A stretch of 64,000 nucleotides of DNA, from contig NZ_SSMC01000001.1 in the NCBI RefSeq assembly GCF_004799345.1, positions 372,001-436,000 of the forward strand, read 5' to 3'. A program made the position numbers and the translations under genes. The DNA is from Robertkochia marina. Lineage in GTDB: Bacteria; Bacteroidota; Bacteroidia; Flavobacteriales; Flavobacteriaceae. This document shows, in pieces, positions 1 to 64,000 of the stretch. The first letter of the stretch is position 1; each line of letters starts with the position of its first letter. The notes beneath the pieces were generated by a model. The model had not been told where the DNA came from and ran no database searches. It saw only the letters and a program-made list of their open reading frames with translations.

Positions 1-52
1 TGTGTATGTGTATCTGTTAAAATCATGGCGCAAAAATAAGCGTTTAATCATC

Positions 53-60
53 TATATTTG
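53..60 (+). promoter_or_regulatory. Putative -7 box for the retropepsin-like gene
   Basis: TATATTTG matches the Bacteroidota -7 consensus TAnnTTTG exactly. A transcript starting about 7 bases later would leave only about 13 bases before the ATG at 80, so the ATG is a more likely start than the GTG at 71. I see no clear -33 TTG. Confidence 0.4.
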
Positions 61-70
61 CGAAAATTAA

Positions 71-517
71 GTGAAGATCATGACCAGCCTTAAAAAGTTC
101 CTTGAAGACAAAGAATACACCCGCATCAAACTAAAGAGAACTAAAACCAATCACTTTGAGATCCATGCGAGTATTAATGGTGTAGAGGGAAATTTCATCC
201 TGGATACCGGCGCCTCCAGCACCTGTATCGGACTGGACAGTGCCCGTAAATTCAAACTTATCTCTGAAGCCTCTGATATTAAGGCTGCCGGAGCCGGAGC
301 CTCTAATATGGAAACTGAGATCTCTAAGAAGAATGAGCTCCATATCGGAAAATGGACCAGAAAAGGAATTAAAGTTGTGCTATTTGATCTCACCCATGTA
401 AACCAGGCTCTGATCAACCACGATGCAGCCCCCGTGAACGGCATCATCGGAGCCGATATTCTTAAACGCGGAAAGGCGATCATCGATTATGATAAGAAGG
501 CCTTGTTTTTAAAATAA
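71..517 (+). CDS. Retropepsin-like aspartyl protease family protein
   Basis: This is a small single-domain clan AA (retropepsin-like) protein of 148 residues. The catalytic motif DTGAS lies near residues 45-49, and a second family signature, NGIIGADIL, lies near residues 122-130. Such one-lobed proteases work as dimers. No signal peptide is visible, so the protein is probably cytoplasmic. The open frame begins with GTG at 71, but the ATG at 80 (MTSLKKF) fits the promoter spacing better. The gene stands alone, followed by a repeat-rich gap and the convergent odhB terminator. The substrate cannot be told from sequence. Confidence 0.75.
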   Translation: MKIMTSLKKFLEDKEYTRIKLKRTKTNHFEIHASINGVEGNFILDTGASSTCIGLDSARKFKLISEASDIKAAGAGASNMETEISKKNELHIGKWTRKGIKVVLFDLTHVNQALINHDAAPVNGIIGADILKRGKAIIDYDKKALFLK

Positions 518-540
518 GAGCAGCGCACTTATTTTAAAAA

Positions 541-600
541 CCGTTATACCGTTATGCCGTTATGCGGTTATGCGGTTATGCGGTTATGAAGTTATAAGGC
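541..600. repeat. Short tandem tract, unit about 8 bp (GTTATGCG)
   Basis: About six degenerate copies of GTTATGCC/GTTATGCG follow the retropepsin-like gene. A related stretch lies at 15544-15580. The tract is non-coding. Confidence 0.7.
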
Positions 601-615
601 TACAGGAGAAGAAGA

Positions 616-667
616 CCTCCTCCGATTCGGTTTCACCGAATCACCTCCTCGTTCAAGGAGGAGGATT
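616..667. repeat. Family E palindromic repeat, copy 1
   Basis: A CCTCCTCC arm is followed by a perfect hairpin (ATTCGGT, loop TTC, ACCGAAT) and then a second palindromic arm (CACCTCCTC, GTTCA, AGGAGGAGG). The copy at 37968 keeps the CACCnCTCCTT..AAGGAGG tail but carries a different hairpin. Confidence 0.65.
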
Positions 668-710
668 ATAACACAACAGAGCTATCTCGATTCTTTTCGA
701 GTAAACACTT

Positions 711-765
711 ACTCCCCTCCCCCTGAGAGGGGATACCCTGCGGCAAGCAGGGAGGGGAGGGCTGC
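711..765. repeat. Family D palindromic repeat, copy 1
   Basis: ACTCCCCTCCCCCTGAGAGG is followed by GGATACCCTGCGG and then GCAGGGAGGGGAGGGCT. It is related to 18286-18340, which has the same arms with a different centre. The rest of 518-846 holds no gene. Confidence 0.6.
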
Positions 766-790
766 TCATACGGGAGCTTGATATAACACA

Positions 791-827
791 TAAAAAAAAG
801 CCCCCTGAATTCCAGGAGGCTTTTTTC
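791..827. terminator. Bidirectional rho-independent terminator
   Basis: A hairpin GCCCCCTG / CAGGAGGC with loop AATTC (one mismatch) is flanked by A8 on the left and T6 on the right. On the minus strand it ends the odhA-odhB transcript just past the odhB stop. Confidence 0.85.
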
Positions 828-846
828 ACATAAATATCTTCAATGC

Positions 847-2070
847 TTAAAGCTCAAGAGCTTTTTTCACATCATTATCCATCAATAATTCTTTCGGATT
901 CTCCAGGGCTTCTTTTACGGCTACCAGGAATCCTACAGACTCTTTTCCGTCAATAATACGGTGGTCATATGAAAGTGCTACATACATGATAGGTCTGATC
1001 TCTACCTTCCCATCAACGGCTACAGGACGCTCAACGATATTGTGCATTCCGAGGATACCGGATTGTGGTGGGTTGATGATCGGAGTAGATAACATAGAAC
1101 CGAACACCCCACCATTTGAAATAGTAAAGGTACCTCCGGTCATTTCATCAACCGTGATCTGCCCTTCCCGGGCTCTGATCGCTAATCTCTTGATCTCTTG
1201 CTCAACCCCTCTGAAACTAAGGTTTTCAGCATTTCGCATTACCGGCACCATTAAGCCCTTAGGACCGGATACCGCTACAGAGATATCGCAGAAATCATAG
1301 CTGATCATCTCTTTACCATCGATCATGGAATTTACAGCAGGATACATTTGCAATGCTCTTACCACGGCCTTGGTAAAGAAGCTCATAAACCCGAGACTCA
1401 CTCCGTGCTTGGCCTTAAACGCCTCCTTATGCTCATTTCTCAGGGCAAAGATCGGACTCATATCCACCTCGTTAAAGGTGGTCAGCATGGCCGTTTCATT
1501 CTTGGCAGCTACCAAACGTTCAGCAACTTTTCTCCTGAGCATTGATAACTTAGAACGGGTTGTACCCCGGTTTCCTCCACCCGGAGTCCCCATGGAAGGC
1601 ACCGCTTTTACAGCATCCTCCTTGGTAATTCGCCCATCCTTACCGGTACCTTTGATCTCCTTAGGATCAATTTCCTTTTCTGCCAGTATCTTTTTGGCAG
1701 CAGGGCTCGCCGTACCACTGGCATATGTTTCTTTAGCCGGTGCCGCTTCGGGAGCAGACTTAACCTCTTCTTTAGCCGGAGTCTCCTCTTTTGCAGGCGC
1801 CTCTTTTTTATCGGCAACTCCTGAAGGTTTTTCAGCACTGGTATCAATCAGACAAACTACCTCCCCTACAGCAACAGCATCACCTTCTTCAGCCTTAAGG
1901 GTAATGGTCCCGCTGGCTTCTGCAGGCAACTCCAGGGTTGCTTTATCAGAATCTACCTCTGCGATCGCCTGGTCTTTCTCTACATAATCACCATCTTCAA
2001 CCAACCATTCGGCGATCTCAACTTCGGTAATAGATTCTCCCGGCGAAGGGACTTTCATTTCTAAAATCAT
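847..2070 (-). CDS. odhB: 2-oxoglutarate dehydrogenase E2, dihydrolipoyllysine-residue succinyltransferase
   Basis: This is the E2 core of the 2-oxoglutarate dehydrogenase complex; it passes the succinyl group from E1 to CoA in the TCA cycle. Domains in order: a lipoyl domain with the lipoylated lysine in VDSDKATL (K43); an Ala/Pro/Glu/Lys-rich linker (about residues 78-118); an E3/E1-binding domain ([14 protein letters not shown] to GRITKEDAV, about 120-158); and a catalytic acyltransferase domain ending with SYDHRIIDG, which holds the catalytic His and Asp. The length of 407 residues is normal. It lies 80 bases after odhA on the same strand. The neighbour and the SYDHRIIDG variant favour succinyl- over acetyltransferase. 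Confidence 0.95.
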
Positions 2071-2132
2071 CTGTATCCTGTTTTAGTCTTTAAATTCTAA
2101 TTTTATTCTAGGTGTTGAAAGAAATCTCTTTG

Positions 2133-2140
2133 CAAAGATA
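2133..2140 (-). promoter_or_regulatory. Possible internal -7 box for odhB
   Basis: On the minus strand this reads TATCTTTG (TAnnTTTG). It lies in the 80-base gap between odhA and odhB, about 60 bases before the odhB start. No good -33 element is seen, so it could be chance. Confidence 0.3.
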
Positions 2141-2150
2141 TTCCTTCTAA

Positions 2151-4955
2151 TTAATCTCTCATATTATCTTTTGAGGCATCGAACACATATTCGATCACTT
2201 GCTGATGACGGATCTTTGACCTGGTGGAACTACCTGCAGCAGGTGCCGAGTAGAACCTTCTGGAAGCCACTCTGAAATCTTTTGCTTCAGGCATATGCAG
2301 CAACAAGTAAGACCAAACTCCCATATTTCTGGGTTCTTCCTGGGCCCATACCACCTCATCAGCATTCTTATACTTAGCGATCACCTCTTTGATCTCCTTC
2401 TCAGGCAGCGGGAACAATTGCTCTACCCGAACAAAGGCAATATCATCTCTTTTCTTTTCTTCTCTTGCCGCAATCAGGTCGTAATAAAACTTCCCGGTAC
2501 AAAGCACAACAGACTTCACTTTTTCTGCCTTTACTTCCTGATCATCAATGACCATCTGGAAACTTCCATTGGCCAGTTCATCAGCAGATGAAACCACCTT
2601 CGGATGTCTCAACAGACTTTTTGGTGTAAACACAACAAGCGGCTTTCTGAAATCGGCCTTCATTTGTCGCCTCAGTAAATGAAAAAAGTTAGCGGGCGTG
2701 GTTACATCGGCCACGTACATATTGTCTCTGGCACAGAGCTGAAGATATCGCTCCATTCTGGCCGAGGAATGCTCAGCACCCTGCCCCTCATATCCATGAG
2801 GCAACAACATCACCAAACCATTCTGCATCTTCCATTTATCTTCTGCAGAAGAGATATACTGATCGATCATGATCTGAGCACCGTTACTAAAGTCTCCGAA
2901 CTGTGCTTCCCAGATTGCCAGTGTTTTAGGATTAGCCATAGCATATCCGTAATCAAATCCAACCACTCCATACTCTGAAAGCAGGGAATTATAGATATCG
3001 AATTTTCCGTTCTGATGGTCTCCCAATTCATTGAGTAACACCACTTCTTCTTCAGAATCCTCTACCTTAATAACAGCATGACGGTGAGAGAAAGTTCCCC
3101 GCTCTACATCCTGCCCTGAGATACGAACCCCATACCCCTCTTCCAAAAGAGAACCATAGGCCAGTAATTCACCCATAGCCCAATCGAGCTTATCGGTTTC
3201 AAAATACATTTTATGACGGTCACCCACCAAGCGCTGTATCTTCTTTATAAATTTCTTGTTTTCCGGAAGGGTGGTTATCGCCTTGGCGATCTCCGTTAAT
3301 TTTTCCTTAGGGTAAGAAGTATCAATAGGAGCACACATCTGCTCTCTTTTCACCCTGTTAAAGCCACTCCATTCGTCTTCCATGAAGGGTTTGATCACCG
3401 TCAGGCTTTCTTTTCTGGAATCTTCCAGTTCTTCCTCCAGGCTGGCTTTGTATTTTTTATCGAGTTCTTTTACATAATCTTCGTTGATAACCCCTTCTGC
3501 CATCAGCTTTTTAGCATAAATATCACGTGGATTATCGTGTTTGGAAATGGCTTTGTACAGCTTAGGCTGGGTAAACCTCGGTTCATCTCCTTCATTATGC
3601 CCGTACTTTCTGTATCCCAGCAGGTCAATAAAGACATCCCTGCCAAATTTCATGCGGTATTCAAGAGCAAAGGTAGCGGCGTGCACTACTGCTTCTGCAT
3701 CATCTGCATTAACATGCAATACCGGACTCAGGGTTACTTTACCCACATCGGTACAATAGGTAGAGGTTCTCCCATCGAGGTAGTTGGTGGTAAACCCGAT
3801 CTGGTTATTCACCACAATATGAATGGTACCTCCGGTACGGTAACCGTCAAGACCTGCCATCTGTACTACTTCATAAACCAGCCCCTGACCGGCAATAGCT
3901 GCATCTCCATGTACTACGATAGGCAGCACCTTAGAGAGATCATCGGGAGTATGATGATCCTGCTTGGCACGGGTGATACCCTGAACCACAGCACCCACGG
4001 TCTCCAGATGAGACGGGTTAGGCGCAATATTCATATTGATCTTATTCCCTTTGTCTGTATGACGATCACTGGTCCAGCCCAGGTGATACTTTACATCGCC
4101 GTCAAAGGATTCGATCTCATAATCTTTTCCGTCAAACTCACTAAAGATATCTTTGGCACTTTTTCCAAAAATATTAGTAAGCACATTTAACCTTCCACGG
4201 TGGGCCATCCCCATTACGAATTGCTCCACGCCCATATCTGAGGCTTTTTCAACCACAGTATCCAGGGCAGGGATAAGCGATTCGTTTCCTTCGAGAGAGA
4301 ATCGTTTCTGCCCTACGTATTTGGTATGCAGAAAAGACTCAAAAGTTACCGCTTCACTGAGTTTTCTCAGGATATGCTTTTTCTCGTCATTCGAGAATTT
4401 CGGATGATTCTCATTGACGTGTACCCAATCTTGTATCCATTTAACAATTTCAGGGTGTCTTATATACATATACTCCACCCCGATGGCATCACAGTAAACC
4501 GATTCCAGGTGGGCCACAATTTTCGAAAGAGTAGAAGGTCCGATCCCGAGAATGTTCCCTGCATTAAAAACAGTTTCCAGGTCGCTCTTAGCCAGACCAA
4601 AGTTCTCTATGGCCAGGGTTGGCGAGTATTGCCTACGTTCACGAACAGGATTCGTCTTGGTAAAGAGGTGTCCTCTTCCGCGATAGGCGTCGATGAGACG
4701 CACTACCTGAAACTCCTTGTGGACGTCATGAGAGACCTCGTATTTCTCCCCAAGGGCAGGCACTTCAACCGTAAAGGTTTCTCCATCCTGCATGGAGTGC
4801 ATCTCCCCGGGGGAAGCATTTTCCATACCGAAATCGAAGCCTTGAAAAAAGGCCCTCCAACTTGGTTCTACACTATCGGGATTTATTAAATATTGATCGT
4901 ATAACTCCGCAAAAAAAGCGGTGTGAGCCGCATTTAAAAAGGAATATTTATCCAT
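2151..4955 (-). CDS. odhA: 2-oxoglutarate dehydrogenase E1 component
   Basis: This thiamine-diphosphate enzyme decarboxylates 2-oxoglutarate and succinylates the lipoyl group of E2. The 934 residues match the usual length. An N-terminal peripheral helix region of the E1o type (SFLNAAHTAFFAELYDQYL) is present, which in this family docks to E2. The family motif GMAHRGRLNVL and the cofactor region HGDAAIAGQG are intact, and the C-terminal half has the transketolase-like fold (EAQFGDFSNGAQ, LLPHGYEGQG). It is the first gene of an odhA-odhB operon. A divergent outer-membrane-type gene starts about 107 bases away. E3 (lpd) is not in the window. Confidence 0.96.
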   Translation of the reverse strand: MDKYSFLNAAHTAFFAELYDQYLINPDSVEPSWRAFFQGFDFGMENASPGEMHSMQDGETFTVEVPALGEKYEVSHDVHKEFQVVRLIDAYRGRGHLFTKTNPVRERRQYSPTLAIENFGLAKSDLETVFNAGNILGIGPSTLSKIVAHLESVYCDAIGVEYMYIRHPEIVKWIQDWVHVNENHPKFSNDEKKHILRKLSEAVTFESFLHTKYVGQKRFSLEGNESLIPALDTVVEKASDMGVEQFVMGMAHRGRLNVLTNIFGKSAKDIFSEFDGKDYEIESFDGDVKYHLGWTSDRHTDKGNKINMNIAPNPSHLETVGAVVQGITRAKQDHHTPDDLSKVLPIVVHGDAAIAGQGLVYEVVQMAGLDGYRTGGTIHIVVNNQIGFTTNYLDGRTSTYCTDVGKVTLSPVLHVNADDAEAVVHAATFALEYRMKFGRDVFIDLLGYRKYGHNEGDEPRFTQPKLYKAISKHDNPRDIYAKKLMAEGVINEDYVKELDKKYKASLEEELEDSRKESLTVIKPFMEDEWSGFNRVKREQMCAPIDTSYPKEKLTEIAKAITTLPENKKFIKKIQRLVGDRHKMYFETDKLDWAMGELLAYGSLLEEGYGVRISGQDVERGTFSHRHAVIKVEDSEEEVVLLNELGDHQNGKFDIYNSLLSEYGVVGFDYGYAMANPKTLAIWEAQFGDFSNGAQIMIDQYISSAEDKWKMQNGLVMLLPHGYEGQGAEHSSARMERYLQLCARDNMYVADVTTPANFFHLLRRQMKADFRKPLVVFTPKSLLRHPKVVSSADELANGSFQMVIDDQEVKAEKVKSVVLCTGKFYYDLIAAREEKKRDDIAFVRVEQLFPLPEKEIKEVIAKYKNADEVVWAQEEPRNMGVWSYLLLHMPEAKDFRVASRRFYSAPAAGSSTRSKIRHQQVIEYVFDASKDNMRD

Positions 4956-4995
4956 GTTATCTTTTCAGCGCCTTATTTTGGGCAAAATTTACAGA

Positions 4996-5003
4996 CAAAA
5001 GTA
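4996..5003 (-). promoter_or_regulatory. Putative -7 box for odhA
   Basis: On the minus strand this reads TACTTTTG (TAnnTTTG), about 40 bases before the odhA start. TTG at 5027-5029 (minus) could be a -33 element, with spacing at the upper limit. Confidence 0.4.
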
Positions 5004-5062
5004 CAATAATTGCGAAAAACAGCATTCAATTTTAATATATTTATAGGACAATCAAAGCAAAC

Positions 5063-5605
5063 ATGAGAATACCTTTAAACTTTTTCATAAAACCTTTAGC
5101 CCCCCTGCTTTTATGCCTGTTCCTGTACTTACCAACTCACGCTCAGACCTATAGCCCACCCGGATCTCCGGGCTTTGGCGATCGTATTCGCTATGGAGGC
5201 AGCATAGGCCTTGGATTTGCCAATAATTTCTTCTCGGCCACCCTTGCACCAAGCGCTATCTACCAGGTGAACCCGTATTTTGCCACAGGGGTCGGATTGA
5301 ACTTCAGTTATGCCTCAGAAAAAGACTTTTATAAATCAACCATTATCGGAGGAAGTCTCATAGCTTTATTTACTCCCATCAGGGAACTTCAGCTGTCTGC
5401 AGAGTTCGAAGAATTAAACGTAAGGAGAAATTTTGAGAACAGTCTTGGCTTTACTGATCGATCTTATTGGTATCCGGCCCTGTTTCTGGGTGCCGGTTTT
5501 AACTCGGGGCCGGTCACCTTCGGGGTAAGGTACGATGTGTTGTACGATCGGGATAAAAGTATTTACGGAAATGCCTGGATCCCTTTTGTTCGGGTTTACT
5601 TCTAA
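5063..5605 (+). CDS. Predicted outer-membrane beta-barrel-type protein, unknown function
   Basis: The 180-residue protein has a signal peptide (hydrophobic stretch APLLLCLFLYL ending at THAQ, about residue 28). The mature part has alternating aromatic and glycine-rich strands (RYGGSIGLGFANNFFS, GFNSGPVTFGVRYDVLYD) and ends in ...FVRVYF, a terminal-Phe pattern typical of outer-membrane barrels. It is divergent from odhA. In related genomes such neighbours are sometimes labelled alpha-ketoglutarate decarboxylase, which the sequence does not support. The stop overlaps the 3' end of the convergent gene by 4 bases. Confidence 0.7.
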   Translation: MRIPLNFFIKPLAPLLLCLFLYLPTHAQTYSPPGSPGFGDRIRYGGSIGLGFANNFFSATLAPSAIYQVNPYFATGVGLNFSYASEKDFYKSTIIGGSLIALFTPIRELQLSAEFEELNVRRNFENSLGFTDRSYWYPALFLGAGFNSGPVTFGVRYDVLYDRDKSIYGNAWIPFVRVYF

Positions 5606-5961
5606 TAGCGGTTTCTATACCACACTTTTTGCCACTCTCTTTTAAGGATCAGAAAGGTTACCTGCTCTGATAGGGCCACGAGGTCTGAACCATCCAGCTG
5701 CTTTATTTTATTTTCAGAAACGTCGATAATATAAAGGAGGTTGAGATAGTCTGCGAAGCGTTCGTTCACTAAAATATAAACCAGCTCGTGCAGGTCTCTC
5801 TTTAATTTCTGTGGTTTTATATCCAACTCAAAACTAAGCTCTGTATTGGCATAGGCCAGATCCTTGTTGAGCTGAAGTACCAGTTTTTCATAAAGCTCTT
5901 CGGCTGATGCCAAAGAAAGAAGTTCCTGTATCGTCTCGACCTGCTGCATACCTTCTCCCAT
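5602..5961 (-). CDS. Conserved hypothetical protein (119 aa)
   Basis: I do not recognise a named domain. The protein is small, acidic and probably all-helical, with no signal peptide or membrane segment. ATG at 5961 (MGEGMQQVETI) or ATG at 5949 (MQQVETI) could be the start. It follows ruvC by 4 bases on the same strand, so it is likely co-transcribed with it, and it overlaps the convergent gene 5063-5605 by 4 bases. Confidence 0.65.
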   Translation of the reverse strand: MGEGMQQVETIQELLSLASAEELYEKLVLQLNKDLAYANTELSFELDIKPQKLKRDLHELVYILVNERFADYLNLLYIIDVSENKIKQLDGSDLVALSEQVTFLILKREWQKVWYRNRY

Positions 5962-5965
5962 TGTT

Positions 5966-6547
5966 TTATTTTTTTACGCGTGTTTCATTTTGCTTTACAA
6001 AGGCCTCCCAACCCGAATAGCTCTTTTGAGACACTGCCTTGCCACTGTTGTAAAAATGACAAACGGCCACTGCTAACCCATCGGTGGCATCCAGGTTCTT
6101 GGGCAGGGTTTTCAGTTCTACCAGGCTCTGCAGCATTTTCGCCACCTGTTCCTTACTGGCACTCCCTTTACCCGTTATGGCCATCTTGATCTTTCTGGGT
6201 GAATATTCAGTTACCGGAATGTCGCGGGAGAGTCCGGCCGCCATGGCCACCCCCTGGGCACGGCCTAATTTGAGCATCGACTGCACATTCTTCCCGAAGA
6301 AAGGTGCCTCCAGGGCGATCTCATCAGGGTGGTAGGCATCGATAAGGCCTATGGTATGCTCAAAGATCTTTTGAAGCTTTAAATAATGATCACTGTATTT
6401 TTTGAGAATAAGTTCATCCAATTGGATCAGGGTCATTTTCTGTCCCACACATTTAATGAGCCCGAATCCCATAATAGTGGTTCCGGGGTCGATCCCTAAA
6501 ATGATCCGTTCCTGCTTCAATGATGTTGATTTAAGAAGTTTCTGCAC
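5966..6547 (-). CDS. ruvC: Holliday junction endodeoxyribonuclease RuvC
   Basis: RuvC resolves Holliday junctions with RuvAB during recombination. The RNase H-like fold and acidic catalytic residues are visible: Asp20 in ILGIDPGTT, Glu in ALEAPFFG (about residue 80), and the paired Asp of DATDGLAVA near residue 153. The basic DNA-contact segment GKGSASKEQV is present. The frame opens with GTG at 6547 and there is no nearby ATG. At 193 residues it is slightly longer than typical. ruvA and ruvB are not in the window. It sits at the end of the BlaI/M56/TPR gene run, an unusual context for ruvC. Confidence 0.93.
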   Translation of the reverse strand: MQKLLKSTSLKQERIILGIDPGTTIMGFGLIKCVGQKMTLIQLDELILKKYSDHYLKLQKIFEHTIGLIDAYHPDEIALEAPFFGKNVQSMLKLGRAQGVAMAAGLSRDIPVTEYSPRKIKMAITGKGSASKEQVAKMLQSLVELKTLPKNLDATDGLAVAVCHFYNSGKAVSQKSYSGWEAFVKQNETRVKK

Positions 6548-6591
6548 GCAAAATACGTAATATAGAAGGCATGCGTATTAAATAATTGTAA

Positions 6592-7068
6592 TTAGTTCAC
6601 CATTAAGACCACCGGCATGACCACCCTGGTGTTCACGGGAATATCACGCTTCAGAGCCGGATACACCTTGGGCAACCGGCTAACGGTAAGCTCCATAAGT
6701 CCGTCGAGAGCAGGCAACAGCTCTTCCGTAAGCTCGCTCTTATCAATAGACACAATAGAGATCTTTCCTGTATTGTCGATGAGCAACTGCACCCTAACCG
6801 TATCGATCAGGTTTCTGCGCACCACCAACTGATGATTGCTGAGCGTTTTGTAGAAATGCTTTACGAATTCTTCCCGGAAACAGGTCTTTTGATCTTCTCT
6901 TGGGGCTGTCTCATCACAGGCTTCGAACAACGGATATTGGTCTACGTCGTTCCAATCGATGTTTTTGATCTCCTCACGCACGATCTCTTCCGGCGACACT
7001 TTTTTGGTATTGATAAAGTCGCAGGAAAACAGCAAGCACATGCAAAGAAACAGGACAGGTATACGCAT
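6592..7068 (-). CDS. Small lipoprotein with a TonB-C-like C-terminus
   Basis: The 158-residue protein begins with a lipoprotein signal (MRIPVLFLCMCLLFSC, lipid Cys near residue 16). The C-terminal half (LIDTVRVQLLIDNTGKISIV to NTRVVMPVVLMV) has the strand-turn pattern of TonB C-terminal domains, as in the tandem domains of the nearby M56 protein. Most likely it is anchored to the outer face of a membrane in the periplasm. It lies 45 bases before ruvC and 57 after the TPR gene on the same strand. The TonB-C assignment is by eye. Confidence 0.6.
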   Translation of the reverse strand: MRIPVLFLCMCLLFSCDFINTKKVSPEEIVREEIKNIDWNDVDQYPLFEACDETAPREDQKTCFREEFVKHFYKTLSNHQLVVRRNLIDTVRVQLLIDNTGKISIVSIDKSELTEELLPALDGLMELTVSRLPKVYPALKRDIPVNTRVVMPVVLMVN

Positions 7069-7125
7069 GAGGATCGTTTATGGCAGAAAAATACGATTTT
7101 TTCAAGAAAGAGAAACTGCCCGATA

Positions 7126-8253
7126 TCATTCTTCTAACTCACGCAGGTACCCCTCTATCTTGTCCATGTAAATGTAGGCATACTTTTCCTCGGCATAAAG
7201 CTTGCGAAAATTCTCCAGGTATGGCCTTACGCGCGCAGAGTCCTTGTAATACTTTCCTGCCAGTTCACAAACATTAAAATAAATATGCATGCTTTCAGGC
7301 GCCTCTTCATGGGCTTGCTTATACAACTCCAGAGCCTTGCCCAACTCCCCCTTTTCACGATGAATACTGGCCAGGGCCACCAGCTCCCGGCTCAGGTCGG
7401 GCTTCTTGTCCAGGTATGCTTCATTAAAAAAATACTGCGCAGAGTCCAATTGATTCTTATCCCGGTAGAGTGCACCCAGCTCATAGTAGGCATCGGCATT
7501 TCCCGGATCGGCAGCTACAATGAACTTATAGACCCGGACCGCCTTATCTTTTTCCCAGGTTTTTTCATAACATCTGGCCAGTCTCAGGAGCAAAAAGTCT
7601 TCGCGGTAATTCAACTCCACCAATTTCTCGAAATAAGGTTTAGCCAGTTCGAACTGATAGTCGTTAAACCAGGCCAGGGCTTTGATGTTGAGTAATTCAG
7701 CATGATCAGGAGCAAGTGCCAGGCCTTTCTCGGCATACTGATGGGCCTTTTCAAACTGGCGACGCTTCAAATAGAATTCTCCTAGTTCTATACAACTTTT
7801 CAGATGGGTGCTATCCAGTTCAAAAGCTTTTTGGAATTGCAGCTGTGCCAATGAATCTTTCTTAAGCTCACCATAAGTGCGCCCCAGACGATACCGGGGA
7901 TCAGGATTGAGGCTATCAATTTCGATAAGCTCCCCGTAAACCTCAGCAGATCTTTCGAACTGCCTTGTCCGGAAGAGCAGCCCTCCCAGATCGGCGATCA
8001 CCTGCGGTTGCTCGGGGTAAGATTCAGACAGGTACTCCAGTTGGGTAATGGCTTTCTGATAATTCCCCAATTCCACATAGGCCTTAGCGATCTGATACCG
8101 GGCTTCCAAACTATTTATGCCCGCATAGGCATTGATCGCCCGAGTATAATTTTTCGCCTGGAACAGACTGTCGGCCAACGTTGTATTCTGCTGCTGGGCC
8201 GAAGCTTTCGTAAAAAAAAGAATGAACCCAAAGAAGAATAGTAAAACCCTCAT
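7126..8253 (-). CDS. Secreted tetratricopeptide-repeat protein
   Basis: After a signal peptide (MRVLLFFFGFILFFTKASAQQ) the 375-residue protein is almost entirely TPR helices. Repeats recognisable by the A-x-Y-x-L-G pattern include ARYQIAKAYVELGNYQKAI, DPRYRLGRTYGELKKD, HLKSCIELGEFYLKRRQFE and ADAYYELGALYRDKNQ. TPR domains mediate protein contacts; this one would act in the periplasm. Its start overlaps the stop of the M56 gene by 4 bases (ATGA), so the two are probably translationally coupled, and a role as partner or effector of the M56 protein is the simplest inference. Confidence 0.85.
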   Translation of the reverse strand: MRVLLFFFGFILFFTKASAQQQNTTLADSLFQAKNYTRAINAYAGINSLEARYQIAKAYVELGNYQKAITQLEYLSESYPEQPQVIADLGGLLFRTRQFERSAEVYGELIEIDSLNPDPRYRLGRTYGELKKDSLAQLQFQKAFELDSTHLKSCIELGEFYLKRRQFEKAHQYAEKGLALAPDHAELLNIKALAWFNDYQFELAKPYFEKLVELNYREDFLLLRLARCYEKTWEKDKAVRVYKFIVAADPGNADAYYELGALYRDKNQLDSAQYFFNEAYLDKKPDLSRELVALASIHREKGELGKALELYKQAHEEAPESMHIYFNVCELAGKYYKDSARVRPYLENFRKLYAEEKYAYIYMDKIEGYLRELEE

Positions 8254-10742
8254 GGCAATACCTTAAATTCCCGTACTCCAAAATCGAGATGTTGCACAAT
8301 GATCACATCGTTTGCGGAGGCAGCTATTTCGAAGTTACCATCAAAATCAGATACCCCGTTACTATTTTTCCCTTTAAGATATATATTGGCTCCTGCTACG
8401 CCCCTTCCATCATAGGTGAGTGTCCCTGACACTTTCCCGGTTTCTGATGAATTTGAGAGTTTGATATTCACCAGAGTATTATTCGATTTTGAATCAGCAT
8501 CCGTTTCTCCACCTTCAGCCCCTCCCAGCTTAAACACAATGGGATAAGCGAAGGTTACCGGCAATGGGTTTCCGTCTTTATCTGCCCCCGGATTAAATTC
8601 CGGCAAAGCTTCAATGATTCTTCTTGCTTCCTGATCAAGAAGTTGATGAGGGGCCCTGGTATTCAAAATAGTTACACTTCCATCCGTATTGATCCGAAAA
8701 TTGATATAAGCCCTTCCCTCTATTCCTTGGTTGAGCGCTTCCTGTGGATACCTGAAGTGTTGTATTACATGGGCATCCAATTTTTCTTTGAAACATTCGA
8801 AGGCCAATTGCCCGTTTTCACAAGGGGTTTTAAAACTTGGTTTCACAGGAATTACTGTAAAAGGAACATCTTCACCTCCTGACAAATAATTCTTTGAACC
8901 GGAGGCCTCATTAACCGGGGCAGTACCCAATTTAAAAATGATGGGGTAGGCAAAGGTAATGGCCACGGGGGTACCATCGGCCTTTTTCCCGGGGGTCAGT
9001 TTTGGCAAGGCTTCGATGATCCTACGGGCCTCGGCATCCAGGAGTTCATGCGGGGCCCTGGATTGAAGTACAGATACACTTCCATCGGTATCGATCTTAA
9101 AATTCAGGAACACCCGACCCTGAATGCCTTTTTCCTGTGCTTCTGCCGGATACCGAAACGTATTCCTGACATGGGCATCAAGACTTTCTTTAAAACATGC
9201 AAATGCACTCTGTTCTTCCTCACAGGGAACATTAAATGAAGGCTTTTCAGCAATAGTCATAAATGTATAGACATCACCCTTTTGCTTTTTCCTGGAAGCC
9301 AAGTACTCCTCATAGCTCATATTACCCAAACGAGACAATTCCTCTTCAAGATCTTTACTTAGCTTATAAGCATCCTTTTTCAATAGGAAAAGTGCTCCTG
9401 AACGATAAAAATTCTCTTCAGACATAACCTCTCCATTGGGGGTTTTACTGTGTAATTGTTCTGTCAACTCCGATAAATTTGCCCCTGCATCGAGCATAGC
9501 CTTATACTCAACATAATATTTCTTTGCCTTAGGATTAATCTCCGTTCTTGAGAAAAGTACAGGCTGTCGTGGATTCAAAAGGTCTTTTACACTACCATTA
9601 TAATCTGCATAGTCGGCCTTCAACCATTTTGAGTACGCCTCCTTCCCTTCCCAGGAATAATTACTTTGTTTTCTAGAACTTTCTTCATGCAGAATCCTGA
9701 TCGCAATAAGCTCATAAAACTCATTTTCCTCTAAAGACTCCTTATGTAATAACACCTTTGCTCTCTGCAACAAGGGATCTTCCAATAATACATCATCAGA
9801 AATCCCAGTATCTTTAAATTTGAGATAATACGCTTTTAGCTTCGGGTTTTCAATGAGATCTTCCGTCGCAACCTCCATAGCATTTTTCTGCTCACAAGAG
9901 GTGTACACCAGCATCCCCAGCACTAGAGGAAGCATAAGCAAATACTTGAATTTTTTGATCGCTTTCGATCGGGATTGATGTAACATAACGATTCGTTTTT
10001 TGATTAATGAATGATTGAAAAATGAATTGATGAATGAAATATTTTGGGTCTGAAAAACCTCTTCCAGCAGGTATTGATAGGTTTCTTTTTTATGGTTGCC
10101 GGCCATTTTAGCATCGGCAATGTATTCGTGCAATTCGGTCATCCGGGCCTGGAAAATGTACACCAGGGGATTAAACCAAAAGAGGATGCGAAGGATTTCA
10201 AAATACAGGAGATCCCAGGAATGATTTTCCCGAATATGCACCAGCTCGTGTTCGATGATGTGGTCGTGTTTACGCTCCAGCACCTTCTTCCCCAAAAAGA
10301 TCTGCCGGAAAAAGGAAAAGGCGACCTCGCCTTCCGGCACCTCCACCTGAAGGTATTCTCTGAATCTTCTTACGGTAGCATGCAGCCGAAGCCGGAAGAG
10401 CATCCCGAGCTTGTACAGAAAAAGCAACAAGGCTATTGCACTTCCCGAAATAGCCAGCCATTCCCAGGCATTCAGGTTCCATCCGGGATGCTGTGATGCA
10501 GCAGCCGTAGCTGCCAGAGTGGCGGGTTCTAAAAACATCACCGGCAATGCCTTGGTCAGGGGTTCCGGAGCTGTTGTTTTCAAAGCTTCTAACTGAATAA
10601 AGGGCACCACCATAGAGATCAGTGGGGTTACCAACAGATATAACCGATTCCAGTTAAAAAAGGTCTCCTTCTTTAAGAACAGGTCGTATACCAGCAAAAA
10701 CAAAAGCTGGCAGCTTAGCATGATGATCAGGTAACGTATCAT
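8250..10742 (-). CDS. BlaR1/MecR1-type M56 peptidase with two TonB-C domains and a carboxypeptidase-like C-terminal domain
   Basis: The N-terminal 310 residues are an M56 membrane metallopeptidase: hydrophobic segments near 3-22, 35-50 and 95-115, the zinc motif HELVH (H165, E166, H169), and a further membrane segment (KYLLMLPLVLGMLVYTSC) near residue 270. A periplasmic region follows, then two tandem TonB-C-like repeats (VPCEEEQSAFACFKESLDAH.. and TPCENGQLAFECFKEKLDAH..), each ending in AYPI(I/V)FKLG. A final domain resembles the carboxypeptidase regulatory fold (VAGANIYLKGKNSNGVSDFD). In BlaR1/MecR1 the peptidase inactivates the partner BlaI repressor on signal. The start overlaps the BlaI stop by 4 bases. 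The ligand is unknown; nothing suggests beta-lactam binding. Confidence 0.88.
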   Translation of the reverse strand: MIRYLIIMLSCQLLFLLVYDLFLKKETFFNWNRLYLLVTPLISMVVPFIQLEALKTTAPEPLTKALPVMFLEPATLAATAAASQHPGWNLNAWEWLAISGSAIALLLFLYKLGMLFRLRLHATVRRFREYLQVEVPEGEVAFSFFRQIFLGKKVLERKHDHIIEHELVHIRENHSWDLLYFEILRILFWFNPLVYIFQARMTELHEYIADAKMAGNHKKETYQYLLEEVFQTQNISFINSFFNHSLIKKRIVMLHQSRSKAIKKFKYLLMLPLVLGMLVYTSCEQKNAMEVATEDLIENPKLKAYYLKFKDTGISDDVLLEDPLLQRAKVLLHKESLEENEFYELIAIRILHEESSRKQSNYSWEGKEAYSKWLKADYADYNGSVKDLLNPRQPVLFSRTEINPKAKKYYVEYKAMLDAGANLSELTEQLHSKTPNGEVMSEENFYRSGALFLLKKDAYKLSKDLEEELSRLGNMSYEEYLASRKKQKGDVYTFMTIAEKPSFNVPCEEEQSAFACFKESLDAHVRNTFRYPAEAQEKGIQGRVFLNFKIDTDGSVSVLQSRAPHELLDAEARRIIEALPKLTPGKKADGTPVAITFAYPIIFKLGTAPVNEASGSKNYLSGGEDVPFTVIPVKPSFKTPCENGQLAFECFKEKLDAHVIQHFRYPQEALNQGIEGRAYINFRINTDGSVTILNTRAPHQLLDQEARRIIEALPEFNPGADKDGNPLPVTFAYPIVFKLGGAEGGETDADSKSNNTLVNIKLSNSSETGKVSGTLTYDGRGVAGANIYLKGKNSNGVSDFDGNFEIAASANDVIIVQHLDFGVREFKVLP

Positions 10743-11104
10743 AGCTCCTTATTTTTTTCGATCTCCTTCATGATCTCCTCCATTTCTTTCAGACTCAGGT
10801 CATTTTTCTTCACGAAAAAGGAGACCATACTTTTAAACGAGCCCTGAAAGTATTTATCCACTACCGAATTGATCGATTGATTACTGTATTCTTCTTTAGC
10901 TACTATTGGAAAGTAGAGATAGCCTTTCCCCTTCTGCTCGTGATCTACAAAGCCTTTGCTTTCCAGGATACGCACTATGGTCGATACTGTATTGTAGGCC
11001 GGCTTGGGCTCCGGCAATTCTTTGATCACCGCTTTGACATTGGCCTTTTTTAGTTTCCAGAGGATCTGCATCACCTCTTCTTCTGCCTTGGTTAACTGTT
11101 TCAT
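10739..11104 (-). CDS. BlaI/MecI/CopY-family transcriptional repressor
   Basis: The 121-residue winged-helix repressor starts MKQLTKAEEEVMQILWKLKK, the family signature, with the recognition region AYNTVSTIVRILESKGFVDH and a C-terminal dimerisation helix pair. BlaI-type dimers bind dyads in their own promoter and are inactivated by the partner M56 protease. The M56 gene overlaps by 4 bases downstream, and two matching dyads lie about 75-108 bases upstream of the start. The target genes are probably this operon. Confidence 0.93.
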   Translation of the reverse strand: MKQLTKAEEEVMQILWKLKKANVKAVIKELPEPKPAYNTVSTIVRILESKGFVDHEQKGKGYLYFPIVAKEEYSNQSINSVVDKYFQGSFKSMVSFFVKKNDLSLKEMEEIMKEIEKNKEL

Positions 11105-11171
11105 AGTTCCTGCTTAATATTGATCAATAACTTTTTTATGCCTCGTATGCTAAGTTGCTCTTTATGAAAAT

Positions 11172-11179
11172 CAAATATA
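11172..11179 (-). promoter_or_regulatory. Putative -7 box of the BlaI operon
   Basis: On the minus strand this reads TATATTTG, a full match to TAnnTTTG, and it abuts the dyad at 11179-11194. The predicted 5' leader is about 60 bases. Confidence 0.5.
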
Positions 11180-11212
11180 ACTAAATATTTAGTTTAAACT
11201 AATCTTTTAGTT
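11179..11212. promoter_or_regulatory. Two tandem dyads, likely BlaI operator
   Basis: 11179-11194 is a perfect 16-bp palindrome, AACTAAAT/ATTTAGTT. 11197-11212 repeats it with AACTAA and TTAGTT arms, the two centres being 18 bp apart. They sit between the -7 box and the -33 region of the blaI promoter, where a bound dimer would block RNA polymerase. Binding is inferred. Confidence 0.6.
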
Positions 11213-11261
11213 AAAAAATGTAACAAAGAATGATTAATTTCGTCCTGTAACAAACCTCTCT

Positions 11262-11777
11262 ATGGATATTTTTCTGCTGATCACAGGCCTGCTGCTGGTC
11301 ATTATCGGGATCTTCGGGAGCTTTCTTCCCGCTCTTCCGGGTCCGCCCCTGAGCTGGGTCGGACTCTTATTGCTCTATCTCACCAGGAGCATCCCTATGG
11401 ACTGGTGGATGCTGGGCATCACCCTGTTCTTTGCCATAGGGGTCGTAGTGTTAGATTACTTTATCCCCATTGCAGGCACCAAACGTTACGGGGGTACCAA
11501 AGCCGGGATTTGGGGTACCACCATCGGGTTGATCGTGGCGCTGATCTTTCCTGTATTAGGATTGTTCGGGATCATCATCTGGCCCTTTATTGGCGCCCTG
11601 GTGGGCGAGCTACTCAACAAGGCCGGACATAAGCAAGCCTTCAAGGCCGCCTTTGGATCTTTTATAGGATTTATTACCGGAACCTTTTTAAAGTTTGTGA
11701 TCGCCGTGGTCTTTTTAGGGATCTTTCTCTGGAAGGTGTGGGTTTACAGGGGGGAGATATTCGCTTTTGGAGGGTGA
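11262..11777 (+). CDS. DUF456 family membrane protein
   Basis: The 171-residue protein is very hydrophobic, with about five membrane segments, starting MDIFLLITGLLLVIIGIFGSF, and the conserved family region SFLPALPGPPLSWVGLLLL near residues 20-38. The glycine-rich stretch GTKRYGGTKAGIWGTTIGL is typical of DUF456. The function of the family is unknown. The gene is divergent from the blaI operon and might share its operator region. Confidence 0.85.
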   Translation: MDIFLLITGLLLVIIGIFGSFLPALPGPPLSWVGLLLLYLTRSIPMDWWMLGITLFFAIGVVVLDYFIPIAGTKRYGGTKAGIWGTTIGLIVALIFPVLGLFGIIIWPFIGALVGELLNKAGHKQAFKAAFGSFIGFITGTFLKFVIAVVFLGIFLWKVWVYRGEIFAFGG

Positions 11778-11823
11778 TGAGTTACAGGGTACGAGGTACG
11801 GGTTCATTATTGTTTAAGGGCTA

Positions 11824-11884
11824 ACAACCCCTTCCGTCAGCGCCTTCGGCACTGCCACCTTCCCCTAACCAGGGGAAGGAGCCT
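11824..11884. repeat. Family A repeat, right half only (left of DUF559 pseudogene)
   Basis: CAACCCCTTCCGTCAGCG leads into CCTTCCCCTAACCAGGGG and then AAGGAGCC. The core CCCTAACCAG is the exact reverse complement of CTGGTTAGGG in the arm at 12297, on the other side of the DUF559 pseudogene. Confidence 0.7.
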
Positions 11885-11911
11885 CCCTAAGTATTAATAT
11901 TTACGGAAATT

Positions 11912-12266
11912 TTATTTTATCTCTTCTATAACCCATAACGTATAATCAAAAACAAACTTGTTCTCGTATCTAAGAACCGTCATACCTAAACTTTTAAAAT
12001 ATGTGGTTCTTTCCTCATCATAATCTGCAACATCATCATTTTCAAAATGATTCTGTCCATCCAATTCAATGATTAAATATTCCGATGGACAATAAAAATC
12101 AACCACATACTTTCCTATTCCATGCTGTCTTCGAAATTTTCTTCCTTCGAGTTTTTTTTCTTTTGAGAAACCCCCATAAGTAAGTTTCCGCTGGAGTCAT
12201 TCGACTTCTTAAATACTTCCTGAAATCTTTGGAACGATCAGGATTATGAACCTTCTTATTTTCCAT
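11912..12266 (-). pseudogene. DUF559 (Vsr-like endonuclease) gene, frameshifted
   Basis: The reading starts at ATG 12266 (MENKKVHNPDRSKDFRKYL) and runs through RSRMTPAETYLWGFLKRKK. There the frame breaks in a run of eight T (plus strand, 12152-12159; eight A on the coding strand). Dropping one base restores LEGRKFRRQHGIGKYV and joins the open C-terminal part VDFYCPSEYLIIELDG to FDYTLWVIEEIK. The intact homologue is at 15877-16263; over the last 63 residues about 44 are identical by eye. DUF559 proteins resemble very-short-patch-repair endonucleases. A homopolymer sequencing error or a phase-variable run are alternatives to true decay. Confidence 0.8.
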
Positions 12267-12296
12267 TTTTTTGTTCTATTAATTATCAACTTTAAA

Positions 12297-12430
12297 GGCT
12301 CCTCGCCCTGGTTAGGGCGGGGTGGATCGAGACCTAGTCTCGAGACGGGGTGGGTGGAAATAAGTCTAGTTAAAACAACCCCTTCCGTCTACGCCTAAGT
12401 GTTTCATCCCATGCGCCATCCGGCCCCTTC
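12297..12430. repeat. Family A repeat (right of DUF559 pseudogene)
   Basis: The left arm begins GGCTCCTCGCCCTGGTTAGG. It is followed by a hairpin (TCGAGAC, loop CTA, GTCTCGA), the tail GACGGGGTGGGTGG, then ACAACCCCTTCCGTC and a truncated family C stretch (ATGCGCCATCCGGCCCC). The right terminal arm is missing. Confidence 0.7.
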
Positions 12431-12474
12431 ATAAAGACGATTCGAACCCAAACTCAAAATCGCCCATGCTGTCA

Positions 12475-12518
12475 GGAGATTGCCACGTCTCGCTTTGGCG
12501 GGACTCGCAAAGACGATC
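12475..12518. repeat. Family B palindromic repeat
   Basis: Outer arms GGAGATTGCCACG and CTCGCAAAGACG enclose a small hairpin TCTCGC, loop TTTG, GCGGGA. The region from here to the dnaE stop at 12583 holds nothing else I can identify. Confidence 0.65.
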
Positions 12519-12582
12519 ATTTATGATTAATCCCTCGTGAAGACGAAGGACTGTCTTTGCTCTTTCATCTTGATTCTTTCAT

Positions 12583-15543
12583 CTATTTATACCTCGGGTC
12601 TTCCACATAATCTTCCTTTCGCAATTTGATGACTTCAATACTGAGAAACCCGAATTCGCTGACCACCTTGCCGTAGAGGCGGTAGATGCCCTTCCCCCGG
12701 AAATAATATTTGGCAGCCACCTGCGGAAAGAGGGTACAGTCAAACACCTCCCCGGCCTGATCGATAAAGGTAGCGAAGTTCATCTCCTTGCCGTGCTGGG
12801 TCCTGGTGCGTTTTACCGTAATCAGGTAACCGTAGATATCAATATTCCTGTCTAGAAATTCTTCGAGGTGGGCGGCCCCGTGGTCATTCAGCGGAGCTTC
12901 TTTGAGCAGTTCGAACGGACTGCAAAGGCAGAACCCCAACAGCTCGATCTGGTCAAAGGCCGCTTCCAGATCGGTAGTGGTGAGCACCGGGATGTCGAAA
13001 TTTCGGTGGGGCGGACGAAAAAGGCGCTGCTGGAGTTCGGGCTTCTTACTGACCCCCAGTTTAAAGTGGGCATGCCATAAGAGCTCGTACTTATCGACCC
13101 CGGTAAACCTAAAGGCATTGATACGAATCAGGATAGAGAGCTGCTCGATACCTATAGATACCCGGTCTACAAAATCATCAAGAGAGGTATACTCGCCATC
13201 ACTTTCGCGTTCCCGAACGATCCTTACGGCCGTACGTTCTTCCAGTTCCTGCAGGGCCAGCAGTCCCAGGTAAATATCCTTGCCGCGTATCACATGCTGG
13301 GGCAAACTGCGATTCACACAGGGAGCATGGATCATCCCGCCGAGCATCCGGGCTTCGTGTACATAGATCTCCGTACGGTAAAAACCACCCCCGTTATTAA
13401 GCACCGCCACCATATACTCCAGAGGAAAATAGGCCCTCAAAAAAAGGCTCTGGTAACTCTCCACCGCATAAGAGGCCGAGTGGCCCTTGGCAAAGGCATA
13501 GCCGGCAAAACTGGCCACCTGGTGCCACACCTCCTGTATCAGTTTTTCATCATACCCTTTCTCCCGGCAGTTGCTTACAAACTTATCTTCCACCCGCTTA
13601 AACTCCTCCCGGGATCGGTATTTTCCGCTCATCCCCCGTCGCAGCACATCGGCTTCCCCCAGGGTGAGTCCGGCAAAATGGTGGGCCACCTTGATCACAT
13701 CTTCCTGGTAAACCATGACCCCATAGGTATCGGGCATGATCGACTGCATGACAGGATGAGCCTCCTTACGGCGTTCCGGATTGCGGTGGCGCAGAATATA
13801 CTCCCGCATCATCCCGCTTTTAGACACCCCGGGGCGGATGATGGAACTGGCCGCCACCAGGCTCAAATAATTATCCACTTCCAGTTTTTTTAGCAGCATT
13901 CTCATGGCGGGTGATTCCACATAAAAACACCCCATACACTGGGCCCGGCTTACCATGGTATTGATCTTGCTATCCTGCTTGAGCTTCCGGATATCGTGAA
14001 TATCAAAAAGAGGGGCATCGGGGCGGTTGTCTTCAATAATGGCAATGGCCTCCTTGATCTTGGCGAGTCCGCGCTGGCCGAGGATATCAAATTTATACAA
14101 GCCCACATCCTCCGCGATATGCATGTCGAACTGCACGGTCGGAAATCCCTTAGGCGGCATATTGGTGGCCGAGAAATAATGCAGGGGTTTTTCACTGATC
14201 AGGATGCCGCTGGAATGGATGCTTACATAATTGGGCATGCCGTGGATGAGCTTCCCGTATTTCATCACCAGTTGGGCGGTCTGATCGAGATCTTTCATCA
14301 CCAGACGCTCTTCACACAGGCGGTCGATCTCTTCTTTTGGCAGTCCGAACACCTTACCCAACTCTCGCACTACCCCCCGGTACTGAAAGGTAACGTAGGC
14401 ACCCAAAAGCGATACATTCGGGAAACGCTCAAAGATATAGCGGGTCACATCCTGGCGGTCGCGCCAGGAGAAGTCGATATCAAAATCGGGCGGACTCGTA
14501 CGGTAGAGGTTGATGAAGCGCTCAAAATAGAGGTCGAGCTCCATTGGATCCACATCGGTAATACCCAGCAGGTAGGCCACCACGCTGTTAGCCCCACTAC
14601 CCCGCCCCACATGAAAATATCCCCGGCTTTTGGCATAACTCACAATATCCCAGTTAATGAGGAAATAGGAAACGAAGTTCATCTGACGGATCACCGTAAG
14701 TTCCTTCTCGATACGCTCCCTGATCTCCGGCCCGGCCTCAGGGTATCGGTAGGGCAAACCCTTTTCTGTGAGTTCCTGTAACATTTTCCAGTCATCCTCT
14801 TCGCTGTCTGTATAAGTGCGCTGATTCTGCATAGGCTTGGTATCAGAAAAGTCAAAATCGATACTGCAGGCCTCCATCAGCCTGCGGGTGTTTTCGAGGA
14901 TGAAGGTGTACTCCCTGAAGGCCATGGCCAGGTTAGAAACCGGGTACATGCGTTCGTCTTCTGAGGCCTCTTCACTTTTGGGAAGCTTGCTCAGAAGGAT
15001 GTTATTCCCGATGGCACGAAGCAGTCGGTGGGCATTAAAATCCCTTTTGTTCCTGAAGGTCACCGGTTGCTGCACCACCAGCTTATCGCGATAGTTTTTG
15101 ATATAGCAGGAAAAGGGAAGCTTGCGCAGGTCGGCCACCGAGATCCCGATAAACTCCCTGTCATTGAATTGGGTCATCTCCTCCTCCAGCACTTTTTCAA
15201 AGGGATAGATCACAAAGGCATCTCTGAATTCGGGAGCCTTTTTACCGAAGGACACCTCCCTGTGCAGGTGGTCTGAGAGAAAATTATTGAGCTCATAATA
15301 GCCCTGATTATTGGCTGCCAGGGCTACAAACTCCTGTTTGACCCCGTTCCGGAAATCGATGCCCAGTATGGGACGTATATCGTATTCCGGGGCTTTGCGC
15401 ACAAAATTGAGGCAGGCCGAGGTGTTGTTGATATCGGTCAGGGCAATGCAGCCCGCCTCCATCTCCCGGGCCAGGGCCAGGAGGTCGGTCTCGGAGAAAG
15501 TTCCGAAACGCAGGCTGTAATAGGTGTGGCAATTTAAATACAC
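12583..15543 (-). CDS. DNA polymerase III alpha-type subunit, second/error-prone class (DnaE2-like)
   Basis: The 986-residue C-family polymerase has an N-terminal PHP domain, a palm with GRGSGANS (313-320) and the catalytic PPDFDIDF (Asp353, 355, 357), YKFDILG with the third Asp, and a C-terminal OB fold (IDIYGYLITVKRTR). At about 980 residues it is shorter than replicative DnaE (about 1,160) and lacks a tau-binding tail. In the PHP domain the usual HxH is NCH (Asn4, His6) and TDHGN is TDINN, so metal-dependent proofreading is probably lost. The start is GTG at 15543. A Y-family polymerase follows upstream on the same strand, as in mutasome-like cassettes; no imuA is seen. Confidence 0.88.
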   Translation of the reverse strand: MYLNCHTYYSLRFGTFSETDLLALAREMEAGCIALTDINNTSACLNFVRKAPEYDIRPILGIDFRNGVKQEFVALAANNQGYYELNNFLSDHLHREVSFGKKAPEFRDAFVIYPFEKVLEEEMTQFNDREFIGISVADLRKLPFSCYIKNYRDKLVVQQPVTFRNKRDFNAHRLLRAIGNNILLSKLPKSEEASEDERMYPVSNLAMAFREYTFILENTRRLMEACSIDFDFSDTKPMQNQRTYTDSEEDDWKMLQELTEKGLPYRYPEAGPEIRERIEKELTVIRQMNFVSYFLINWDIVSYAKSRGYFHVGRGSGANSVVAYLLGITDVDPMELDLYFERFINLYRTSPPDFDIDFSWRDRQDVTRYIFERFPNVSLLGAYVTFQYRGVVRELGKVFGLPKEEIDRLCEERLVMKDLDQTAQLVMKYGKLIHGMPNYVSIHSSGILISEKPLHYFSATNMPPKGFPTVQFDMHIAEDVGLYKFDILGQRGLAKIKEAIAIIEDNRPDAPLFDIHDIRKLKQDSKINTMVSRAQCMGCFYVESPAMRMLLKKLEVDNYLSLVAASSIIRPGVSKSGMMREYILRHRNPERRKEAHPVMQSIMPDTYGVMVYQEDVIKVAHHFAGLTLGEADVLRRGMSGKYRSREEFKRVEDKFVSNCREKGYDEKLIQEVWHQVASFAGYAFAKGHSASYAVESYQSLFLRAYFPLEYMVAVLNNGGGFYRTEIYVHEARMLGGMIHAPCVNRSLPQHVIRGKDIYLGLLALQELEERTAVRIVRERESDGEYTSLDDFVDRVSIGIEQLSILIRINAFRFTGVDKYELLWHAHFKLGVSKKPELQQRLFRPPHRNFDIPVLTTTDLEAAFDQIELLGFCLCSPFELLKEAPLNDHGAAHLEEFLDRNIDIYGYLITVKRTRTQHGKEMNFATFIDQAGEVFDCTLFPQVAAKYYFRGKGIYRLYGKVVSEFGFLSIEVIKLRKEDYVEDPRYK

Positions 15544-15665
15544 GGTTATGCAGTTATACAGTTATGCGGTTACGAGGTACGGGGTACGGGTTAAGCCTGT
15601 CTGCCAAGCATGCCAGGTAGATAGGCAGGGGGTTATGGGTAGTCCATAGTTGAAATAACAAAAAT

Positions 15666-15867
15666 GGGCTCCCCGCCCTGGACAGGGAGGGGTGTCTCAG
15701 GATAGAATCCTGAGACGGGGTGGGTTGAACATACATGTGGCAACCATCCACCCCTTCCGTCATCGCCTTCGACACTGCATCCCATGCGCCATCTGGCTCC
15801 TTCGCTAAAATGGTTCACTAAACCATTTCTTCACGCTCGGCCCTCCCTGTCTAGGGGAAGGAGCCCC
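15666..15867. repeat. Family A + C composite, left of intact DUF559 gene
   Basis: The left arm GGCTCCCCGCCCTGGACAGG is followed by a hairpin (CTCAGGAT, AGA, ATCCTGAG) and GACGGGGTGGGTTGA. After CCACCCCTTCCGTC comes a family C module with hairpin AAATGGTT, CACTA, AACCATTT (15808-15828), and the right arm ends TCTAGGGGAAGGAGCC. Positions 15741-15867 are repeated exactly at 16329-16455. Confidence 0.75.
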
Positions 15868-15876
15868 CTTTTATTA

Positions 15877-16263
15877 TTAATCTTTATTAAAATTTTCTTT
15901 TATCTCTTCCAACACCCAGGTTGGATAATCAAACACAAACTTGTTCTCGTACCGAAGAACCCGTATTCCAAGCCTTTCAAAATAAGCGGCTCTTTTTTCA
16001 TCATAGCTTGTCACTTGATCATCTCCAAAATGAACCTCCCCATCTAGTTCAACTATCAAACGCTCTGACGGACAATAGAAATCAACCACATATTTCCCTA
16101 TTCCATGCTGCCTTCGAAACTTCCGTCCTTCCAGCTTTTTACTTTTAAGAAAACCCCATAAATATGTCTCCGCAGGAGTCATCCGTCTCCTTAAAAACCT
16201 CCTGAAGTCTCTGGAGGGATTATGATTATGCAACCTTCTGTTTTTCACACCTATTATTTTCAT
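15877..16263 (-). CDS. DUF559 domain protein, Vsr-like endonuclease fold
   Basis: The intact 128-residue DUF559 protein reads RRRMTPAETYLWGFLKSKKL, then FRRQHGIGKYVVDFYCPSERL, IVELDGEVHF and RVLRYENKFVF. The conserved Asp, Glu-Asp and His residues of this PD-(D/E)XK-like family (VDFYCP, ELDG, HF) are present, so it could be an active nuclease; substrate and role are unproven. It lies between the two polymerase genes and is bracketed by a 127-bp perfect direct repeat of family A/C sequence. A frameshifted relative at 11912-12266 lies in the same kind of repeat setting. Confidence 0.85.
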   Translation of the reverse strand: MKIIGVKNRRLHNHNPSRDFRRFLRRRMTPAETYLWGFLKSKKLEGRKFRRQHGIGKYVVDFYCPSERLIVELDGEVHFGDDQVTSYDEKRAAYFERLGIRVLRYENKFVFDYPTWVLEEIKENFNKD

Positions 16264-16282
16264 TGATTATTTAACCTTAAAG

Positions 16283-16455
16283 GGCTCCCCGCCCTGTCCA
16301 GGGCAGGGTGGGTTGAACACACATGCGACAACCATCCACCCCTTCCGTCATCGCCTTCGACACTGCATCCCATGCGCCATCTGGCTCCTTCGCTAAAATG
16401 GTTCACTAAACCATTTCTTCACGCTCGGCCCTCCCTGTCTAGGGGAAGGAGCCCC
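16283..16455. repeat. Family A + C composite, right of intact DUF559 gene
   Basis: The left arm GGCTCCCCGCCCTGTCCAGG runs directly into GGGTGGGTTGAAC; the inner hairpin found in other copies is missing, as if lost between two GGTGG stretches. 16329-16455 is identical to 15741-15867, including the AAATGGTT/AACCATTT hairpin. The rest of the gap to the dinB stop at 16544 shows nothing. Confidence 0.75.
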
Positions 16456-16543
16456 TTATTTTTTCACACTTTTACTCATCCACAATTCATAATCCATCAT
16501 TCATAATTAATCCCGCAGCGCGGGATTCCCGACTCACCACTAA

Positions 16544-17758
16544 CTATTGTTTCCGATGCGCCAGCACGGGTGGCGGCTGCCCGTTAAACGGATTATACAT
16601 ACGACCGATAGTTCGGGCATCCATGGCGGCGGCACGGAGCACACTGCGTTCGCCGAAGCGTTCCCGGATCTTGTCCATTGCGTGATAGAGGTTGAGACGT
16701 TCCTGGGTATCATCAAAAAGGTCGATCTGGTAATTACCCCCTACCAGGTGACTAAAGCGCACTCCGATAAGACGCACCAACAGCCGCCTGTTGTACAGCT
16801 TATCAAAAAGGTCAAGGATGGTCGGAATCAAAACATGGTCGGCACTGGTATACGGGATACGCAACTGTTTGGTATAGGTATTAAAGTCAGAGTACCGCAC
16901 CTTGACCGCCACGCAGGCCGTAAGCTTATTGCCTCTTCGCAGCTGAAAGGCCAGGTTCTCGGTCATAGCCGTGAGGATACCCCTGAGTTTGGCCACATCA
17001 ATGGTATCCTTATCAAAGGTTCGCTCGGTAGAAATGGACTTGCGTTCATTGAAAGGGATCACAGGAGAGGTATCGATCCCGTTGGCCCGGTCCCAGATAG
17101 TCACCCCGTTCATGCCCAGTACCGAATGCATCATATCCCGCGGCATTTCCTGTATGGTCTTTACCTGCTTGAGCCCCAGGTTTCGCAGGGTCTGATAGGT
17201 CTTATCGCCCACCATGGGGATCTTCCTGATCGACAACGGAGCGAGGAAGGGCTTTTCAAATCCGTAGTCGATCTTGAGCTGGTTGTTGGGTTTGGCCTCG
17301 TTGGTGGCCACCTTAGAGACCACCTTATTCACCGAGAGTCCGAAGGAGATCGGCAGACCTGTTTCCTTGATAATGGTATGGCGCAGCTCGGAGGCATATT
17401 TATAACAGCCAAAGAACCGGTCCATCCCCGAGAGGTCGGCATAGAACTCATCGATACTCGACTTTTCAAAGAGGGGTACCTGCTCCTTGATAATATCGGT
17501 GACCATATCAGAGTGCTTACTGTACACCCCGGCATTTCCACGGATGACCACGGCCTCCGGACACAGCTGCTTGGCCATTTTCATCGGCATACCCGAGTGC
17601 ACCCCAAAGGCCCGGGTCTCATACGAACAGGCGGCCACCACCCCACGATCGCTGGTGCCACCCACCAGTAAGGGTCTCTTTTTCAACCTGCTGTCGATGA
17701 GGCGCTCTACCGACACATAAAAGGTATCGAGGTCGAGATGAAGAATGGTCCTGCTCAT
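16544..17758 (-). CDS. dinB: Y-family DNA polymerase (DNA polymerase IV, DinB-like)
   Basis: Translesion polymerase. From the ATG at 17758 it reads MSRTILHLDLDTFYVSVERL, with metal-binding Asp9 and the catalytic SSIDEFYADLSG (Asp103, Glu104). The steric-gate region FYVSVE and the helix-hairpin-helix thumb (KIPMVGDKTYQTLRNLGLK) are intact, and a little-finger domain follows to residue 404. The frame can be extended to a TTG at 17779 but the ATG looks right. No clear beta-clamp motif was checked. It is on the same strand as the DnaE2-like polymerase and probably works with it, although about 1 kb of repeats and a DUF559 gene now separate them. Confidence 0.9.
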   Translation of the reverse strand: MSRTILHLDLDTFYVSVERLIDSRLKKRPLLVGGTSDRGVVAACSYETRAFGVHSGMPMKMAKQLCPEAVVIRGNAGVYSKHSDMVTDIIKEQVPLFEKSSIDEFYADLSGMDRFFGCYKYASELRHTIIKETGLPISFGLSVNKVVSKVATNEAKPNNQLKIDYGFEKPFLAPLSIRKIPMVGDKTYQTLRNLGLKQVKTIQEMPRDMMHSVLGMNGVTIWDRANGIDTSPVIPFNERKSISTERTFDKDTIDVAKLRGILTAMTENLAFQLRRGNKLTACVAVKVRYSDFNTYTKQLRIPYTSADHVLIPTILDLFDKLYNRRLLVRLIGVRFSHLVGGNYQIDLFDDTQERLNLYHAMDKIRERFGERSVLRAAAMDARTIGRMYNPFNGQPPPVLAHRKQ

Positions 17759-17823
17759 TTTGAATGGAATTTTTCCCAAAATTAGGAATTATTCCAATAT
17801 GGTGGGGTGTCAAATTTGTTAAA

Positions 17824-17862
17824 ATAGGTAGACGGGTAAGCGGGTAGACCGGTAGGTAGACA
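17824..17862. repeat. Degenerate GGTAGAC tandem tract
   Basis: About five imperfect units of GGTAGAC/GGGTAAG lie just upstream of dinB. No coding potential is seen. Confidence 0.5.
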
Positions 17863-17880
17863 GAAAAATCTTGAATACTA

Positions 17881-17922
17881 TCGTCTTTGCGAGCTTTATG
17901 AAATAAAGCGTGGCAATCTCCC
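17881..17922. repeat. Family B palindromic repeat, inverted
   Basis: TCGTCTTTGCGA and GTGGCAATCTCC arms enclose a hairpin GCTTTAT, GAA, ATAAAGC. Confidence 0.7.
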
Positions 17923-18082
17923 GATTACACCACTTCAGTTTTAGAAAAGGATGATTTCATTTAGCACGGAGATAACTTCATGAGGTCCTTCACCCTGCAA
18001 GACAGGGCTCAGGATCTTCTTTTTTATGGATACAGAAATGAGTATTAGCCTATAAATTGGACTGTAGTACCCGATTCGGGAG

Positions 18083-18146
18083 ACCTGTCTGCCGTGGCAT
18101 GCCAGGCAGGTTGCCACGCCACGCATAGCGTGGCTCGCAAAGACGA
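18083..18146. repeat. CCTGTCTGCC palindrome joined to a family B repeat
   Basis: ACCTGTCTGCC and AGGCAGGT arms surround GTGGCATGCC. They run straight into TTGCCACG, hairpin CCACGC, ATA, GCGTGG, then CTCGCAAAGACG. A relative of the first part is at 15596-15631. Confidence 0.65.
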
Positions 18147-18232
18147 AGAACCACCCCGTCCTTCCCCAGCGCGCAGGCTGGCTCTATCGCGAAAATGGTC
18201 CACCGGACCATTTTTACCGCTCAGCCCCCTTG
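18147..18232. repeat. Family C hairpin module
   Basis: CCACCCCGTCCTTCCCC and a GCTGGCTC stretch precede a strong hairpin AAAATGGTCC, ACC, GGACCATTTT (18192-18214), followed by ACCGCTCAGCCCCC. The stem differs from the copies at 15808, 40305 and 50772 but pairs fully. Confidence 0.7.
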
Positions 18233-18285
18233 GAAAGGAGGGGAATATTTCGTTTTCAAAATAAACATGATCATGAGAAGCCCAT

Positions 18286-18340
18286 ACTCCTCTCCCTTCG
18301 GGAGGGGAAAGCAACACCATTGGTTTTGCAGGGGAGGGCT
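18286..18340. repeat. Family D palindromic repeat, copy 2
   Basis: ACTCCTCTCCC, TTC, GGGAGGGGA is followed by a small centre and GCAGGGGAGGGCT, the same arms as 711-765. Confidence 0.6.
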
Positions 18341-18365
18341 TATTAGCAGAAAGCTAAAATCAAAA

Positions 18366-18402
18366 GATTGCCACGTCGACCTGAAGGTCTCCTCGCAATG
18401 AC
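18366..18402. repeat. Family B palindromic repeat
   Basis: GATTGCCACGTC and CTCGCAATGACG arms enclose a short hairpin GACC, TGAA, GGTC. Confidence 0.65.
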
Positions 18403-18430
18403 GTTCACTTCATAACCTTATAACTCAAAT

Positions 18431-18460
18431 AAAAAATGCGGCCCGTAAGCCGCATTTTTT
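18431..18460 (-). terminator. Rho-independent terminator of the acyl-CoA dehydrogenase gene
   Basis: AAAAAATGCGGC, loop CCGTAA, GCCGCATTTTTT is a perfect 12-bp stem with the T-run built in. It overlaps the stop codon. Confidence 0.85.
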
Positions 18461-19637
18461 ATTTGAATGCCTGTATCCCGGTGATGTCGGCACCGGTAAT
18501 GAGCAGGTGGATATCGTGGGTACCTTCGTAGGTGATCACACTTTCGAGGTTCATCATATGGCGCATAATGCTGTATTCGCCGGTGATGCCCATCCCGCCC
18601 AGCATCTGTCGCGCTTCGCGGGCGATCTTGATGGCCATATCTACATTGTTTCGCTTGGCCATAGAGATTTGGGCCGTAGTAGCCTTACCTTCATTCTTTA
18701 ATTGTCCTAAACGTAACGCCAGGAGCTGAGCCTTGGTGATCTCGGTGATCATTTCGGCCAGTTTCTTTTGCTGCAGCTGAAAGCCTGCAATAGGCTTGCC
18801 AAACTGGGTTCTTTCTTTGGCATATCTCAGAGCCGTATCATAGCAATCCATGGCTGCTCCGATTGCGCCCCAGGCGATCCCGTAACGGGCAGAGTCAAGA
18901 CATCCAAGCGGAGCTCCGAGTCCGTTCTTACCTGGCAATAGGTTCTCCTTGGGCACTTTTACATCCGAAAAGATAAGCTCCCCGGTAGCCGAGGCTCTTA
19001 ACGACCATTTGTTATGGGTTTCCGGAGTAGAGAATCCGTCCATACCGCGTTCTACGATGAGTCCATGAATTCGCCCTTCTTCATTCTTGGCCCATACCAC
19101 TGCAATGTCAGCAAAAGGAGAATTGGAGATCCAGAGCTTGGCTCCGTTCAACAGGTAATGATCGCCCATATCCTTGAAACGGGTTTCCATTCCCCCGGGG
19201 TTGGAACCGTGGTTGGGTTCGGTCAATCCGAAACATCCCATCATCTCACCGGTGGCCAGCTTAGGAAGGTATTTTTTCTTTTGTTCTTCAGATCCGTAAG
19301 CGAAGATCGGGTACATCACTAAGGATGATTGTACCGAAGCCGTAGAACGAATTCCGCTGTCGCCTCTTTCAATTTCCTGCATAATGAGTCCGTAGCTAAT
19401 CTGATCTAACCCGGCTCCTCCGTATTCTTCAGGGATATAAGGTCCGAAGGCACCTATTTCAGCGAGTCCGCTTAACAACTGTTTCGGGAATTCTGCCCTT
19501 TGGGCAAAATCTTCTATAATAGGAGATACTTCGCGTTTTACCCACTGACGGGTAGCATCGCGAACCAATTTATGTTCGTCACTCAAAAGGTCATCGATCT
19601 GGTAATAATCGGGCGCTTCAAATAGGTCTGGTTTCAT
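18459..19637 (-). CDS. gcdH: Acyl-CoA dehydrogenase, glutaryl-CoA dehydrogenase type
   Basis: FAD-dependent enzyme that would oxidise (and, in true GCDH, decarboxylate) glutaryl-CoA to crotonyl-CoA in lysine/tryptophan breakdown. FAD/substrate motifs are CFGLTEPNHGSNPGG and WISNSPFADI. The C-terminal YEGTHDIH contains the catalytic Glu, the placement expected for the GCDH subgroup. GTG at 19646 (MKTMKP) and ATG at 19637 (MKPDLF) are both possible; the ATG sits about 15 bases after the predicted transcription start. It is monocistronic, with its own promoter and terminator. Confidence 0.85.
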   Translation of the reverse strand: MKPDLFEAPDYYQIDDLLSDEHKLVRDATRQWVKREVSPIIEDFAQRAEFPKQLLSGLAEIGAFGPYIPEEYGGAGLDQISYGLIMQEIERGDSGIRSTASVQSSLVMYPIFAYGSEEQKKKYLPKLATGEMMGCFGLTEPNHGSNPGGMETRFKDMGDHYLLNGAKLWISNSPFADIAVVWAKNEEGRIHGLIVERGMDGFSTPETHNKWSLRASATGELIFSDVKVPKENLLPGKNGLGAPLGCLDSARYGIAWGAIGAAMDCYDTALRYAKERTQFGKPIAGFQLQQKKLAEMITEITKAQLLALRLGQLKNEGKATTAQISMAKRNNVDMAIKIAREARQMLGGMGITGEYSIMRHMMNLESVITYEGTHDIHLLITGADITGIQAFK

Positions 19638-19658
19638 AGTCTTCACAATTTAGGTCTT

Positions 19659-19666
19659 CAAAGGTA
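19659..19666 (-). promoter_or_regulatory. Putative -7 box of the acyl-CoA dehydrogenase gene
   Basis: TACCTTTG on the minus strand, a match to TAnnTTTG, 22 bases before the ATG at 19637. Confidence 0.4.
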
Positions 19667-19728
19667 TACAATGAAATATAACATTACAATAGCATAATGT
19701 TACATTTTTAACATTAATATTAGAAGAC

Positions 19729-20442
19729 CTACACCTCGTAATTATCCCAGTTGGCAATCTCGTTGCGCTCCTCCGGTTTAATGCTTTGCTCAAGGATCTT
19801 TTTGTCGTATTCCAGTCCGTGTTTTTCCAGTACATCCTGTGGCACCCCATCCCAGACATTGGGCACGTTACCCATATAACCCAGGTCATCGATTCCCATC
19901 TTACTGGTGAAAAATCCGGAAGCGACCAGGTTTCTGATGCGAGAAAAGAACCTTGCCCCATGTTCAAACTGGGGTTTTACCTCATCAGGATAGGCAATAT
20001 CATCTAAAATATCTTTTTGCTGCTCTTCTGAAGCTTTTATAAAATCCGCCTCATAGCGCTTGTTGCTCTCATAATCAAGCCACATCAGGCCTCCCCGAAG
20101 CGGGGTTTGCTGCCAGGGCATGTCTTTTACAATAAATTCGATAAAATCAGGCACTCCTGCATCGGTAGCCGACCCTGAGGTCTCATCGGCAGGAATGATC
20201 AGATCGGCCAATACACCTATGGTAGCCATTTCGTGATCGTTAAAGAAGGTTTCGCTCATCAGGCGTTGATCTCTGGCCAGCTCTTCGGGTGTTCTACCAT
20301 AGCCTCCCCCGGCAACGATCTCTCCTTCTGAAATATCGGTGGCTGTTACTTCAGCTTCCTTATCGGTAAGACATCCTGAAAACATGAACCCGGAAGTCAC
20401 GGTCCCGGCAAACATGGCTTTAATACTTTTTCTTCTGTCCAT
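19729..20442 (-). CDS. Gluconate 2-dehydrogenase subunit 3 family protein
   Basis: The 237-residue small subunit begins with a Tat-like signal (MDRRKSIKAMFAGTVTSGF) that ends in a lipobox FSGC, so it is probably exported folded and lipid-anchored. The body (IGVLADLIIPADETSGSATD, GVPDFIEFIV, RGGLMWLDYES) is the subunit-3 family signature. This family pairs with GMC flavoproteins and helps export or assemble the catalytic subunit. It starts 10 bases after the GMC gene. Confidence 0.87.
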   Translation of the reverse strand: MDRRKSIKAMFAGTVTSGFMFSGCLTDKEAEVTATDISEGEIVAGGGYGRTPEELARDQRLMSETFFNDHEMATIGVLADLIIPADETSGSATDAGVPDFIEFIVKDMPWQQTPLRGGLMWLDYESNKRYEADFIKASEEQQKDILDDIAYPDEVKPQFEHGARFFSRIRNLVASGFFTSKMGIDDLGYMGNVPNVWDGVPQDVLEKHGLEYDKKILEQSIKPEERNEIANWDNYEV

Positions 20443-20452
20443 ACTGCTTTCT

Positions 20453-22195
20453 TTAAACGTTCATTTTTTTGATCTCCTGGTCCAGGTATTCCGACGCCCT
20501 CCAGGCCAGGGCCAGAATGGTCCAGGTCGGATTCTTATCGGCCTGAGACACGAAGGGTCCGCCATCCATCACAAAGACATTGTCTACATCATGCAATTGA
20601 TTATAACGGTTTACTACTGATGATTTGGGATCATCGCCCATACGGGTGGTTCCCACCTCGTGAATGATCCTTCCCGGGTTGTGCAATCCGTAGTCACGAT
20701 CAGCACCGGGTCTGTCACCCAGTAAGATTCCCCCCATATTGGTTAGGAGCTCTTCAAAGGTATCGTGCATATGTTTGGCCTGCATGCGCTCTTCATCGGT
20801 CCATTTGTAATGGAAACGCAATACCGGAATTCCATACTGGTCTACCACATTGGGATCCAGTTCACAGTAATTATCTTTTTGAGGAATACTCTCGCCTCTT
20901 CCTGACATCCCGACAACGGCTCCGTAAAAACGTCTCACATCATCCTTCAATCCGGCGCCATAGCCTCCTGCCTTCTTCATATTTCCATCTTTCCCGGGTA
21001 CCAGGCCATTGAGATTTTCCATCCCAAATCCGGTACCGTAAGACGGCATACCCATACCTCCCCAGAACTCGATATGGTAACCTCTGGTAAATCCGTGTTT
21101 ACTCGCATCCTTCATCCACCAGGGCACATAAAGGTGCATCCCTCCAACACCATCTTCATTATAGCGTTTCCTGTCCATGAGCGATGGGATCAGTGCCGCC
21201 CTGTCTGCACCGGTAGAATCGTGAAGGTAGTGCCCGATGAGTCCGCTGGAATTCCCCAAACCGTTAGGGTATTTCTCTGATCGGGAGTTCAGCAGGATAC
21301 GGGCCGAACCACAGGCACTGGCGGCAAGAATAACCACCTTGGCCTTTACCTGATATTCTTCCATATCGGTCTTATTGATAAAGCTTACCCCTGTAGCCTT
21401 GCCATTCTCATCAGTCAGCACTTCCCTTACCATGGCATTCACAAAAAGGTCTACATTATCGTACTCCAGGGCAGGTTTTACCAACACCGAAGAAGATGAG
21501 AAGTCTCCATAGATCGTACAGGAACGGGAACATTGATTACAGAAAAAACAGGCACCCCTGCGGTTATCTATTCTCTTTGTCAAAATAGAAAGTCGGGAAG
21601 GAATTACCGGAAGTCCCATTTGCTCCCCGTATTTTTTCAGGTACATTTCGTGAAGCCGTGGTTTTGGTGGGGGCAGAAAATAACCATCGGGCTCATTGGG
21701 CAATCCTTCTTTGGTACCGAACACCCCGATAAACTTATCTACTTTATCGTACCAGGGTTTTATATCGTCATAGCCTATAGGCCAGTTCTCTCCTTTGCCA
21801 TCGAAATCTTTTCGCTTAAAATCCAGCGGACCGAATCGCAGGGATATTCTACCCCAGTGGTTGGTGCGTCCGCCAAGCATGCGTGACCGGAACCAATCGA
21901 ACTTGGTGCCATCCTTTCGGGTATAGGGTTCTCCATCGATCTCCCATCCTCCGTAGGCCATATCAAAATCGCCAAAGGCGCGGGTACTTCCTGCTCCTCT
22001 TCGGGGAGATTCATACGACCATTTTAACTGGGTTTGTTGTTCGGCATTGGCAGGATCGAAGTGTGGACCCGCTTCCATGAGAGCGATCTTGTAACCGGCT
22101 TCAGAAAGCACTTTAGCGGCCATTCCTCCTCCGGCCCCTGATCCTACGATACAAATATCATAAACCGAGGCATTCTTCTTGATCTGAAAAGACAT
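20453..22195 (-). CDS. GMC-family FAD oxidoreductase, gluconate/glucose dehydrogenase-like catalytic subunit
   Basis: The 580-residue flavoprotein has the dinucleotide fold VGSGAGGGMAAKVL (about 17-30) and a GMC substrate domain. Near the end it has GTTRMGDDPKSSVV and NPTWTILALAWRASEYL, the region of the active-site His/Asn. Cysteines 216, 219, 222 and 226 form CFFCNQCSRSC, a spacing able to hold an iron-sulfur cluster; related FAD sugar dehydrogenases carry a cluster in this region. It has no signal of its own, so it may travel with the Tat-exported subunit 3. Substrate is unknown, probably a sugar, sugar acid or polyol. Confidence 0.88.
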   Translation of the reverse strand: MSFQIKKNASVYDICIVGSGAGGGMAAKVLSEAGYKIALMEAGPHFDPANAEQQTQLKWSYESPRRGAGSTRAFGDFDMAYGGWEIDGEPYTRKDGTKFDWFRSRMLGGRTNHWGRISLRFGPLDFKRKDFDGKGENWPIGYDDIKPWYDKVDKFIGVFGTKEGLPNEPDGYFLPPPKPRLHEMYLKKYGEQMGLPVIPSRLSILTKRIDNRRGACFFCNQCSRSCTIYGDFSSSSVLVKPALEYDNVDLFVNAMVREVLTDENGKATGVSFINKTDMEEYQVKAKVVILAASACGSARILLNSRSEKYPNGLGNSSGLIGHYLHDSTGADRAALIPSLMDRKRYNEDGVGGMHLYVPWWMKDASKHGFTRGYHIEFWGGMGMPSYGTGFGMENLNGLVPGKDGNMKKAGGYGAGLKDDVRRFYGAVVGMSGRGESIPQKDNYCELDPNVVDQYGIPVLRFHYKWTDEERMQAKHMHDTFEELLTNMGGILLGDRPGADRDYGLHNPGRIIHEVGTTRMGDDPKSSVVNRYNQLHDVDNVFVMDGGPFVSQADKNPTWTILALAWRASEYLDQEIKKMNV

Positions 22196-22341
22196 AGGCT
22201 ATTACATATTAAGACAGCCTAAAATATCCTATTTTTATTCGTTTCGCACAACTAATTAAGGAAAAATCGCTCAGTGACATCTGAGAGTATGTGGGCAACA
22301 TGGGAGACAGGATAACAGGGATGATTTGTGAAATAAAAGGA

Positions 22342-22495
22342 GGCTCCCCGCCCTGGACAGGGAGGGGTGGAGCGAGACTTCGTCTCGATCCGGGGTGGGT
22401 TGAAATAAGCATAAATTATACAACCCCTTCCGTCCCCGACTCCTCGCTGACTCTCGATAGCCGGCGCCACCTTCCCCTGACCAGGGGAAGGCACC
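22342..22495. repeat. Family A repeat, full length
   Basis: GGCTCCCCGCCCTGGACAGG is followed by a hairpin (CGAGAC, TTC, GTCTCG) and CCGGGGTGGGTTGA. Then come ACAACCCCTTCCGTC and the right arm CCTTCCCCTGACCAGGGG, which ends AAGGCACC instead of AAGGAGCC. The remainder of 22196-22573 holds no gene. Confidence 0.75.
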
Positions 22496-22573
22496 CATTG
22501 TTATTATAATATTTATTCCGATATCCCATTCCTGAGAAATCTGAATTTCAAAAATCTGGAGAGGGCATCGGAA

Positions 22574-23290
22574 TTACATTTTCAGGTAGAAATCCTTGGT
22601 AAGGGTAATATAGTCTTCTGTATACACATGTCGTTCCTTCTCGATCACCAATTCTCCGGTTTCGGGTGCTGACTCCTCAGAACTGAATTCAAAAAGAGTT
22701 CTTTTAAAAGGTGCCTCAGCATGTCCTTTAACACGGGTTAGTCGTTTCGGGTAAAGTCCGGCCTGTGCTGCGAGCTTAATGATCTTATCTTCTTCAGCAT
22801 AGGGTGCCACCATGGCTAACACACCCCCCGGATTCAGGAATTTAGGTACTCCTGATAGTAGTTCTTCAAATGGAAGGGAGAAATTGGAGCGTGCCATCGC
22901 CCTGTTATCTTCTTCGGCCCTGTAATCGGCCGTATAGAAAGGCGGATTGGAAACGATAAGGTCGTAGGTGTCATCCATCTCATCTACGAACTCATCCCAT
23001 CCGGCGTGGTAGCAGAACAGGCGGTCGTTCCAGTCAGAGGCTTCAAAGTTCTGAACACATTGCTCAAAGGCATCATCATCTACTTCCAGGGCATCGATCA
23101 GCATAGCATCCGATCGTTGTGCCAGCATCAGGGCGATGAGTCCGGTGCCGGCTCCAATATCCAGAATGGCATGAGGACGGTGTTCCAAAGAAACCCATGC
23201 TCCCAGCAAGACGCCATCGGTACCTACCTTCATGGCGCAACGGTCCTGATGGATATCGAATTGCTTAAACCTGAAAGGTGTGGCTGACAT
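22574..23290 (-). CDS. trmN6: tRNA1(Val) adenine(37)-N6-methyltransferase
   Basis: SAM-dependent Rossmann methyltransferase of the TrmN6/YfiC family, which modifies A37 of tRNA1(Val). From ATG 23290 it reads MSATPFRFKQFDIHQDRCAM, then KVGTDGVLLGAW, the SAM-binding ILDIGAGTGLIALMLAQR, and the catalytic SNPPFY. A TTG at 23326 would extend it into rimM and is less likely. It is the last gene of the rpsP-rimM-trmN6 run, 20 bases after rimM. Confidence 0.88.
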   Translation of the reverse strand: MSATPFRFKQFDIHQDRCAMKVGTDGVLLGAWVSLEHRPHAILDIGAGTGLIALMLAQRSDAMLIDALEVDDDAFEQCVQNFEASDWNDRLFCYHAGWDEFVDEMDDTYDLIVSNPPFYTADYRAEEDNRAMARSNFSLPFEELLSGVPKFLNPGGVLAMVAPYAEEDKIIKLAAQAGLYPKRLTRVKGHAEAPFKRTLFEFSSEESAPETGELVIEKERHVYTEDYITLTKDFYLKM

Positions 23291-23309
23291 CTGTAAATTG
23301 ATTAAACGA

Positions 23310-23834
23310 TTAAAGGTAAAGATCAATGAGTCCCTCAGGGGTACGCACTATGATCTTTTTCTTCTTACGGTCTACCTTCACGATAAACTCGTCGTTCATA
23401 GGAATAAGCACTTGCTTTCCTTCCCGGTTCACCTCAAAAAGGGCCTGTGCTGTAGAATCGTTCACCCCTTCAATAATACCTACGTGTCCGAAGTTCTCAT
23501 CTTCCATTTCAAACCCGGTGATCTCGTGAAAATAGAATTGATCATCGCCCAGTTCCGGAAGCATTTCCATTGGCAGGTAGAGCTCTGACATGAGTAATTT
23601 ATCGGCCTCGGCTTCGGTATCGACCTCTTCGAGCTTCATTCGCAAGAGGGTCCCTTTATGCAGGGCAGATCTTTCAATAAAAAAAGGAACCAGGTTGTTG
23701 CCCATGGCAACAAACACTGATTCCAAATCTTTGTAGAGTTCGGGTTCGTCTGTATCCAATTTGGCTAAGACCTCACCCTTAAAGCTGTATTTTCTAACTA
23801 TTTTACCGAGATAGAAGCAGTCTTCTTTTCTCAT
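23310..23834 (-). CDS. rimM: Ribosome maturation factor RimM
   Basis: RimM assists maturation of the 30S head and binds S19. The N-terminal beta-barrel (CFYLGKIVRKYSFKGEVLAKL) is followed by a PRC-barrel (YFHEITGFEMEDENFGHVG to IIVRTPEGLIDLYL). The length of 174 residues is standard. It follows rpsP by 8 bases, the usual order. Confidence 0.95.
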   Translation of the reverse strand: MRKEDCFYLGKIVRKYSFKGEVLAKLDTDEPELYKDLESVFVAMGNNLVPFFIERSALHKGTLLRMKLEEVDTEAEADKLLMSELYLPMEMLPELGDDQFYFHEITGFEMEDENFGHVGIIEGVNDSTAQALFEVNREGKQVLIPMNDEFIVKVDRKKKKIIVRTPEGLIDLYL

Positions 23835-23842
23835 AAAAAAAT

Positions 23843-24397
23843 TTAAGCTTCAGCTTCTTTGTTCTCTTCACCTTCTACAGCAGGCTCTTCACCTTCAGCA
23901 GCGGTTTCCTCGGTAGCAGCTTCTTCAGCAGCATTAGCTTCAGCCTCAGCTTCGGCAGCAGCAGCTTTACGCTTCTCATTTACTTCTTTCTCTGCTTCAA
24001 GAGCTTTCGCTTTCGCTTCTTCTTCAGCCTTAGCAAGACCTTCAACTTTAGAAGTTACTTTAGCTGCTTTCTCCTCCAACCAGGCATCAAATTTCTTGTT
24101 TGCCTCTTCTTCGGTAAGAGCTCCTTTATCAACACCTTTAAGAAGGTGATGCTTCAGCATAGCTCCTTTGTAAGAAAGAATTCTTTTAGCAGTGTCAGTA
24201 GGCTGAGCACCGTTTCTTAACCACTCAACAGATCCGTCTACATCAAGTTCGATCTGAGCCGGGTTAGAAGTTGGATTGTAAGTTCCAAGTTTTTCAAGGA
24301 ATTTACCATCTCTTTTTGCACGGCTGTCAGCCGCAACGATCCAGTAAAAAGGCTTCCCTTTTCTACCGTGTCTCTGTAATCTGATTTTAACAGGCAT
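23843..24397 (-). CDS. rpsP: 30S ribosomal protein S16 with acidic tail
   Basis: The first 80-odd residues are canonical S16 (MPVKIRLQRHGRKGKPFYWI, DSRAKRDGKFLEKLGTYNP). The remaining roughly 100 residues include a charged helical stretch and an Ala/Glu-rich tail (about 140-184), a lineage feature of Bacteroidota. It is the first gene of an rpsP-rimM-trmN6 operon. Confidence 0.97.
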   Translation of the reverse strand: MPVKIRLQRHGRKGKPFYWIVAADSRAKRDGKFLEKLGTYNPTSNPAQIELDVDGSVEWLRNGAQPTDTAKRILSYKGAMLKHHLLKGVDKGALTEEEANKKFDAWLEEKAAKVTSKVEGLAKAEEEAKAKALEAEKEVNEKRKAAAAEAEAEANAAEEAATEETAAEGEEPAVEGEENKEAEA

Positions 24398-24450
24398 AAT
24401 TACATTAATTGGTGGGGTTCACGACCCCGATTATTAATTTTTTGAGGGTG

Positions 24451-24458
24451 CAAATATA
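24451..24458 (-). promoter_or_regulatory. Putative -7 box of the rpsP operon
   Basis: TATATTTG on the minus strand, a full TAnnTTTG match about 54 bases before the rpsP start. The -33 element is unclear. Confidence 0.45.
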
Positions 24459-24521
24459 AACTAAAAAGTTATTATTCTTCTATTTAAATGCATTAAAAAA
24501 TTCAGGGTGAGGGATTTATTT

Positions 24522-24630
24522 GGGGTTACGAGTTTACGGGGTACGAGGTACGGGTTATAATTTTAATGCCCTACTAACAGCTCCTTCCAACAATGTAACC
24601 CGTGACCCGTCACTCGTAACGTATTTTTAA
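24522..24630. repeat. Inverted pair of TACGGGTTA-type degenerate tracts
   Basis: The left part is TTACGAGTTTACGGGG then TACGAGGTACGGGTTA. The right part, TAACCCGTGACCCGTCACTC then GTAACG, is an imperfect reverse complement. Similar tracts without a partner occur near 11788, 15572, 37605 and 40176. Confidence 0.55.
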
Positions 24631-24731
24631 CACGTAAAACCCTTAACAGTTCTTAACATTAGTCGTTAAATTAATGATAAACCCTCTTAAATATTTGATA
24701 ATAAGCCTCTTATCCATTATATTAAATATGC

Positions 24732-24750
24732 GTTGTTGATAGTCAACAAC
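24732..24750. promoter_or_regulatory. Perfect dyad upstream of the DUF2383 gene
   Basis: GTTGTTGA, TAG, TCAACAAC is an 8-bp perfect inverted repeat 34 bases before the start at 24784. It could be an operator or a leader hairpin. Confidence 0.5.
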
Positions 24751-24783
24751 ATTAATTAACGAACCAATTAAAGCAGAATACAC

Positions 24784-25236
24784 ATGAAGTTTACTAAACA
24801 AATGTCAGACCGTTTAAATATTCTGCTTGTGAAGGCATATGACGCTGAAAAAGAATATTTAAACGCAATGAACAAGGTCGAAGAACCTGAAATTAAAATG
24901 TTCTTTAAGCGAACCGCAGAGCAACGAGGCGATTTTGCCCGCGACCTGCGCAGAGAGATCCTGAGCTACGGACAGATCCCGGAAGACAGTGGTTCTTTCA
25001 GAGGAGACACCGTAAAATTCTGGACCAACCTAAAAGCCCTGCTATCGCAGAATAAAGTAGAGGTGGTCTTAGAGGAATGCTTAAAAGAAGAAAACAGGAT
25101 CATTGAAGAATACAATGAAATACTGGAAGATCAGCGCACCTTACCCCCAACAACAGCAGAACTTTTGATCGAGCACAGAGCGGCCATTAAAAGAACAATG
25201 AACAAGGTGAAGCTCTTTGAAGAAGTAGCTTCCTGA
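24784..25236 (+). CDS. DUF2383 / PA2169 family ferritin-like four-helix protein
   Basis: The 150-residue, highly helical cytoplasmic protein has the family pattern YDAEKEYLNAMNKVEEPEIKMF, with an acidic pair in CLKEENRIIEEYNEIL and a final helix EHRAAIKRTMNKVKLFE. Members are predicted ferritin-like bundles often induced by stress; iron binding is not proven. It stands alone, with a dyad upstream and a strong terminator after it. Confidence 0.78.
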   Translation: MKFTKQMSDRLNILLVKAYDAEKEYLNAMNKVEEPEIKMFFKRTAEQRGDFARDLRREILSYGQIPEDSGSFRGDTVKFWTNLKALLSQNKVEVVLEECLKEENRIIEEYNEILEDQRTLPPTTAELLIEHRAAIKRTMNKVKLFEEVAS

Positions 25237-25259
25237 TCTTAAATAAATAAGCTTGACAG

Positions 25260-25284
25260 CCCGGGCATTACGCCCGGGTTTTTT
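25260..25284 (+). terminator. Rho-independent terminator
   Basis: CCCGGGC, loop ATTAC, GCCCGGG followed by T6, 23 bases after the DUF2383 stop. Confidence 0.9.
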
Positions 25285-25311
25285 ATGGCTTTTTCGTAAC
25301 TTCCGTACGCT

Positions 25312-26343
25312 ATGAAAAGTCAATTATTACGATTCACTAAAAAGGGCATCTACTGTCCGCCCGCCGGGGTGTATCTCGACCCGTGGAGGCCCGTAGAAAA
25401 GGCCTTGATCACCCATGGTCATTCTGATCATTCCCGTTGGGGGCATCAGCAATACATAACCCATCACCACAACAAACCAATCATTGAACATCGTTTGGGC
25501 AATATCAATGCGAAAGGCATTGCATGGGGCGAAGACCTGACCATCAATAACGTTAAATTCAGTTTTCATCCGGCAGGACATATTCCGGGCTCCTCCCAGA
25601 TCAGGGTGGAGCATAAGGGAGAGGTATGGGTATTTACCGGTGATTACAAATTGGAAAACGACGGCATTTCCACTCCCTGGGAGCCCCTTAAATGCCATGG
25701 TTTCATTTCTGAATGCACCTTTGGTATTCCGGCCTTTAACTGGAGACCCCAGGAGGAAGTATTTGACGATATCAATACCTGGTGGATGCATAATAAAGCT
25801 GATGGAAGAACCTCCGTCCTTTTCGCTTATTCCCTCGGCAAGGCCCAGCGGTTGCTAAAACATTTAAATCCAGACATCGGTCAGATCTATACTCATGGGG
25901 CTATTGAAAATATGACCGAAATACTGCGCTCCTTTACGGAGTTACCTCCAACTATACAGATCACCAAAGACACTCCGAAAGCTGAAATTGCCGGCAACCT
26001 CATCATTGCACCCCCAAGCACCCATGGCAGCGTCTGGCTTCGCAAATTCACCCCTTTCGTAACGGCTTCTGCCAGTGGGTGGATGGCTTTCAGGGGTGCC
26101 CGCCGACGAAGGGCTGTTGATCGTGGCTTTGTGCTTTCTGATCATGCCGACTGGCCCGGACTGTTACAGGCGGTCAAAGAAACAGGATGTGAAAGGGTGA
26201 TCGCCACCCACGGATATACAGAGGTGTTTTCGCGGTATTTAAGGGAAGAGATGGGGCTGGATGCCCGGGCAGAGTCTACCGAATACGAAGGCGACACCGC
26301 AGAAGAACAGGAAAAAGTTACCTCAGATACCACTGTTGAATGA
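25312..26343 (+). CDS. Ligase-associated DNA exonuclease, metallo-beta-lactamase/beta-CASP type
   Basis: The N-terminal zinc motif is HGHSDH (His35, His37, Asp39, His40), followed by FHPAGHIPGSSQIRVEH and FTGDYK, the order of SNM1/Artemis-type nucleases; DHADWPG and ATHGYTEVF lie near the C-terminus. The 343-residue protein belongs to the ligase-associated exonuclease family (TIGR04122-like), thought to trim DNA ends in a bacterial repair cluster. The ligase start overlaps its stop by 4 bases. It opens the repair operon. Confidence 0.88.
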   Translation: MKSQLLRFTKKGIYCPPAGVYLDPWRPVEKALITHGHSDHSRWGHQQYITHHHNKPIIEHRLGNINAKGIAWGEDLTINNVKFSFHPAGHIPGSSQIRVEHKGEVWVFTGDYKLENDGISTPWEPLKCHGFISECTFGIPAFNWRPQEEVFDDINTWWMHNKADGRTSVLFAYSLGKAQRLLKHLNPDIGQIYTHGAIENMTEILRSFTELPPTIQITKDTPKAEIAGNLIIAPPSTHGSVWLRKFTPFVTASASGWMAFRGARRRRAVDRGFVLSDHADWPGLLQAVKETGCERVIATHGYTEVFSRYLREEMGLDARAESTEYEGDTAEEQEKVTSDTTVE

Positions 26344-27923
26344 AAGATTTTGCCCTCCTCATAAAAGATCTTGACAGCACCAACAGCACCAATAAAAAGG
26401 TGAAATACCTGAGCGAATATTTTTCTACGGCCGAGCCGAAGGACAGGCTATGGACCATTGCCCTACTGTCTCACCGAAGACCGAAGCGCCCGGTAAATAC
26501 AACCAGGCTGAGAGAGTGGGCCTCAGAACTGGCTTCCATTCCGCTCTGGCTTTTTGAAGAATCCTATCATATTGTAGGCGACCTGGCCGAAACCATCGCC
26601 CTGGTCATTCCCGGAGAACCTGAGGCAGAAACCATCTCCCTTCATCAACGCATGGAGGAATTGATCGCCCTGAGGTCGTTACCGGAAGAAGAGCAAAAAG
26701 AATATCTCAGCAATACCTGGATGACCTTTGACCATTACGAGCGTTTTGCCTTTACCAAACTCCTTACCGGAGGGTTTCGCATTGGGATCAGTCAGAAACT
26801 CATGACCCGGGCCCTGGCCAGGGCCACCGAGCAGGAAGAAGATATCCTGGCCTATAAGCTCATGGGCAACTGGACCCCTGAGACCACCACCTTCCACGAC
26901 CTGGTATACAGCGATTCAAAGGAAGCGCAAAAAAGCAGGCCTTACCCTTTTTACCTGGCCTATGCTCTTGAAGACGCTCCGGACCAACTTGGAGACCCTA
27001 CGGAATGGATGGCAGAATATAAATGGGACGGGATTCGCGGACAGCTGATTTACAGAGACGGAGAAATCTTTGTTTGGAGCCGGGGGGAAGAACTGGTTAC
27101 CGATAAATTCCCGGAGCTGGAGGGGTTATCTTCCTTTTTGCCAGATGGGGTTGTTCTCGATGGAGAGATCCTGGTTAGAAAAGGAAATACCCTGGGTTCT
27201 TTTAACGATCTTCAAAAAAGACTGGGGCGAAAGACCGTCAGTAAAAAACTACTGGAAGAAAATCCGGTTTTCATGATGGTGTACGACCTCCTGGAATGGG
27301 AAGGCAAAGATATTCGACAGCGATCGCAGAAGGAAAGACGCTCCCTGTTGGAGCAACTTTTAAGGCAACTACCAGACCAACAGGACCTGTTAGCATTGTC
27401 GCCATTATTACCCTTTAATTCCTGGGAAGAACTTTCTGCCCTACGCGATGGCGCCAGGGAGGCAGAGAGTGAAGGCCTCATGATCAAATCCAGGCAGGCC
27501 TCTTATGGGGTAGGGCGAAAAAAAGGAGATTGGTGGAAATGGAAGGTTGACCCTTTAACCATCGATGCCGTGCTCACCTATGCCATGCGTGGCCATGGCC
27601 GGCGTACCAACCTTTTTACCGACTACACCTTTGCACTATGGGATCAAGGAGAACTGGTCACCTTTGCGAAAGCTTATTCAGGGCTCAGCGATGCCGAGTT
27701 CAGGGAGGTAGACCGCTTTGTAAAGAAGAACACTACCGATCGTTTTGGCCCGGTAAGGCAGGTTACCCCTGAGCTCGTATTTGAGATCGCTTTTGAAGGT
27801 ATCGCCCCCAGCTCCAGGCATAAAAGCGGGGTGGCCGTACGGTTTCCGAGAATGCTGAGATGGCGAAAAGACAAAAAGCCGGAAGAAGCCAATACCCTCA
27901 ACGACCTTAAAGCCTTTCTATGA
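26340..27923 (+). CDS. ATP-dependent DNA ligase
   Basis: The nucleotidyl acceptor is Lys228 in AEYKWDGIRGQL (motif I), with motif III (FMMVYDLLEWEG), motif IV (SEGLMIKS) and motif V (DWWKWKVDP). An N-terminal DNA-binding domain (about 1-215) and a C-terminal OB fold complete the 527-residue protein. Unlike the replicative NAD-dependent LigA, this class works in repair with the neighbouring exonuclease and helicase. It overlaps both neighbours by 4 bases. Confidence 0.93.
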   Translation: MKDFALLIKDLDSTNSTNKKVKYLSEYFSTAEPKDRLWTIALLSHRRPKRPVNTTRLREWASELASIPLWLFEESYHIVGDLAETIALVIPGEPEAETISLHQRMEELIALRSLPEEEQKEYLSNTWMTFDHYERFAFTKLLTGGFRIGISQKLMTRALARATEQEEDILAYKLMGNWTPETTTFHDLVYSDSKEAQKSRPYPFYLAYALEDAPDQLGDPTEWMAEYKWDGIRGQLIYRDGEIFVWSRGEELVTDKFPELEGLSSFLPDGVVLDGEILVRKGNTLGSFNDLQKRLGRKTVSKKLLEENPVFMMVYDLLEWEGKDIRQRSQKERRSLLEQLLRQLPDQQDLLALSPLLPFNSWEELSALRDGAREAESEGLMIKSRQASYGVGRKKGDWWKWKVDPLTIDAVLTYAMRGHGRRTNLFTDYTFALWDQGELVTFAKAYSGLSDAEFREVDRFVKKNTTDRFGPVRQVTPELVFEIAFEGIAPSSRHKSGVAVRFPRMLRWRKDKKPEEANTLNDLKAFL

Positions 27924-30379
27924 AACATCAGAAGATCATCGTCGAGGCCGAAAACTGGTTTAAGCAGCACGGTTGGAAACCCTTTCCTTTTCAGAAAGAA
28001 ACCTGGAACGCATGGCTTAACGGCAAACATGGTTTATTAAACGCCCCTACGGGAAGTGGAAAGACCTTTGCCCTCTGGGTGCCCATAGCCCTTTCGTTAA
28101 AACACTATCCCGGGAAAACCAGATCAGAAAACACCGGGGTAAAGGCTATCTGGATCACCCCCCTTCGGGCCCTTTCTTTGGAGATTGCCCAGGCTACACG
28201 GGAATTTGCTCAAGGTCTTGAACTGGATATTGAAGTCGGCATCCGCACCGGGGATACCTCCCAAAAGGAGCGGGCCGCACAACGCAGAAAAATGCCCGAC
28301 CTGCTTATTACCACCCCCGAGAGTCTGCATTTATTGCTTTCCTCAAAGAACTACGAAAAACAATTTCGAAATTGCCGGGCCATTGTGGCTGACGAGTGGC
28401 ACGAACTGCTGGGCAGCAAGCGGGGGGTGCAAACAGAATTGGCGCTTTCGAGATTGAAGACCCTTTGCAAAGACCTTCGCATCTGGGGTATCTCAGCCAC
28501 CATAGGCAACCTCGAACAGGCTCGTGAAGTGCTTCTGGGTCCCGGGTCGACAGCCTTAGAAAATTCTGTGATGATCAAGGCTGAACTCCGAAAAAAGATC
28601 AAAGTCTCTTCCATCATTCCGGAGGCCATGGAAAAATTCCCCTGGCGGGGTCACCTGGGAATTCATCTCCTGGATGAAGTAATCCCTATTTTAAAAGCAA
28701 GCCGGTCTACCCTCCTTTTCACCAATACACGTGCCCAGTGTGAGATCTGGTTCCAGGCCATCCTCTCTAAATACCCTGAATTTGCCGGAGAGATCGCCAT
28801 GCATCACGGGAGTATCAATAAAGAAACCCGGTTATGGGTAGAACAGGCCATTCGAAATGACAGTCTCAAGGCAGTGGTCTGCACCTCCAGCCTCGACCTC
28901 GGTGTGGACTTCGCCCCGGTAGAAACCATTATTCAGATTGGTGGCCCCAAAGGGGTAGCCCGCTTTCTCCAACGGGCTGGACGCAGTGGGCATCAACCAG
29001 GAAAAGAGAGTAAGATCTGGTTTTTACCCACCCACGCCATAGAACTCATTGAGGCCTCGGCCCTGAAAAAGGCTGTAAAAGAAAAGGCCGTGGAAGACCG
29101 AACACCCTACCTGCTTTGTTTCGATGTGCTTATTCAATATCTGACCACCCTGGCTGTTTCTGACGGATTCTACCCTGAAGAGATCTACCGGGAGATCCGA
29201 TCAACCTTCTGTTACCAGGGCATTACCGAGGAAGAATGGCAATGGGTTTTGAACTTTATAACCATGGGAAGCCAATCGCTCCGGGAATACGACGAATATC
29301 GCAAGGTGGAAGTGATGGAGGACGGACTTTTTAAAGTGAACAACAGGGGGGTTGCCATGCGCCACCGACTCTCTATCGGGACCATTGTAAGCGATGCCAT
29401 GCTTACCGTAAAATATATGAAGGGGGGTTACCTGGGGCAGATCGAAGAATGGTTCATCTCTAAACTCCAACCGGGAGATGTATTCACCTTTGCAGGAAGA
29501 AACCTCGAGCTGTTTCGTATCAAACAAATGCAGGTACTGGTAAAACGATCTAAAAAGAAAACCGCCAAGGTACCAAGTTGGATGGGTGGACGGATGAGCT
29601 TCTCTTCACAGATGAGCGACCTACTGAGAAGTGAATTATACCTGGCCAACGATCCCGGATCTCAATTGTCGCCGGAGTTGAAAGCCCTGGCTCCGGTATT
29701 TGAACGACAGCAGAGAGAATCTATCGTACCGGGGCCGGGAGAATTTCTCATTGAAACCTTTAAGACCCGGGAAGGGTATCACGCTATCTTTTATCCTTTT
29801 GAAGGACGGTTTGTACATGAGGCTATGGCGAGTTTACTGGCCTACCGCATCAGCCTTCTCGACCCAATCAGCTTCTCCATTGCCTTTAACGATTACGGGT
29901 TCGAGCTCCTCTCTGACCAGGTGATCAATATTGAACAGGTGATCGACAACGATCTTTTCTCTCCTTCTTACTTACACAGCGACCTGGAGAAAAGTTTGAA
30001 TGCCACCGAAATGGCCCGAAGAAAATTTCGGGATATCGGGGTGATCTCAGGATTGGTATTTCAGGGCTATCCCGATAAACAGCTAAAAAGCAAACACCTG
30101 CAAAGCAGCTCGCAACTATTTTTTAACGTGTTTCGCGATTTCGAACAGGATAACCTGTTGTACCTGCAGGCCTTCAGAGAAACCTTCGAACACTCTTTGG
30201 AAGAAGGCCGGCTTGCACAAGCCCTGGAGCGCATACGCACCCAGGAGGTTATTTGGAAAAATTGCGAAAAGCCCACCCCCTTTTCCTTCCCTATCATTAC
30301 CGACCGGTTGCGGGAAAAACTCTCTTCGGAAAAGCTGTCTGACCGGATTCGAAAAATGCAAATACAGTTCGAGAAATAG
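27920..30379 (+). CDS. Ligase-associated DEXH-box helicase (Lhr-like)
   Basis: The 819-residue superfamily 2 helicase has Walker A APTGSGKTF (K48), motif Ia TPLRALSLE, motif II DEWH (158-161), motif III SATIGN, and motifs V-VI SSLDLGVDF and QRAGRSGH. A winged-helix and Lhr-type C-terminal domain follow. It matches the ligase-associated helicase family (TIGR04121-like). By analogy with Lhr it translocates on single-stranded DNA. The start overlaps the ligase stop by 4 bases. Confidence 0.92.
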   Translation: MKHQKIIVEAENWFKQHGWKPFPFQKETWNAWLNGKHGLLNAPTGSGKTFALWVPIALSLKHYPGKTRSENTGVKAIWITPLRALSLEIAQATREFAQGLELDIEVGIRTGDTSQKERAAQRRKMPDLLITTPESLHLLLSSKNYEKQFRNCRAIVADEWHELLGSKRGVQTELALSRLKTLCKDLRIWGISATIGNLEQAREVLLGPGSTALENSVMIKAELRKKIKVSSIIPEAMEKFPWRGHLGIHLLDEVIPILKASRSTLLFTNTRAQCEIWFQAILSKYPEFAGEIAMHHGSINKETRLWVEQAIRNDSLKAVVCTSSLDLGVDFAPVETIIQIGGPKGVARFLQRAGRSGHQPGKESKIWFLPTHAIELIEASALKKAVKEKAVEDRTPYLLCFDVLIQYLTTLAVSDGFYPEEIYREIRSTFCYQGITEEEWQWVLNFITMGSQSLREYDEYRKVEVMEDGLFKVNNRGVAMRHRLSIGTIVSDAMLTVKYMKGGYLGQIEEWFISKLQPGDVFTFAGRNLELFRIKQMQVLVKRSKKKTAKVPSWMGGRMSFSSQMSDLLRSELYLANDPGSQLSPELKALAPVFERQQRESIVPGPGEFLIETFKTREGYHAIFYPFEGRFVHEAMASLLAYRISLLDPISFSIAFNDYGFELLSDQVINIEQVIDNDLFSPSYLHSDLEKSLNATEMARRKFRDIGVISGLVFQGYPDKQLKSKHLQSSSQLFFNVFRDFEQDNLLYLQAFRETFEHSLEEGRLAQALERIRTQEVIWKNCEKPTPFSFPIITDRLREKLSSEKLSDRIRKMQIQFEK

Positions 30380-30450
30380 GCTTGTTTCCTGAGGAATTTG
30401 CTAATTTTAAAGATGCACCTCTTTTGACAGGAAGAGCAGCACAACACATC

Positions 30451-32754
30451 ATGATGGAAGAAAACAAAAAGAGAAAGATCTCTGTAGAAGGCGACCTGGA
30501 ATTTACCGGACTCAAGGTGACCAAACCGGCAGATACCGCTGCCGGATTCACAGGAGTGAAGGTGGCCATGGAACACGGAATGAAGGAAATGGGCATTGTG
30601 AAAGCCTTCAGCACCCTTCTGCATATGAATCAAAAAGATGGTTTTGATTGTCCGGGCTGCGCATGGCCCGATCCGGAGGAACCTTCCAAGGTGGCAGAAT
30701 ACTGTGAAAATGGCGCCAAGGCTCTTGCTGAAGAAGCCACTAATAAACGGGTAGACCCCGATTTCTTTAAAAAACATTCTGTTGAAGAACTGTCTCTATG
30801 GTCTGATTACCGTATCGGTAAGAGCGGCCGACTTACACACCCTATGGTTTTAAGACCCGGAGAGGTCAACTATGAGCCAATCAGTTGGGAAGGTGCTTTT
30901 GACCTTATTGCAGATCATCTGAGATACCTAAGCACCCCTGACGAAGCTGTATTTTATACTTCCGGGCGCTCGAGCAATGAGGCAGCTTTTCTCTATGGCC
31001 TATTTGTACGTGCTTTCGGAACCAATAATATGCCCGACTGCTCCAATATGTGCCATGAATCGAGTGGGGCAGCCCTGGGCGAGACCTTAGGTATCGGTAA
31101 GGGTTCGGTAAAACTCGAAGACATTCACGAGGCCGAGGTTATCCTGGTCATGGGGCAAAATCCGGGAACCAATCATCCACGCATGCTGCTGGCCCTTGAG
31201 AAATGCAAAAAGAACGGAGGTAAGGTGATCAGCATCAACCCCTTAAAAGAACCTGGATTGGTCCGATTTAAAAACCCCCAGGAGATTAAAGGCTTGCTTC
31301 TTGACGGCACCCCCATTGCCGACATTCATTTACCCGTCAAGATCAACCAGGACGTACCCCTGATGAAACTCATCCTCAAAAAGCTTGCTGCGCTCGACCG
31401 GGAAAAAGGAAAGGTGTTTGATCATGATTTTATTAAAAAATACGTGGCTGGGTATGTACCTCTTATGCAGGACCTGGAAAAATACGACGAGACCGACCTG
31501 TTGGAACGATGCGGGGTAAGTGAGACCCTGATCGACCAGGTAGTTTCCCTGTTAGCCGTTAAGAAAAAGATCATTATTTGCTGGGCCATGGGGCTTACCC
31601 AACATAAGAATGGCGTAGAAAATATCAAAGAATGTGTGAACCTCCTTTTGCTGAAAGGCAGCCTTGGAAAACCCGGAGCAGGAACCTGTCCCGTACGAGG
31701 ACACAGTAATGTACAGGGCGATCGCAGCGTGGGTATTATGCATCATGTAAGCCCCCGGTTAAACAAAGCCATCGAAGCTGTATTTGGTTTTAGTCCGCCC
31801 GACAAGGAAGGACTCGATACTGTACATGCCATAAAAGCCATGCACGACAAAAAAGCGAAGGTCTTTATTGCCCTGGGAGGTAATTTCCTCTCAGCAGCCT
31901 CCGACACCCGGTACACGGCAGAGGCACTTCAAAATTGCGACCTTACCGTGCAGATCAGTACCAAGCTCAACCGATCTCACCTGGTTACAGGAAAGACTGC
32001 TCTTATTCTGCCCACCCTGGGGCGCTCGGAAAAGGACCTGAAGGATGGCGAACAGCGATTTCTGACCGTGGAGAACAGTATGGGGAAGGTGCATCGTACC
32101 AAAGGACTCCTGCCGCCTGCCTCAGACAACCTCAAGAGTGAGCCCGAGATCGTTACCGGTATCGCCCATGCCTATTTTGGAGAAGACCATCAGGTACCAT
32201 GGCTGGAGATGGGATATGACTACGAATTGACCCGAGGCAAATTAGGCGAGGTCGTCAAAGGCTTTGAAGGGCTGGGCAAACGCAGTGAAGGAAGTGGATA
32301 CTATCTTCCGAACAATGTGAGAACCCTTGATTTCAGCAAGCTCCCGGAAGGCAAAGCCCAACTCAGTATCTGCGGTTTGCCCGAACACGACCTGGCGGAG
32401 GATGAACTACTGATGATGACCATCCGGTCTCACGACCAGTTCAATACCACCATCTACGGACTCCATGACCGCTACCGGGGTATCTACAACGAACGCCGGG
32501 TGATCCTGATGAATGAAGAAGATATGCGTTCACATCAATTGCAAAAAGAGGAGGTGGTGAACCTCAGCAGTACTTATGACGGGGTAGTGAGGAAGGCTGA
32601 AAAATTTATTGTTGTTCCCTATGATATCCCGCGTGGCAATATAGCCTCCTATTTCCCGGAAACCAACGTATTGGTGCCCTATAATCATTTTGCTGATAAG
32701 AGCAATACCCCGATCAGTAAATCAGTAAAAGTCCGTATCCATAAAATTTCCTGA
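30451..32754 (+). CDS. YdeP/FdhF-family molybdopterin oxidoreductase
   Basis: The 767-residue molybdopterin-guanine-dinucleotide enzyme of the formate-dehydrogenase-alpha-like YdeP family has cysteines 67, 70 and 85 (FDCPGCAWPDP.. AEYC) that could hold an iron-sulfur cluster, then SSNEAAFLYGLFVRAFG, NMCHESSG, ILVMGQNPGTNHPR and a C-terminal MGD-binding domain (MTIRSHDQFNTTIYG). The physiological reaction is unknown; E. coli YdeP has been linked to acid resistance. A TTG at 30382 opens the frame earlier, but ATG 30451 matches family length. pdeM begins one base after its stop, so it sits inside the repair operon. Confidence 0.87.
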   Translation: MMEENKKRKISVEGDLEFTGLKVTKPADTAAGFTGVKVAMEHGMKEMGIVKAFSTLLHMNQKDGFDCPGCAWPDPEEPSKVAEYCENGAKALAEEATNKRVDPDFFKKHSVEELSLWSDYRIGKSGRLTHPMVLRPGEVNYEPISWEGAFDLIADHLRYLSTPDEAVFYTSGRSSNEAAFLYGLFVRAFGTNNMPDCSNMCHESSGAALGETLGIGKGSVKLEDIHEAEVILVMGQNPGTNHPRMLLALEKCKKNGGKVISINPLKEPGLVRFKNPQEIKGLLLDGTPIADIHLPVKINQDVPLMKLILKKLAALDREKGKVFDHDFIKKYVAGYVPLMQDLEKYDETDLLERCGVSETLIDQVVSLLAVKKKIIICWAMGLTQHKNGVENIKECVNLLLLKGSLGKPGAGTCPVRGHSNVQGDRSVGIMHHVSPRLNKAIEAVFGFSPPDKEGLDTVHAIKAMHDKKAKVFIALGGNFLSAASDTRYTAEALQNCDLTVQISTKLNRSHLVTGKTALILPTLGRSEKDLKDGEQRFLTVENSMGKVHRTKGLLPPASDNLKSEPEIVTGIAHAYFGEDHQVPWLEMGYDYELTRGKLGEVVKGFEGLGKRSEGSGYYLPNNVRTLDFSKLPEGKAQLSICGLPEHDLAEDELLMMTIRSHDQFNTTIYGLHDRYRGIYNERRVILMNEEDMRSHQLQKEEVVNLSSTYDGVVRKAEKFIVVPYDIPRGNIASYFPETNVLVPYNHFADKSNTPISKSVKVRIHKIS

Positions 32755-32755
32755 G

Positions 32756-33400
32756 ATGACCCCCACCACGGCTGTATTTCGCGAACACACCTTTGAGCTT
32801 CACCCCTATGGTGCCGCGTTCTGGAAAGACCGGTCGATGTTGCTGGTAGCGGATGTTCACTTGGGAAAAACGGCCCACTTCAGAAAAAATGGCATGGCCG
32901 TACCGGAGCAGGCCATGTACAAGGCTTATGAAAAACTGGATGAGCTGTGTGCACACTACGAGCCGGAAACCCTCTGCTTTCTGGGCGACCTCTTTCACAG
33001 TTATATCAATAATGAGTGGAAGCTGTTTCAGTCGTGGGTGCGTACAGCCAAAACCAACCTTGTACTGATCACAGGGAACCACGACATCATTCCGGAACAC
33101 AAGCTGGAAAAACTGAATATCGAGATCAAAGATGAATGGGAGCTCGAAGAATTTCTGCTTACCCATGAACCCACCGATCACCCGGAATTATTCAATCTCT
33201 GCGGTCATATTCATCCGGGTATTCGATTGAAAGGCCCTGCAAAGCAAACCCTGAAATTGCCCTGTTTCTTCCAAAAAGAACACCAGCTCATCCTTCCTGC
33301 CTTTGGCGAATTCACCGGGAAATACGTAATGACCCCCACTAAGGAGGATAAGGTGTTTGCTGTGACCCCGGAGGAAGTTTTGTTGGTGAGTGGAGAGTAG
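32756..33400 (+). CDS. pdeM: Ligase-associated DNA damage response endonuclease PdeM
   Basis: The 214-residue calcineurin-like metallophosphoesterase has ADVHLGKT (Asp33, His35), GDLFH (Asp78), GNHD (107-110) and CGHIHPG (His151, His153), a full set of two-metal ligands. This family (TIGR04123-like) occurs with the exonuclease, ligase and helicase found just upstream. It starts 1 base after the molybdopterin oxidoreductase stop. Confidence 0.88.
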   Translation: MTPTTAVFREHTFELHPYGAAFWKDRSMLLVADVHLGKTAHFRKNGMAVPEQAMYKAYEKLDELCAHYEPETLCFLGDLFHSYINNEWKLFQSWVRTAKTNLVLITGNHDIIPEHKLEKLNIEIKDEWELEEFLLTHEPTDHPELFNLCGHIHPGIRLKGPAKQTLKLPCFFQKEHQLILPAFGEFTGKYVMTPTKEDKVFAVTPEEVLLVSGE

Positions 33401-33712
33401 AGTTCGAGGGACGAGTTTCAGGGACGAGGGTGAGGATCACTATAAGGGAAGAGTTTGCCATCCTTCGCTAAAGCTTTGGTGTACATCTAGGATGATAACA
33501 AGGGACCAGTTTGCAATTTACCTGCATTGAAGTATAGTGACTTTCTTTTTAATCGCGATACAGCTGATAAAAAGAGCGACAGTTCTCATTAAAATATTTT
33601 AACAAATAAATTCCTATATTTCAGATAACAAGCGAATTAATCAACCTGCTTTTCAAATGATGCCACTTCTTACTTCCCCCGGACATGATTTGTTAATGCC
33701 TAAATCAACATC
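33401..33712. repeat. Gap with family F repeat (33450-33512)
   Basis: AGTTTGCCATCCTTCGCTAA, AGCTTTGG and a short insert precede GGATGATAACAAGGGACCAG. A shorter version is at 37564-37612 (CATCCTTTGCTAAAGCTTCG, GATGATAATAAGGAACGAG). The rest is AT-rich and may hold the serine hydrolase promoter (TATATTTC near 33612, one mismatch from TAnnTTTG). Confidence 0.55.
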
Positions 33713-35284
33713 ATGAATCTTATTAAACGATTGCTCCTCCTGTTACTAATCCTCCCGGTCTTATGCTTTTCACAGGAGAAGGTAACCTCAGCCTATATTG
33801 ACTCCCTGGCAGAAGTATCCATGGCCAAATTTCCCCAGGCGGGAGTAGCTATTGGGGTCATACAAAATGGGGAGGTTACCCATTTGAAAGGCTATGGAGT
33901 GGCCTCCAAAAACAAGAACACGCCGGTAGACGAAAACACCCTGTTTGCTATCGCCTCCAACAGCAAGGCTTTTACAGCAACTGCTCTGGGAATATTGGTT
34001 GATCGAGGAGAACTTTCGTGGACCGATAAGGTGACCGATCACATTCCGGAGTTCAGGATGTATGCCCCTTATGTGACCGCTAATTTCACCCTCGTCGACC
34101 TGTTAACCCACCGAAGCGGATTAGGCCTTGGCGCCGGAGACCTGATGTTCTTTCCGGACGGGGCGGATTTTACCGTAGACGATGTTATCAAAAGCTTTCA
34201 ATACCAAACTCCGGTTTCTGACTTCCGTACCAAGTACGATTACGACAACCTGTTGTATGTGGTGGCCGGGGAAGTTGTACACCGGGTAAGTGGGAAACCC
34301 TGGGATCAATTTGTGCAGGACGAAATCATGGCCAATCTTGGGATGGCGCACTCTGTGGGTATTTTTCAGAATATCTCTGGTTATACCAATATAGCCTATC
34401 CGCATAAAACAGAAAATGGTGAGGTGATCGAAATTCCCACCTATACTAAAAATGACGGGAGCCTAGGAGCTGCCGGAGGTATTTATTCCAGCGTTTCTGA
34501 TCTGAGTAACTGGGTTAAAATGCATTTGAACAGGGGGGCTTATGGCGAGTCAAAAATGGATACGCTGATCTCCGAAGTCAATCAGATGGAATTGTGGAAA
34601 ATACATACTAATATCTTTTACGATCCTTTTGGAGATAACCCGTTTAAACAACATTACAGAGGGTACGGCCTCGGATTCTTCCTCCAGGATATGAATGGAT
34701 ATACAGTGGTCAATCACACCGGAGGATTGCCGGGTATGCTCTCCATGGTCACAATGCTCCCGGAACTCAATGCTGGGATCATCGTACTTACCAATTGCGA
34801 TCCGGGAGGGTATAATTACAGAACCTTATCCTTTGAAATTATAGAAAAGTTAACGGGGGTGGATACAATGGATTGGATCGCATTTACTGAGGAGCAACTT
34901 AATCGCTCCTCCTCCGAGGCAGAAGCTGTGGTAAACGCAGTATGGGAACAGGTAGAAAAGTCCGGGTCTGTTGAATTGGATCCCTCCAAATTTACCGGAA
35001 CTTACAAAGACCCGTGGTTTGGAAAAGTCGAGATCTATGAAAAAGATGGGATCCTGTGGTTCAGATCCCTGCGCTCACCCAAACTTCACGGAAAGATGAG
35101 CTATTACCAGGCAAATACCTTCGCCATAGCATGGGATTACCACGATATGAATTGTGATGCCTTTGCCACCTTTCAGTTGGATGAGACCGGAAAAGCTTCG
35201 GCTATTTCTATGAAGGGCATCTCTCCTGAGATCGATTTCAGTTTTGATTTTCACGACCTCGACCTAAGAAGAATTACAGAGTAA
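33713..35284 (+). CDS. Secreted serine hydrolase, class C beta-lactamase/penicillin-binding fold
   Basis: A signal peptide (RLLLLLLILPVLCFSQ) is followed by a beta-lactamase-type domain with the nucleophile motif SNSK (Ser82, Lys85), the YDN triad (177-179) and HTGG in place of KTG. A C-terminal domain after about residue 420 (FTGTYKDPWFGKVEIYEKDG) resembles DUF3471. Members include D-aminopeptidases and esterases; the substrate is not predictable. The NTF2-like gene follows by 21 bases. Confidence 0.87.
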   Translation: MNLIKRLLLLLLILPVLCFSQEKVTSAYIDSLAEVSMAKFPQAGVAIGVIQNGEVTHLKGYGVASKNKNTPVDENTLFAIASNSKAFTATALGILVDRGELSWTDKVTDHIPEFRMYAPYVTANFTLVDLLTHRSGLGLGAGDLMFFPDGADFTVDDVIKSFQYQTPVSDFRTKYDYDNLLYVVAGEVVHRVSGKPWDQFVQDEIMANLGMAHSVGIFQNISGYTNIAYPHKTENGEVIEIPTYTKNDGSLGAAGGIYSSVSDLSNWVKMHLNRGAYGESKMDTLISEVNQMELWKIHTNIFYDPFGDNPFKQHYRGYGLGFFLQDMNGYTVVNHTGGLPGMLSMVTMLPELNAGIIVLTNCDPGGYNYRTLSFEIIEKLTGVDTMDWIAFTEEQLNRSSSEAEAVVNAVWEQVEKSGSVELDPSKFTGTYKDPWFGKVEIYEKDGILWFRSLRSPKLHGKMSYYQANTFAIAWDYHDMNCDAFATFQLDETGKASAISMKGISPEIDFSFDFHDLDLRRITE

Positions 35285-35305
35285 TACCAATATCCGCTTA
35301 CAGTT

Positions 35306-35824
35306 ATGATCCCATTTAAACACAAAGTGTCTGCGTGCTTTTGCCTACTAATTTCATTGACCGTTTTTGCTCAATCTCCGGAAGAAAAATACAGCAAGGA
35401 TGTTGAATCGATCGATGCGATCATCAATGCCTGGTATGACGCATTTTCAGGAGGTGCTGAAGACCCCTGGCAATATGAACGTGATAAATTCCTGCATTCA
35501 GAGAATGCCCTTATCACCTATGTCGACGAGGAAGGGAATGCCAGTAACCACTCCCTGGAATCACTCTACATTCCATTATTACTACAACCGAGAAAGGCAG
35601 CGTACGAAATAGAATTAAAACGCAAGGTCAGCAAGTTTGGCCATTTAGCCCTGGTGTGGACCGCCTTTGAAGTACGGACCAACCCGGAAGAACCTTCGGA
35701 GGTCAGAGGTTTGAACAGTGTTCAACTTCATTTTGAAAATGGCAGGTGGTTCATTGACAGCTGGATGGTGCAGATGGATTCAAAAGATCATCCCGTGGTG
35801 CAGGAATTTCTAGATGCAGATTAA
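35306..35824 (+). CDS. Secreted NTF2/SnoaL-like protein
   Basis: The 172-residue protein has a signal peptide (ACFCLLISLTVFAQ). The mature part fits the cone-shaped NTF2 fold: a first helix SIDAIINAWYDAF, middle strands, and NSVQLHFENGRWFIDSWMVQ at the end. No catalytic signature is seen. It may be co-transcribed with the serine hydrolase. Confidence 0.7.
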   Translation: MIPFKHKVSACFCLLISLTVFAQSPEEKYSKDVESIDAIINAWYDAFSGGAEDPWQYERDKFLHSENALITYVDEEGNASNHSLESLYIPLLLQPRKAAYEIELKRKVSKFGHLALVWTAFEVRTNPEEPSEVRGLNSVQLHFENGRWFIDSWMVQMDSKDHPVVQEFLDAD

Positions 35825-35923
35825 CCTCCTTCCAACCTCGCCTCAAAAGCCAAGTCCATAGAAACGCGGGTAGAGATCGAGTGTATGGCTTATAAAAGCA
35901 ATTAACCCCACAGTATCCAAAAG

Positions 35924-37555
35924 ATGAAAACAAAAATATCTCTGATCGTACTGCTCATTTTTTTGAGTTCCTGCCAAACACAACCAAAACAGGTAGTAAA
36001 TCAAAAACCAAACATCGTGCTCATCGTGGCCGATGACCTGGGTTTCGGGGATATTGGATGTTATGGGGGCGATATTGAAACCCCCAATATTGATGCCCTG
36101 GCCAAAACCGGGATTCGGTTCAGCCAGTTTACCACGGCTCCTATGTGCGCCCCAACCCGGGCCATGCTCCTAACCGGGAACGACAACCATATAGCCGGCA
36201 TGGGGATTCAGGGCGTAGTGCTTGATACATTCGGGTATGAGGGTCATTTAACCAATCGGGTGGCCACCATCCCTCAATTACTGGGAGATGCAGGCTACCA
36301 CACCTATATGGCCGGAAAGTGGCATCTGGGCATGAAACCGGAAGACAATCCGCATCAAAAAGGATTTGAGCACTCCTACGTTTTACTGCCCGGCGCCGGA
36401 AATCATTATTCCAATCAAAGCGCTTTGAGTGATGGGCTTTCAACTTACACAGAAGATGGGGAGGTGGTAAGGTGGACCGACGGAAAGTATTCCACAGATT
36501 TCTATACCGATAAGCTTATCGAATATATTGGCAGCAATAAAGAAGATGGCAAGCCCTTTTTTGCCTTTGCCGCCTATACCTCGCCCCACTGGCCCCTGCA
36601 GGTAGATGAGAAATATTGGAAAAAATATGAAGGCCGCTATGATGAGGGTTATGAACAATTACCCAAAAGCAGGCTTCAATCGCTTAAGAAGGCAGGCATC
36701 ATTCCGCAGGATGCCGTGCTCCCTGAAATTCACCCCCGGTTTGCTAAGCTCATTACTCCATGGGATTCGCTCTCTCCATCAGCTCAAAAAAAGGAGGCCC
36801 GTAAAATGGAGCTCTATGCCGGAATGGTAGACAACCTCGATCACAACATTGGCAGATTGATCTCGTATTTAAAAGAAACAGGAGCGTTTGACAACACCGT
36901 ATTCGTTTTTATGTCAGACAACGGCGCCGGCCATCGCGATTTTTACAACCGGGGGACCCTTGCTAAGGTTTTACAGGAATACTACAACGAAGAGTATGAG
37001 CATATGGGCCAAGAGAACTCCTATGTCTCCTACGGCCCACAATGGGCAGAAGCCGGCTCTGCGCCCTTCAGATATTTCAAGGATTTTACCACCCAGGGTG
37101 GTATCAATACCACCATGATCATTTCAGGGCCATCCGTAAAACGACAAGGCGAGTTGCATCACAATTTCCTTTCCCTGCAGGACCTGGCTCCTACTTTTTA
37201 CGAGATCGCAGGCGTTACCTATCCGGATACTTACAACGGTCACCCGGTCTATCCTCTTCGGGGGGCTTCTATTCTACCTTTTATCTCGGGTAATTCTGAT
37301 CAGATCCATGACGAGAACTATGTGTTCTCCATGGAACATATCAATAATGCCATGGTAAGAAAAGGCAATTGGAAACTGGTAAACAGCATCCGTCCGCTAG
37401 ACACCGCTAATTTCGAGCTCTTCGATCTGTCCAAGGACATGCAGGAGCAACACAACCTGAAGACTGAGCACCCTGAAAAATACCGGGAGCTTTTAAACGA
37501 ATGGACACGATATGCTGAAGAGGTTCGGGTACAGGTATTGCCGACTGGGAATTAG
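35924..37555 (+). CDS. Lipid-anchored sulfatase (arylsulfatase A-like)
   Basis: The lipoprotein signal ends at Cys17 (FLSSC). The catalytic motif MCAPTRAMLLTG holds Cys75, which is converted to formylglycine by a radical-SAM maturase (not in the window). Metal ligands are Asp37-Asp38 (VADDLGFGD), the substrate region is GKWHLGM, and FMSDNGAGH gives further ligands. The 543-residue length is normal for type I sulfatases. It would remove sulfate esters from polysaccharides outside the cell, typical of marine polymer degraders. No SusC/D pair is nearby. Confidence 0.92.
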   Translation: MKTKISLIVLLIFLSSCQTQPKQVVNQKPNIVLIVADDLGFGDIGCYGGDIETPNIDALAKTGIRFSQFTTAPMCAPTRAMLLTGNDNHIAGMGIQGVVLDTFGYEGHLTNRVATIPQLLGDAGYHTYMAGKWHLGMKPEDNPHQKGFEHSYVLLPGAGNHYSNQSALSDGLSTYTEDGEVVRWTDGKYSTDFYTDKLIEYIGSNKEDGKPFFAFAAYTSPHWPLQVDEKYWKKYEGRYDEGYEQLPKSRLQSLKKAGIIPQDAVLPEIHPRFAKLITPWDSLSPSAQKKEARKMELYAGMVDNLDHNIGRLISYLKETGAFDNTVFVFMSDNGAGHRDFYNRGTLAKVLQEYYNEEYEHMGQENSYVSYGPQWAEAGSAPFRYFKDFTTQGGINTTMIISGPSVKRQGELHHNFLSLQDLAPTFYEIAGVTYPDTYNGHPVYPLRGASILPFISGNSDQIHDENYVFSMEHINNAMVRKGNWKLVNSIRPLDTANFELFDLSKDMQEQHNLKTEHPEKYRELLNEWTRYAEEVRVQVLPTGN

Positions 37556-37563
37556 CGGGATAT

Positions 37564-37612
37564 AGTTTGTCATCCTTTGCTAAAGCTTCGGATGATAATA
37601 AGGAACGAGCTT
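37564..37612. repeat. Family F palindromic repeat, copy 2
   Basis: AGTTTGTCATCC and GGATGATAA arms surround TTTGCTAAAGCTTC. A degenerate GAGGTACGAGTTTGG stretch follows. Confidence 0.55.
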
Positions 37613-37759
37613 GAGGTACGAGTTTGGAAGTTGGACCAACAGTAAACTATGTACAGCGATTTTGAATTATTGAGGGAAACAGATAGATTGCTTTATCTTG
37701 AAATTTCGGGAATATCACCTACAGATTTAATAATTACACTAAGATGAATATATAAAATG

Positions 37760-37850
37760 TATCTCCCCGCCTAACCAGGGGAAGGTACCCGTTTTTGTTT
37801 TAATTTTCAATCAGTTATCATCCTCCACAAGAAATCCGGGTTTCAAACCT
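37760..37850. repeat. Family A remnant with trailing module
   Basis: CTCCCCGCC joins directly to CTAACCAGGGGAAGGTACCC, so only fused left and right tips remain, preceded by TATAAAATGT as at 40382 and 50484. The trailing TCATCCTCCACAAGAAATCC module is also found near 40555. Confidence 0.6.
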
Positions 37851-37967
37851 TCATAAGGGCAATAATTCATATTTATCATCTATAATCCTTCCTGCAGAGC
37901 AGGATCAAACTACTCCCCACTAACGACTAACCATTAACTACCCCAATCTTCGTACCTTCGTAAAAAC

Positions 37968-38024
37968 CACCCCGCCTCCCGATAGTTATCGGGACAGGCA
38001 CCCCTCCTTAAGAAGGAGGGGGGA
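37968..38024. repeat. Family E palindromic repeat, copy 2
   Basis: The hairpin CCCGATA, GT, TATCGGG is followed by CACCCCTCCTT, AAG, AAGGAGGGG. The tail matches 641-667 but the hairpin is different. Confidence 0.65.
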
Positions 38025-38069
38025 TAATTCATGTATATCACAATATTCTCGTAACCCGTAACTCAATCC

Positions 38070-39230
38070 ATGGCCGGAATCTATATCCATATCCCCTTCT
38101 GTAAGCAGGCATGCCACTATTGCGACTTTCACTTTTCGACTTCCATGAAACATAAGGATGAAATGCTGGCCGCCATGCTTACCGAAATGAAGTTGCGCAA
38201 AGAGGAGGTGGGTAAAGAGGTTATAGAAACCATCTACTTCGGCGGGGGAACCCCCAGCCGGTTAACGCCTGAAGAGTTGAAATATCTGGTCGGTGGCGTG
38301 TACCGGAATTTCAAAGTGGCAGAACAGATCGAGCTCACCATAGAGGTCAATCCCGACGACCTGGTGGAAACCGATACCGAGTTCTTACTAAAAGCCTACA
38401 GGGATATCGGTGTGAACCGACTGAGTATGGGGATACAATCATTCCGGGAGGAGGACCTGAAACTGATGAACCGGGCGCATAATGCAGGAGAAGCCTTAAA
38501 AAGCCTGGAACTGGCCCGAAAGTATTTTGACAATATCTCTGTTGATCTGATCTATGGAATACCTGGACTCAGCCATGAAGCCTGGGAACAGAACATCCAT
38601 ACTGCCCTGTCTTTTGACATACCTCATATTTCCAGCTACGCCCTTACCGTAGAGCCCAAAACCGCCCTGGAACATTTTATTCATAAAGGGGTGATCGAAG
38701 CGCCCAGTGATGAACAGGCCGCCGAGCAATTTCAGATCCTGGTGAAAACTCTCGAAGACGCAGGCTTCATCCACTATGAATTATCCAATTTCGGGAAGAA
38801 AGGATTTTTCAGTGTCAATAATTCAGCCTACTGGCTGGGAAAACACTACCTGGGTATTGGTCCGTCGGCTCATAGTTACGACGGGGAGCAACGTTCCTGG
38901 AACATTGCCAACAACCCCAAATACATGAAGTCGCTGCAACAGGGTCAACTACCCCTCGAACGGGAAACCCTGACCACTAAAGACCGGTATAACGAATACC
39001 TGATGACCGGCCTGCGTACCATCTGGGGGGTATCGGTAGACCGGATCCGAAAAGAGTTTGGAGATCAATACAGTCGTTATTTATTAGAACAAAGCGCCGG
39101 CCATATCCGCGACGGTTTCCTGGTCCTGGAAGAACAACCTGAGGAACAGGTGTTGAAAACGACTACCCAAGGAAAGTTCCTGGCCGATGGACTGGCAGCT
39201 GACCTTTTTCTGCTAAATTTACAAGAGTAA
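38070..39230 (+). CDS. hemW: Radical SAM heme chaperone HemW
   Basis: The 386-residue protein has the radical-SAM cluster motif CKQACHYC (Cys11, 15, 18), preceded by IYIHIPF, and TIYFGGGTPS for SAM binding. The C-terminal HemN-like domain (RYNEYLMTGLRTIWGV) is present. HemW proteins were long called oxygen-independent coproporphyrinogen oxidases but act in heme insertion; the CxxxCxxC without the fourth HemN Cys pattern supports HemW. The cyclase gene follows by 14 bases. Confidence 0.92.
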   Translation: MAGIYIHIPFCKQACHYCDFHFSTSMKHKDEMLAAMLTEMKLRKEEVGKEVIETIYFGGGTPSRLTPEELKYLVGGVYRNFKVAEQIELTIEVNPDDLVETDTEFLLKAYRDIGVNRLSMGIQSFREEDLKLMNRAHNAGEALKSLELARKYFDNISVDLIYGIPGLSHEAWEQNIHTALSFDIPHISSYALTVEPKTALEHFIHKGVIEAPSDEQAAEQFQILVKTLEDAGFIHYELSNFGKKGFFSVNNSAYWLGKHYLGIGPSAHSYDGEQRSWNIANNPKYMKSLQQGQLPLERETLTTKDRYNEYLMTGLRTIWGVSVDRIRKEFGDQYSRYLLEQSAGHIRDGFLVLEEQPEEQVLKTTTQGKFLADGLAADLFLLNLQE

Positions 39231-39244
39231 TAAATCTCTCCATT

Positions 39245-40006
39245 TTGAAAACGCTTATTGAACATCCCCAGGGAAATCTAAGGACCGATCTGTCTAAACC
39301 CATTGATATTTCTCTGCCCCTAAAGAACGGAGCTGAAAATCCGAACGCCTGGTATGTTCCACCTCCGGAGATCAGCCCGGTAAAAGACGGGGATTTTACA
39401 GGGAGTGTGGCCGCAGGATCATCGACCAACTTCAACAATGTCTTTTTTAATCCGCACGCCCACGGCACCCATACCGAATGCGTAGGCCATATCAGTAAGG
39501 AATTCCATTCCGTGAACCGGGAATTAAAAACCTTTTTCTTCCTTGGCAGGGTAATCACCGTAGCACCTGAAGCACGTGGAGAAGACCTGGTGATCAGTAA
39601 AGATTACCTGGCGGCAGCATGGGGCAACGACTTCGCCGAAGCCATTATTATCAGAACCCTTCCGAATGACACCTCCAAAAAGACAAAACAGTACTCCCAT
39701 ACCAATCCGCCCTATCTCGAAGAAGCAGCTGCCAAATGGATGGCTGAAAAGGGTATCAAACACCTATTGATAGACCTGCCCTCAGTTGATAAGGAAAAAG
39801 ACGATGGAAAGCTTTTGGCACATAAAGCATTTTGGAACTATCCTGAGGCCCCACGAAAGGAAACCACCATCACCGAATTTATTTATGTTCCTGACTCGGT
39901 TGAAGACGGGTTGTACCTGCTCAACCTGCAGATCGCCTCTTTTGAAAATGATGCTTCGCCCAGCAAACCCGTTTTGTACAGGGTAGAGTTCGAGGAACGA
40001 GTTTGA
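39245..40006 (+). CDS. Cyclase family protein (kynurenine formamidase-like)
   Basis: The 253-residue metal-dependent hydrolase contains FNPHAHGTHTECVGHI near residues 75-90, the family's HxGTHxD/E-type metal motif, and LIDLPSVDKEKDDGKLLAH. Family members hydrolyse N-formylkynurenine or cyclic amides; no kynurenine genes are adjacent, so the substrate is open. The frame opens with TTG at 39245 and has no early ATG, so a TTG start is likely. Probably co-transcribed with hemW. Confidence 0.8.
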   Translation: MKTLIEHPQGNLRTDLSKPIDISLPLKNGAENPNAWYVPPPEISPVKDGDFTGSVAAGSSTNFNNVFFNPHAHGTHTECVGHISKEFHSVNRELKTFFFLGRVITVAPEARGEDLVISKDYLAAAWGNDFAEAIIIRTLPNDTSKKTKQYSHTNPPYLEEAAAKWMAEKGIKHLLIDLPSVDKEKDDGKLLAHKAFWNYPEAPRKETTITEFIYVPDSVEDGLYLLNLQIASFENDASPSKPVLYRVEFEERV

Positions 40007-40020
40007 GTTGGAATTGATGA

Positions 40021-40060
40021 CGTCATTGCGAGGAGGGCAAAGCCCGACGTGGCAATCTCC
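40021..40060. repeat. Family B palindromic repeat, inverted
   Basis: CGTCATTGCGAG and ACGTGGCAATCTCC arms enclose a hairpin GGGC, AAA, GCCC. Confidence 0.7.
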
Positions 40061-40169
40061 TGAAAACAAGGTCGGGATAACTGCAGACTGTAAACTGCCC
40101 ACTATTTAAAAAGGATGAGGATCAGTTTGAGAGACCATGCCTGCGGCTTGGCAAGCGAGTTTGAGTTGT

Positions 40170-40215
40170 AGAAGGAGACGAGGGTACGGAGGTACGTGGG
40201 TACGGAGTCACGAGA
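40170..40215. repeat. Degenerate TACGG/GGTACG tract
   Basis: GACGAGGGTACGGAGGTACG then TGGGTACGGAGTCACGAG, related to the tracts at 11788, 15572 and 24522. Confidence 0.5.
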
Positions 40216-40284
40216 ATTTATGGATTATGAATGATAGATTTACGATCATATCTAGGGCTCAGAATTTCACCCTTATCGCCATGG

Positions 40285-40345
40285 CCCCATCTGGCCCCTT
40301 CACTAAAAACAGCCACCGGCTGTTTTTTTAACGTTCGGTCCTACC
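40285..40345. repeat. Family C hairpin module
   Basis: CCATCTGGCCCCTTCACT precedes the hairpin AAAAACAGCC, ACC, GGCTGTTTTT (40305-40327) and AACGTTCGGTCCT follows. The module is shared with 50745-50808. The hairpin with T-run could also end transcription. Confidence 0.7.
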
Positions 40346-40388
40346 ACTGAAGGATTTAGATTCTCTGTTGAAAAAAATTATAAAATGT

Positions 40389-40528
40389 GGCTCCCCACCC
40401 TGGACAGGGCGGGGTGGATCAAGGTGAAACCTTGAGACGGGGCGGGTTGATTCAGGTAATCTTCACATACAACCCCTTCCCCTCTTGCTTTCAGCAAGAG
40501 TACCTTCCCCTGACCAGGGGAAGGAGCC
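40389..40528. repeat. Family A repeat, full length (140 bp)
   Basis: The left arm is GGCTCCCCACCCTGGACAGG. Hairpin 1 is TCAAGGT, GAA, ACCTTGA; the inner arms are GACGGGGCGGGTTGA and CAACCCCTTCC; hairpin 2 is CTCTTGCT, TTC, AGCAAGAG; the right arm ends CAGGGGAAGGAGCC. It is preceded by TATAAAATGT. Confidence 0.8.
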
Positions 40529-40599
40529 CAATATTAATATAACTAATTAGTCATTATCCTCCACAAGAAAGCTGGATTTCAAAATCCTCACGAAGACGA

Positions 40600-40770
40600 C
40601 CAATTCGCTTATTAGCCTATTTGCCCCTTCTCGACTTTACTCCTTTACTTCTTAGCTCCTTTGCTTCCTTGGAAACCTAGCAATAAATAAAAAGATCGCT
40701 TCAGTCATTTTATTCCCTCGCGAAGACACCCTACTTCCCCATATCCCTACATCCCCATATCCCTATTTTT
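40600..40770. repeat. Degenerate short tandem tracts
   Basis: GACGACCAATTCGC leads into 9-base-type units (CCTTTACTT, CTCCTTTGC) at 40621-40671, and CCCCATATCCCTA units lie at 40733-40766. The first tract has a longer relative at 50843-50938. No gene is seen in 40007-40815. Confidence 0.55.
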
Positions 40771-40815
40771 TCGTAGGTTTATAAGACTTTGCACACCCAT
40801 CAATCAAAGTAACAA

Positions 40816-41472
40816 ATGAGCGATATTATCGAAATACTCATCGGATTTTTCCTGGGCGGGCTCGGCATGTTCTGGCTCTTTTCCATCTACCGTTCAAAAA
40901 AATCGAGGGAGATCACCCATTCCCAGGGCATCGTCCTGCTTGAAAAAATTCACAATGTGTGTAAACTGGTTACTGTTGAAGGGGAGTTTGCTGAGATCTA
41001 CCAATACGAGAATGTCAAAGAGCGGTTCCTGCGACTCATTACCAGCAAGAAAAAAGCATTGTTGGTGATCAACGCCAAGGTACAGGTAGGGTTCGACCTG
41101 AAAAAGATAGAACTAAAAGCCGATGAGGCCGGGAAGAAGATCATCATGAAAGCCTTTCCAGAACCTGAGGTTTTAAGTATCGAACCCGATGTACGGTACT
41201 ACGATATCAAAGAAGGACTGTTTAATTGGTTCAGAACAGAAGACCTCTCGAAGGTAAACCGGGAAGCCCGGGAACACATTCTCAGCAAGGTTCCGGAAAG
41301 CGGGTTGCTGGATGCCGCCAAAAAAGAAGCGCTTGATGCGGTCTTAATGATCGAGAACATGGTGCAGGCCATCGGCTGGAAACTGGATTATACGGCCCTG
41401 GAGATCGAGGGGGATTCGCGGGAGTTAAAACTTTCAGGGTCAAAACCAAAAAAGTCATCCGTAAAATCCTGA
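40816..41472 (+). CDS. DUF4230 domain protein
   Basis: The 218-residue protein has one N-terminal membrane anchor (IIEILIGFFLGGLGMFWLFS, about 4-23) and a soluble domain with the DUF4230 pattern (LLVINAKVQVGFDLKKIELK, MKAFPEPEVLSIEPDVRYYD). Function is unknown. The YjbR gene follows after 3 bases. Confidence 0.8.
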   Translation: MSDIIEILIGFFLGGLGMFWLFSIYRSKKSREITHSQGIVLLEKIHNVCKLVTVEGEFAEIYQYENVKERFLRLITSKKKALLVINAKVQVGFDLKKIELKADEAGKKIIMKAFPEPEVLSIEPDVRYYDIKEGLFNWFRTEDLSKVNREAREHILSKVPESGLLDAAKKEALDAVLMIENMVQAIGWKLDYTALEIEGDSRELKLSGSKPKKSSVKS

Positions 41473-41475
41473 CCC

Positions 41476-41844
41476 ATGTATATTGACCAGCTCAGAGATC
41501 ATTGCCTGAATAAAAAAGGGGTTACCGAATCTTTTCCGTTTGATGAACACACCCTGGTATTTAAAGTGATGGGAAAGATGTTTGCCCTGATACCCCTGGA
41601 AAAATGGGAGGCCGGAGAACAAAGCGTCAACTTAAAATGTGATCCCGAACGAAGCATAGAGCTTCGCGAGACCTATGCCGGGGTAAGTCCGGGGTTTCAT
41701 ATGGACAAGCTTCACTGGAATACGGTACGATGCGATGTTGATGTGCCTCCAAGCTTGATCCTGGAGCTCTCCGATCACTCTTACGAGCTTGTTGTAGCCA
41801 AGTTTCCTAAAAAACTTAAAGAAGCCTACGATGCTCTAAGCTGA
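41476..41844 (+). CDS. MmcQ/YjbR family protein
   Basis: The 122-residue protein begins MYIDQLRDHCLNKKGVTESF, with PFDEHTLVFKVMGKMFALI and GVSPGFHMDKLHWNTV, the family signature. The CyaY-like fold is proposed to bind DNA; the cellular role is unknown. It overlaps the convergent AraC gene by 9 bases at the 3' end. Confidence 0.87.
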   Translation: MYIDQLRDHCLNKKGVTESFPFDEHTLVFKVMGKMFALIPLEKWEAGEQSVNLKCDPERSIELRETYAGVSPGFHMDKLHWNTVRCDVDVPPSLILELSDHSYELVVAKFPKKLKEAYDALS

Positions 41845-42687
41845 ATGGACATTCAGTCTGTAGCTTCGTGGTGAAACTCCCTTCAATTCCTTGAATTTCT
41901 TATTAAAGTGGGATAAGGTTTTAAATCCGCAGGCATAGGCCACCTCAGCTACCTGTAAATCCGGATGGGCACTGAGTAATTCACAGGCATGCTCAACACG
42001 TATTGCGATTAGATATTCGAAAAAGGTTTTGTTGGTGCGGGTTTTGAAATACCTGCAAAAGGCATTAGGGGTCATATGCACCATAGCAGCGATCTCCTCG
42101 AGAGCAATAGGATCTCTGAAATTACGTATCACCTGGTCAAAAACTACCTGCAACCGCTCTCCATCAGCATCTGTGATGCCTTTATTGTAGCGGAAACTAC
42201 TTAGCACCTCCCCCTGCATTCCCGACAAAGCATGCATGATATTCAAAACCTCCATGAACCGGGCAAACTGATCCTGCCCGGGGAGTCTTAAAAATTGAGC
42301 AGACAGGTCATGCTGATCTGCCCTTAACAACAACCCCTGTTGGCTCTTTCTAAAAAACGGCATCAACGAACTTAATTCTTTCTTCCTGAAGAATTCTTCT
42401 CCAAAAGCATCCTCGGTGAGAAAAAAGGAGATCATATGAGACACCTCCTCACCCCTGGGTTCTGAGCGAAACAGGTGAGGCATTTCACCACCAAGTATAA
42501 AAAGATCACCCGGATGATAACTGAAAACATTATCATTCACCAGGAGCTTCCCATACCCCTCCACCATATAACTCACCTGAATCTCCTCATGCTGGTGAAG
42601 CTTATCGTAGAAGATACGTTCCCGGTCTACCTGTATCACCAGATTTTCATTGGCGGGCTTGGGTATTTTAAATGGGAATACTTTCAT
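41836..42687 (-). CDS. AraC-family transcriptional regulator of the hydroxyproline operon
   Basis: The 283-residue protein has an N-terminal cupin sensor domain (HQHEEIQVSYMVEGYGKLLV, YHPGDLFILGGEMPHLF) and a C-terminal double helix-turn-helix (ALEEIAAMVHMTPNAFCRYF; QVAEVAYACGFKTLSHFNKK). It is divergent from the hydroxyproline genes, and three TATAGGnTAAAAT-type sites lie between them. It probably senses hydroxyproline or a pathway intermediate; the ligand is inferred from neighbours. Confidence 0.88.
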   Translation of the reverse strand: MKVFPFKIPKPANENLVIQVDRERIFYDKLHQHEEIQVSYMVEGYGKLLVNDNVFSYHPGDLFILGGEMPHLFRSEPRGEEVSHMISFFLTEDAFGEEFFRKKELSSLMPFFRKSQQGLLLRADQHDLSAQFLRLPGQDQFARFMEVLNIMHALSGMQGEVLSSFRYNKGITDADGERLQVVFDQVIRNFRDPIALEEIAAMVHMTPNAFCRYFKTRTNKTFFEYLIAIRVEHACELLSAHPDLQVAEVAYACGFKTLSHFNKKFKELKGVSPRSYRLNVHSA

Positions 42688-42732
42688 TTAAAACTATCTT
42701 ATTTTATTCTTTTAAAACACTAAATTATACTA

Positions 42733-42780
42733 TATAGGTTAAAATACAGTCATTATAGGCTAAAATGATAGAAACCTATC
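42733..42780. promoter_or_regulatory. Predicted AraC operator: two direct repeats and one inverted copy
   Basis: TATAGGTTAAAAT (42733-42745) and TATAGGCTAAAAT (42754-42766) are spaced exactly 21 bp, two helical turns. An inverted copy, ATAGGTTTCTATC on the minus strand, spans 42767-42780. The array ends 15 bases before the -7 box of the operon, a normal place for an AraC-type activator. Confidence 0.65.
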
Positions 42781-42794
42781 ATGGCGACTCCCCT

Positions 42795-42802
42795 TAATTT
42801 TG
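42795..42802 (+). promoter_or_regulatory. -7 box of the hydroxyproline operon
   Basis: TAATTTTG matches TAnnTTTG and lies 22 bases before the ATG at 42824. No good -33 box is visible, as expected for an activator-dependent promoter. Confidence 0.5.
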
Positions 42803-42823
42803 TGTTACCAAAAACTAAGAATT

Positions 42824-43750
42824 ATGAATTTTCAATGGAAGGGAGTTATGCCCGCTGTTACCACCAAGTTCACTGCCGACGATCAACTAGACATGGATCT
42901 GTTTGCAGTCAATATCAATGCACAACTAGAAGCCGGGGTTCACGGTATTATCCTGGGAGGCACCCTCGGGGAGGCTAGCACCTTAACCTCTAAGGAAAAG
43001 GAATGCTTACTCCGGGAAACCATCGATATTTGCAATCAAAAGGTTCCGGTGATCATCAATATCGCAGAACAAAGCACTGCCGGGGCGATAGAGAGTGCCA
43101 AAAAAGCTGAATCGCTCGGCGCCTCCGGTCTCATGATGCTCCCCCCCATGCGTTATAAGGCCACCTCAAGAGAAACCATGGTGTACTTTAAGGCGGTTGC
43201 CCAAAGTACCTCCCTCCCTATTATGGTTTACAACAACCCGGTAGACTACCAGATCGAAGTGACCCTTGATATGTTCGAAGAATTGTTGAAGCTCGACAAC
43301 ATTCAGGCGGTTAAAGAATCGACAAGAGACATCTCTAATATTACCCGAATCAAGAATCGCTTCGGAGATCGATTGAAGATCTTATCGGGGGTTGACACCC
43401 TGGCCTTAGAGAGTATGGTGATGGGTGCTGAGGGCTGGGTGGCCGGGCTGGTCTGTGCCTTTCCTGCAGAAACCGTTGCCATTTACGAGCTGGTGCAACA
43501 GGGTCGTATTGCTGAGGCCATTGAGATCTACCGCTGGTTCCTTCCGCTACTGGAACTGGATATCAATCCGCAATTGGTGCAAAACATCAAAATGGCCGAA
43601 AAAGCCACCGGCATTGGCAGTGAGTTTGTTCGCGCTCCCCGTTTGCCCTTGGAAGGGAAAGAACGGCAACGCGTAGAAAATATTATTAAAAAGGGACTTG
43701 AAACCCGGCCTGACTTGTCTAAATTTAAACTTAAAACAGCGGCACTATGA
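42824..43750 (+). CDS. Dihydrodipicolinate synthase-family lyase, likely pyrroline-4-hydroxy-2-carboxylate deaminase
   Basis: The 308-residue TIM-barrel aldolase-class protein starts MNFQWKGVMPAVTTKF (ATG 42824; the upstream TTG at 42800 is unlikely). The Schiff-base Lys164 is in QAVKESTRDI and the partner Tyr136 in VYNNP; GGTLGEASTLT is the substrate loop (GTTGE in true DapA). With an epimerase, an FAD oxidase and a semialdehyde dehydrogenase in the same operon, the likely reaction is deamination of 1-pyrroline-4-hydroxy-2-carboxylate to 2-oxoglutarate semialdehyde. Substrate is inferred from context. It overlaps the next gene by 4 bases. Confidence 0.85.
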   Translation: MNFQWKGVMPAVTTKFTADDQLDMDLFAVNINAQLEAGVHGIILGGTLGEASTLTSKEKECLLRETIDICNQKVPVIINIAEQSTAGAIESAKKAESLGASGLMMLPPMRYKATSRETMVYFKAVAQSTSLPIMVYNNPVDYQIEVTLDMFEELLKLDNIQAVKESTRDISNITRIKNRFGDRLKILSGVDTLALESMVMGAEGWVAGLVCAFPAETVAIYELVQQGRIAEAIEIYRWFLPLLELDINPQLVQNIKMAEKATGIGSEFVRAPRLPLEGKERQRVENIIKKGLETRPDLSKFKLKTAAL

Positions 43751-45336
43751 TGCATGGCAAAAATCTTGTGGACGGGCAATGGTCTGCAACAGGCAAATCA
43801 GTATTCAAAACGTTTAATCCGGGAATGAATGATGCCAATGAGTGGATCTTCTACGAAGCCACCCCGGAAGAGATCGGGCAGGCAGTTATGGCTGCTTCAG
43901 AGGCCTTTGAAACCTACAAGCATTCATCCGGTGCTCAACGATCGGCTTTCCTGGAGGCTATTGCAGAGGAACTGGAGGTTTTGCGCCAGGAGATCGTTCA
44001 TGCCTATTGCCTGGAATCGGGTTTACCTGAAGGTCGCGCTAATGGCGAATTGGGCAGAACCATTAACCAGTTGCTGCTGTTTGCCAACCTGGTAAAGGAA
44101 GGTTCCTGGGTAGAGGCAAGTATTGACACTGCCCTACCCGAACGAAGCCCTGTGCCAAAACCTGATATCCGTAAAATGAAGGTCCCCCTGGGTCCGGTAG
44201 TGGTATTTGGGGCCAGCAACTTTCCGTTGGCATTTTCTACCGCCGGAGGCGATACTGCCAGTGCCCTGGCCGCCGGCTGCCCGGTGATCGTAAAGAGCCA
44301 CCCCCTGCATGCCGGTACCGGAGAATTGGTGGCCACGGCCATCAAAAAAGCCATGGAAAAAGAAGGTATACCGTCAGGAGTGTTTGCCAACCTCAACAGC
44401 AAAGACCACAGGGTTGGAGAAACCCTGGTACAACATCCGGGTATCAAGGCTGTTGGTTTTACAGGCAGTTTTAGCGGTGGTTCAGCCCTCCAAAATCTGG
44501 CCAGGGAACGGAAAGAACCCATTCCGGTGTTTGCAGAAATGGGAAGTGTAAATCCAATGATCCTGTTGCCAACTGCCTTAAAAAACAAAGGAGAATTTTG
44601 GGCAGATCAGATCGCTGCTTCTATCAACCTCGGGGCCGGACAATTCTGCACCAACCCCGGGATCCTGATCGCTACCGAAGGAGAAGCCCTTGACAATTTT
44701 TGCGAGCTCCTTAAAAACGCCTCCGTACAACAACCCGCCCAGTGTATGCTGCACCCCGACATTTACAAGAATTTTAAAAACGGATTCAGGCGATTGCTCG
44801 ACAAGACCTCGGTATCTCTGGCTGCTGAACAGGAAAGCGCCAGCCAACCCAATTACGGCAATCTTACCCTGGCGTCAGTACAGGCAAAAGATCTTTTGGA
44901 AGATGAAGAACTTATGGAAGAGGTATTCGGCCCCTTCTCCATCCTGGTTCGCTGCAAGAACAATACTGAAAGAGATGAGATCATAAAACGCCTGAAAGGA
45001 CAGTTAACTATCAGCATCCTTGGCGAAGCAGATGAATTAGATACCGAAAAGAACCTTGTTGCCATTGCAAGAGAAAAGGCCGGTCGCCTGGTTATAAACG
45101 GAGTTCCTACCGGTGTGGAGGTCTGCACCAGTATGCATCATGGAGGTCCGTGGCCTGCTACTACCGACAGCCGTTTTACTTCTGTGGGCACAGGAGCGAT
45201 TCACCGATGGGTACGACCGGTGGCCTTTCAGAATTTTCCGGAAAGTATTTTACCGGATGCCTTAAAAAGTAACAATCCGTTGGGAATTCTTCGAACCGTG
45301 AACGGAACACCAACCAAAGACCCTGTACATTCATGA
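43747..45336 (+). CDS. 2-oxoglutarate semialdehyde (2,5-dioxovalerate) dehydrogenase
   Basis: The 529-residue NADP-type aldehyde dehydrogenase has catalytic Cys301 in GAGQFCTNPG and general base Glu264 in FAEMGSVNP; FGASNFPLAFS and GFTGSFSGG bind the cofactor. These variants (SVNP, FCTNPG) are typical of the 2-oxoglutarate semialdehyde dehydrogenase class. It would finish hydroxyproline breakdown to 2-oxoglutarate. Starts within the stop of the lyase gene and overlaps the DUF885 gene by 4 bases. Confidence 0.9.
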   Translation: MMHGKNLVDGQWSATGKSVFKTFNPGMNDANEWIFYEATPEEIGQAVMAASEAFETYKHSSGAQRSAFLEAIAEELEVLRQEIVHAYCLESGLPEGRANGELGRTINQLLLFANLVKEGSWVEASIDTALPERSPVPKPDIRKMKVPLGPVVVFGASNFPLAFSTAGGDTASALAAGCPVIVKSHPLHAGTGELVATAIKKAMEKEGIPSGVFANLNSKDHRVGETLVQHPGIKAVGFTGSFSGGSALQNLARERKEPIPVFAEMGSVNPMILLPTALKNKGEFWADQIAASINLGAGQFCTNPGILIATEGEALDNFCELLKNASVQQPAQCMLHPDIYKNFKNGFRRLLDKTSVSLAAEQESASQPNYGNLTLASVQAKDLLEDEELMEEVFGPFSILVRCKNNTERDEIIKRLKGQLTISILGEADELDTEKNLVAIAREKAGRLVINGVPTGVEVCTSMHHGGPWPATTDSRFTSVGTGAIHRWVRPVAFQNFPESILPDALKSNNPLGILRTVNGTPTKDPVHS

Positions 45337-47075
45337 AACGATTGATCTTCACCCTGACCCTGCTGACAACCACCTCTGCCTTTGTTTATGGCCAGGAAAC
45401 AACGACAGAAGCCTCTAAAAAACTGGAACAGGTGATAGAGGAAGTAGAAAACTTTGAACCCTACGACCGTAAGCAGTACCCTCTCGGTAATTTTACTGAT
45501 GAGCGCTTTAAAGCATCAGCTGAATTTGCTGATTCCCGACTACGTGCCCTGAACAGCATCAATGAAAGCGGACTTACGGAAACCGAAAGGATCTCACTCG
45601 AACTATTAAAGTTCGTCCTTCAGGATGATGTTGATGCCTACCGATTGAAAACCCATCACAACCCTATACAGGCCGACCAGGGTTTTCACCTCAGCCTGAA
45701 TTACCGCATCCGACCTCTCAGTTCTGCAAAGGATGCCAGAAGATACCTGTACATGCTGGGGGCCATCCCCGAGTACACCCGCCAGCATATCGCGCTGTTA
45801 CAAAAAGGTCTGGAGGAAGGCATTTCACAGCCCAAGGTTATCTTTAAGAATTACGCTTCCACCTACGATCAGCATATTGTGGGGGTGATTGATTCCAGTG
45901 ATTTCTTTTCGCCCCTGGCGCAACTTCCCGGAGTCATTCCGGACGAGCTGAAAGACTCGATCATAATTGCAGGTCGTATCCTGGTTCGCGATAGTGTGAT
46001 CCCTTCTTTTAAAAAGATAAAGAAGTTCTTCGAAGAAGAATACATACCAAATACCCGTGATGCCATTGGGGTGTCTGACACTCCCGGGGGAAAAGAATAC
46101 TATCAGAACCGCATCAATTTCTTCACTACTACCGAGGAGTATACTGCAGAAGACATTCACGAACTGGGTATGGAGGAAGTGGCAAGGATCAAAGCAGAAA
46201 TGATGAAAATTCTTGAGGAAACCGGGTTTGAAGGTTCCCTAGCTGAATTTATGGAATTTCTACGAACAGACCCGCAGTTTTATGCCACCACAGGAGAAGA
46301 ACTCCTTAAAGAAGCAAGGGATATTGCAAAACGGATCGACGCCCAACTGCCTGCCTATTTTAAAACGCTGCCTCGCAGACCCTACGGAGTCAAAAAAGTT
46401 CCTGATGCCATAGCTCCTATTTATACGGGAGGAAGGTATAATCCGCCATCTGCTCCTACCCAACCCGGGTATTATTTGGTGAACACCTATAAACTTAACA
46501 GTCGCCCTCTATATGTTCTGCCCTCCTTAACGGCCCATGAGGCTGTGCCTGGGCACCACCTTCAGATGGCTCTCAACAGCGAGCTTGGCGACAGCATCCC
46601 AGGCTTCAGAAAGAACCTTTATTTATCGGCCTATGGTGAAGGCTGGGCCTTGTATACCGAGACCCTGGCCGGAGAGATGGGTATATACACCACTCCTTAT
46701 GAACGTTTCGGCAAGCTCACCTATGAGATGTGGCGTGCCTGCAGGCTGGTGGTCGATACCGGGATCCATGCCTTTGGTTGGAGCCGTCAGGAAGTCGTTG
46801 ATTTTATGACTGAAAACACCGCCCTTTCCATTCACGAGATCAATACCGAAACCGACCGTTATATCGCATGGCCCGGACAGGCGATCTCTTACAAAATGGG
46901 AGAGTTAAAGATCAGGGAACTACGTGCCCTGGCCGAAAAAGAATTGGGTGAAAATTTTGACATCCGGGAATTCCATGAACGAATTCTGGAGCAGGGAACG
47001 GTTACCCTGCCTATCCTGGAAGAACGTATAAAGGCCTACATCCATCAGGAAAAATCTGCTAATACCACCCCATAA
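45333..47075 (+). CDS. Secreted DUF885 family protein, putative metallopeptidase
   Basis: The 580-residue protein has a signal peptide (LIFTLTLLTTTSAFVYGQ). The DUF885 core contains HEAVPGHHLQ (His402, Glu403, His408), a zinc-peptidase-like motif, then YGEGWALYTETLAGEMG and MWRACRLVVDTG. Because it is locked into the hydroxyproline operon by 4-base and 2-base junctions, it may release hydroxyproline from collagen-type peptides in the periplasm. That role is inference; the family is poorly characterised. Confidence 0.83.
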   Translation: MKRLIFTLTLLTTTSAFVYGQETTTEASKKLEQVIEEVENFEPYDRKQYPLGNFTDERFKASAEFADSRLRALNSINESGLTETERISLELLKFVLQDDVDAYRLKTHHNPIQADQGFHLSLNYRIRPLSSAKDARRYLYMLGAIPEYTRQHIALLQKGLEEGISQPKVIFKNYASTYDQHIVGVIDSSDFFSPLAQLPGVIPDELKDSIIIAGRILVRDSVIPSFKKIKKFFEEEYIPNTRDAIGVSDTPGGKEYYQNRINFFTTTEEYTAEDIHELGMEEVARIKAEMMKILEETGFEGSLAEFMEFLRTDPQFYATTGEELLKEARDIAKRIDAQLPAYFKTLPRRPYGVKKVPDAIAPIYTGGRYNPPSAPTQPGYYLVNTYKLNSRPLYVLPSLTAHEAVPGHHLQMALNSELGDSIPGFRKNLYLSAYGEGWALYTETLAGEMGIYTTPYERFGKLTYEMWRACRLVVDTGIHAFGWSRQEVVDFMTENTALSIHEINTETDRYIAWPGQAISYKMGELKIRELRALAEKELGENFDIREFHERILEQGTVTLPILEERIKAYIHQEKSANTTP

Positions 47076-47077
47076 AA

Positions 47078-48088
47078 GTGATCACAAAAAAGAAATTCTT
47101 TTGTATTGACGCCCATACCTGCGGGAATCCGGTAAGGGTAGTCGCATCAGGAGCTCCTGTATTGGAAGGAGATACCATGAGTGAACGCAGACAGCACTTC
47201 ATCAGGGAATACGACTGGATACGGAAAGGGCTCATGTATGAACCTCGTGGGCACGACCAGATGAGCGGAAGTATCATCTATCCTCCCCTGGACCCGGAAA
47301 ATGATTTCAGCATCATCTTTATCGAAACCAGCGGTTCTTTGCCCATGTGCGGCCACGGTACTATTGGTACCATAACGGTCGTCATTGAAGAAGGTCTGGT
47401 TACACCGAAGACCCCTGGAAAGATTCGTATGGAAGCTCCTGCCGGACTGGTAGAGATCGACTATGAGATGGTGGATGGAAAGGTGACCTGGGTAGCCCTG
47501 AAAAATGTAGCCTCCTTTGTCATAGCGACCAATCTTACGGTGACTTCTCAAGTACTGGGAGAGCTGCACTTTGATGTTGCCTACGGAGGGAATTTTTATG
47601 CCATATTCGACCCCCAGAAAAACTTTAAAGGTATCGAACATTATTCGGCCTCTGAACTGATCGCCTACAGCCAGGAACTAAGAGCGCTGATCAACGAGCG
47701 TTACCCTGACCGGTTTATTCATCCGGAGAACCCCACCATCAACAAGGTTTCCCATTTACTGTGGACAGGAAAAACCATCTCTCCAGAGGCTACAGGCAGA
47801 AATGCCGTGTTCTATGGCGATAAGGCCATAGACCGCTCTCCCTGCGGTACAGGTACTTCAGCACGAATGGCCCAATGGCATCAAAAAGAATTTTTAAAAA
47901 AAGGTGATACATTTATCCATGAGAGTTTCATAGGCTCTGTTTTTGAAGGCACTATTGCAGAAGAAACCAGGGTAGGATCATTCCCTGCCATCCATCCGGA
48001 AATTAAAGGATGGGCAAGAGTTTATGGCTATAATCATATCATTCTCGATCCTGAGGACCCCTATGTGGAAGGGTTCCAGGTAATTTAA
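47078..48088 (+). CDS. 4-hydroxyproline 2-epimerase (proline racemase family)
   Basis: The 336-residue protein has both catalytic cysteines: Cys91 in PMCGHGTIG and Cys256 in SPCGTGTSA. Two Cys indicate a racemase/epimerase, whereas the related trans-3-hydroxyproline dehydratase has Thr in place of the second. It would turn trans-4-hydroxy-L-proline into cis-4-hydroxy-D-proline, the first step of the pathway. The start is GTG at 47078, 2 bases after the DUF885 stop. Confidence 0.92.
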   Translation: MITKKKFFCIDAHTCGNPVRVVASGAPVLEGDTMSERRQHFIREYDWIRKGLMYEPRGHDQMSGSIIYPPLDPENDFSIIFIETSGSLPMCGHGTIGTITVVIEEGLVTPKTPGKIRMEAPAGLVEIDYEMVDGKVTWVALKNVASFVIATNLTVTSQVLGELHFDVAYGGNFYAIFDPQKNFKGIEHYSASELIAYSQELRALINERYPDRFIHPENPTINKVSHLLWTGKTISPEATGRNAVFYGDKAIDRSPCGTGTSARMAQWHQKEFLKKGDTFIHESFIGSVFEGTIAEETRVGSFPAIHPEIKGWARVYGYNHIILDPEDPYVEGFQVI

Positions 48089-48092
48089 TCGT

Positions 48093-49343
48093 ATGGGAAA
48101 AAAAATTATCGTTATAGGGGGAGGCATCGTAGGCCTCAGCACAGCGTATTACCTTCTCAAAGAAGGGCATGAAGTAATTGTGGTCGACAAAGGAGACATT
48201 AACAGTGGGGCTTCTTTTGTAAATGCCGGGTATCTCACCCCCAGCCATGTGATCCCTCTGGCTGCCCCGGGTATGATGGCCAAAGGCCTTAAGTGGATGT
48301 TCAACAGCTCCAGTCCGTTCTATATGAAACCGCGACTGGACCCTGACTTTTTAAAGTGGGCCTGGTATTTTAACCGGTCGAGTACTGCGGCAAAGGTTAA
48401 GGCTGCCATTCCTGTGATACGGGACATCAATCTCTTAAGTAAGGACCTGTATACCGACCTGCATGACAGCAGGATATTGGGAGATTTCCAGCTGGATAAA
48501 AGAGGACTGCTGATGCTATACAAAACAGAAAAGGCCGCCAAGGGAGAAGAAGAAACGGCTAGAATTGCAGCAGAAAAAGGCCTGGAAGTGAAGGTGCTTA
48601 ATAAAAGTGAATTGAATGCCCTCGAACCCGGGGTTGATGCCTCTGTACTGGGAGCGGTGCACTATGAATGCGATGCCCACACCACACCCGGAGAAGTCAT
48701 GAAGCTCATGCTCGAATACCTGAAAAAAAATGGGGCAACCATTCTTACCAATACCCCCGTTACCGGGATTCATAAGAAAAACAACAAAGTGGTAAGCATT
48801 GCCTGTGGAAATGAGACTCTGGAAGCAGATTTCTTTGTAATGAGTGCCGGATCCTGGAGTTCAAACCTTGTAAAGGAGTTGGGAGTATCCTTGTCGCTTC
48901 AGGCCGGAAAAGGATACCGCATCAATGTGGCAGAGCCTACCGGTATTAATTACCCCGCTGTACTCTGCGAAGGCAAAGTGGCTGTAACCCCCATGCGTGG
49001 ATTCACCCGATTTGCGGGAACTATGGAATTCTCGGGCATTAATCAACACATCAGGAAGGAACGGGTAGAAGCCATTGCCGCCAGGGCCAGGGAATACTAC
49101 AGTAACCTGAAGATCGGAGAAAAAGCGAAAGCAGAAGCCCAATGCGGTCTGCGTCCGGTATCCCCGGATGGTCTCCCCTACATCGGGTGGCTTGGAAATT
49201 ATTCAAACATGGCAGTAGCTACCGGTCATGCCATGATGGGATGGAGTTTGGGCCCTGCCACGGGCAAGCTCATTTCTGAGCTCATTGACGGACGAAAAAC
49301 CTCTATGGATCTGACCCCTTTTGATCCGGGACGGAAATTTTAA
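48093..49343 (+). CDS. FAD-dependent D-amino acid dehydrogenase, likely D-hydroxyproline dehydrogenase
   Basis: The 416-residue DadA-like flavoprotein has the Rossmann motif IVIGGGIVGLSTAYYL (G9-x-G-x-x-G14) and the C-terminal AQCGLRPVSPDGLPYIG and ATGHAMMGWSLGP of the DAO fold. In the operon it would oxidise cis-4-hydroxy-D-proline to the pyrroline, feeding the first gene. It is a single-subunit type; no separate small subunits are seen. Starts 4 bases after the epimerase stop and ends the operon. Confidence 0.88.
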   Translation: MGKKIIVIGGGIVGLSTAYYLLKEGHEVIVVDKGDINSGASFVNAGYLTPSHVIPLAAPGMMAKGLKWMFNSSSPFYMKPRLDPDFLKWAWYFNRSSTAAKVKAAIPVIRDINLLSKDLYTDLHDSRILGDFQLDKRGLLMLYKTEKAAKGEEETARIAAEKGLEVKVLNKSELNALEPGVDASVLGAVHYECDAHTTPGEVMKLMLEYLKKNGATILTNTPVTGIHKKNNKVVSIACGNETLEADFFVMSAGSWSSNLVKELGVSLSLQAGKGYRINVAEPTGINYPAVLCEGKVAVTPMRGFTRFAGTMEFSGINQHIRKERVEAIAARAREYYSNLKIGEKAKAEAQCGLRPVSPDGLPYIGWLGNYSNMAVATGHAMMGWSLGPATGKLISELIDGRKTSMDLTPFDPGRKF

Positions 49344-49489
49344 TTCAACAAAAACTTACATTGTATTAAATAAAACCCTTAAATTAATACTTCCTAAACT
49401 TTTAATTCAAAGCAACTTAACTTCCTGATTCGACGGTTTCTGGTTCCTCCATCCTGAAAGGCTAACCATTTATATAAACACCAGAAACT

Positions 49490-50335
49490 ATGAAAACTAT
49501 CAACACCTTGTTACTTTTAGTAACAGCCTTCACCTTCACTGGATTCTCCTTTGCACAGGTACAGGAGGAAGACAACCAATATTACCTGATCGTATCTTAC
49601 AATAATTTCAATCTTGAGAAGGAAGATTTTGATATGAATCGCTGGCTGGAGCTTGAAAAAGAGTACCGAACCAAGGTCGTTAACAATAACGAATACATCC
49701 GTAATTTTGGAACCTATACACATAACCTTACCGACGACAGCTCCGAGGTTCTTCATTTATTCCTGGTTCAGGGCTGGGACAACATCAGGAAAATGCAGGA
49801 AGTGGAAGGGGAGCTCAGACGAAAAGCCTGGCCTGACCAGGAAGAACGCCGCGCTTTCTTTCGGGAATTGAACAGTTTTTACACTTGGGAACATTCTGAT
49901 GAGATCTATTATATGTTGCCCGGTGTCAGTAAAGACCTTGTTAATGATGCCACGGTGGTCAATATGAGAGTACACCATACCAAAAGACCTCTCGGCCCGG
50001 CCTCCAATATGGAAGAGTTTATGGCCTTGAACGAATGGTATACGCAAGAGATCCTCGCAGAGAACGAGTTCGTAAAAGCGTATACCCCATTCTCCCATGC
50101 ATGGGGATCGTCAGGAACAGAGTATCTAGAGATCTGGGTGTACGATTCTATGGAAGACATGGGGAAGGCAGGTAAAAGAACGAATGAGATCATGAGAGCC
50201 AATAAAACGGAAGAGGAACTAAATGAATTAGAAGATAAGTGGATGAAGTATTTTAATCCGGGGCACTCAGATTATATCTACACCCATCATCCTGAACTTA
50301 ACAAGGCTAAGATGAACCTTCAGGCTAGCAACTAG
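49490..50335 (+). CDS. Secreted protein with two alpha-beta-barrel-like repeats, paralogue 1
   Basis: The 281-residue protein has a signal peptide (LLLLVTAFTFTGFSFAQ). Two halves of about 115 residues share a pattern: strand (YYLIVSYNNF / VVNMRVHHTK), helix with NEYIRNFGTYTH / NEFVKAYTPFSHAWG, then VQGWDNIRKM / VYDSMEDMGKAGK and a final ..HSDEIYYM / HSDYIYTHHPEL. This suggests a duplicated dimeric alpha-beta (ferredoxin-like) barrel. Function is unknown. A paralogue is at 51091-51933. It lies 146 bases after the hydroxyproline operon. Confidence 0.75.
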   Translation: MKTINTLLLLVTAFTFTGFSFAQVQEEDNQYYLIVSYNNFNLEKEDFDMNRWLELEKEYRTKVVNNNEYIRNFGTYTHNLTDDSSEVLHLFLVQGWDNIRKMQEVEGELRRKAWPDQEERRAFFRELNSFYTWEHSDEIYYMLPGVSKDLVNDATVVNMRVHHTKRPLGPASNMEEFMALNEWYTQEILAENEFVKAYTPFSHAWGSSGTEYLEIWVYDSMEDMGKAGKRTNEIMRANKTEEELNELEDKWMKYFNPGHSDYIYTHHPELNKAKMNLQASN

Positions 50336-50491
50336 TATATTCTAATCACCAACCAAAGCCGGGTTTTGTAAATGGTAAAGTCATTTACAGCGCCTGGCTT
50401 TTTTTGTTTGGATGGAATGGTCCCTTCATCGCACATTGAGCTCATACTACCAACGAACTTAAACTCTCCATTAAATATGTTTATAAAATGT

Positions 50492-50631
50492 GGCTCCCCA
50501 CCCTGGTCAGGGAGGGGTGGATCGAGACAAAGTCTCGAGACGGGGTGGGTTGATTCGGGTTATCTTCACATACAACCCCTTCCCCTCTTGCTTGCAGCAA
50601 GAGTACCTTCCCCTGACCAGGGGAAGGAGCC
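50492..50631. repeat. Family A repeat, full length (140 bp), best-preserved copy
   Basis: The left terminal arm starts GGCTCCCCACCCTGGTCAGG. Hairpin 1 is TCGAGAC, AAA, GTCTCGA. Inner inverted arms are GGGGTGGGTTG and CAACCCCTTCC. Hairpin 2 is CTCTTGCT, TGC, AGCAAGAG. The right arm is CCTTCCCCTGACCAGGGG then AAGGAGCC, an imperfect inverted copy of the left arm. Confidence 0.85.
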
Positions 50632-50734
50632 CATTAATAATATAATTTATAATGGTCATCCCCTCCAAATAAGAAATCCGAAATTCAAAGATTTCCACCG
50701 GAAGGCATTGAGGAAGATTCGGGAGATCACCACA

Positions 50735-50812
50735 TCCCGAACAGCTAGCGCGCCAGCTGGCCCCTTCACTAAAAACAGCCATTGGCTGTTTTATTAACGT
50801 TCGGTCCTGTGA
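50735..50812. repeat. Family C hairpin module
   Basis: GCGCCAGCTGGCCCC and TTCACT precede the hairpin AAAACAGCC, ATT, GGCTGTTTT (50772-50792), followed by AACGTTCGGTCCT. The loop and the first stem base pair differ from 40305. Confidence 0.7.
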
Positions 50813-50842
50813 AGATGACTAATTCGCATCGTCGCCTAATTA

Positions 50843-50938
50843 CTTCTTCACTCCTTTACCCCTTTGCTTCTTTGCCCCTTTGCTTCTTTGCCCCTTCGCC
50901 ACTTTGCTCCTTTACCCCTTTACTCCTTTGCATCTTCA
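50843..50938. repeat. Tandem 9-base-type tract (CTTTGCCCC / CTTTACTCC)
   Basis: About ten degenerate units of CTTTGCTTC, CTTTGCCCC, CTTTACCCC and CTTTACTCC run for 95 bases. It is pyrimidine-rich on the plus strand and preceded by GATGACTAATTCGC, as the shorter tract at 40621. Confidence 0.7.
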
Positions 50939-51090
50939 CCCCCAACTTCATCAACGCATCCTTTAATTTCGTATCTTTACAAGACTTACAATATTTCCCC
51001 CGAAAGCACTCTTTAACTTCACAACTTCATTCTATGTGGCCTGGTCTTTCATGAGGTTCCTGCGGTAATACTAACCAAAACCACAGTACA

Positions 51091-51933
51091 ATGAAACGTT
51101 ATTTATCTGCAATGGGAGGACTGATCATCGTTCTTCTGTTATTCCCCACCCTTCTTACGGCACAAATGGAAAACCAACCCTATGTAACTGTTACTACCAT
51201 GCATTTTGACTTCAGCGACGAAGGCAATAACTACGGCACCTGGAAGGCTGCCGAACAAGAGTACCGGGAAAAGGTGATTAACAAGAATGACCTGATCAGA
51301 GGAACAGCTGTGTACACCCACCTGTACACCGAAGACAGCCGGGAAGTTGTATTTGTACAGGTCTATGACTCCTGGGAGGATATTGAAAAGGCTCAGGAAA
51401 GGAACGGAGAACTGGCACAGGAGTCCTGGCCTGATGAAGCCGAACGAAATGCATTCTTTGACAAGCTGAATTCACATTACAGCGAGTGGCATTCTGACCA
51501 GATCTACCGCATGATGCCGGGGGCAAAATATCTGGCCCAACCTGCAGAAAAAGATATGGTGCTCTATGTACGTATCAACTATATGGCCTATCCGGAAGAT
51601 GGAAGCCAGGAAGAATTCATGGAAGGGTATAACTGGTTTATAGAAAACATGGTAAACAAAAATGAGATCGCTAAAGCCTATTATCCGCATATCCATGCCT
51701 GGGGTACCGATCGCAGAGAGATGGTTGACGCCTGGCTCTACGATTCCATGGCCGATGTAGAGAAAGCCGGTGACCGCATGGAAGAACTGTGGAACGAAGG
51801 CTTACCCGAGGAGGCTCAAAGAAAGGCCATGGGCGAAAAAATGGGCAAATACTTTCTGGGCCATCATAAGGATATGCTCTACACCTATATTCACGACCTT
51901 TCAAAAGCAACCATGACCCAGGGCACTAATTAG
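51091..51933 (+). CDS. Secreted protein with two alpha-beta-barrel-like repeats, paralogue 2
   Basis: The 280-residue protein has a signal peptide (GGLIIVLLLFPTLLTAQ). It aligns end to end with 49490-50335: EQEYREKVINKNDLIRGTAV, VYDSWEDIEKAQERNGEL, SWPDEAERNAFF and WHSDQIYRMMPG all have counterparts. Both halves of the internal duplication are kept. The pair is separated by 755 bases of repeats, so tandem duplication followed by repeat insertion is likely. Function is unknown. Confidence 0.75.
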   Translation: MKRYLSAMGGLIIVLLLFPTLLTAQMENQPYVTVTTMHFDFSDEGNNYGTWKAAEQEYREKVINKNDLIRGTAVYTHLYTEDSREVVFVQVYDSWEDIEKAQERNGELAQESWPDEAERNAFFDKLNSHYSEWHSDQIYRMMPGAKYLAQPAEKDMVLYVRINYMAYPEDGSQEEFMEGYNWFIENMVNKNEIAKAYYPHIHAWGTDRREMVDAWLYDSMADVEKAGDRMEELWNEGLPEEAQRKAMGEKMGKYFLGHHKDMLYTYIHDLSKATMTQGTN

Positions 51934-52042
51934 GGGCATGTAGTACATGGGCTCAATGATGACGCTCAGCCATTTTACTCTTTTTTAACAGTTTGATTCG
52001 TGATTTTTTTTATAATTAAGAAGTTAACGATAAAACAGATCT

Positions 52043-52237
52043 ATGTTAAAAACAGTAGTAAAAGAAGGGGAAAGCATTGAAAGAGCCCTGAAAAGATTTA
52101 AAAGAAAGTACAAAAAAACAAAGGTGCTGAAGGAGTTGAGAGAACGACAGCAGTTCACAAAACCCTCTGAAGAGCGTAGAATGATCAAGCAAAAAGCCGC
52201 CTATAAGGCAGAGTATTTGAGAAATCTCGAAGAATAA
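52043..52237 (+). CDS. rpsU: 30S ribosomal protein S21
   Basis: The 64-residue, very basic protein reads MLKTVVKEGESIERALKRFK, then KKTKVLKELRERQQFTKPS, the full S21 pattern. It stands alone on the plus strand. In Bacteroidota S21 has been tied to sequestering of the anti-Shine-Dalgarno end of 16S rRNA, which agrees with the scarcity of SD sites here. Confidence 0.96.
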   Translation: MLKTVVKEGESIERALKRFKRKYKKTKVLKELRERQQFTKPSEERRMIKQKAAYKAEYLRNLEE

Positions 52238-52301
52238 AGCCTGATCTTCTTATTCTGATGGCAACCAATAATTCTTTAGATTTACGCTAAAGAACCAATG
52301 C

Positions 52302-54077
52302 ATGCCACAGCCCAACATATATTACAGGGAACAATTAAAATTATTCCTTGAAAAGCACAAAGCAGTCAAAGCACAACTGACCCGGATCAGTGTACTGAGA
52401 CTGCTTGTTTTTTTATGTGTTACCCTCTTACTTTATTACTATCACGATTCTCTCGGCGAAGTAGCTGTAATATCTGTGCCAGGCACTACCTTATTTCTTC
52501 TGCTGGTTACTTATACGGCACGCCTGAAATACCAACGAAATAAATTCCGGGAGCTCATAAGAATTAACCAGACAGAACTCGATGTTCTTAAGGGAGATCT
52601 AAATGGTCTTGACACGGGTGACGACTTTAAAGACCCGACCCATGCCTACAGTCATGACATCGATCTTTTTGGTGAGGGTTCGTTCTTTCATTACAGCAAC
52701 AGAACGGTAACCGCCATGGGGCGCTCGTATTATGCCAATGAGTTAACAGCAAACCAAACCGAACATATTGTACACCAGCAAGAAGCTGCAGCAGAATTGT
52801 CGAAGCTGCCGGATTGGCGACAGGAATTCATGGCCAATGCCGCCCTTATAAAAACAGAAACTTCAGAGAATGATATCCTTCATTGGATCCATAATTTTTC
52901 TCCGGCCCTTCCCCACCGGCTAAAATGGCTTCCGTTGGCATGGACCCTTTCCAGTATTGCCCTACTTATTATGACCATCACAGAGGTCCTTCCTGTTCAT
53001 CTGTTCGTATACTGGTTTATTGCCGGACTCTTACTAAGTGGTATTTTCCTGGCGAAGGTGAGTAAATTAAGCCTGTTTATAAGCAAATCGCAAGACACCT
53101 TCAAACAATACCAAAAACTGCTGGAAGCTATTGAAGCAACAGAATTCAAATCGGAATTTCTGAATGAACAAAAAGAATGTGCCTTTAGCAATGGGCAAAA
53201 TCCTTCTGCCCATCTGAAGAAACTTGCCAGGATGATCGATGCCCTCGATCAGCGAAATAACCTGTTGGTGGCCGTGCTTATTAATCCCTTAGGATTAGCA
53301 GACCTGTACAATGGTATGCGTATAGAAAAATGGGTTCTGGAACACAGGGAAGACATTCCAAACTGGTTTAGAATGATCGCTTTTTTTGACGCCACGATCA
53401 CCAAAGCCAACTTTCATTTTAACCACCCCGATTATTGTTTTCCTGAGATCACCGATAAAAAGGATGCAGGAGTTATTCAAGCCAACGCCCTTGGGCATCC
53501 GTTAATTCCCGAAGAAAAGCTCATACGTAATAATTTCTCCATGGAACCCCGGGAATTCATGGTGGTAACCGGTGCCAATATGGCCGGTAAAAGTACGTTT
53601 TTGCGCACTACCGCTCTGTTCATTGTTATGAGCAACTGCGGACTCCCTGTGTGTGCAGATAAGGCGGTATACAAACCCATCTGTCTTATTACCAGCATGC
53701 GAACTGCTGACTCGCTGAATGAGGAGGCCTCTTATTTTTATGCCGAACTCAAAAGGCTTCGATTCATTGTTGATGAGCTTAAAGAAAAAGAGTATTTCAT
53801 TATTCTTGATGAGATACTCAAAGGCACCAACAGCAAGGATAAGGCCATGGGCTCCCGGAAATTTGTAGAGCGGCTTGCAGGATCCGGATCCACCGGTATC
53901 ATTGCCACCCATGATCTGAGCCTGTGTGAGGTTGCTGAAGAAATAAAAAGCGTCAAAAATTACTTTTTTGACGCTTATATAGAAAACAATGCTTTACGCT
54001 TTGATTACATCCTTCGACCGGGAATATGCACTAACATGAATGCATCGTTCCTCCTGGATAAAATGGGTATTGTGTAA
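52302..54077 (+). CDS. Membrane-associated MutS-family ATPase
   Basis: The 591-residue protein has two pairs of membrane segments (about 32-47 with 58-72; 212-228 with 234-252) before a MutS core and ATPase domain. Walker A is TGANMAGKSTF (424-432), and Walker B is FIILDEILKGTNS, followed by IIATHDLSLC. The mismatch-recognition domain of true MutS is absent. Its role is unknown. A 12-bp inverted repeat lies in the last part of the coding region (53948-53976). Confidence 0.87.
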   Translation: MPQPNIYYREQLKLFLEKHKAVKAQLTRISVLRLLVFLCVTLLLYYYHDSLGEVAVISVPGTTLFLLLVTYTARLKYQRNKFRELIRINQTELDVLKGDLNGLDTGDDFKDPTHAYSHDIDLFGEGSFFHYSNRTVTAMGRSYYANELTANQTEHIVHQQEAAAELSKLPDWRQEFMANAALIKTETSENDILHWIHNFSPALPHRLKWLPLAWTLSSIALLIMTITEVLPVHLFVYWFIAGLLLSGIFLAKVSKLSLFISKSQDTFKQYQKLLEAIEATEFKSEFLNEQKECAFSNGQNPSAHLKKLARMIDALDQRNNLLVAVLINPLGLADLYNGMRIEKWVLEHREDIPNWFRMIAFFDATITKANFHFNHPDYCFPEITDKKDAGVIQANALGHPLIPEEKLIRNNFSMEPREFMVVTGANMAGKSTFLRTTALFIVMSNCGLPVCADKAVYKPICLITSMRTADSLNEEASYFYAELKRLRFIVDELKEKEYFIILDEILKGTNSKDKAMGSRKFVERLAGSGSTGIIATHDLSLCEVAEEIKSVKNYFFDAYIENNALRFDYILRPGICTNMNASFLLDKMGIV

Positions 54078-54084
54078 GCAGAAA

Positions 54085-55401
54085 TTATACGGCCTTCAGA
54101 ATAAAATAATTCTTTTTACCCCTTTGTAAAAGGACAAATTGCCCATTGATCAGGTCTTCCTTTCCAATGGTATAATCTTCCTTCACTTTTTCCTGGTTCA
54201 CAGAGATGGAATTCTCTTTAAGTGCCCTTCTGGCTTCTCCATTTGATTTCAAAAATCCAGATTTTGCAGAAAGGGCCGCGATCATATCAAGACCTTCTTC
54301 CACTTCTGAAAAACTGATCTCAGCCTGAGGAACACCGTCAAATACTTCAAGGAAGGTAGTTTCATCAAGACCTTTAAGGTCGTCAGAAGTAGACGTACCA
54401 AAAAGAATGGAAGATGCCTTTACGGCTTTTTCGTATTCTTCTTCAGAATGCACAAACGAAGTCACTTCCTTGGCCAGGGTCTTCTGAAGCATACGCTGAT
54501 GCGGTGCCTCTCTATGCTCTTCTATGAGTTTTTCTATCGTTTCCTTATCGAGGAAGGTGAAGATCCTGATATATTTTTCTGCATCCTCGTCGGAGGTATT
54601 GAGCCAAAACTGGTAAAATTTATATACAGAGGTTTTATCGGCATCCAGCCATACATTTCCTCCTTCACTTTTTCCAAATTTAGAACCATCGGCCTTGGTG
54701 ATCAACGGACAGGTCATGGCATAAGCCTTTGCTGTCTCTTCGCCATCCTGACCCACGTTCATTCTTCGGATAAGCTCGGTACCGGTGGTAATATTACCCC
54801 ACTGGTCGCTACCTCCCATCTGAAGGGTACAGCCCATTGTTTTATGCAGGTGGTAGAAATCGTACCCCTGAATAAGCTGATAGGTAAACTCTGTAAAAGA
54901 CATACCAACCCCCGAATCAGAGCTAAGGCGCTTTTTAACCGAGTCTTTTGCCATCATATAGTTTACGGTAATACGTTTTCCAACATCACGAGCAAATTCA
55001 ATAAAGGTGAAGTCCTTCATCCAATCATAATTGTTCACCAAAACAGGAGCATTCGCCTCTGATGCATCGAAATCCAGGAAACGCGACAATACCGCCTTAA
55101 TACCTTTTACATTACCTGCAAGGGTGGCCTCATCTAAAAGATTTCTTTCGTCTGACTTCCCGCTGGGATCTCCGATCATCCCGGTGGCCCCTCCTACTAA
55201 GGCAACCGGTTTATGCCCCGAACGATACAGATGAACAAGGAGAATGATAGGAACCAGGCTCCCGATATGCAAGGAGTCTGAGGTTGGGTCAAAACCAATA
55301 TAGGCTGTTGTCATCCCTTTGCTCATATGTTCTTCTGTGCCGGGCATGATATCATGTACCAATCCGCGCCATTTCAATTCTTCTACTAAATTCGCAGGCA
55401 T
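54085..55401 (-). CDS. tyrS: Tyrosyl-tRNA synthetase
   Basis: Class I synthetase of 438 residues. The HIGH motif is HIGS (45-48), within [16 protein letters not shown], the KMSKS motif is KFGKS, and the tyrosine-binding QGYDFYHLH and GGSDQWGN are intact. A C-terminal S4-like RNA-binding domain ([18 protein letters not shown]) ends the protein. It is convergent with the MutS-like gene, 7 bases away. Confidence 0.97.
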
Positions 55402-55424
55402 ATTTATTTATTTTTTTACTCCGG

Positions 55425-55432
55425 CAAAGATA
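55425..55432 (-). promoter_or_regulatory. Putative -7 box of tyrS
   Basis: TATCTTTG on the minus strand (TAnnTTTG), 24 bases before the start codon. No T-box-like leader fits in this space. Confidence 0.45.
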
Positions 55433-55516
55433 CAGGATTCCATCGATTTGGAATGTTGAGGCAAACTGCAAATTCCAAAACGATAAAGAGCCGTATTAAA
55501 TTCGTATTTTTCGGCC

Positions 55517-56509
55517 ATGATTCTAATTACCGGCGGAACCGGCCTTGTGGGTTCTCATCTTATTTTACAGCTTTTAGAGAAAAAATCCTCGCTTCGGATT
55601 CTATACCGCAGCGAAGCCAAAAAAGAACAGACCCTTCGGTTTCTCGAACAAAAGGGTATTTCTGCTTCCCGACTGTCTTCTTTAGAATGGATCAAGGGTG
55701 ATATTCTTGATCTAACCTTACTTAATAAGGCGGTAGAAGGCACTCAGGAGGTATATCATTGCGCCGCCCTCATCTCTTTTGACACAAGAGATTATAAACG
55801 ATTACGAAAAATAAACATTGAAGGTACCGCCAATGTCGTAAACACCTGCCTGCACCACGGTATATCAAAACTCTGTTATGTGAGCAGTATTGCAGCCCTC
55901 GGCAAACCTTCAAACAACAAATGGGTCACTGAAGAACAGTCCTGGAATCCTCAACAGAACAATAATGTATACGCCATCACCAAATACGGGGCAGAATTGG
56001 AAGTATGGAGAGGCAATCAGGAAGGGCTGCCCAGTATCATTGTGAATCCAGGGGTCGTTTTAGGAGAAGGGTTATGGGAGCATAGCACGGAAAAATTTTT
56101 TAAGGCTGTCGACAACGGGCTCAGCTATTACACAAAAGGAACTACCGGATTTGTTGACGTAAAGGATGTGGTGAAGGCTATGATCTCCGCAATGGAGAAA
56201 GACATTGTCAATGAGAAGTTCATCCTGGTGGGAGAAAACAAAACCTTTAAAGACCTTTTTAGCATCATTGCAGCCTATCGCGGTAAAAAGCCCCCAATGA
56301 AAGAAGTGAATCCCTGGATCCTGGAGGTGCTCTGGAGACTTGACTGGCTCTTTGCAAACCTTTTCAGACAACCAAGAAAACTTACCAAAGCGAATGCAAG
56401 GTCGTCTGGAGAAACTACTTTTTATGAAAATAAAAAGGTGAAGCAAACACTTGACTTCACCTTTACGCCGTTAGAGGAAACTATTGAGCGTATCTCCCGA
56501 TTTCATTGA
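55517..56509 (+). CDS. NAD-dependent epimerase/dehydratase family protein
   Basis: The 330-residue extended short-chain dehydrogenase has the cofactor motif ITGGTGLVGSHL (G7-x-x-G-x-x-G) and a YAITKYGAE (YxxxK) active site near residue 154, with the upstream Ser in CYVSSIAAL. The substrate is unknown; dihydroflavonol-reductase-like members are the nearest in style. It ends one base before the convergent DUF4296 gene. Confidence 0.85.
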   Translation: MILITGGTGLVGSHLILQLLEKKSSLRILYRSEAKKEQTLRFLEQKGISASRLSSLEWIKGDILDLTLLNKAVEGTQEVYHCAALISFDTRDYKRLRKINIEGTANVVNTCLHHGISKLCYVSSIAALGKPSNNKWVTEEQSWNPQQNNNVYAITKYGAELEVWRGNQEGLPSIIVNPGVVLGEGLWEHSTEKFFKAVDNGLSYYTKGTTGFVDVKDVVKAMISAMEKDIVNEKFILVGENKTFKDLFSIIAAYRGKKPPMKEVNPWILEVLWRLDWLFANLFRQPRKLTKANARSSGETTFYENKKVKQTLDFTFTPLEETIERISRFH

Positions 56510-56965
56510 TCAGAGACTGTCTTTAGCCTGCTCTGAAATTTGTTCCCGGGCTTCATCCCCCAGGTTTAGACTGTCAATACGAATATCCTCCCTGCTATCG
56601 GGTACATCTTCGCCACCGATCTCCTTATCAAAAACCCGCTTCAAACTATCCAGACGTTCTTCAACCCTCTCATAGATCTTTTCATACACCACGGGTTTTG
56701 CCGCATAGTACGTACCGCTATTGGCAAGCTGCAAACTGTCTATCCCGTATTTGGTATATATATAGTCGCGAGAATTAATAGCATGTTCCCGAAATTTATC
56801 GTAACCTGAGTTTTTAGAGGCATTGAAAAGGGCCACATCAAAATAGATGTCTACCATTTCTTTCTCTGAGATCAGGTTTTCCGGCTTTTCAATCACCTTT
56901 TCGGTACACCCTGATACCATCATCACCAATAAAAGCAGATAAAAACATTTCATTTTCAGGATCAT
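56510..56965 (-). CDS. DUF4296 lipoprotein
   Basis: The 151-residue protein has a lipoprotein signal (YLLLLVMMVSGC). The DUF4296 core reads LISEKEMVDIYFDVALFNAS and YIYTKYGIDSLQLANSGTYY, and a charged helical tail follows. Function is unknown. The start shares a base with the pyrC stop (TAATG), so the two are coupled. Confidence 0.82.
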   Translation of the reverse strand: MILKMKCFYLLLLVMMVSGCTEKVIEKPENLISEKEMVDIYFDVALFNASKNSGYDKFREHAINSRDYIYTKYGIDSLQLANSGTYYAAKPVVYEKIYERVEERLDSLKRVFDKEIGGEDVPDSREDIRIDSLNLGDEAREQISEQAKDSL

Positions 56966-58302
56966 TATCGGTTAAATGTAAGTCGCTTAACGCGTCGTTC
57001 TTTTGAGAATTGACCGTTATTATAGGCCAGGTTTCCATTAAGGAAGGTATGGGTAACCCTGCTGCTAAAGCGGGTTCCTTCAAACGGTGACCACTGACAT
57101 TTATAAAGAATATTGCTTTTATCTACCGTCCAGCTTTCATTGAGGTCTACCAGGATAAGATCGGCAAAATACCCTTCCCGAATATAACCGCGCTTCTCTA
57201 TATCGAAGAGAATGGCCGGGTTGTGGCTCATTTTCTGCACCAGTTTCTCCATACTTATCCTGCCTTCCTTATGTTTTTCAAGCAAAGCGGCAAGGGTATG
57301 CTGTACCAGGGGGCCACCTGAGGGCGCCTGGGTATAGACATTTTCTTTTTCTTCTAAGGTATGAGGTGCGTGATCGGTAGCAATAATATCAATGCGATCA
57401 TCAAGCAGGGCATCCCAAAGGGCATCCCGGTCGGCAGCAGTTTTTACGGCCGGATTCCACTTGATAAAAGTTCCTTTTTTAGCGTAATCGGCATCAGAGA
57501 ACCAGAGGTGATGTGTACATACCTCGGCGGTGATCTTTTTCTCTTCCAGCGGAATGTCATTTCTGAACAACTCCGTCTCTTTTCCGGTAGAGACGTGGAA
57601 CACATGCAGGCGGGCCCCGGTTTTCTTCGCCAATGCTATAGCCCTGGAAGAAGAAAGGTAACAAGCCTCTTCGCTTCTGATCAGGGGATGATTTTCAATA
57701 GGGATATCATCGCCGAACCGCTCTTGGTATATCCGGAGATTTTCCCGAATGGTTGCTTCATCTTCGCAGTGGGTCGAGATCACCAGATCGGTACTCTTAA
57801 AGATGTTCTCAAGAACCTGTTCATCATCAACCAGCATATTTCCCGTTGAGGAACCAAGAAACAGTTTGATTCCGGCACAGGCTCGAGGATCGAGTTTCTT
57901 CAGTTCTTCCAGGTTATCGTTGGTACCTCCGAACATAAACGAATAGTTGGCAAAAGAGGTATTTCTTGCGATCTCCATCTTCTCTTCCAGGCGTTCAATA
58001 CTAACGGTCTGAGGGTTGGTATTGGGTTGCTCTATAAAGGTGGTTACCCCTCCGGCAATGGCTGCACGGCTTTCGGTAGCAATATTCCCCTTATGGGTAA
58101 GTCCGGGTTCGCGAAAGTGCACCTGATCGTCAATGATCCCGGGAAGCAGGTATTTACCTTCGGCATCAATAACCTCATCGGCTTTATCTGCGCTGATCTC
58201 TGAGGCGATCTCAACGATGTATTCATTCTCAATAAGCAGATCACCCTTGGTGATCTTTTGCTCATTTACGATGTTCGCATTCTTGATAAGTATTTTGCTC
58301 AT
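56965..58302 (-). CDS. pyrC: Dihydroorotase
   Basis: Zinc amidohydrolase of pyrimidine synthesis, 445 residues, class I size. The carbamylated-Lys region is ACAGIKLFLGSSTG, with later ligands in STHCEDEA, LHVFHVST and IIATDHAPH. The first metal motif, usually DxHxH, is DDQVHFREPG, with Gln60 in place of the first His. I believe this variant is common in Bacteroidota, but it should be confirmed. Its first 41 bases overlap the end of the glycosyltransferase gene upstream. Confidence 0.88.
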   Translation of the reverse strand: MSKILIKNANIVNEQKITKGDLLIENEYIVEIASEISADKADEVIDAEGKYLLPGIIDDQVHFREPGLTHKGNIATESRAAIAGGVTTFIEQPNTNPQTVSIERLEEKMEIARNTSFANYSFMFGGTNDNLEELKKLDPRACAGIKLFLGSSTGNMLVDDEQVLENIFKSTDLVISTHCEDEATIRENLRIYQERFGDDIPIENHPLIRSEEACYLSSSRAIALAKKTGARLHVFHVSTGKETELFRNDIPLEEKKITAEVCTHHLWFSDADYAKKGTFIKWNPAVKTAADRDALWDALLDDRIDIIATDHAPHTLEEKENVYTQAPSGGPLVQHTLAALLEKHKEGRISMEKLVQKMSHNPAILFDIEKRGYIREGYFADLILVDLNESWTVDKSNILYKCQWSPFEGTRFSSRVTHTFLNGNLAYNNGQFSKERRVKRLTFNR

Positions 58303-59038
58303 ACGTTTTTCTTTTTCTGTTAAAAAGACTTTTCCATTTCATACTCAGCACGCCCCAAACGGCCTCATGAATGATGGCTCCACTCATTTTAGACTGCCCG
58401 AGTTCCCGGTCTTTAAAGATAATGGGTACCTCTACCAATTTAAATCCCCTGGTATGCGCCCTGAATTTCATTTCGATCTGGAAGGCATAGCCTACAAATT
58501 GTATGGCCTCCAGGTTGATCGATTCGATGACCTTTCTACGGTAACAAATAAACCCCGCTGTGGGGTCGTGGATACGCATCCCTGTAACGAACTTTACATA
58601 AAAGGAAGCTCCGTAAGAGAGCAGTACCCTTTTAAGCGGCCAGTTCACTACGTTTACCCCGGTTACATAGCGTGAACCGATAGCCACATCAACACCGGGT
58701 TTTTTGCAGGCTTTATAGAGTCTGACCAGGTCTTTTGGGTCATGAGAGAAATCGGCATCCATCTCAAACACAAACGGATAATCCCTCTGGAGCGCCCATT
58801 GAAAACCATTAATATAAGCCTTCCCCAAACCTTGCTTTTCTTTTCGCAGTAAGAGATGAAGCCGGTCCGGGTACTTTTCCTGAAGTTCCAGAACCTTGTC
58901 TGCTGTCCCGTCGGGAGAATTGTCATCTACAATAAGAACATCGAAGGGTTCTGAAAGCTCGAAAACTGCCGACGTTATCGCAGTCACATTTTCGATCTCA
59001 TTATATGTCGGGATAATCACCAGACCTTTTGCAAGCAT
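58262..59038 (-). CDS. Polyprenol monophosphomannose synthase-like glycosyltransferase (GT2)
   Basis: The 258-residue GT-A protein has VLIVDDNSPDGTAD for nucleotide binding, the metal motif FEMDADFSHDP and HDPTAGFICYRR near the acceptor. It lacks the C-terminal membrane domain of some relatives. It would load mannose or a similar sugar onto a polyprenyl phosphate at the inner membrane. The divergent gene (59169) is a GT39-type transferase, which uses such lipid donors. Confidence 0.87.
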   Translation of the reverse strand: MLAKGLVIIPTYNEIENVTAITSAVFELSEPFDVLIVDDNSPDGTADKVLELQEKYPDRLHLLLRKEKQGLGKAYINGFQWALQRDYPFVFEMDADFSHDPKDLVRLYKACKKPGVDVAIGSRYVTGVNVVNWPLKRVLLSYGASFYVKFVTGMRIHDPTAGFICYRRKVIESINLEAIQFVGYAFQIEMKFRAHTRGFKLVEVPIIFKDRELGQSKMSGAIIHEAVWGVLSMKWKSLFNRKRKTYEQNTYQECEHRK

Positions 59039-59058
59039 CCTATTGGAATTTTCTTGAA

Positions 59059-59066
59059 CAAAAATA
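59059..59066 (-). promoter_or_regulatory. Possible -7 box of the GT2-pyrC-DUF4296 run
   Basis: TATTTTTG on the minus strand (TAnnTTTG), 21 bases before the start at 59038. Confidence 0.35.
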
Positions 59067-59168
59067 ACATTTATAGAAGGTAAATAGACTAATTTTTCGG
59101 ATTTTAAACCTGAAGGAAGTGCCTATCAAGGAAAGGTTTGTTTAATTTTATCAGAAAGCAACCACACA

Positions 59169-60857
59169 ATGAGCGCCTTTAGAAAGAGCTCGAACATCCT
59201 TTTACTTTTAATGATCGCCGTTACCGGCATCAATTTTCTGCAGATCGTTTTTACGGAACTCATCATGGATGAGGCCTATTACTGGTATTTTGCACGCGAT
59301 CTTGAATGGGGTTATTTTGACCATCCTCCCATGGTGGCTTTCTTGATAGATATAGGGCAACACCTTCTGGAAGGCGAGGCCGGTTTGCGTCTCTTTGCCC
59401 CGTTATTATTCACCCTTACCCTGATCACGCTATGGGACCTGACCGATCATCCTTTAAAAAAATACCATCCCTGGCTGTTTTTCTGGCTTACCGGCAGCCT
59501 GGGGCTCATGGCGGCCTTTGGTTTCTTTATGGTACCCGACACCCCCTTGTTATTCTTTTCGGTATTAATGCTGAAAGCCTACAAGCATCATTTAAAAGCC
59601 CCGGGAGCAATTTCGGTGGTAGGCCTCGCTGTTTGTATGGCAGCCATTATGTACAGTAAATACCAGGGCGCTTTATTCATCCTCTTTGTCATACTTTCAC
59701 GTCCCGCCAACCTGAAAGACCTGAAAATTTGGGGATCCATTCTCCTGGCGCTGCTGTTCTACCTCCCTCATTTATACTGGTTGTACGAACATGATTTCGT
59801 TTCTGTTTCCTACCATTTGATCGAGCGTGCAAACAGTGCTTACAAGCTTAAATTTACCCTGCACTATCTCCTGAACGCCATGGCACTTGGCGGACTGGCA
59901 TTTCCCCTTCTATATTTTGCTGTGATAAGATCAGAGATCAAATCGCCTTTTGACCGTGCTTTAAAAACGGTATTCTATGGCTTTTTTATCTTCTTCCTTT
60001 TCTCAAGCTTTAACAGAAAGACCCAGATACAATGGATCAACCTTATCAATATCCCTTTTATCCTGTTCGGATTCCGCTATGCCCTGGACCACCTGAATTT
60101 CAGAAAGTGGTTGTACCGGTTAAGTGCTGTGGCCGTAATTCTTTTGATCTATGTGAGGTTTGCCCTGGTTTTTCCGGAATTATCGCCCATCACCTACGAG
60201 GCCCATGGTAACCGACAATGGACTCATGAACTCTATGAAAAAAGCAACGGTCTTCCTGTAGTTTTTCATAATTCCTACCGGGATGCTGCCACCTATGCTT
60301 ATTACACAGGCGCAGAAGTACATTCACTCAACGATGTAAGTTTTAGAAGAAATCAGTTTGACATAGACCAGTCTGAGGCCCGGTTGAGGAACAGGCCTGT
60401 AGTGCTTGTAAGTCAGCACCCTCTTACGAATGCAACCATAAGTGTTACCAGGCCATTCAATGAGCGAACCTGGCATGGGGTCGTGCTGGATTCGTTTAAT
60501 ACCTACAGTAAACTCCGATTTCAAACAGACAAGGAACAATTTAACGGCCATTTTCCGGAGAAAATCACCACCCGATTACACAACCCTTACCAGGAGCAGG
60601 TACCCCTTAACAAATTGCGGATTGAAGGCATCACTTATGATGACAACCGAAAAATTATAGATACATTTGCGCTAAAGGCAGAGGATCCCGACTTAATGTT
60701 ACCTCCCGGAGAGATCGTGGAACTCCAACTCCGTTCAACCCGGGAAATTAACGAGAAGAAGGCTTCCTATTTTCAGATCGGTCTTGGACACTATGGTTTC
60801 CAGCCCGGTTTTGAAGGAAATATGGTAAATGTTAGCCCCGTTGAACGAAATCCTTAG
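59169..60857 (+). CDS. GT39-family (ArnT/PMT-like) membrane glycosyltransferase
   Basis: The 562-residue protein has around ten membrane segments in its first 340 residues and an extramembrane C-terminal domain. The first loop MDEAYYWYFARDLEWGYFDH carries the conserved Asp-Glu of GT-C enzymes, followed by HPPMVAFLI. Family members move sugars from polyprenyl phosphate to lipid A, proteins or glycans. The adjacent GT2 gene may make its donor. Confidence 0.85.
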   Translation: MSAFRKSSNILLLLMIAVTGINFLQIVFTELIMDEAYYWYFARDLEWGYFDHPPMVAFLIDIGQHLLEGEAGLRLFAPLLFTLTLITLWDLTDHPLKKYHPWLFFWLTGSLGLMAAFGFFMVPDTPLLFFSVLMLKAYKHHLKAPGAISVVGLAVCMAAIMYSKYQGALFILFVILSRPANLKDLKIWGSILLALLFYLPHLYWLYEHDFVSVSYHLIERANSAYKLKFTLHYLLNAMALGGLAFPLLYFAVIRSEIKSPFDRALKTVFYGFFIFFLFSSFNRKTQIQWINLINIPFILFGFRYALDHLNFRKWLYRLSAVAVILLIYVRFALVFPELSPITYEAHGNRQWTHELYEKSNGLPVVFHNSYRDAATYAYYTGAEVHSLNDVSFRRNQFDIDQSEARLRNRPVVLVSQHPLTNATISVTRPFNERTWHGVVLDSFNTYSKLRFQTDKEQFNGHFPEKITTRLHNPYQEQVPLNKLRIEGITYDDNRKIIDTFALKAEDPDLMLPPGEIVELQLRSTREINEKKASYFQIGLGHYGFQPGFEGNMVNVSPVERNP

Positions 60858-61497
60858 AAATACCCAACTTCTCACTGCAGAAACCCTTCTGCTATTTACC
60901 GGCTTGCTGTGTATTACCCTTGCCAAGGTTTTTGATGAACAACGTTTTCAGTCCTTTCTCTCTATCATATTCAACTACCGTTACCTGAAACTCTACAGCA
61001 AGGAGAAGAATCAGACCCAACACTGGTTCAATATTGTGCTTTTCATACCCCAACTCATTATTTTTTCTCTGATTATCAGGGAGGCAGCCATTTATTTCAA
61101 TCTGGCTCCGGGTAGTAATATTTATGTGATCATTTGCTTTTTATTCCTGTTCATACTGTTCAAATACTATGTAGAGAAGATCATTTCAACCATTTTTGAA
61201 ATCACTGAATTTACAGAGAGCTTTCAGTTTCACAAGCTCACTTACCGCAATTACAGCGCTATGATCTTACTGCCTTTTGTTGCCTATTATATTTTCTCAG
61301 GACTCCCTCAGGATATTTTAATAATCGTCATTACCGGGCTCTTTATATTGCTGAATATTATGTGTTTGGCCCTTACATTGATAAATCATCAAAATTCAAT
61401 AGCCCGGCATTTGTTTTATTTTATTTTGTATCTTTGCGCGCTAGAAATAGCCCCTTATTTAATCCTGACAAACCTTTTGATCTTAGATAAGGCTTAA
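60829..61497 (+). CDS. DUF4271 membrane protein
   Basis: The 222-residue protein has about six membrane segments and the DUF4271 start (LLLFTGLLCITLAKVFDEQR, FQSFLSIIFNYRYLKLYSKE). Function is unknown; it very often precedes hemD in flavobacteria, as here. The ATG at 60829 lies 29 bases inside the GT39 gene. Confidence 0.85.
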   Translation: MLAPLNEILRNTQLLTAETLLLFTGLLCITLAKVFDEQRFQSFLSIIFNYRYLKLYSKEKNQTQHWFNIVLFIPQLIIFSLIIREAAIYFNLAPGSNIYVIICFLFLFILFKYYVEKIISTIFEITEFTESFQFHKLTYRNYSAMILLPFVAYYIFSGLPQDILIIVITGLFILLNIMCLALTLINHQNSIARHLFYFILYLCALEIAPYLILTNLLILDKA

Positions 61498-61511
61498 ACT
61501 AATTAAAACCT

Positions 61512-62258
61512 ATGAAAGTTAAGACGATCTTAGTTTCCCAGCCCGAACCTAAAGTAGAAAACTCTCCTTATTCAAGGCTTGTAGAAAAGCAAAAGATAAA
61601 GGTGGATTTCAGACCCTTTATCCATGTAGAAGGAGTTCAGGCTAAGGAAGTGCGCCAACAAAAAATCGACCTTAACGACTATACGGCTATCATTCTAACC
61701 AGTAGAAATGCCGTAGACCATTTTTTCAGAATTGCTGAAGAGATGCGTTTTAAGGTACCAGACACCATGAAGTACTTCTGTCAGTCAGAGGCTGTTGCTT
61801 ATTACCTGCAAAAATATGTGGTATACCGTAAGCGTAAGATCTATGTAGGTAAGCGTACTTTCCAGGAACTGGCACCGATCATTAAGAAGTATAAGGATGA
61901 GAAGTTCCTTCTTCCTTCATCAGACGTACTAAAGCCTGTCGTTCCGGACACCCTGGACGATCTGAAAGTAAACTGGAAAAGAGCTATCTTATACAAGACC
62001 GTGATCAGCGACCTGTCTGATCTGCGCAATGTTTATTATGATATTCTTGTATTTTTCAGTCCTTCAGGAATTGAATCACTATTGAAGAATTTCCCTGATT
62101 TTGAACAAAATGACACCCGGATCGCTGTATTTGGAAACACCACTCAAAAGGCAGCTAACGAAGCCGGACTCCGTATTGATATAGAAGCTCCAACCCCTGA
62201 GTCTCCTTCCATGACCATGGCTTTGGAAAAATATATCGAAAAGGCAAACAGAAAATAA
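61512..62258 (+). CDS. hemD: Uroporphyrinogen-III synthase
   Basis: The 248-residue cytoplasmic HemD closes the tetrapyrrole ring with inversion of ring D. Family landmarks are VKTILVSQPEP at the start, AIILTSRNAVDHFF, FSPSGIESLLKNF and IAVFGNTTQKAANEAGL. HemD is poorly conserved, but the two-domain pattern is clear. The gene follows DUF4271 by 14 bases and ends at a strong terminator. Confidence 0.9.
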   Translation: MKVKTILVSQPEPKVENSPYSRLVEKQKIKVDFRPFIHVEGVQAKEVRQQKIDLNDYTAIILTSRNAVDHFFRIAEEMRFKVPDTMKYFCQSEAVAYYLQKYVVYRKRKIYVGKRTFQELAPIIKKYKDEKFLLPSSDVLKPVVPDTLDDLKVNWKRAILYKTVISDLSDLRNVYYDILVFFSPSGIESLLKNFPDFEQNDTRIAVFGNTTQKAANEAGLRIDIEAPTPESPSMTMALEKYIEKANRK

Positions 62259-62282
62259 GAGATCAGGATCTATAAAAACTAA

Positions 62283-62317
62283 AAATCCTCCGGAGATGTT
62301 CCGGAGGATTTTTTTTA
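62283..62317 (+). terminator. Rho-independent terminator of hemD
   Basis: AATCCTCCGGA, GATGT, TCCGGAGGATT, an 11-bp perfect stem followed by seven T; a run of A precedes it, so it could also act on the minus strand. Confidence 0.9.
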
Positions 62318-62329
62318 TGAACTTAATTA

Positions 62330-62358
62330 AAAAGAAAAGGCGGGTATATTACCCGCCT
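62330..62358 (-). terminator. Rho-independent terminator of pckA
   Basis: GGCGGGTA, TAT, TACCCGCC (62339-62357) with AAAGAAAA on its left, which is a T-rich tract on the minus strand. Confidence 0.8.
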
Positions 62359-62382
62359 TCATGTATTATCACAGTCCGACAC

Positions 62383-63993
62383 TTAAACCAAAGGTCCTCC
62401 TGCTTTGATCTCATCGTTGGCAAATTCCTCAAACTTTTTAAAGTTTTCTTTAAAGGCATTGGCCAATTCATGGGCTTTTTTATAATAAGCTTCATCATTA
62501 TTCCAGGTCTGCCTTGGACTCAGTACTTCTGTAGGAACACCGGGGCAGGTTCTTGGCTGAGCCACTCCGAACACAGAGTGAATATGATACTCTTCTTTGG
62601 TAATCTCATTACCAAGAGCACCTTTCATAGCGGCTGTGATCATTGCACGTGTATACTTCAGCTTCATACGACTTCCAACACCATAAGGTCCGCCGGTCCA
62701 TCCTGTATTGATCAACCAGACATTTACACCGGCCTCCCGCATTTTAGCGCTGAGCATTTCGGCATAACGGGTTGGGTGCAATGGCATGAACGGAGCACCG
62801 AAACAAGCAGAGAATGATGGCAATGGCTCATCAACACCGGCTTCTGTTCCGGCTACCTTGGCTGTATAACCACTTATAAAATGATAGGCTGCCTGTCCGG
62901 GAGTCAACTTGGAAATAGGAGGAAGTACACCAAAAGCATCAGCTGTCAAAAAGAAGATATTTTTAGGATTCTTCCCGATCGATGGCTGCTGAATGTTATC
63001 AATATGATAGATCGGATAACTCACCCTTGTATTCTGGGTAATACTGGTATCGGAAAAGTCTACATTCCCCGCCTCATCCATGATCACATTCTCGAGGATA
63101 GCCCCCTTCTTAATAGCTCCGAAGATCTCGGGCTCACTTTCTGCACTCAGATTAATTACCTTGGCATAACATCCGCCCTCAAAATTAAAGACCGTGTTCT
63201 CACTGGTCCACCCGTGCTCATCATCACCGATCAATTTTCTGTTCGGATCTGCTGATAAGGTGGTTTTCCCCGTACCGGATAGCCCGAAAAAGATAGAAGT
63301 ATCACCCTCTTCCCCTACATTGGCACTACAGTGCATTGGAAGCGCATCCTTAAACACCGGCAATTCAAAATTCAAAGCTGAAAAAATTCCTTTTTTAATC
63401 TCTCCGGTATATCCGGTACCACCCACCAAGGCAATCTTTTTCTTAAAGTTCAGGATGGCAAAATTGTGCTGTCGTGTCCCATCGATCTCAGGGTCGGCCA
63501 TAAAGCCCGGAGCGTTGATCACTGTCCAGTCGGGAGCAAAGTCTTTAAGCTCATCAGCTTCAGGTCGAATAAACATATTGTAAGCAAACAGGTTGCTCCA
63601 GGGGTATTCATTGATCACCCTGATCCCTGTCTTATAATTTTCATCTGCACAGGCAAAGCAGTCACGCACATAGATCTCCTTATCATCTAAATAAGAAATC
63701 ACCTTGTTATATAAGGCATCAAATTTATCAGCCTCAAAAGGGATATTAATATTACCCCACCATACGCGGTCTTTGGTGATCTCATCTTTTACAATAAAAC
63801 GGTCTTTTGGAGATCGTCCGGTAAACTCGCCGGTATTTATAGCCAGCGCCCCTGAAGAAGCCTCCTTCCCCATCCTCTTTTCCAGTGTGATCTCATGTAA
63901 TTTACCAGGATCCAACTGGTAATTCACTTTCGCATTATTAATTCCGTATTCCTTCAAGGAAATCGTCTTCGTAACCAAGGCCTTGTCAACCAT
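62383..63993 (-). CDS. pckA: Phosphoenolpyruvate carboxykinase (ATP)
   Basis: The 536-residue enzyme converts oxaloacetate and ATP to phosphoenolpyruvate, the first step of gluconeogenesis. The P-loop is GLSGTGKTT (237-245), followed by LIGDDEHGW with metal-binding Asp residues; the oxaloacetate site GEFTGRSPKDRF (55-66) and the adenine site region NTGWTGGPYGVG are intact. The start (MVDKALVTKT) is 7 bases from the window edge, so its promoter is not visible. Confidence 0.97.
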   Translation of the reverse strand: MVDKALVTKTISLKEYGINNAKVNYQLDPGKLHEITLEKRMGKEASSGALAINTGEFTGRSPKDRFIVKDEITKDRVWWGNINIPFEADKFDALYNKVISYLDDKEIYVRDCFACADENYKTGIRVINEYPWSNLFAYNMFIRPEADELKDFAPDWTVINAPGFMADPEIDGTRQHNFAILNFKKKIALVGGTGYTGEIKKGIFSALNFELPVFKDALPMHCSANVGEEGDTSIFFGLSGTGKTTLSADPNRKLIGDDEHGWTSENTVFNFEGGCYAKVINLSAESEPEIFGAIKKGAILENVIMDEAGNVDFSDTSITQNTRVSYPIYHIDNIQQPSIGKNPKNIFFLTADAFGVLPPISKLTPGQAAYHFISGYTAKVAGTEAGVDEPLPSFSACFGAPFMPLHPTRYAEMLSAKMREAGVNVWLINTGWTGGPYGVGSRMKLKYTRAMITAAMKGALGNEITKEEYHIHSVFGVAQPRTCPGVPTEVLSPRQTWNNDEAYYKKAHELANAFKENFKKFEEFANDEIKAGGPLV

Positions 63994-64000
63994 AGTACTA

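Follow-up and report, generated by a model that had tools for sequence, protein, structure and literature searches.

Intrastrand triplex repeats were first described around 2000. To our knowledge, they are known from E. coli, cyanobacteria and many bacteria without a known enzyme or means of spread. The bacterial repeats of this kind named TMECO and PIT were treated by Holder et al. (2015), who cite earlier work by Hoyne and Maher (PMC4666352, a source available only in part). In the available part, the loop length permitted in the published searches was 1-6 nt for Holder and 0-10 nt for Hoyne, and Holder et al. report no association with mobile elements and no correlation with the functions of neighbouring genes. 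Two other systems of folded repeats bear comparison, each again known here from part of its source. REP sequences with their RAYT enzymes, and the REPINs, have short folded ends, inverted pairs, many gene-less copies and a single small enzyme whose substrate would be folded single strands (PMC6006769). CGTC-tagged REPs carry a CGTC tag, an 8-9 bp stem starting with A-T pairs and a 4-5 nt loop (PMC3733652).

The repeat units described here (family A and its relatives) resemble TMECO and PIT, as far as the available text describes these, in possessing a pyrimidine arm, a purine arm and a G-rich third strand that follow the antiparallel purine-motif code. Like them, the units are multi-copy, intergenic and partly arranged in inverted pairs, and TMECO/PIT second loops such as TTA and CCG also occur at the DUF559 loci studied here. 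They differ in that the second loop is a hairpin of variable sequence, 19-38 nt long. They appear to work like the REP/RAYT system, but another enzyme family accompanies them, a triplex-code tail is present and the hairpin sequence is not conserved, again by comparison with what could be consulted of that system. Family A shares with CGTC-tagged REPs the letters CGTC and CCA beside the palindrome; however, the stem and loop rules are unmet and the tag is inconstant.

Architecture of the repeat units

The window is a stretch of 64,000 nucleotides from Robertkochia marina (genome G000; G001 to G004 are other members of the genus). The named copy of family A lies in the spacer (15543-16544) between two genes, 12583-15543 and 16544-17779, which Pfam identifies as DNA polymerase III alpha-like and Y-family polymerase genes and between which the elements and a DUF559 gene are found. 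We take the flanking genes to be dnaE2-like and imuB-like, a DNA-damage mutagenesis pair. The features of the window are listed below; paired mismatch counts are Watson-Crick and triplex-code, in that order.

15660..15865, + strand: family A element on the dnaE2-like side of the DUF559 gene, ends approximate
15671..15724, + strand: triplex-code unit of the named copy, with pyrimidine arm CCCCGCCCTG, loop GA, purine arm CAGGGAGGGG, hairpin loop and tail GGGGTGGG; 1 Watson-Crick and 0 triplex-code mismatches
15695..15715, + strand: variable hairpin of the named copy, 9 bp stem and 3-nt loop
15877..16263, - strand: DUF559 gene, 128 aa, no internal stop, Pfam PF04480 E=4.1e-30
16283..16455, + strand: second family A element, across the DUF559 gene from the first; ends approximate, hairpin lost
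11828..11879, - strand: triplex-code unit of right-half type, loop TGGCAGTGCCGAAGGCGCTGAC; 0 and 0 mismatches
11912..12163, - strand: broken DUF559 remnant between two family A pieces, one stop inside
12301..12354, + strand: triplex-code unit, hairpin CGAGAC/GTCTCG; 1 and 1 mismatch
22346..22399, + strand: triplex-code unit, hairpin CGAGAC/GTCTCG; 1 and 0 mismatches
22424..22491, - strand: inverted partner unit, 38-nt second loop; 0 and 0 mismatches
37966..38021, - strand: B-type unit CCCCTCCTT..AAGGAGGGG (TGCCTGTCCCGATAACTATCGGGAGGC) GGGGTGGT, from scan and folding
40393..40446, + strand: triplex-code unit, hairpin CAAGGT/ACCTTG; 1 and 1 mismatch
40473..40524, - strand: inverted partner unit, hairpin CTCTTGCT/AGCAAGAG; 0 and 0 mismatches
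50496..50549, + strand: triplex-code unit, hairpin CGAGAC/GTCTCG; 1 and 0 mismatches
50576..50627, - strand: inverted partner unit, hairpin CTCTTGCT/AGCAAGAG, from scan and folding
18288..18337, + strand: further candidate unit TCCTCTCCC..GGGAGGGGA (21 nt) AGGGGAGG, from the free-arm scan
713..760, + strand: further candidate unit; 1 and 1 mismatch
616..664, - strand: further candidate unit, loop TGATTCGGTGAAACCGAATC; 1 and 1 mismatch

The order within a unit is pyrimidine arm, loop, purine arm, variable hairpin and G-rich tail. Read antiparallel, the tail matches the purine arm, with G opposite G and T or A opposite A (G·G:C, T·A:T, A·A:T). This rule is the published antiparallel purine-motif triplex code, as set out in the accessible part of PMC4666352. 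A window scan with free arms returned 14 units, whereas 20 shuffles gave 0.7 on average and never more than 3; nine of the units have no triplex-code mismatch and five have one, and none has more than one Watson-Crick mismatch. They include the five left units at the hairpin copies and four right-half units. Of the latter, those at 22424, 40473 and 50576 each pair with a left unit, and the one at 11828 adjoins the DUF559 remnant. All 14 have second loops of 19-38 nt (scan range 1-40), so that none meets the published limits of 1-6 and 0-10 nt. A scan unit at 57540-57596 (- strand) lies inside a long ORF, is probably a chance match and was excluded from the list.

Since the tail follows the purine arm by the triplex code, the variable hairpin fits the place of the second loop of an intrastrand triplex repeat, although triplex formation in cells is an inference from the letters. 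DNA folding, with a program that does not score triplexes, placed the two hairpins next to each other in the units at 15671, 37966 and 50576, three of the five tested. The first hairpin was shifted at 40393, while at 50496 pairing of the pyrimidine arm with the tail gave the lowest energy. Rfam at the gathering cutoff had no match at the units; its sole match in the window is the S16-Flavobacteria ribosomal protein leader at 24404-24438, an ordinary feature.

Turnover of the variable hairpin

The original prediction was that the family A hairpin changes sequence between copies while its base pairing is kept. On direct check of the sequence, the five copies stand at the places named, with differing stems and intact pairing. 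Only the position of the named hairpin needed correction by one or two bases: the 21-nt hairpin, TCTCAGGAT-AGA-ATCCTGAGA, occupies 15695-15715 and not 15697-15716. The 21-nt loops of the four other copies start at 12325, 22370, 40417 and 50520. A sixth copy (16283-16310), in which the hairpin is lost and a single GGGTG is left, had gone unmentioned, and so had the right-half hairpins.

The flank pattern GGGGTGN{6,36}CGGGGYGGKT matches six places in the window and none in 100 shuffles. Across the 3.58 Mb genome, the flanks GGGGTG...CGGGGYGGKT give 59 matches, against 0 for the reversed pattern, and 40 distinct loops lie among these matches. The flanks are of two types: A has GGCTCCCC.CCCTGGNCAGGG before the hairpin and GGGTTGA after it, while B has CCCCTCCTT..AAGGA before and GGTT after. 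Both types hold hairpins of many sequences, and the same hairpin kinds occur in both. Merging identical near flanks reduces the 59 matches to 58 entries, two of which read one tandem array in longer, overlapping form; the 34 B entries include both, and the B loop count leaves them out. With this merging, the 24 family A copies have 15 distinct loops (three with four copies each, 12 seen once) and 32 copies of the sister type B have 25. Because of this diversity, an explanation by one or two fixed subfamilies, which would have refuted the prediction, fails.

The loops also fold. The mean longest stem of the 40 distinct loops is 5.67, against 2.73 when shuffled (29/40 with p<0.05); loop GTCGCACCAACGGCTTGAG has a weak stem only. 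In the genus relatives, the flank pattern matches four places without a clear hairpin (3/10 in G002 and 1/12 in G003). Beyond the genus, the pattern AAGGAGGGGTG..CGGGGTGGTT is sparse, being present in 6/120 family genomes and 11/395 phylum genomes (G000 counted in both); units elsewhere therefore use other arm letters.

Covariation was assessed with an APC-corrected G test against substitutions randomly re-placed on a tree. The alignment comprised 22 distinct 21-nt hairpins, 18 of this genome (all its 21-nt loops) and four of the genus (three flank-pattern matches and one from an orthologous site). Four of the nine stem pairs covary at E<0.05, compared with 0/201 of the other column pairs, so the lack of covariation that would have refuted the prediction was not obtained. 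All four Watson-Crick pairs are used at stem position 6/16; of the five stem pairs that remain, those at the two outer positions are often open and the others hardly vary. Pair counting on the same 22 loops gave 85.4% of cells paired and a covariation score of 0.564, compared with 0.233 when shuffled and at most 0.132 with slid partners. Two cruder pair-counting measures (pairs changed on both sides; further pair types) do not exceed shuffles. On the strength of the covariation and the pair counting, the claim of sequence change that preserves pairing holds, and the stems vary on both strands in a compensatory way in the five copies and across the 22 loops. That pairing and not sequence is conserved in the hairpin is likewise supported by covariation and by loop folding against shuffles. 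This reading was incomplete, as the hairpin is a loop within a larger unit whose flanks are more strongly conserved than the hairpin itself.

A stem could be scored in 74 of 86 loops, and mismatches inside these stems are few, at 14/455 pair positions. The 86-loop set omits the four genus matches without a clear hairpin (three in G002, one in G003), and its phylum loops are those among the matches listed; the 12 loops below the hairpin score have mostly 2-bp stems. In three loop pairs the only difference is one base pair, changed with full compensation; in nine it is a single stem base, which in six of the nine lies at one of the two outer positions. The excess of G.T over A.C mismatches on the G-rich strand (6 to 1, p=0.125) is not significant as a marker of one active strand.

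The spacer between the dnaE2-like and imuB-like genes is observed in both filled and empty states within the genus. It holds element, DUF559 gene and element in G000 and G002, a single element in G001, and none in G003 and G004, where the spacers are 44 and 93 bp. The hairpin on the dnaE2-like side is TCTCAGGAT/ATCCTGAGA in G000, GATCAGGAC/GTCCTGAGA in G002 and ACAGCGAT/ATCGCTGA in G001, with flanks alike; orthology of the G001 copy rests on position and shared flank letters. This spacer is the only informative orthologous-hairpin site in the genus. By eye, no family A element was seen in ig12, ig22 and ig40 of the relatives inspected (excluding G001 ig12 and G004 ig40).

DUF559 genes and their flanking palindromes

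The window ORF at 15877-16263 (- strand) matches PF04480 with 104.3 bits, against a curated cutoff of 20.6. Its product matches PDB 3hrl (endonuclease-like, E=4.9e-17), is 39% identical to E. coli YcjD and 80% identical to a homologue in the genus Robertkochia; a match to NCBIfam PRK09767 is below the model cutoff (77 vs 218 bits). YcjD has been placed in the PD-(D/E)XK superfamily, and Vsr was found by its profile, according to the accessible part of PMC1189080. An alignment of ten DUF559 members of several groups has 16 invariant columns, including D61 and E72. Nuclease activity of the window protein is inferred, with these conserved acidic residues as its only support.

The genome has five DUF559 matches, and most of its units have no adjoining DUF559 gene (59 pattern matches). 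The DUF559 gene at C1:1287619 adjoins three B units in tandem, each with a different hairpin, and has another unit downstream. Two neighbouring DUF559 genes, L222 and L224 (G000:C2:558478 and 558938), are flanked by a palindrome of another type, CATTTCC..CCCTTTAGGG..GGAAATG.

DUF559 loci elsewhere have pyrimidine-first palindromes at their sides, for example CCCCTCC..GGAGGGG. The association is observed in several phyla: loci come from Chlorobiota, Patescibacteria, Acidobacteria, Anaerolineaceae, Proteobacteria, Clostridia and others. A palindrome lies within 250 nt on either side at 29/31 loci, compared with 92/1829 (5%) control placements elsewhere in the same loci, and on both sides at 19/31 loci compared with 2/1829. 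No unit was found at the other 2/31 loci, or at 3/32 when L101 is included; this locus, 95 nt from a contig end, is left out of the 31, and with it the count is 29/32. These figures use match bounds for the gene (19 both, 29 either of 31), and extended reading frames give 13 and 27.

A second Bacteroidota sample of 29 loci gave a triplex-tail unit within 250 nt at 16/19 stand-alone DUF559 genes, compared with a palindrome alone in 26/607 control placements. No unit was found within 250 nt at L232, L242 and L249. Three of the 19 loci are cut at a contig end, and the gene position was confirmed as assumed. For DUF559 domains in long frames, units were found at 9/10 loci, against 33/350 controls; L225 has no unit by the strict rule, though palindrome-like ends are visible.

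The arm-tail code was observed at these loci as well, where the tail follows the palindrome after a few nucleotides or after a longer, often hairpin-forming loop. For 65 palindromes at 29/32 DUF559 loci, the mean code match is 0.945, compared with 0.782 for order-permuted arms, 0.810 for a parallel reading and 0.66 for Watson-Crick pairing; 36 are perfect, and 61 have at most one triplex-code mismatch. The pyrimidine arm comes first in 64/65. In this test the better-scoring flank of each palindrome was picked with the code itself, a choice shared by the permuted control. Because the first register had been chosen with the same code, the register was set again by G:G matches alone, keeping the flank strand of the first test. 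The letter opposite a purine-arm A is then T or A in 92.6% of cases, whereas 200 permuted sets average 56.2% and reach 61.9% at most.

Within the window's own genome, 25/34 B and 9/24 A entries match all nine tail positions. These entries are weaker evidence for the code because the search pattern fixed the G runs of the tail; the DUF559-locus tests, in which G runs were not fixed, are independent evidence. The arms form a pyrimidine-first Watson-Crick hairpin with at most one mismatch in 28/34 B and 22/24 A entries. Family A units are imperfect, with one Watson-Crick mismatch, central in the arms, in 21/24 and a C opposite A in the tail in 11/24, and clostridial units also fit the code less well. 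Near DUF559 genes, the second loop is shorter than 9 nt in 29/65 units (TTA, CA, CTG, TTG, TGA, CTA and others) and at least 9 nt in 36/65. The 32 distinct loops of at least 9 nt have a mean longest stem of 4.41, compared with 2.59 when shuffled (17/32 with p<0.05).

Several DUF559 domains stand in frame inside long, mostly conserved host genes. By Pfam, they lie between domains of LeuRS (L225, L241 and L244, at two different places in the protein), MetH (L233 and L238, same place), RecG (L247) and HsdR (L227); in HsdM (L230), the domain lies behind the methylase domain. The frame at L226 is less clear, with a weak MmeI-like methylase match. This domain scan covered nine of the ten long frames, without L243, and triplex-code repeats lie within 250 nt at 8/9 of the scanned loci (not L225, by the strict rule).

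At the LeuRS site of one genus, filled and empty forms were observed side by side: the cassette is present in G176 and 4/18 relatives, 13 have a 34-nt linker, and one has a 40-nt spacer resembling the left end of the cassette. The 18 relatives are those compared among 23 matching genomes besides G176, with G514, G522, G528, G529 and G530 outside the comparison. The repeats flanking DUF559 resemble the termini of a mobile element that has been little studied.

The DUF559 gene of E. coli K-12, ycjD, has a repeat that conforms to the published TMECO pattern ~165 nt downstream (L219:1705-1743), and a partial TMECO-like repeat overlaps the ycjD end near L219:1895-1924.

A proposed folded-end cassette and competing explanations

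Family A copies are probably inverted intrastrand-triplex units that bound DUF559 mobile cassettes or derive from them. The G-rich strand, when single, would fold into an intrastrand purine-motif triple helix: the pyrimidine arm would pair with the purine arm as a first hairpin, the strand would turn through the second loop, which is the variable hairpin, and the G/T/A tail would lie antiparallel on the purine arm by reverse-Hoogsteen pairing. It is proposed that the hairpin can vary in its letters since it has only to provide a compact turn, and that arms and tail are conserved for their part in the triplex or for recognition by a protein. The units would bound, or derive from, small mobile cassettes encoding a DUF559 protein (PD-(D/E)XK, Vsr-like). 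This putative nuclease may recognise the ends when they are folded in single-stranded DNA, at replication forks for instance, and cut there; copying to new places would then involve the whole cassette or, for most family A copies, only its ends. RAYT is thought to act on REPs in like manner. By analogy with RAYT and REPINs, the simplest account is a mobile cassette made of DUF559 and folded ends, with many derived ends that lack the gene.

Both the cutting and the route of movement are inferences, as is the triplex in cells. Against the last stands the absence of a stable triplex in E. coli in vivo footprints: in the available part of PMC4666352, a related short-loop motif formed a triplex in vitro, and none was seen in double-stranded form or by DMS footprint in cells. 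The central mismatch of the family A arms, the poorer fit of clostridial units, the DUF559 genes without a unit and the many units of this genome without a DUF559 gene also tell against the cassette account.

Why the pairing is kept is likewise a matter of inference and remains undecided between selection and templating, as both fit. It is a real, though tentative, possibility that a templated process keeps it instead of selection, either through strand switching that copies one arm or through a hairpin swap via the identical GGGGTG/CGGGG flanks. Such a process concerns only why the loop pairs and is compatible with the triplex units as cassette ends. Templating is favoured a little by the low mismatch load (14/455 pair positions) and by the same hairpin kinds occurring in both flank types; the different hairpins within one tandem array and at one orthologous site, and the copy at 16283-16310 with its single GGGTG in place of the hairpin, also agree with it. 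The half-changed stems, with nine one-base against three whole-pair differences, instead favour selection for a compact turn a little, yet six of the nine differences sit at the often-open outer positions.

Other readings compete with the cassette account. The four G runs around the family A hairpin (GGG-A-GGGG ... GGGG-T-GGG) could build a G-quadruplex whose central loop holds a duplex hairpin, the A and T positions being incidental. We regard this as unlikely and set it aside because of the A/T register, in which T or A stands opposite a purine-arm A in 92.6% of cases against 56.2% in permuted sets; in addition, the tail tracks the order of the arm and not G content alone, and the pyrimidine arm comes first in 64/65 palindromes. 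The stem covariation and the 6 to 1 excess of G.T over A.C mismatches on the G-rich strand would also suit an RNA signal, a terminator or processing site under ordinary compensatory selection and unconnected with mobility. There is rather little to recommend this idea, however: the asymmetry is not significant (p=0.125), a G-rich tail without a T run follows the hairpin, the units have no Rfam match at the gathering cutoff, and DUF559 domains that stand in frame within genes have related units no more than 250 nt away. Related triplex repeats also lacked promoter or terminator activity in E. coli, as far as the accessible part of PMC4666352 goes. That the copies are CGTC-tagged REP elements moved by unknown means, with DUF559 a chance neighbour, was the first idea, as the opposite strand of family A has CGTC before the palindrome and CCA after it, in the manner described in the part of PMC3733652 that was available. 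This identity was dropped since neither the tag rule nor the stem rule holds: the CGTC letters are missing from many B-type copies, stems are 2-9 bp instead of 8-9, and loops are 3-4 nt instead of 4-5. As the DUF559 association is also far above control, it is now very improbable.

The unit is a new kind of intrastrand triplex repeat variant, and the link of triplex repeats to DUF559 is new as far as searched. No paper combining DUF559 and triplex was found in the literature searched, which left out preprints and most subscription journals, and within it no title or abstract opening on DUF559 concerned such repeats. The portion of the main triplex paper that was available contains neither 'DUF' nor 'endonuclease' (PMC4666352).

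With triplex units as the ends of DUF559 cassettes, a broader proposal becomes possible, towards which we lean with some reserve: DUF559 proteins may be the missing enzymes of the bacterial intrastrand triplex repeats. The two would form a joint mobile class in many phyla, with ends read as folded triple helices, in-frame insertion into essential genes possible, and a hairpin loop turning over with its pairing kept. A palindrome near 29/31 loci of one small nuclease family offers a direct and cheap test of the purpose of these repeats. If the proposal is true, it adds a class of mobile element whose ends are read as a three-stranded DNA fold, it explains why the inner hairpin can alter its sequence, and the in-frame cassettes in LeuRS, MetH and RecG explain odd insertions in essential proteins.

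The window holds two further kinds of repeat. A second repeat family, GCGCCATCTGGC...TTCGCTAAAA...CGGCCCT, occurs at 15786-15844, 16374-16432, 40284-40342 and 50750-50808, and its central hairpin also changes letters with pairing kept (AAATGGTT/AACCATTT vs AAAACAGCC/GGCTGTTTT). The repeat CGTCATTGCGAG...GGCAATCTC at 40021-40060, a few hundred bases ahead of the element at 40382, is presumably of a kind found in many bacterial genomes.
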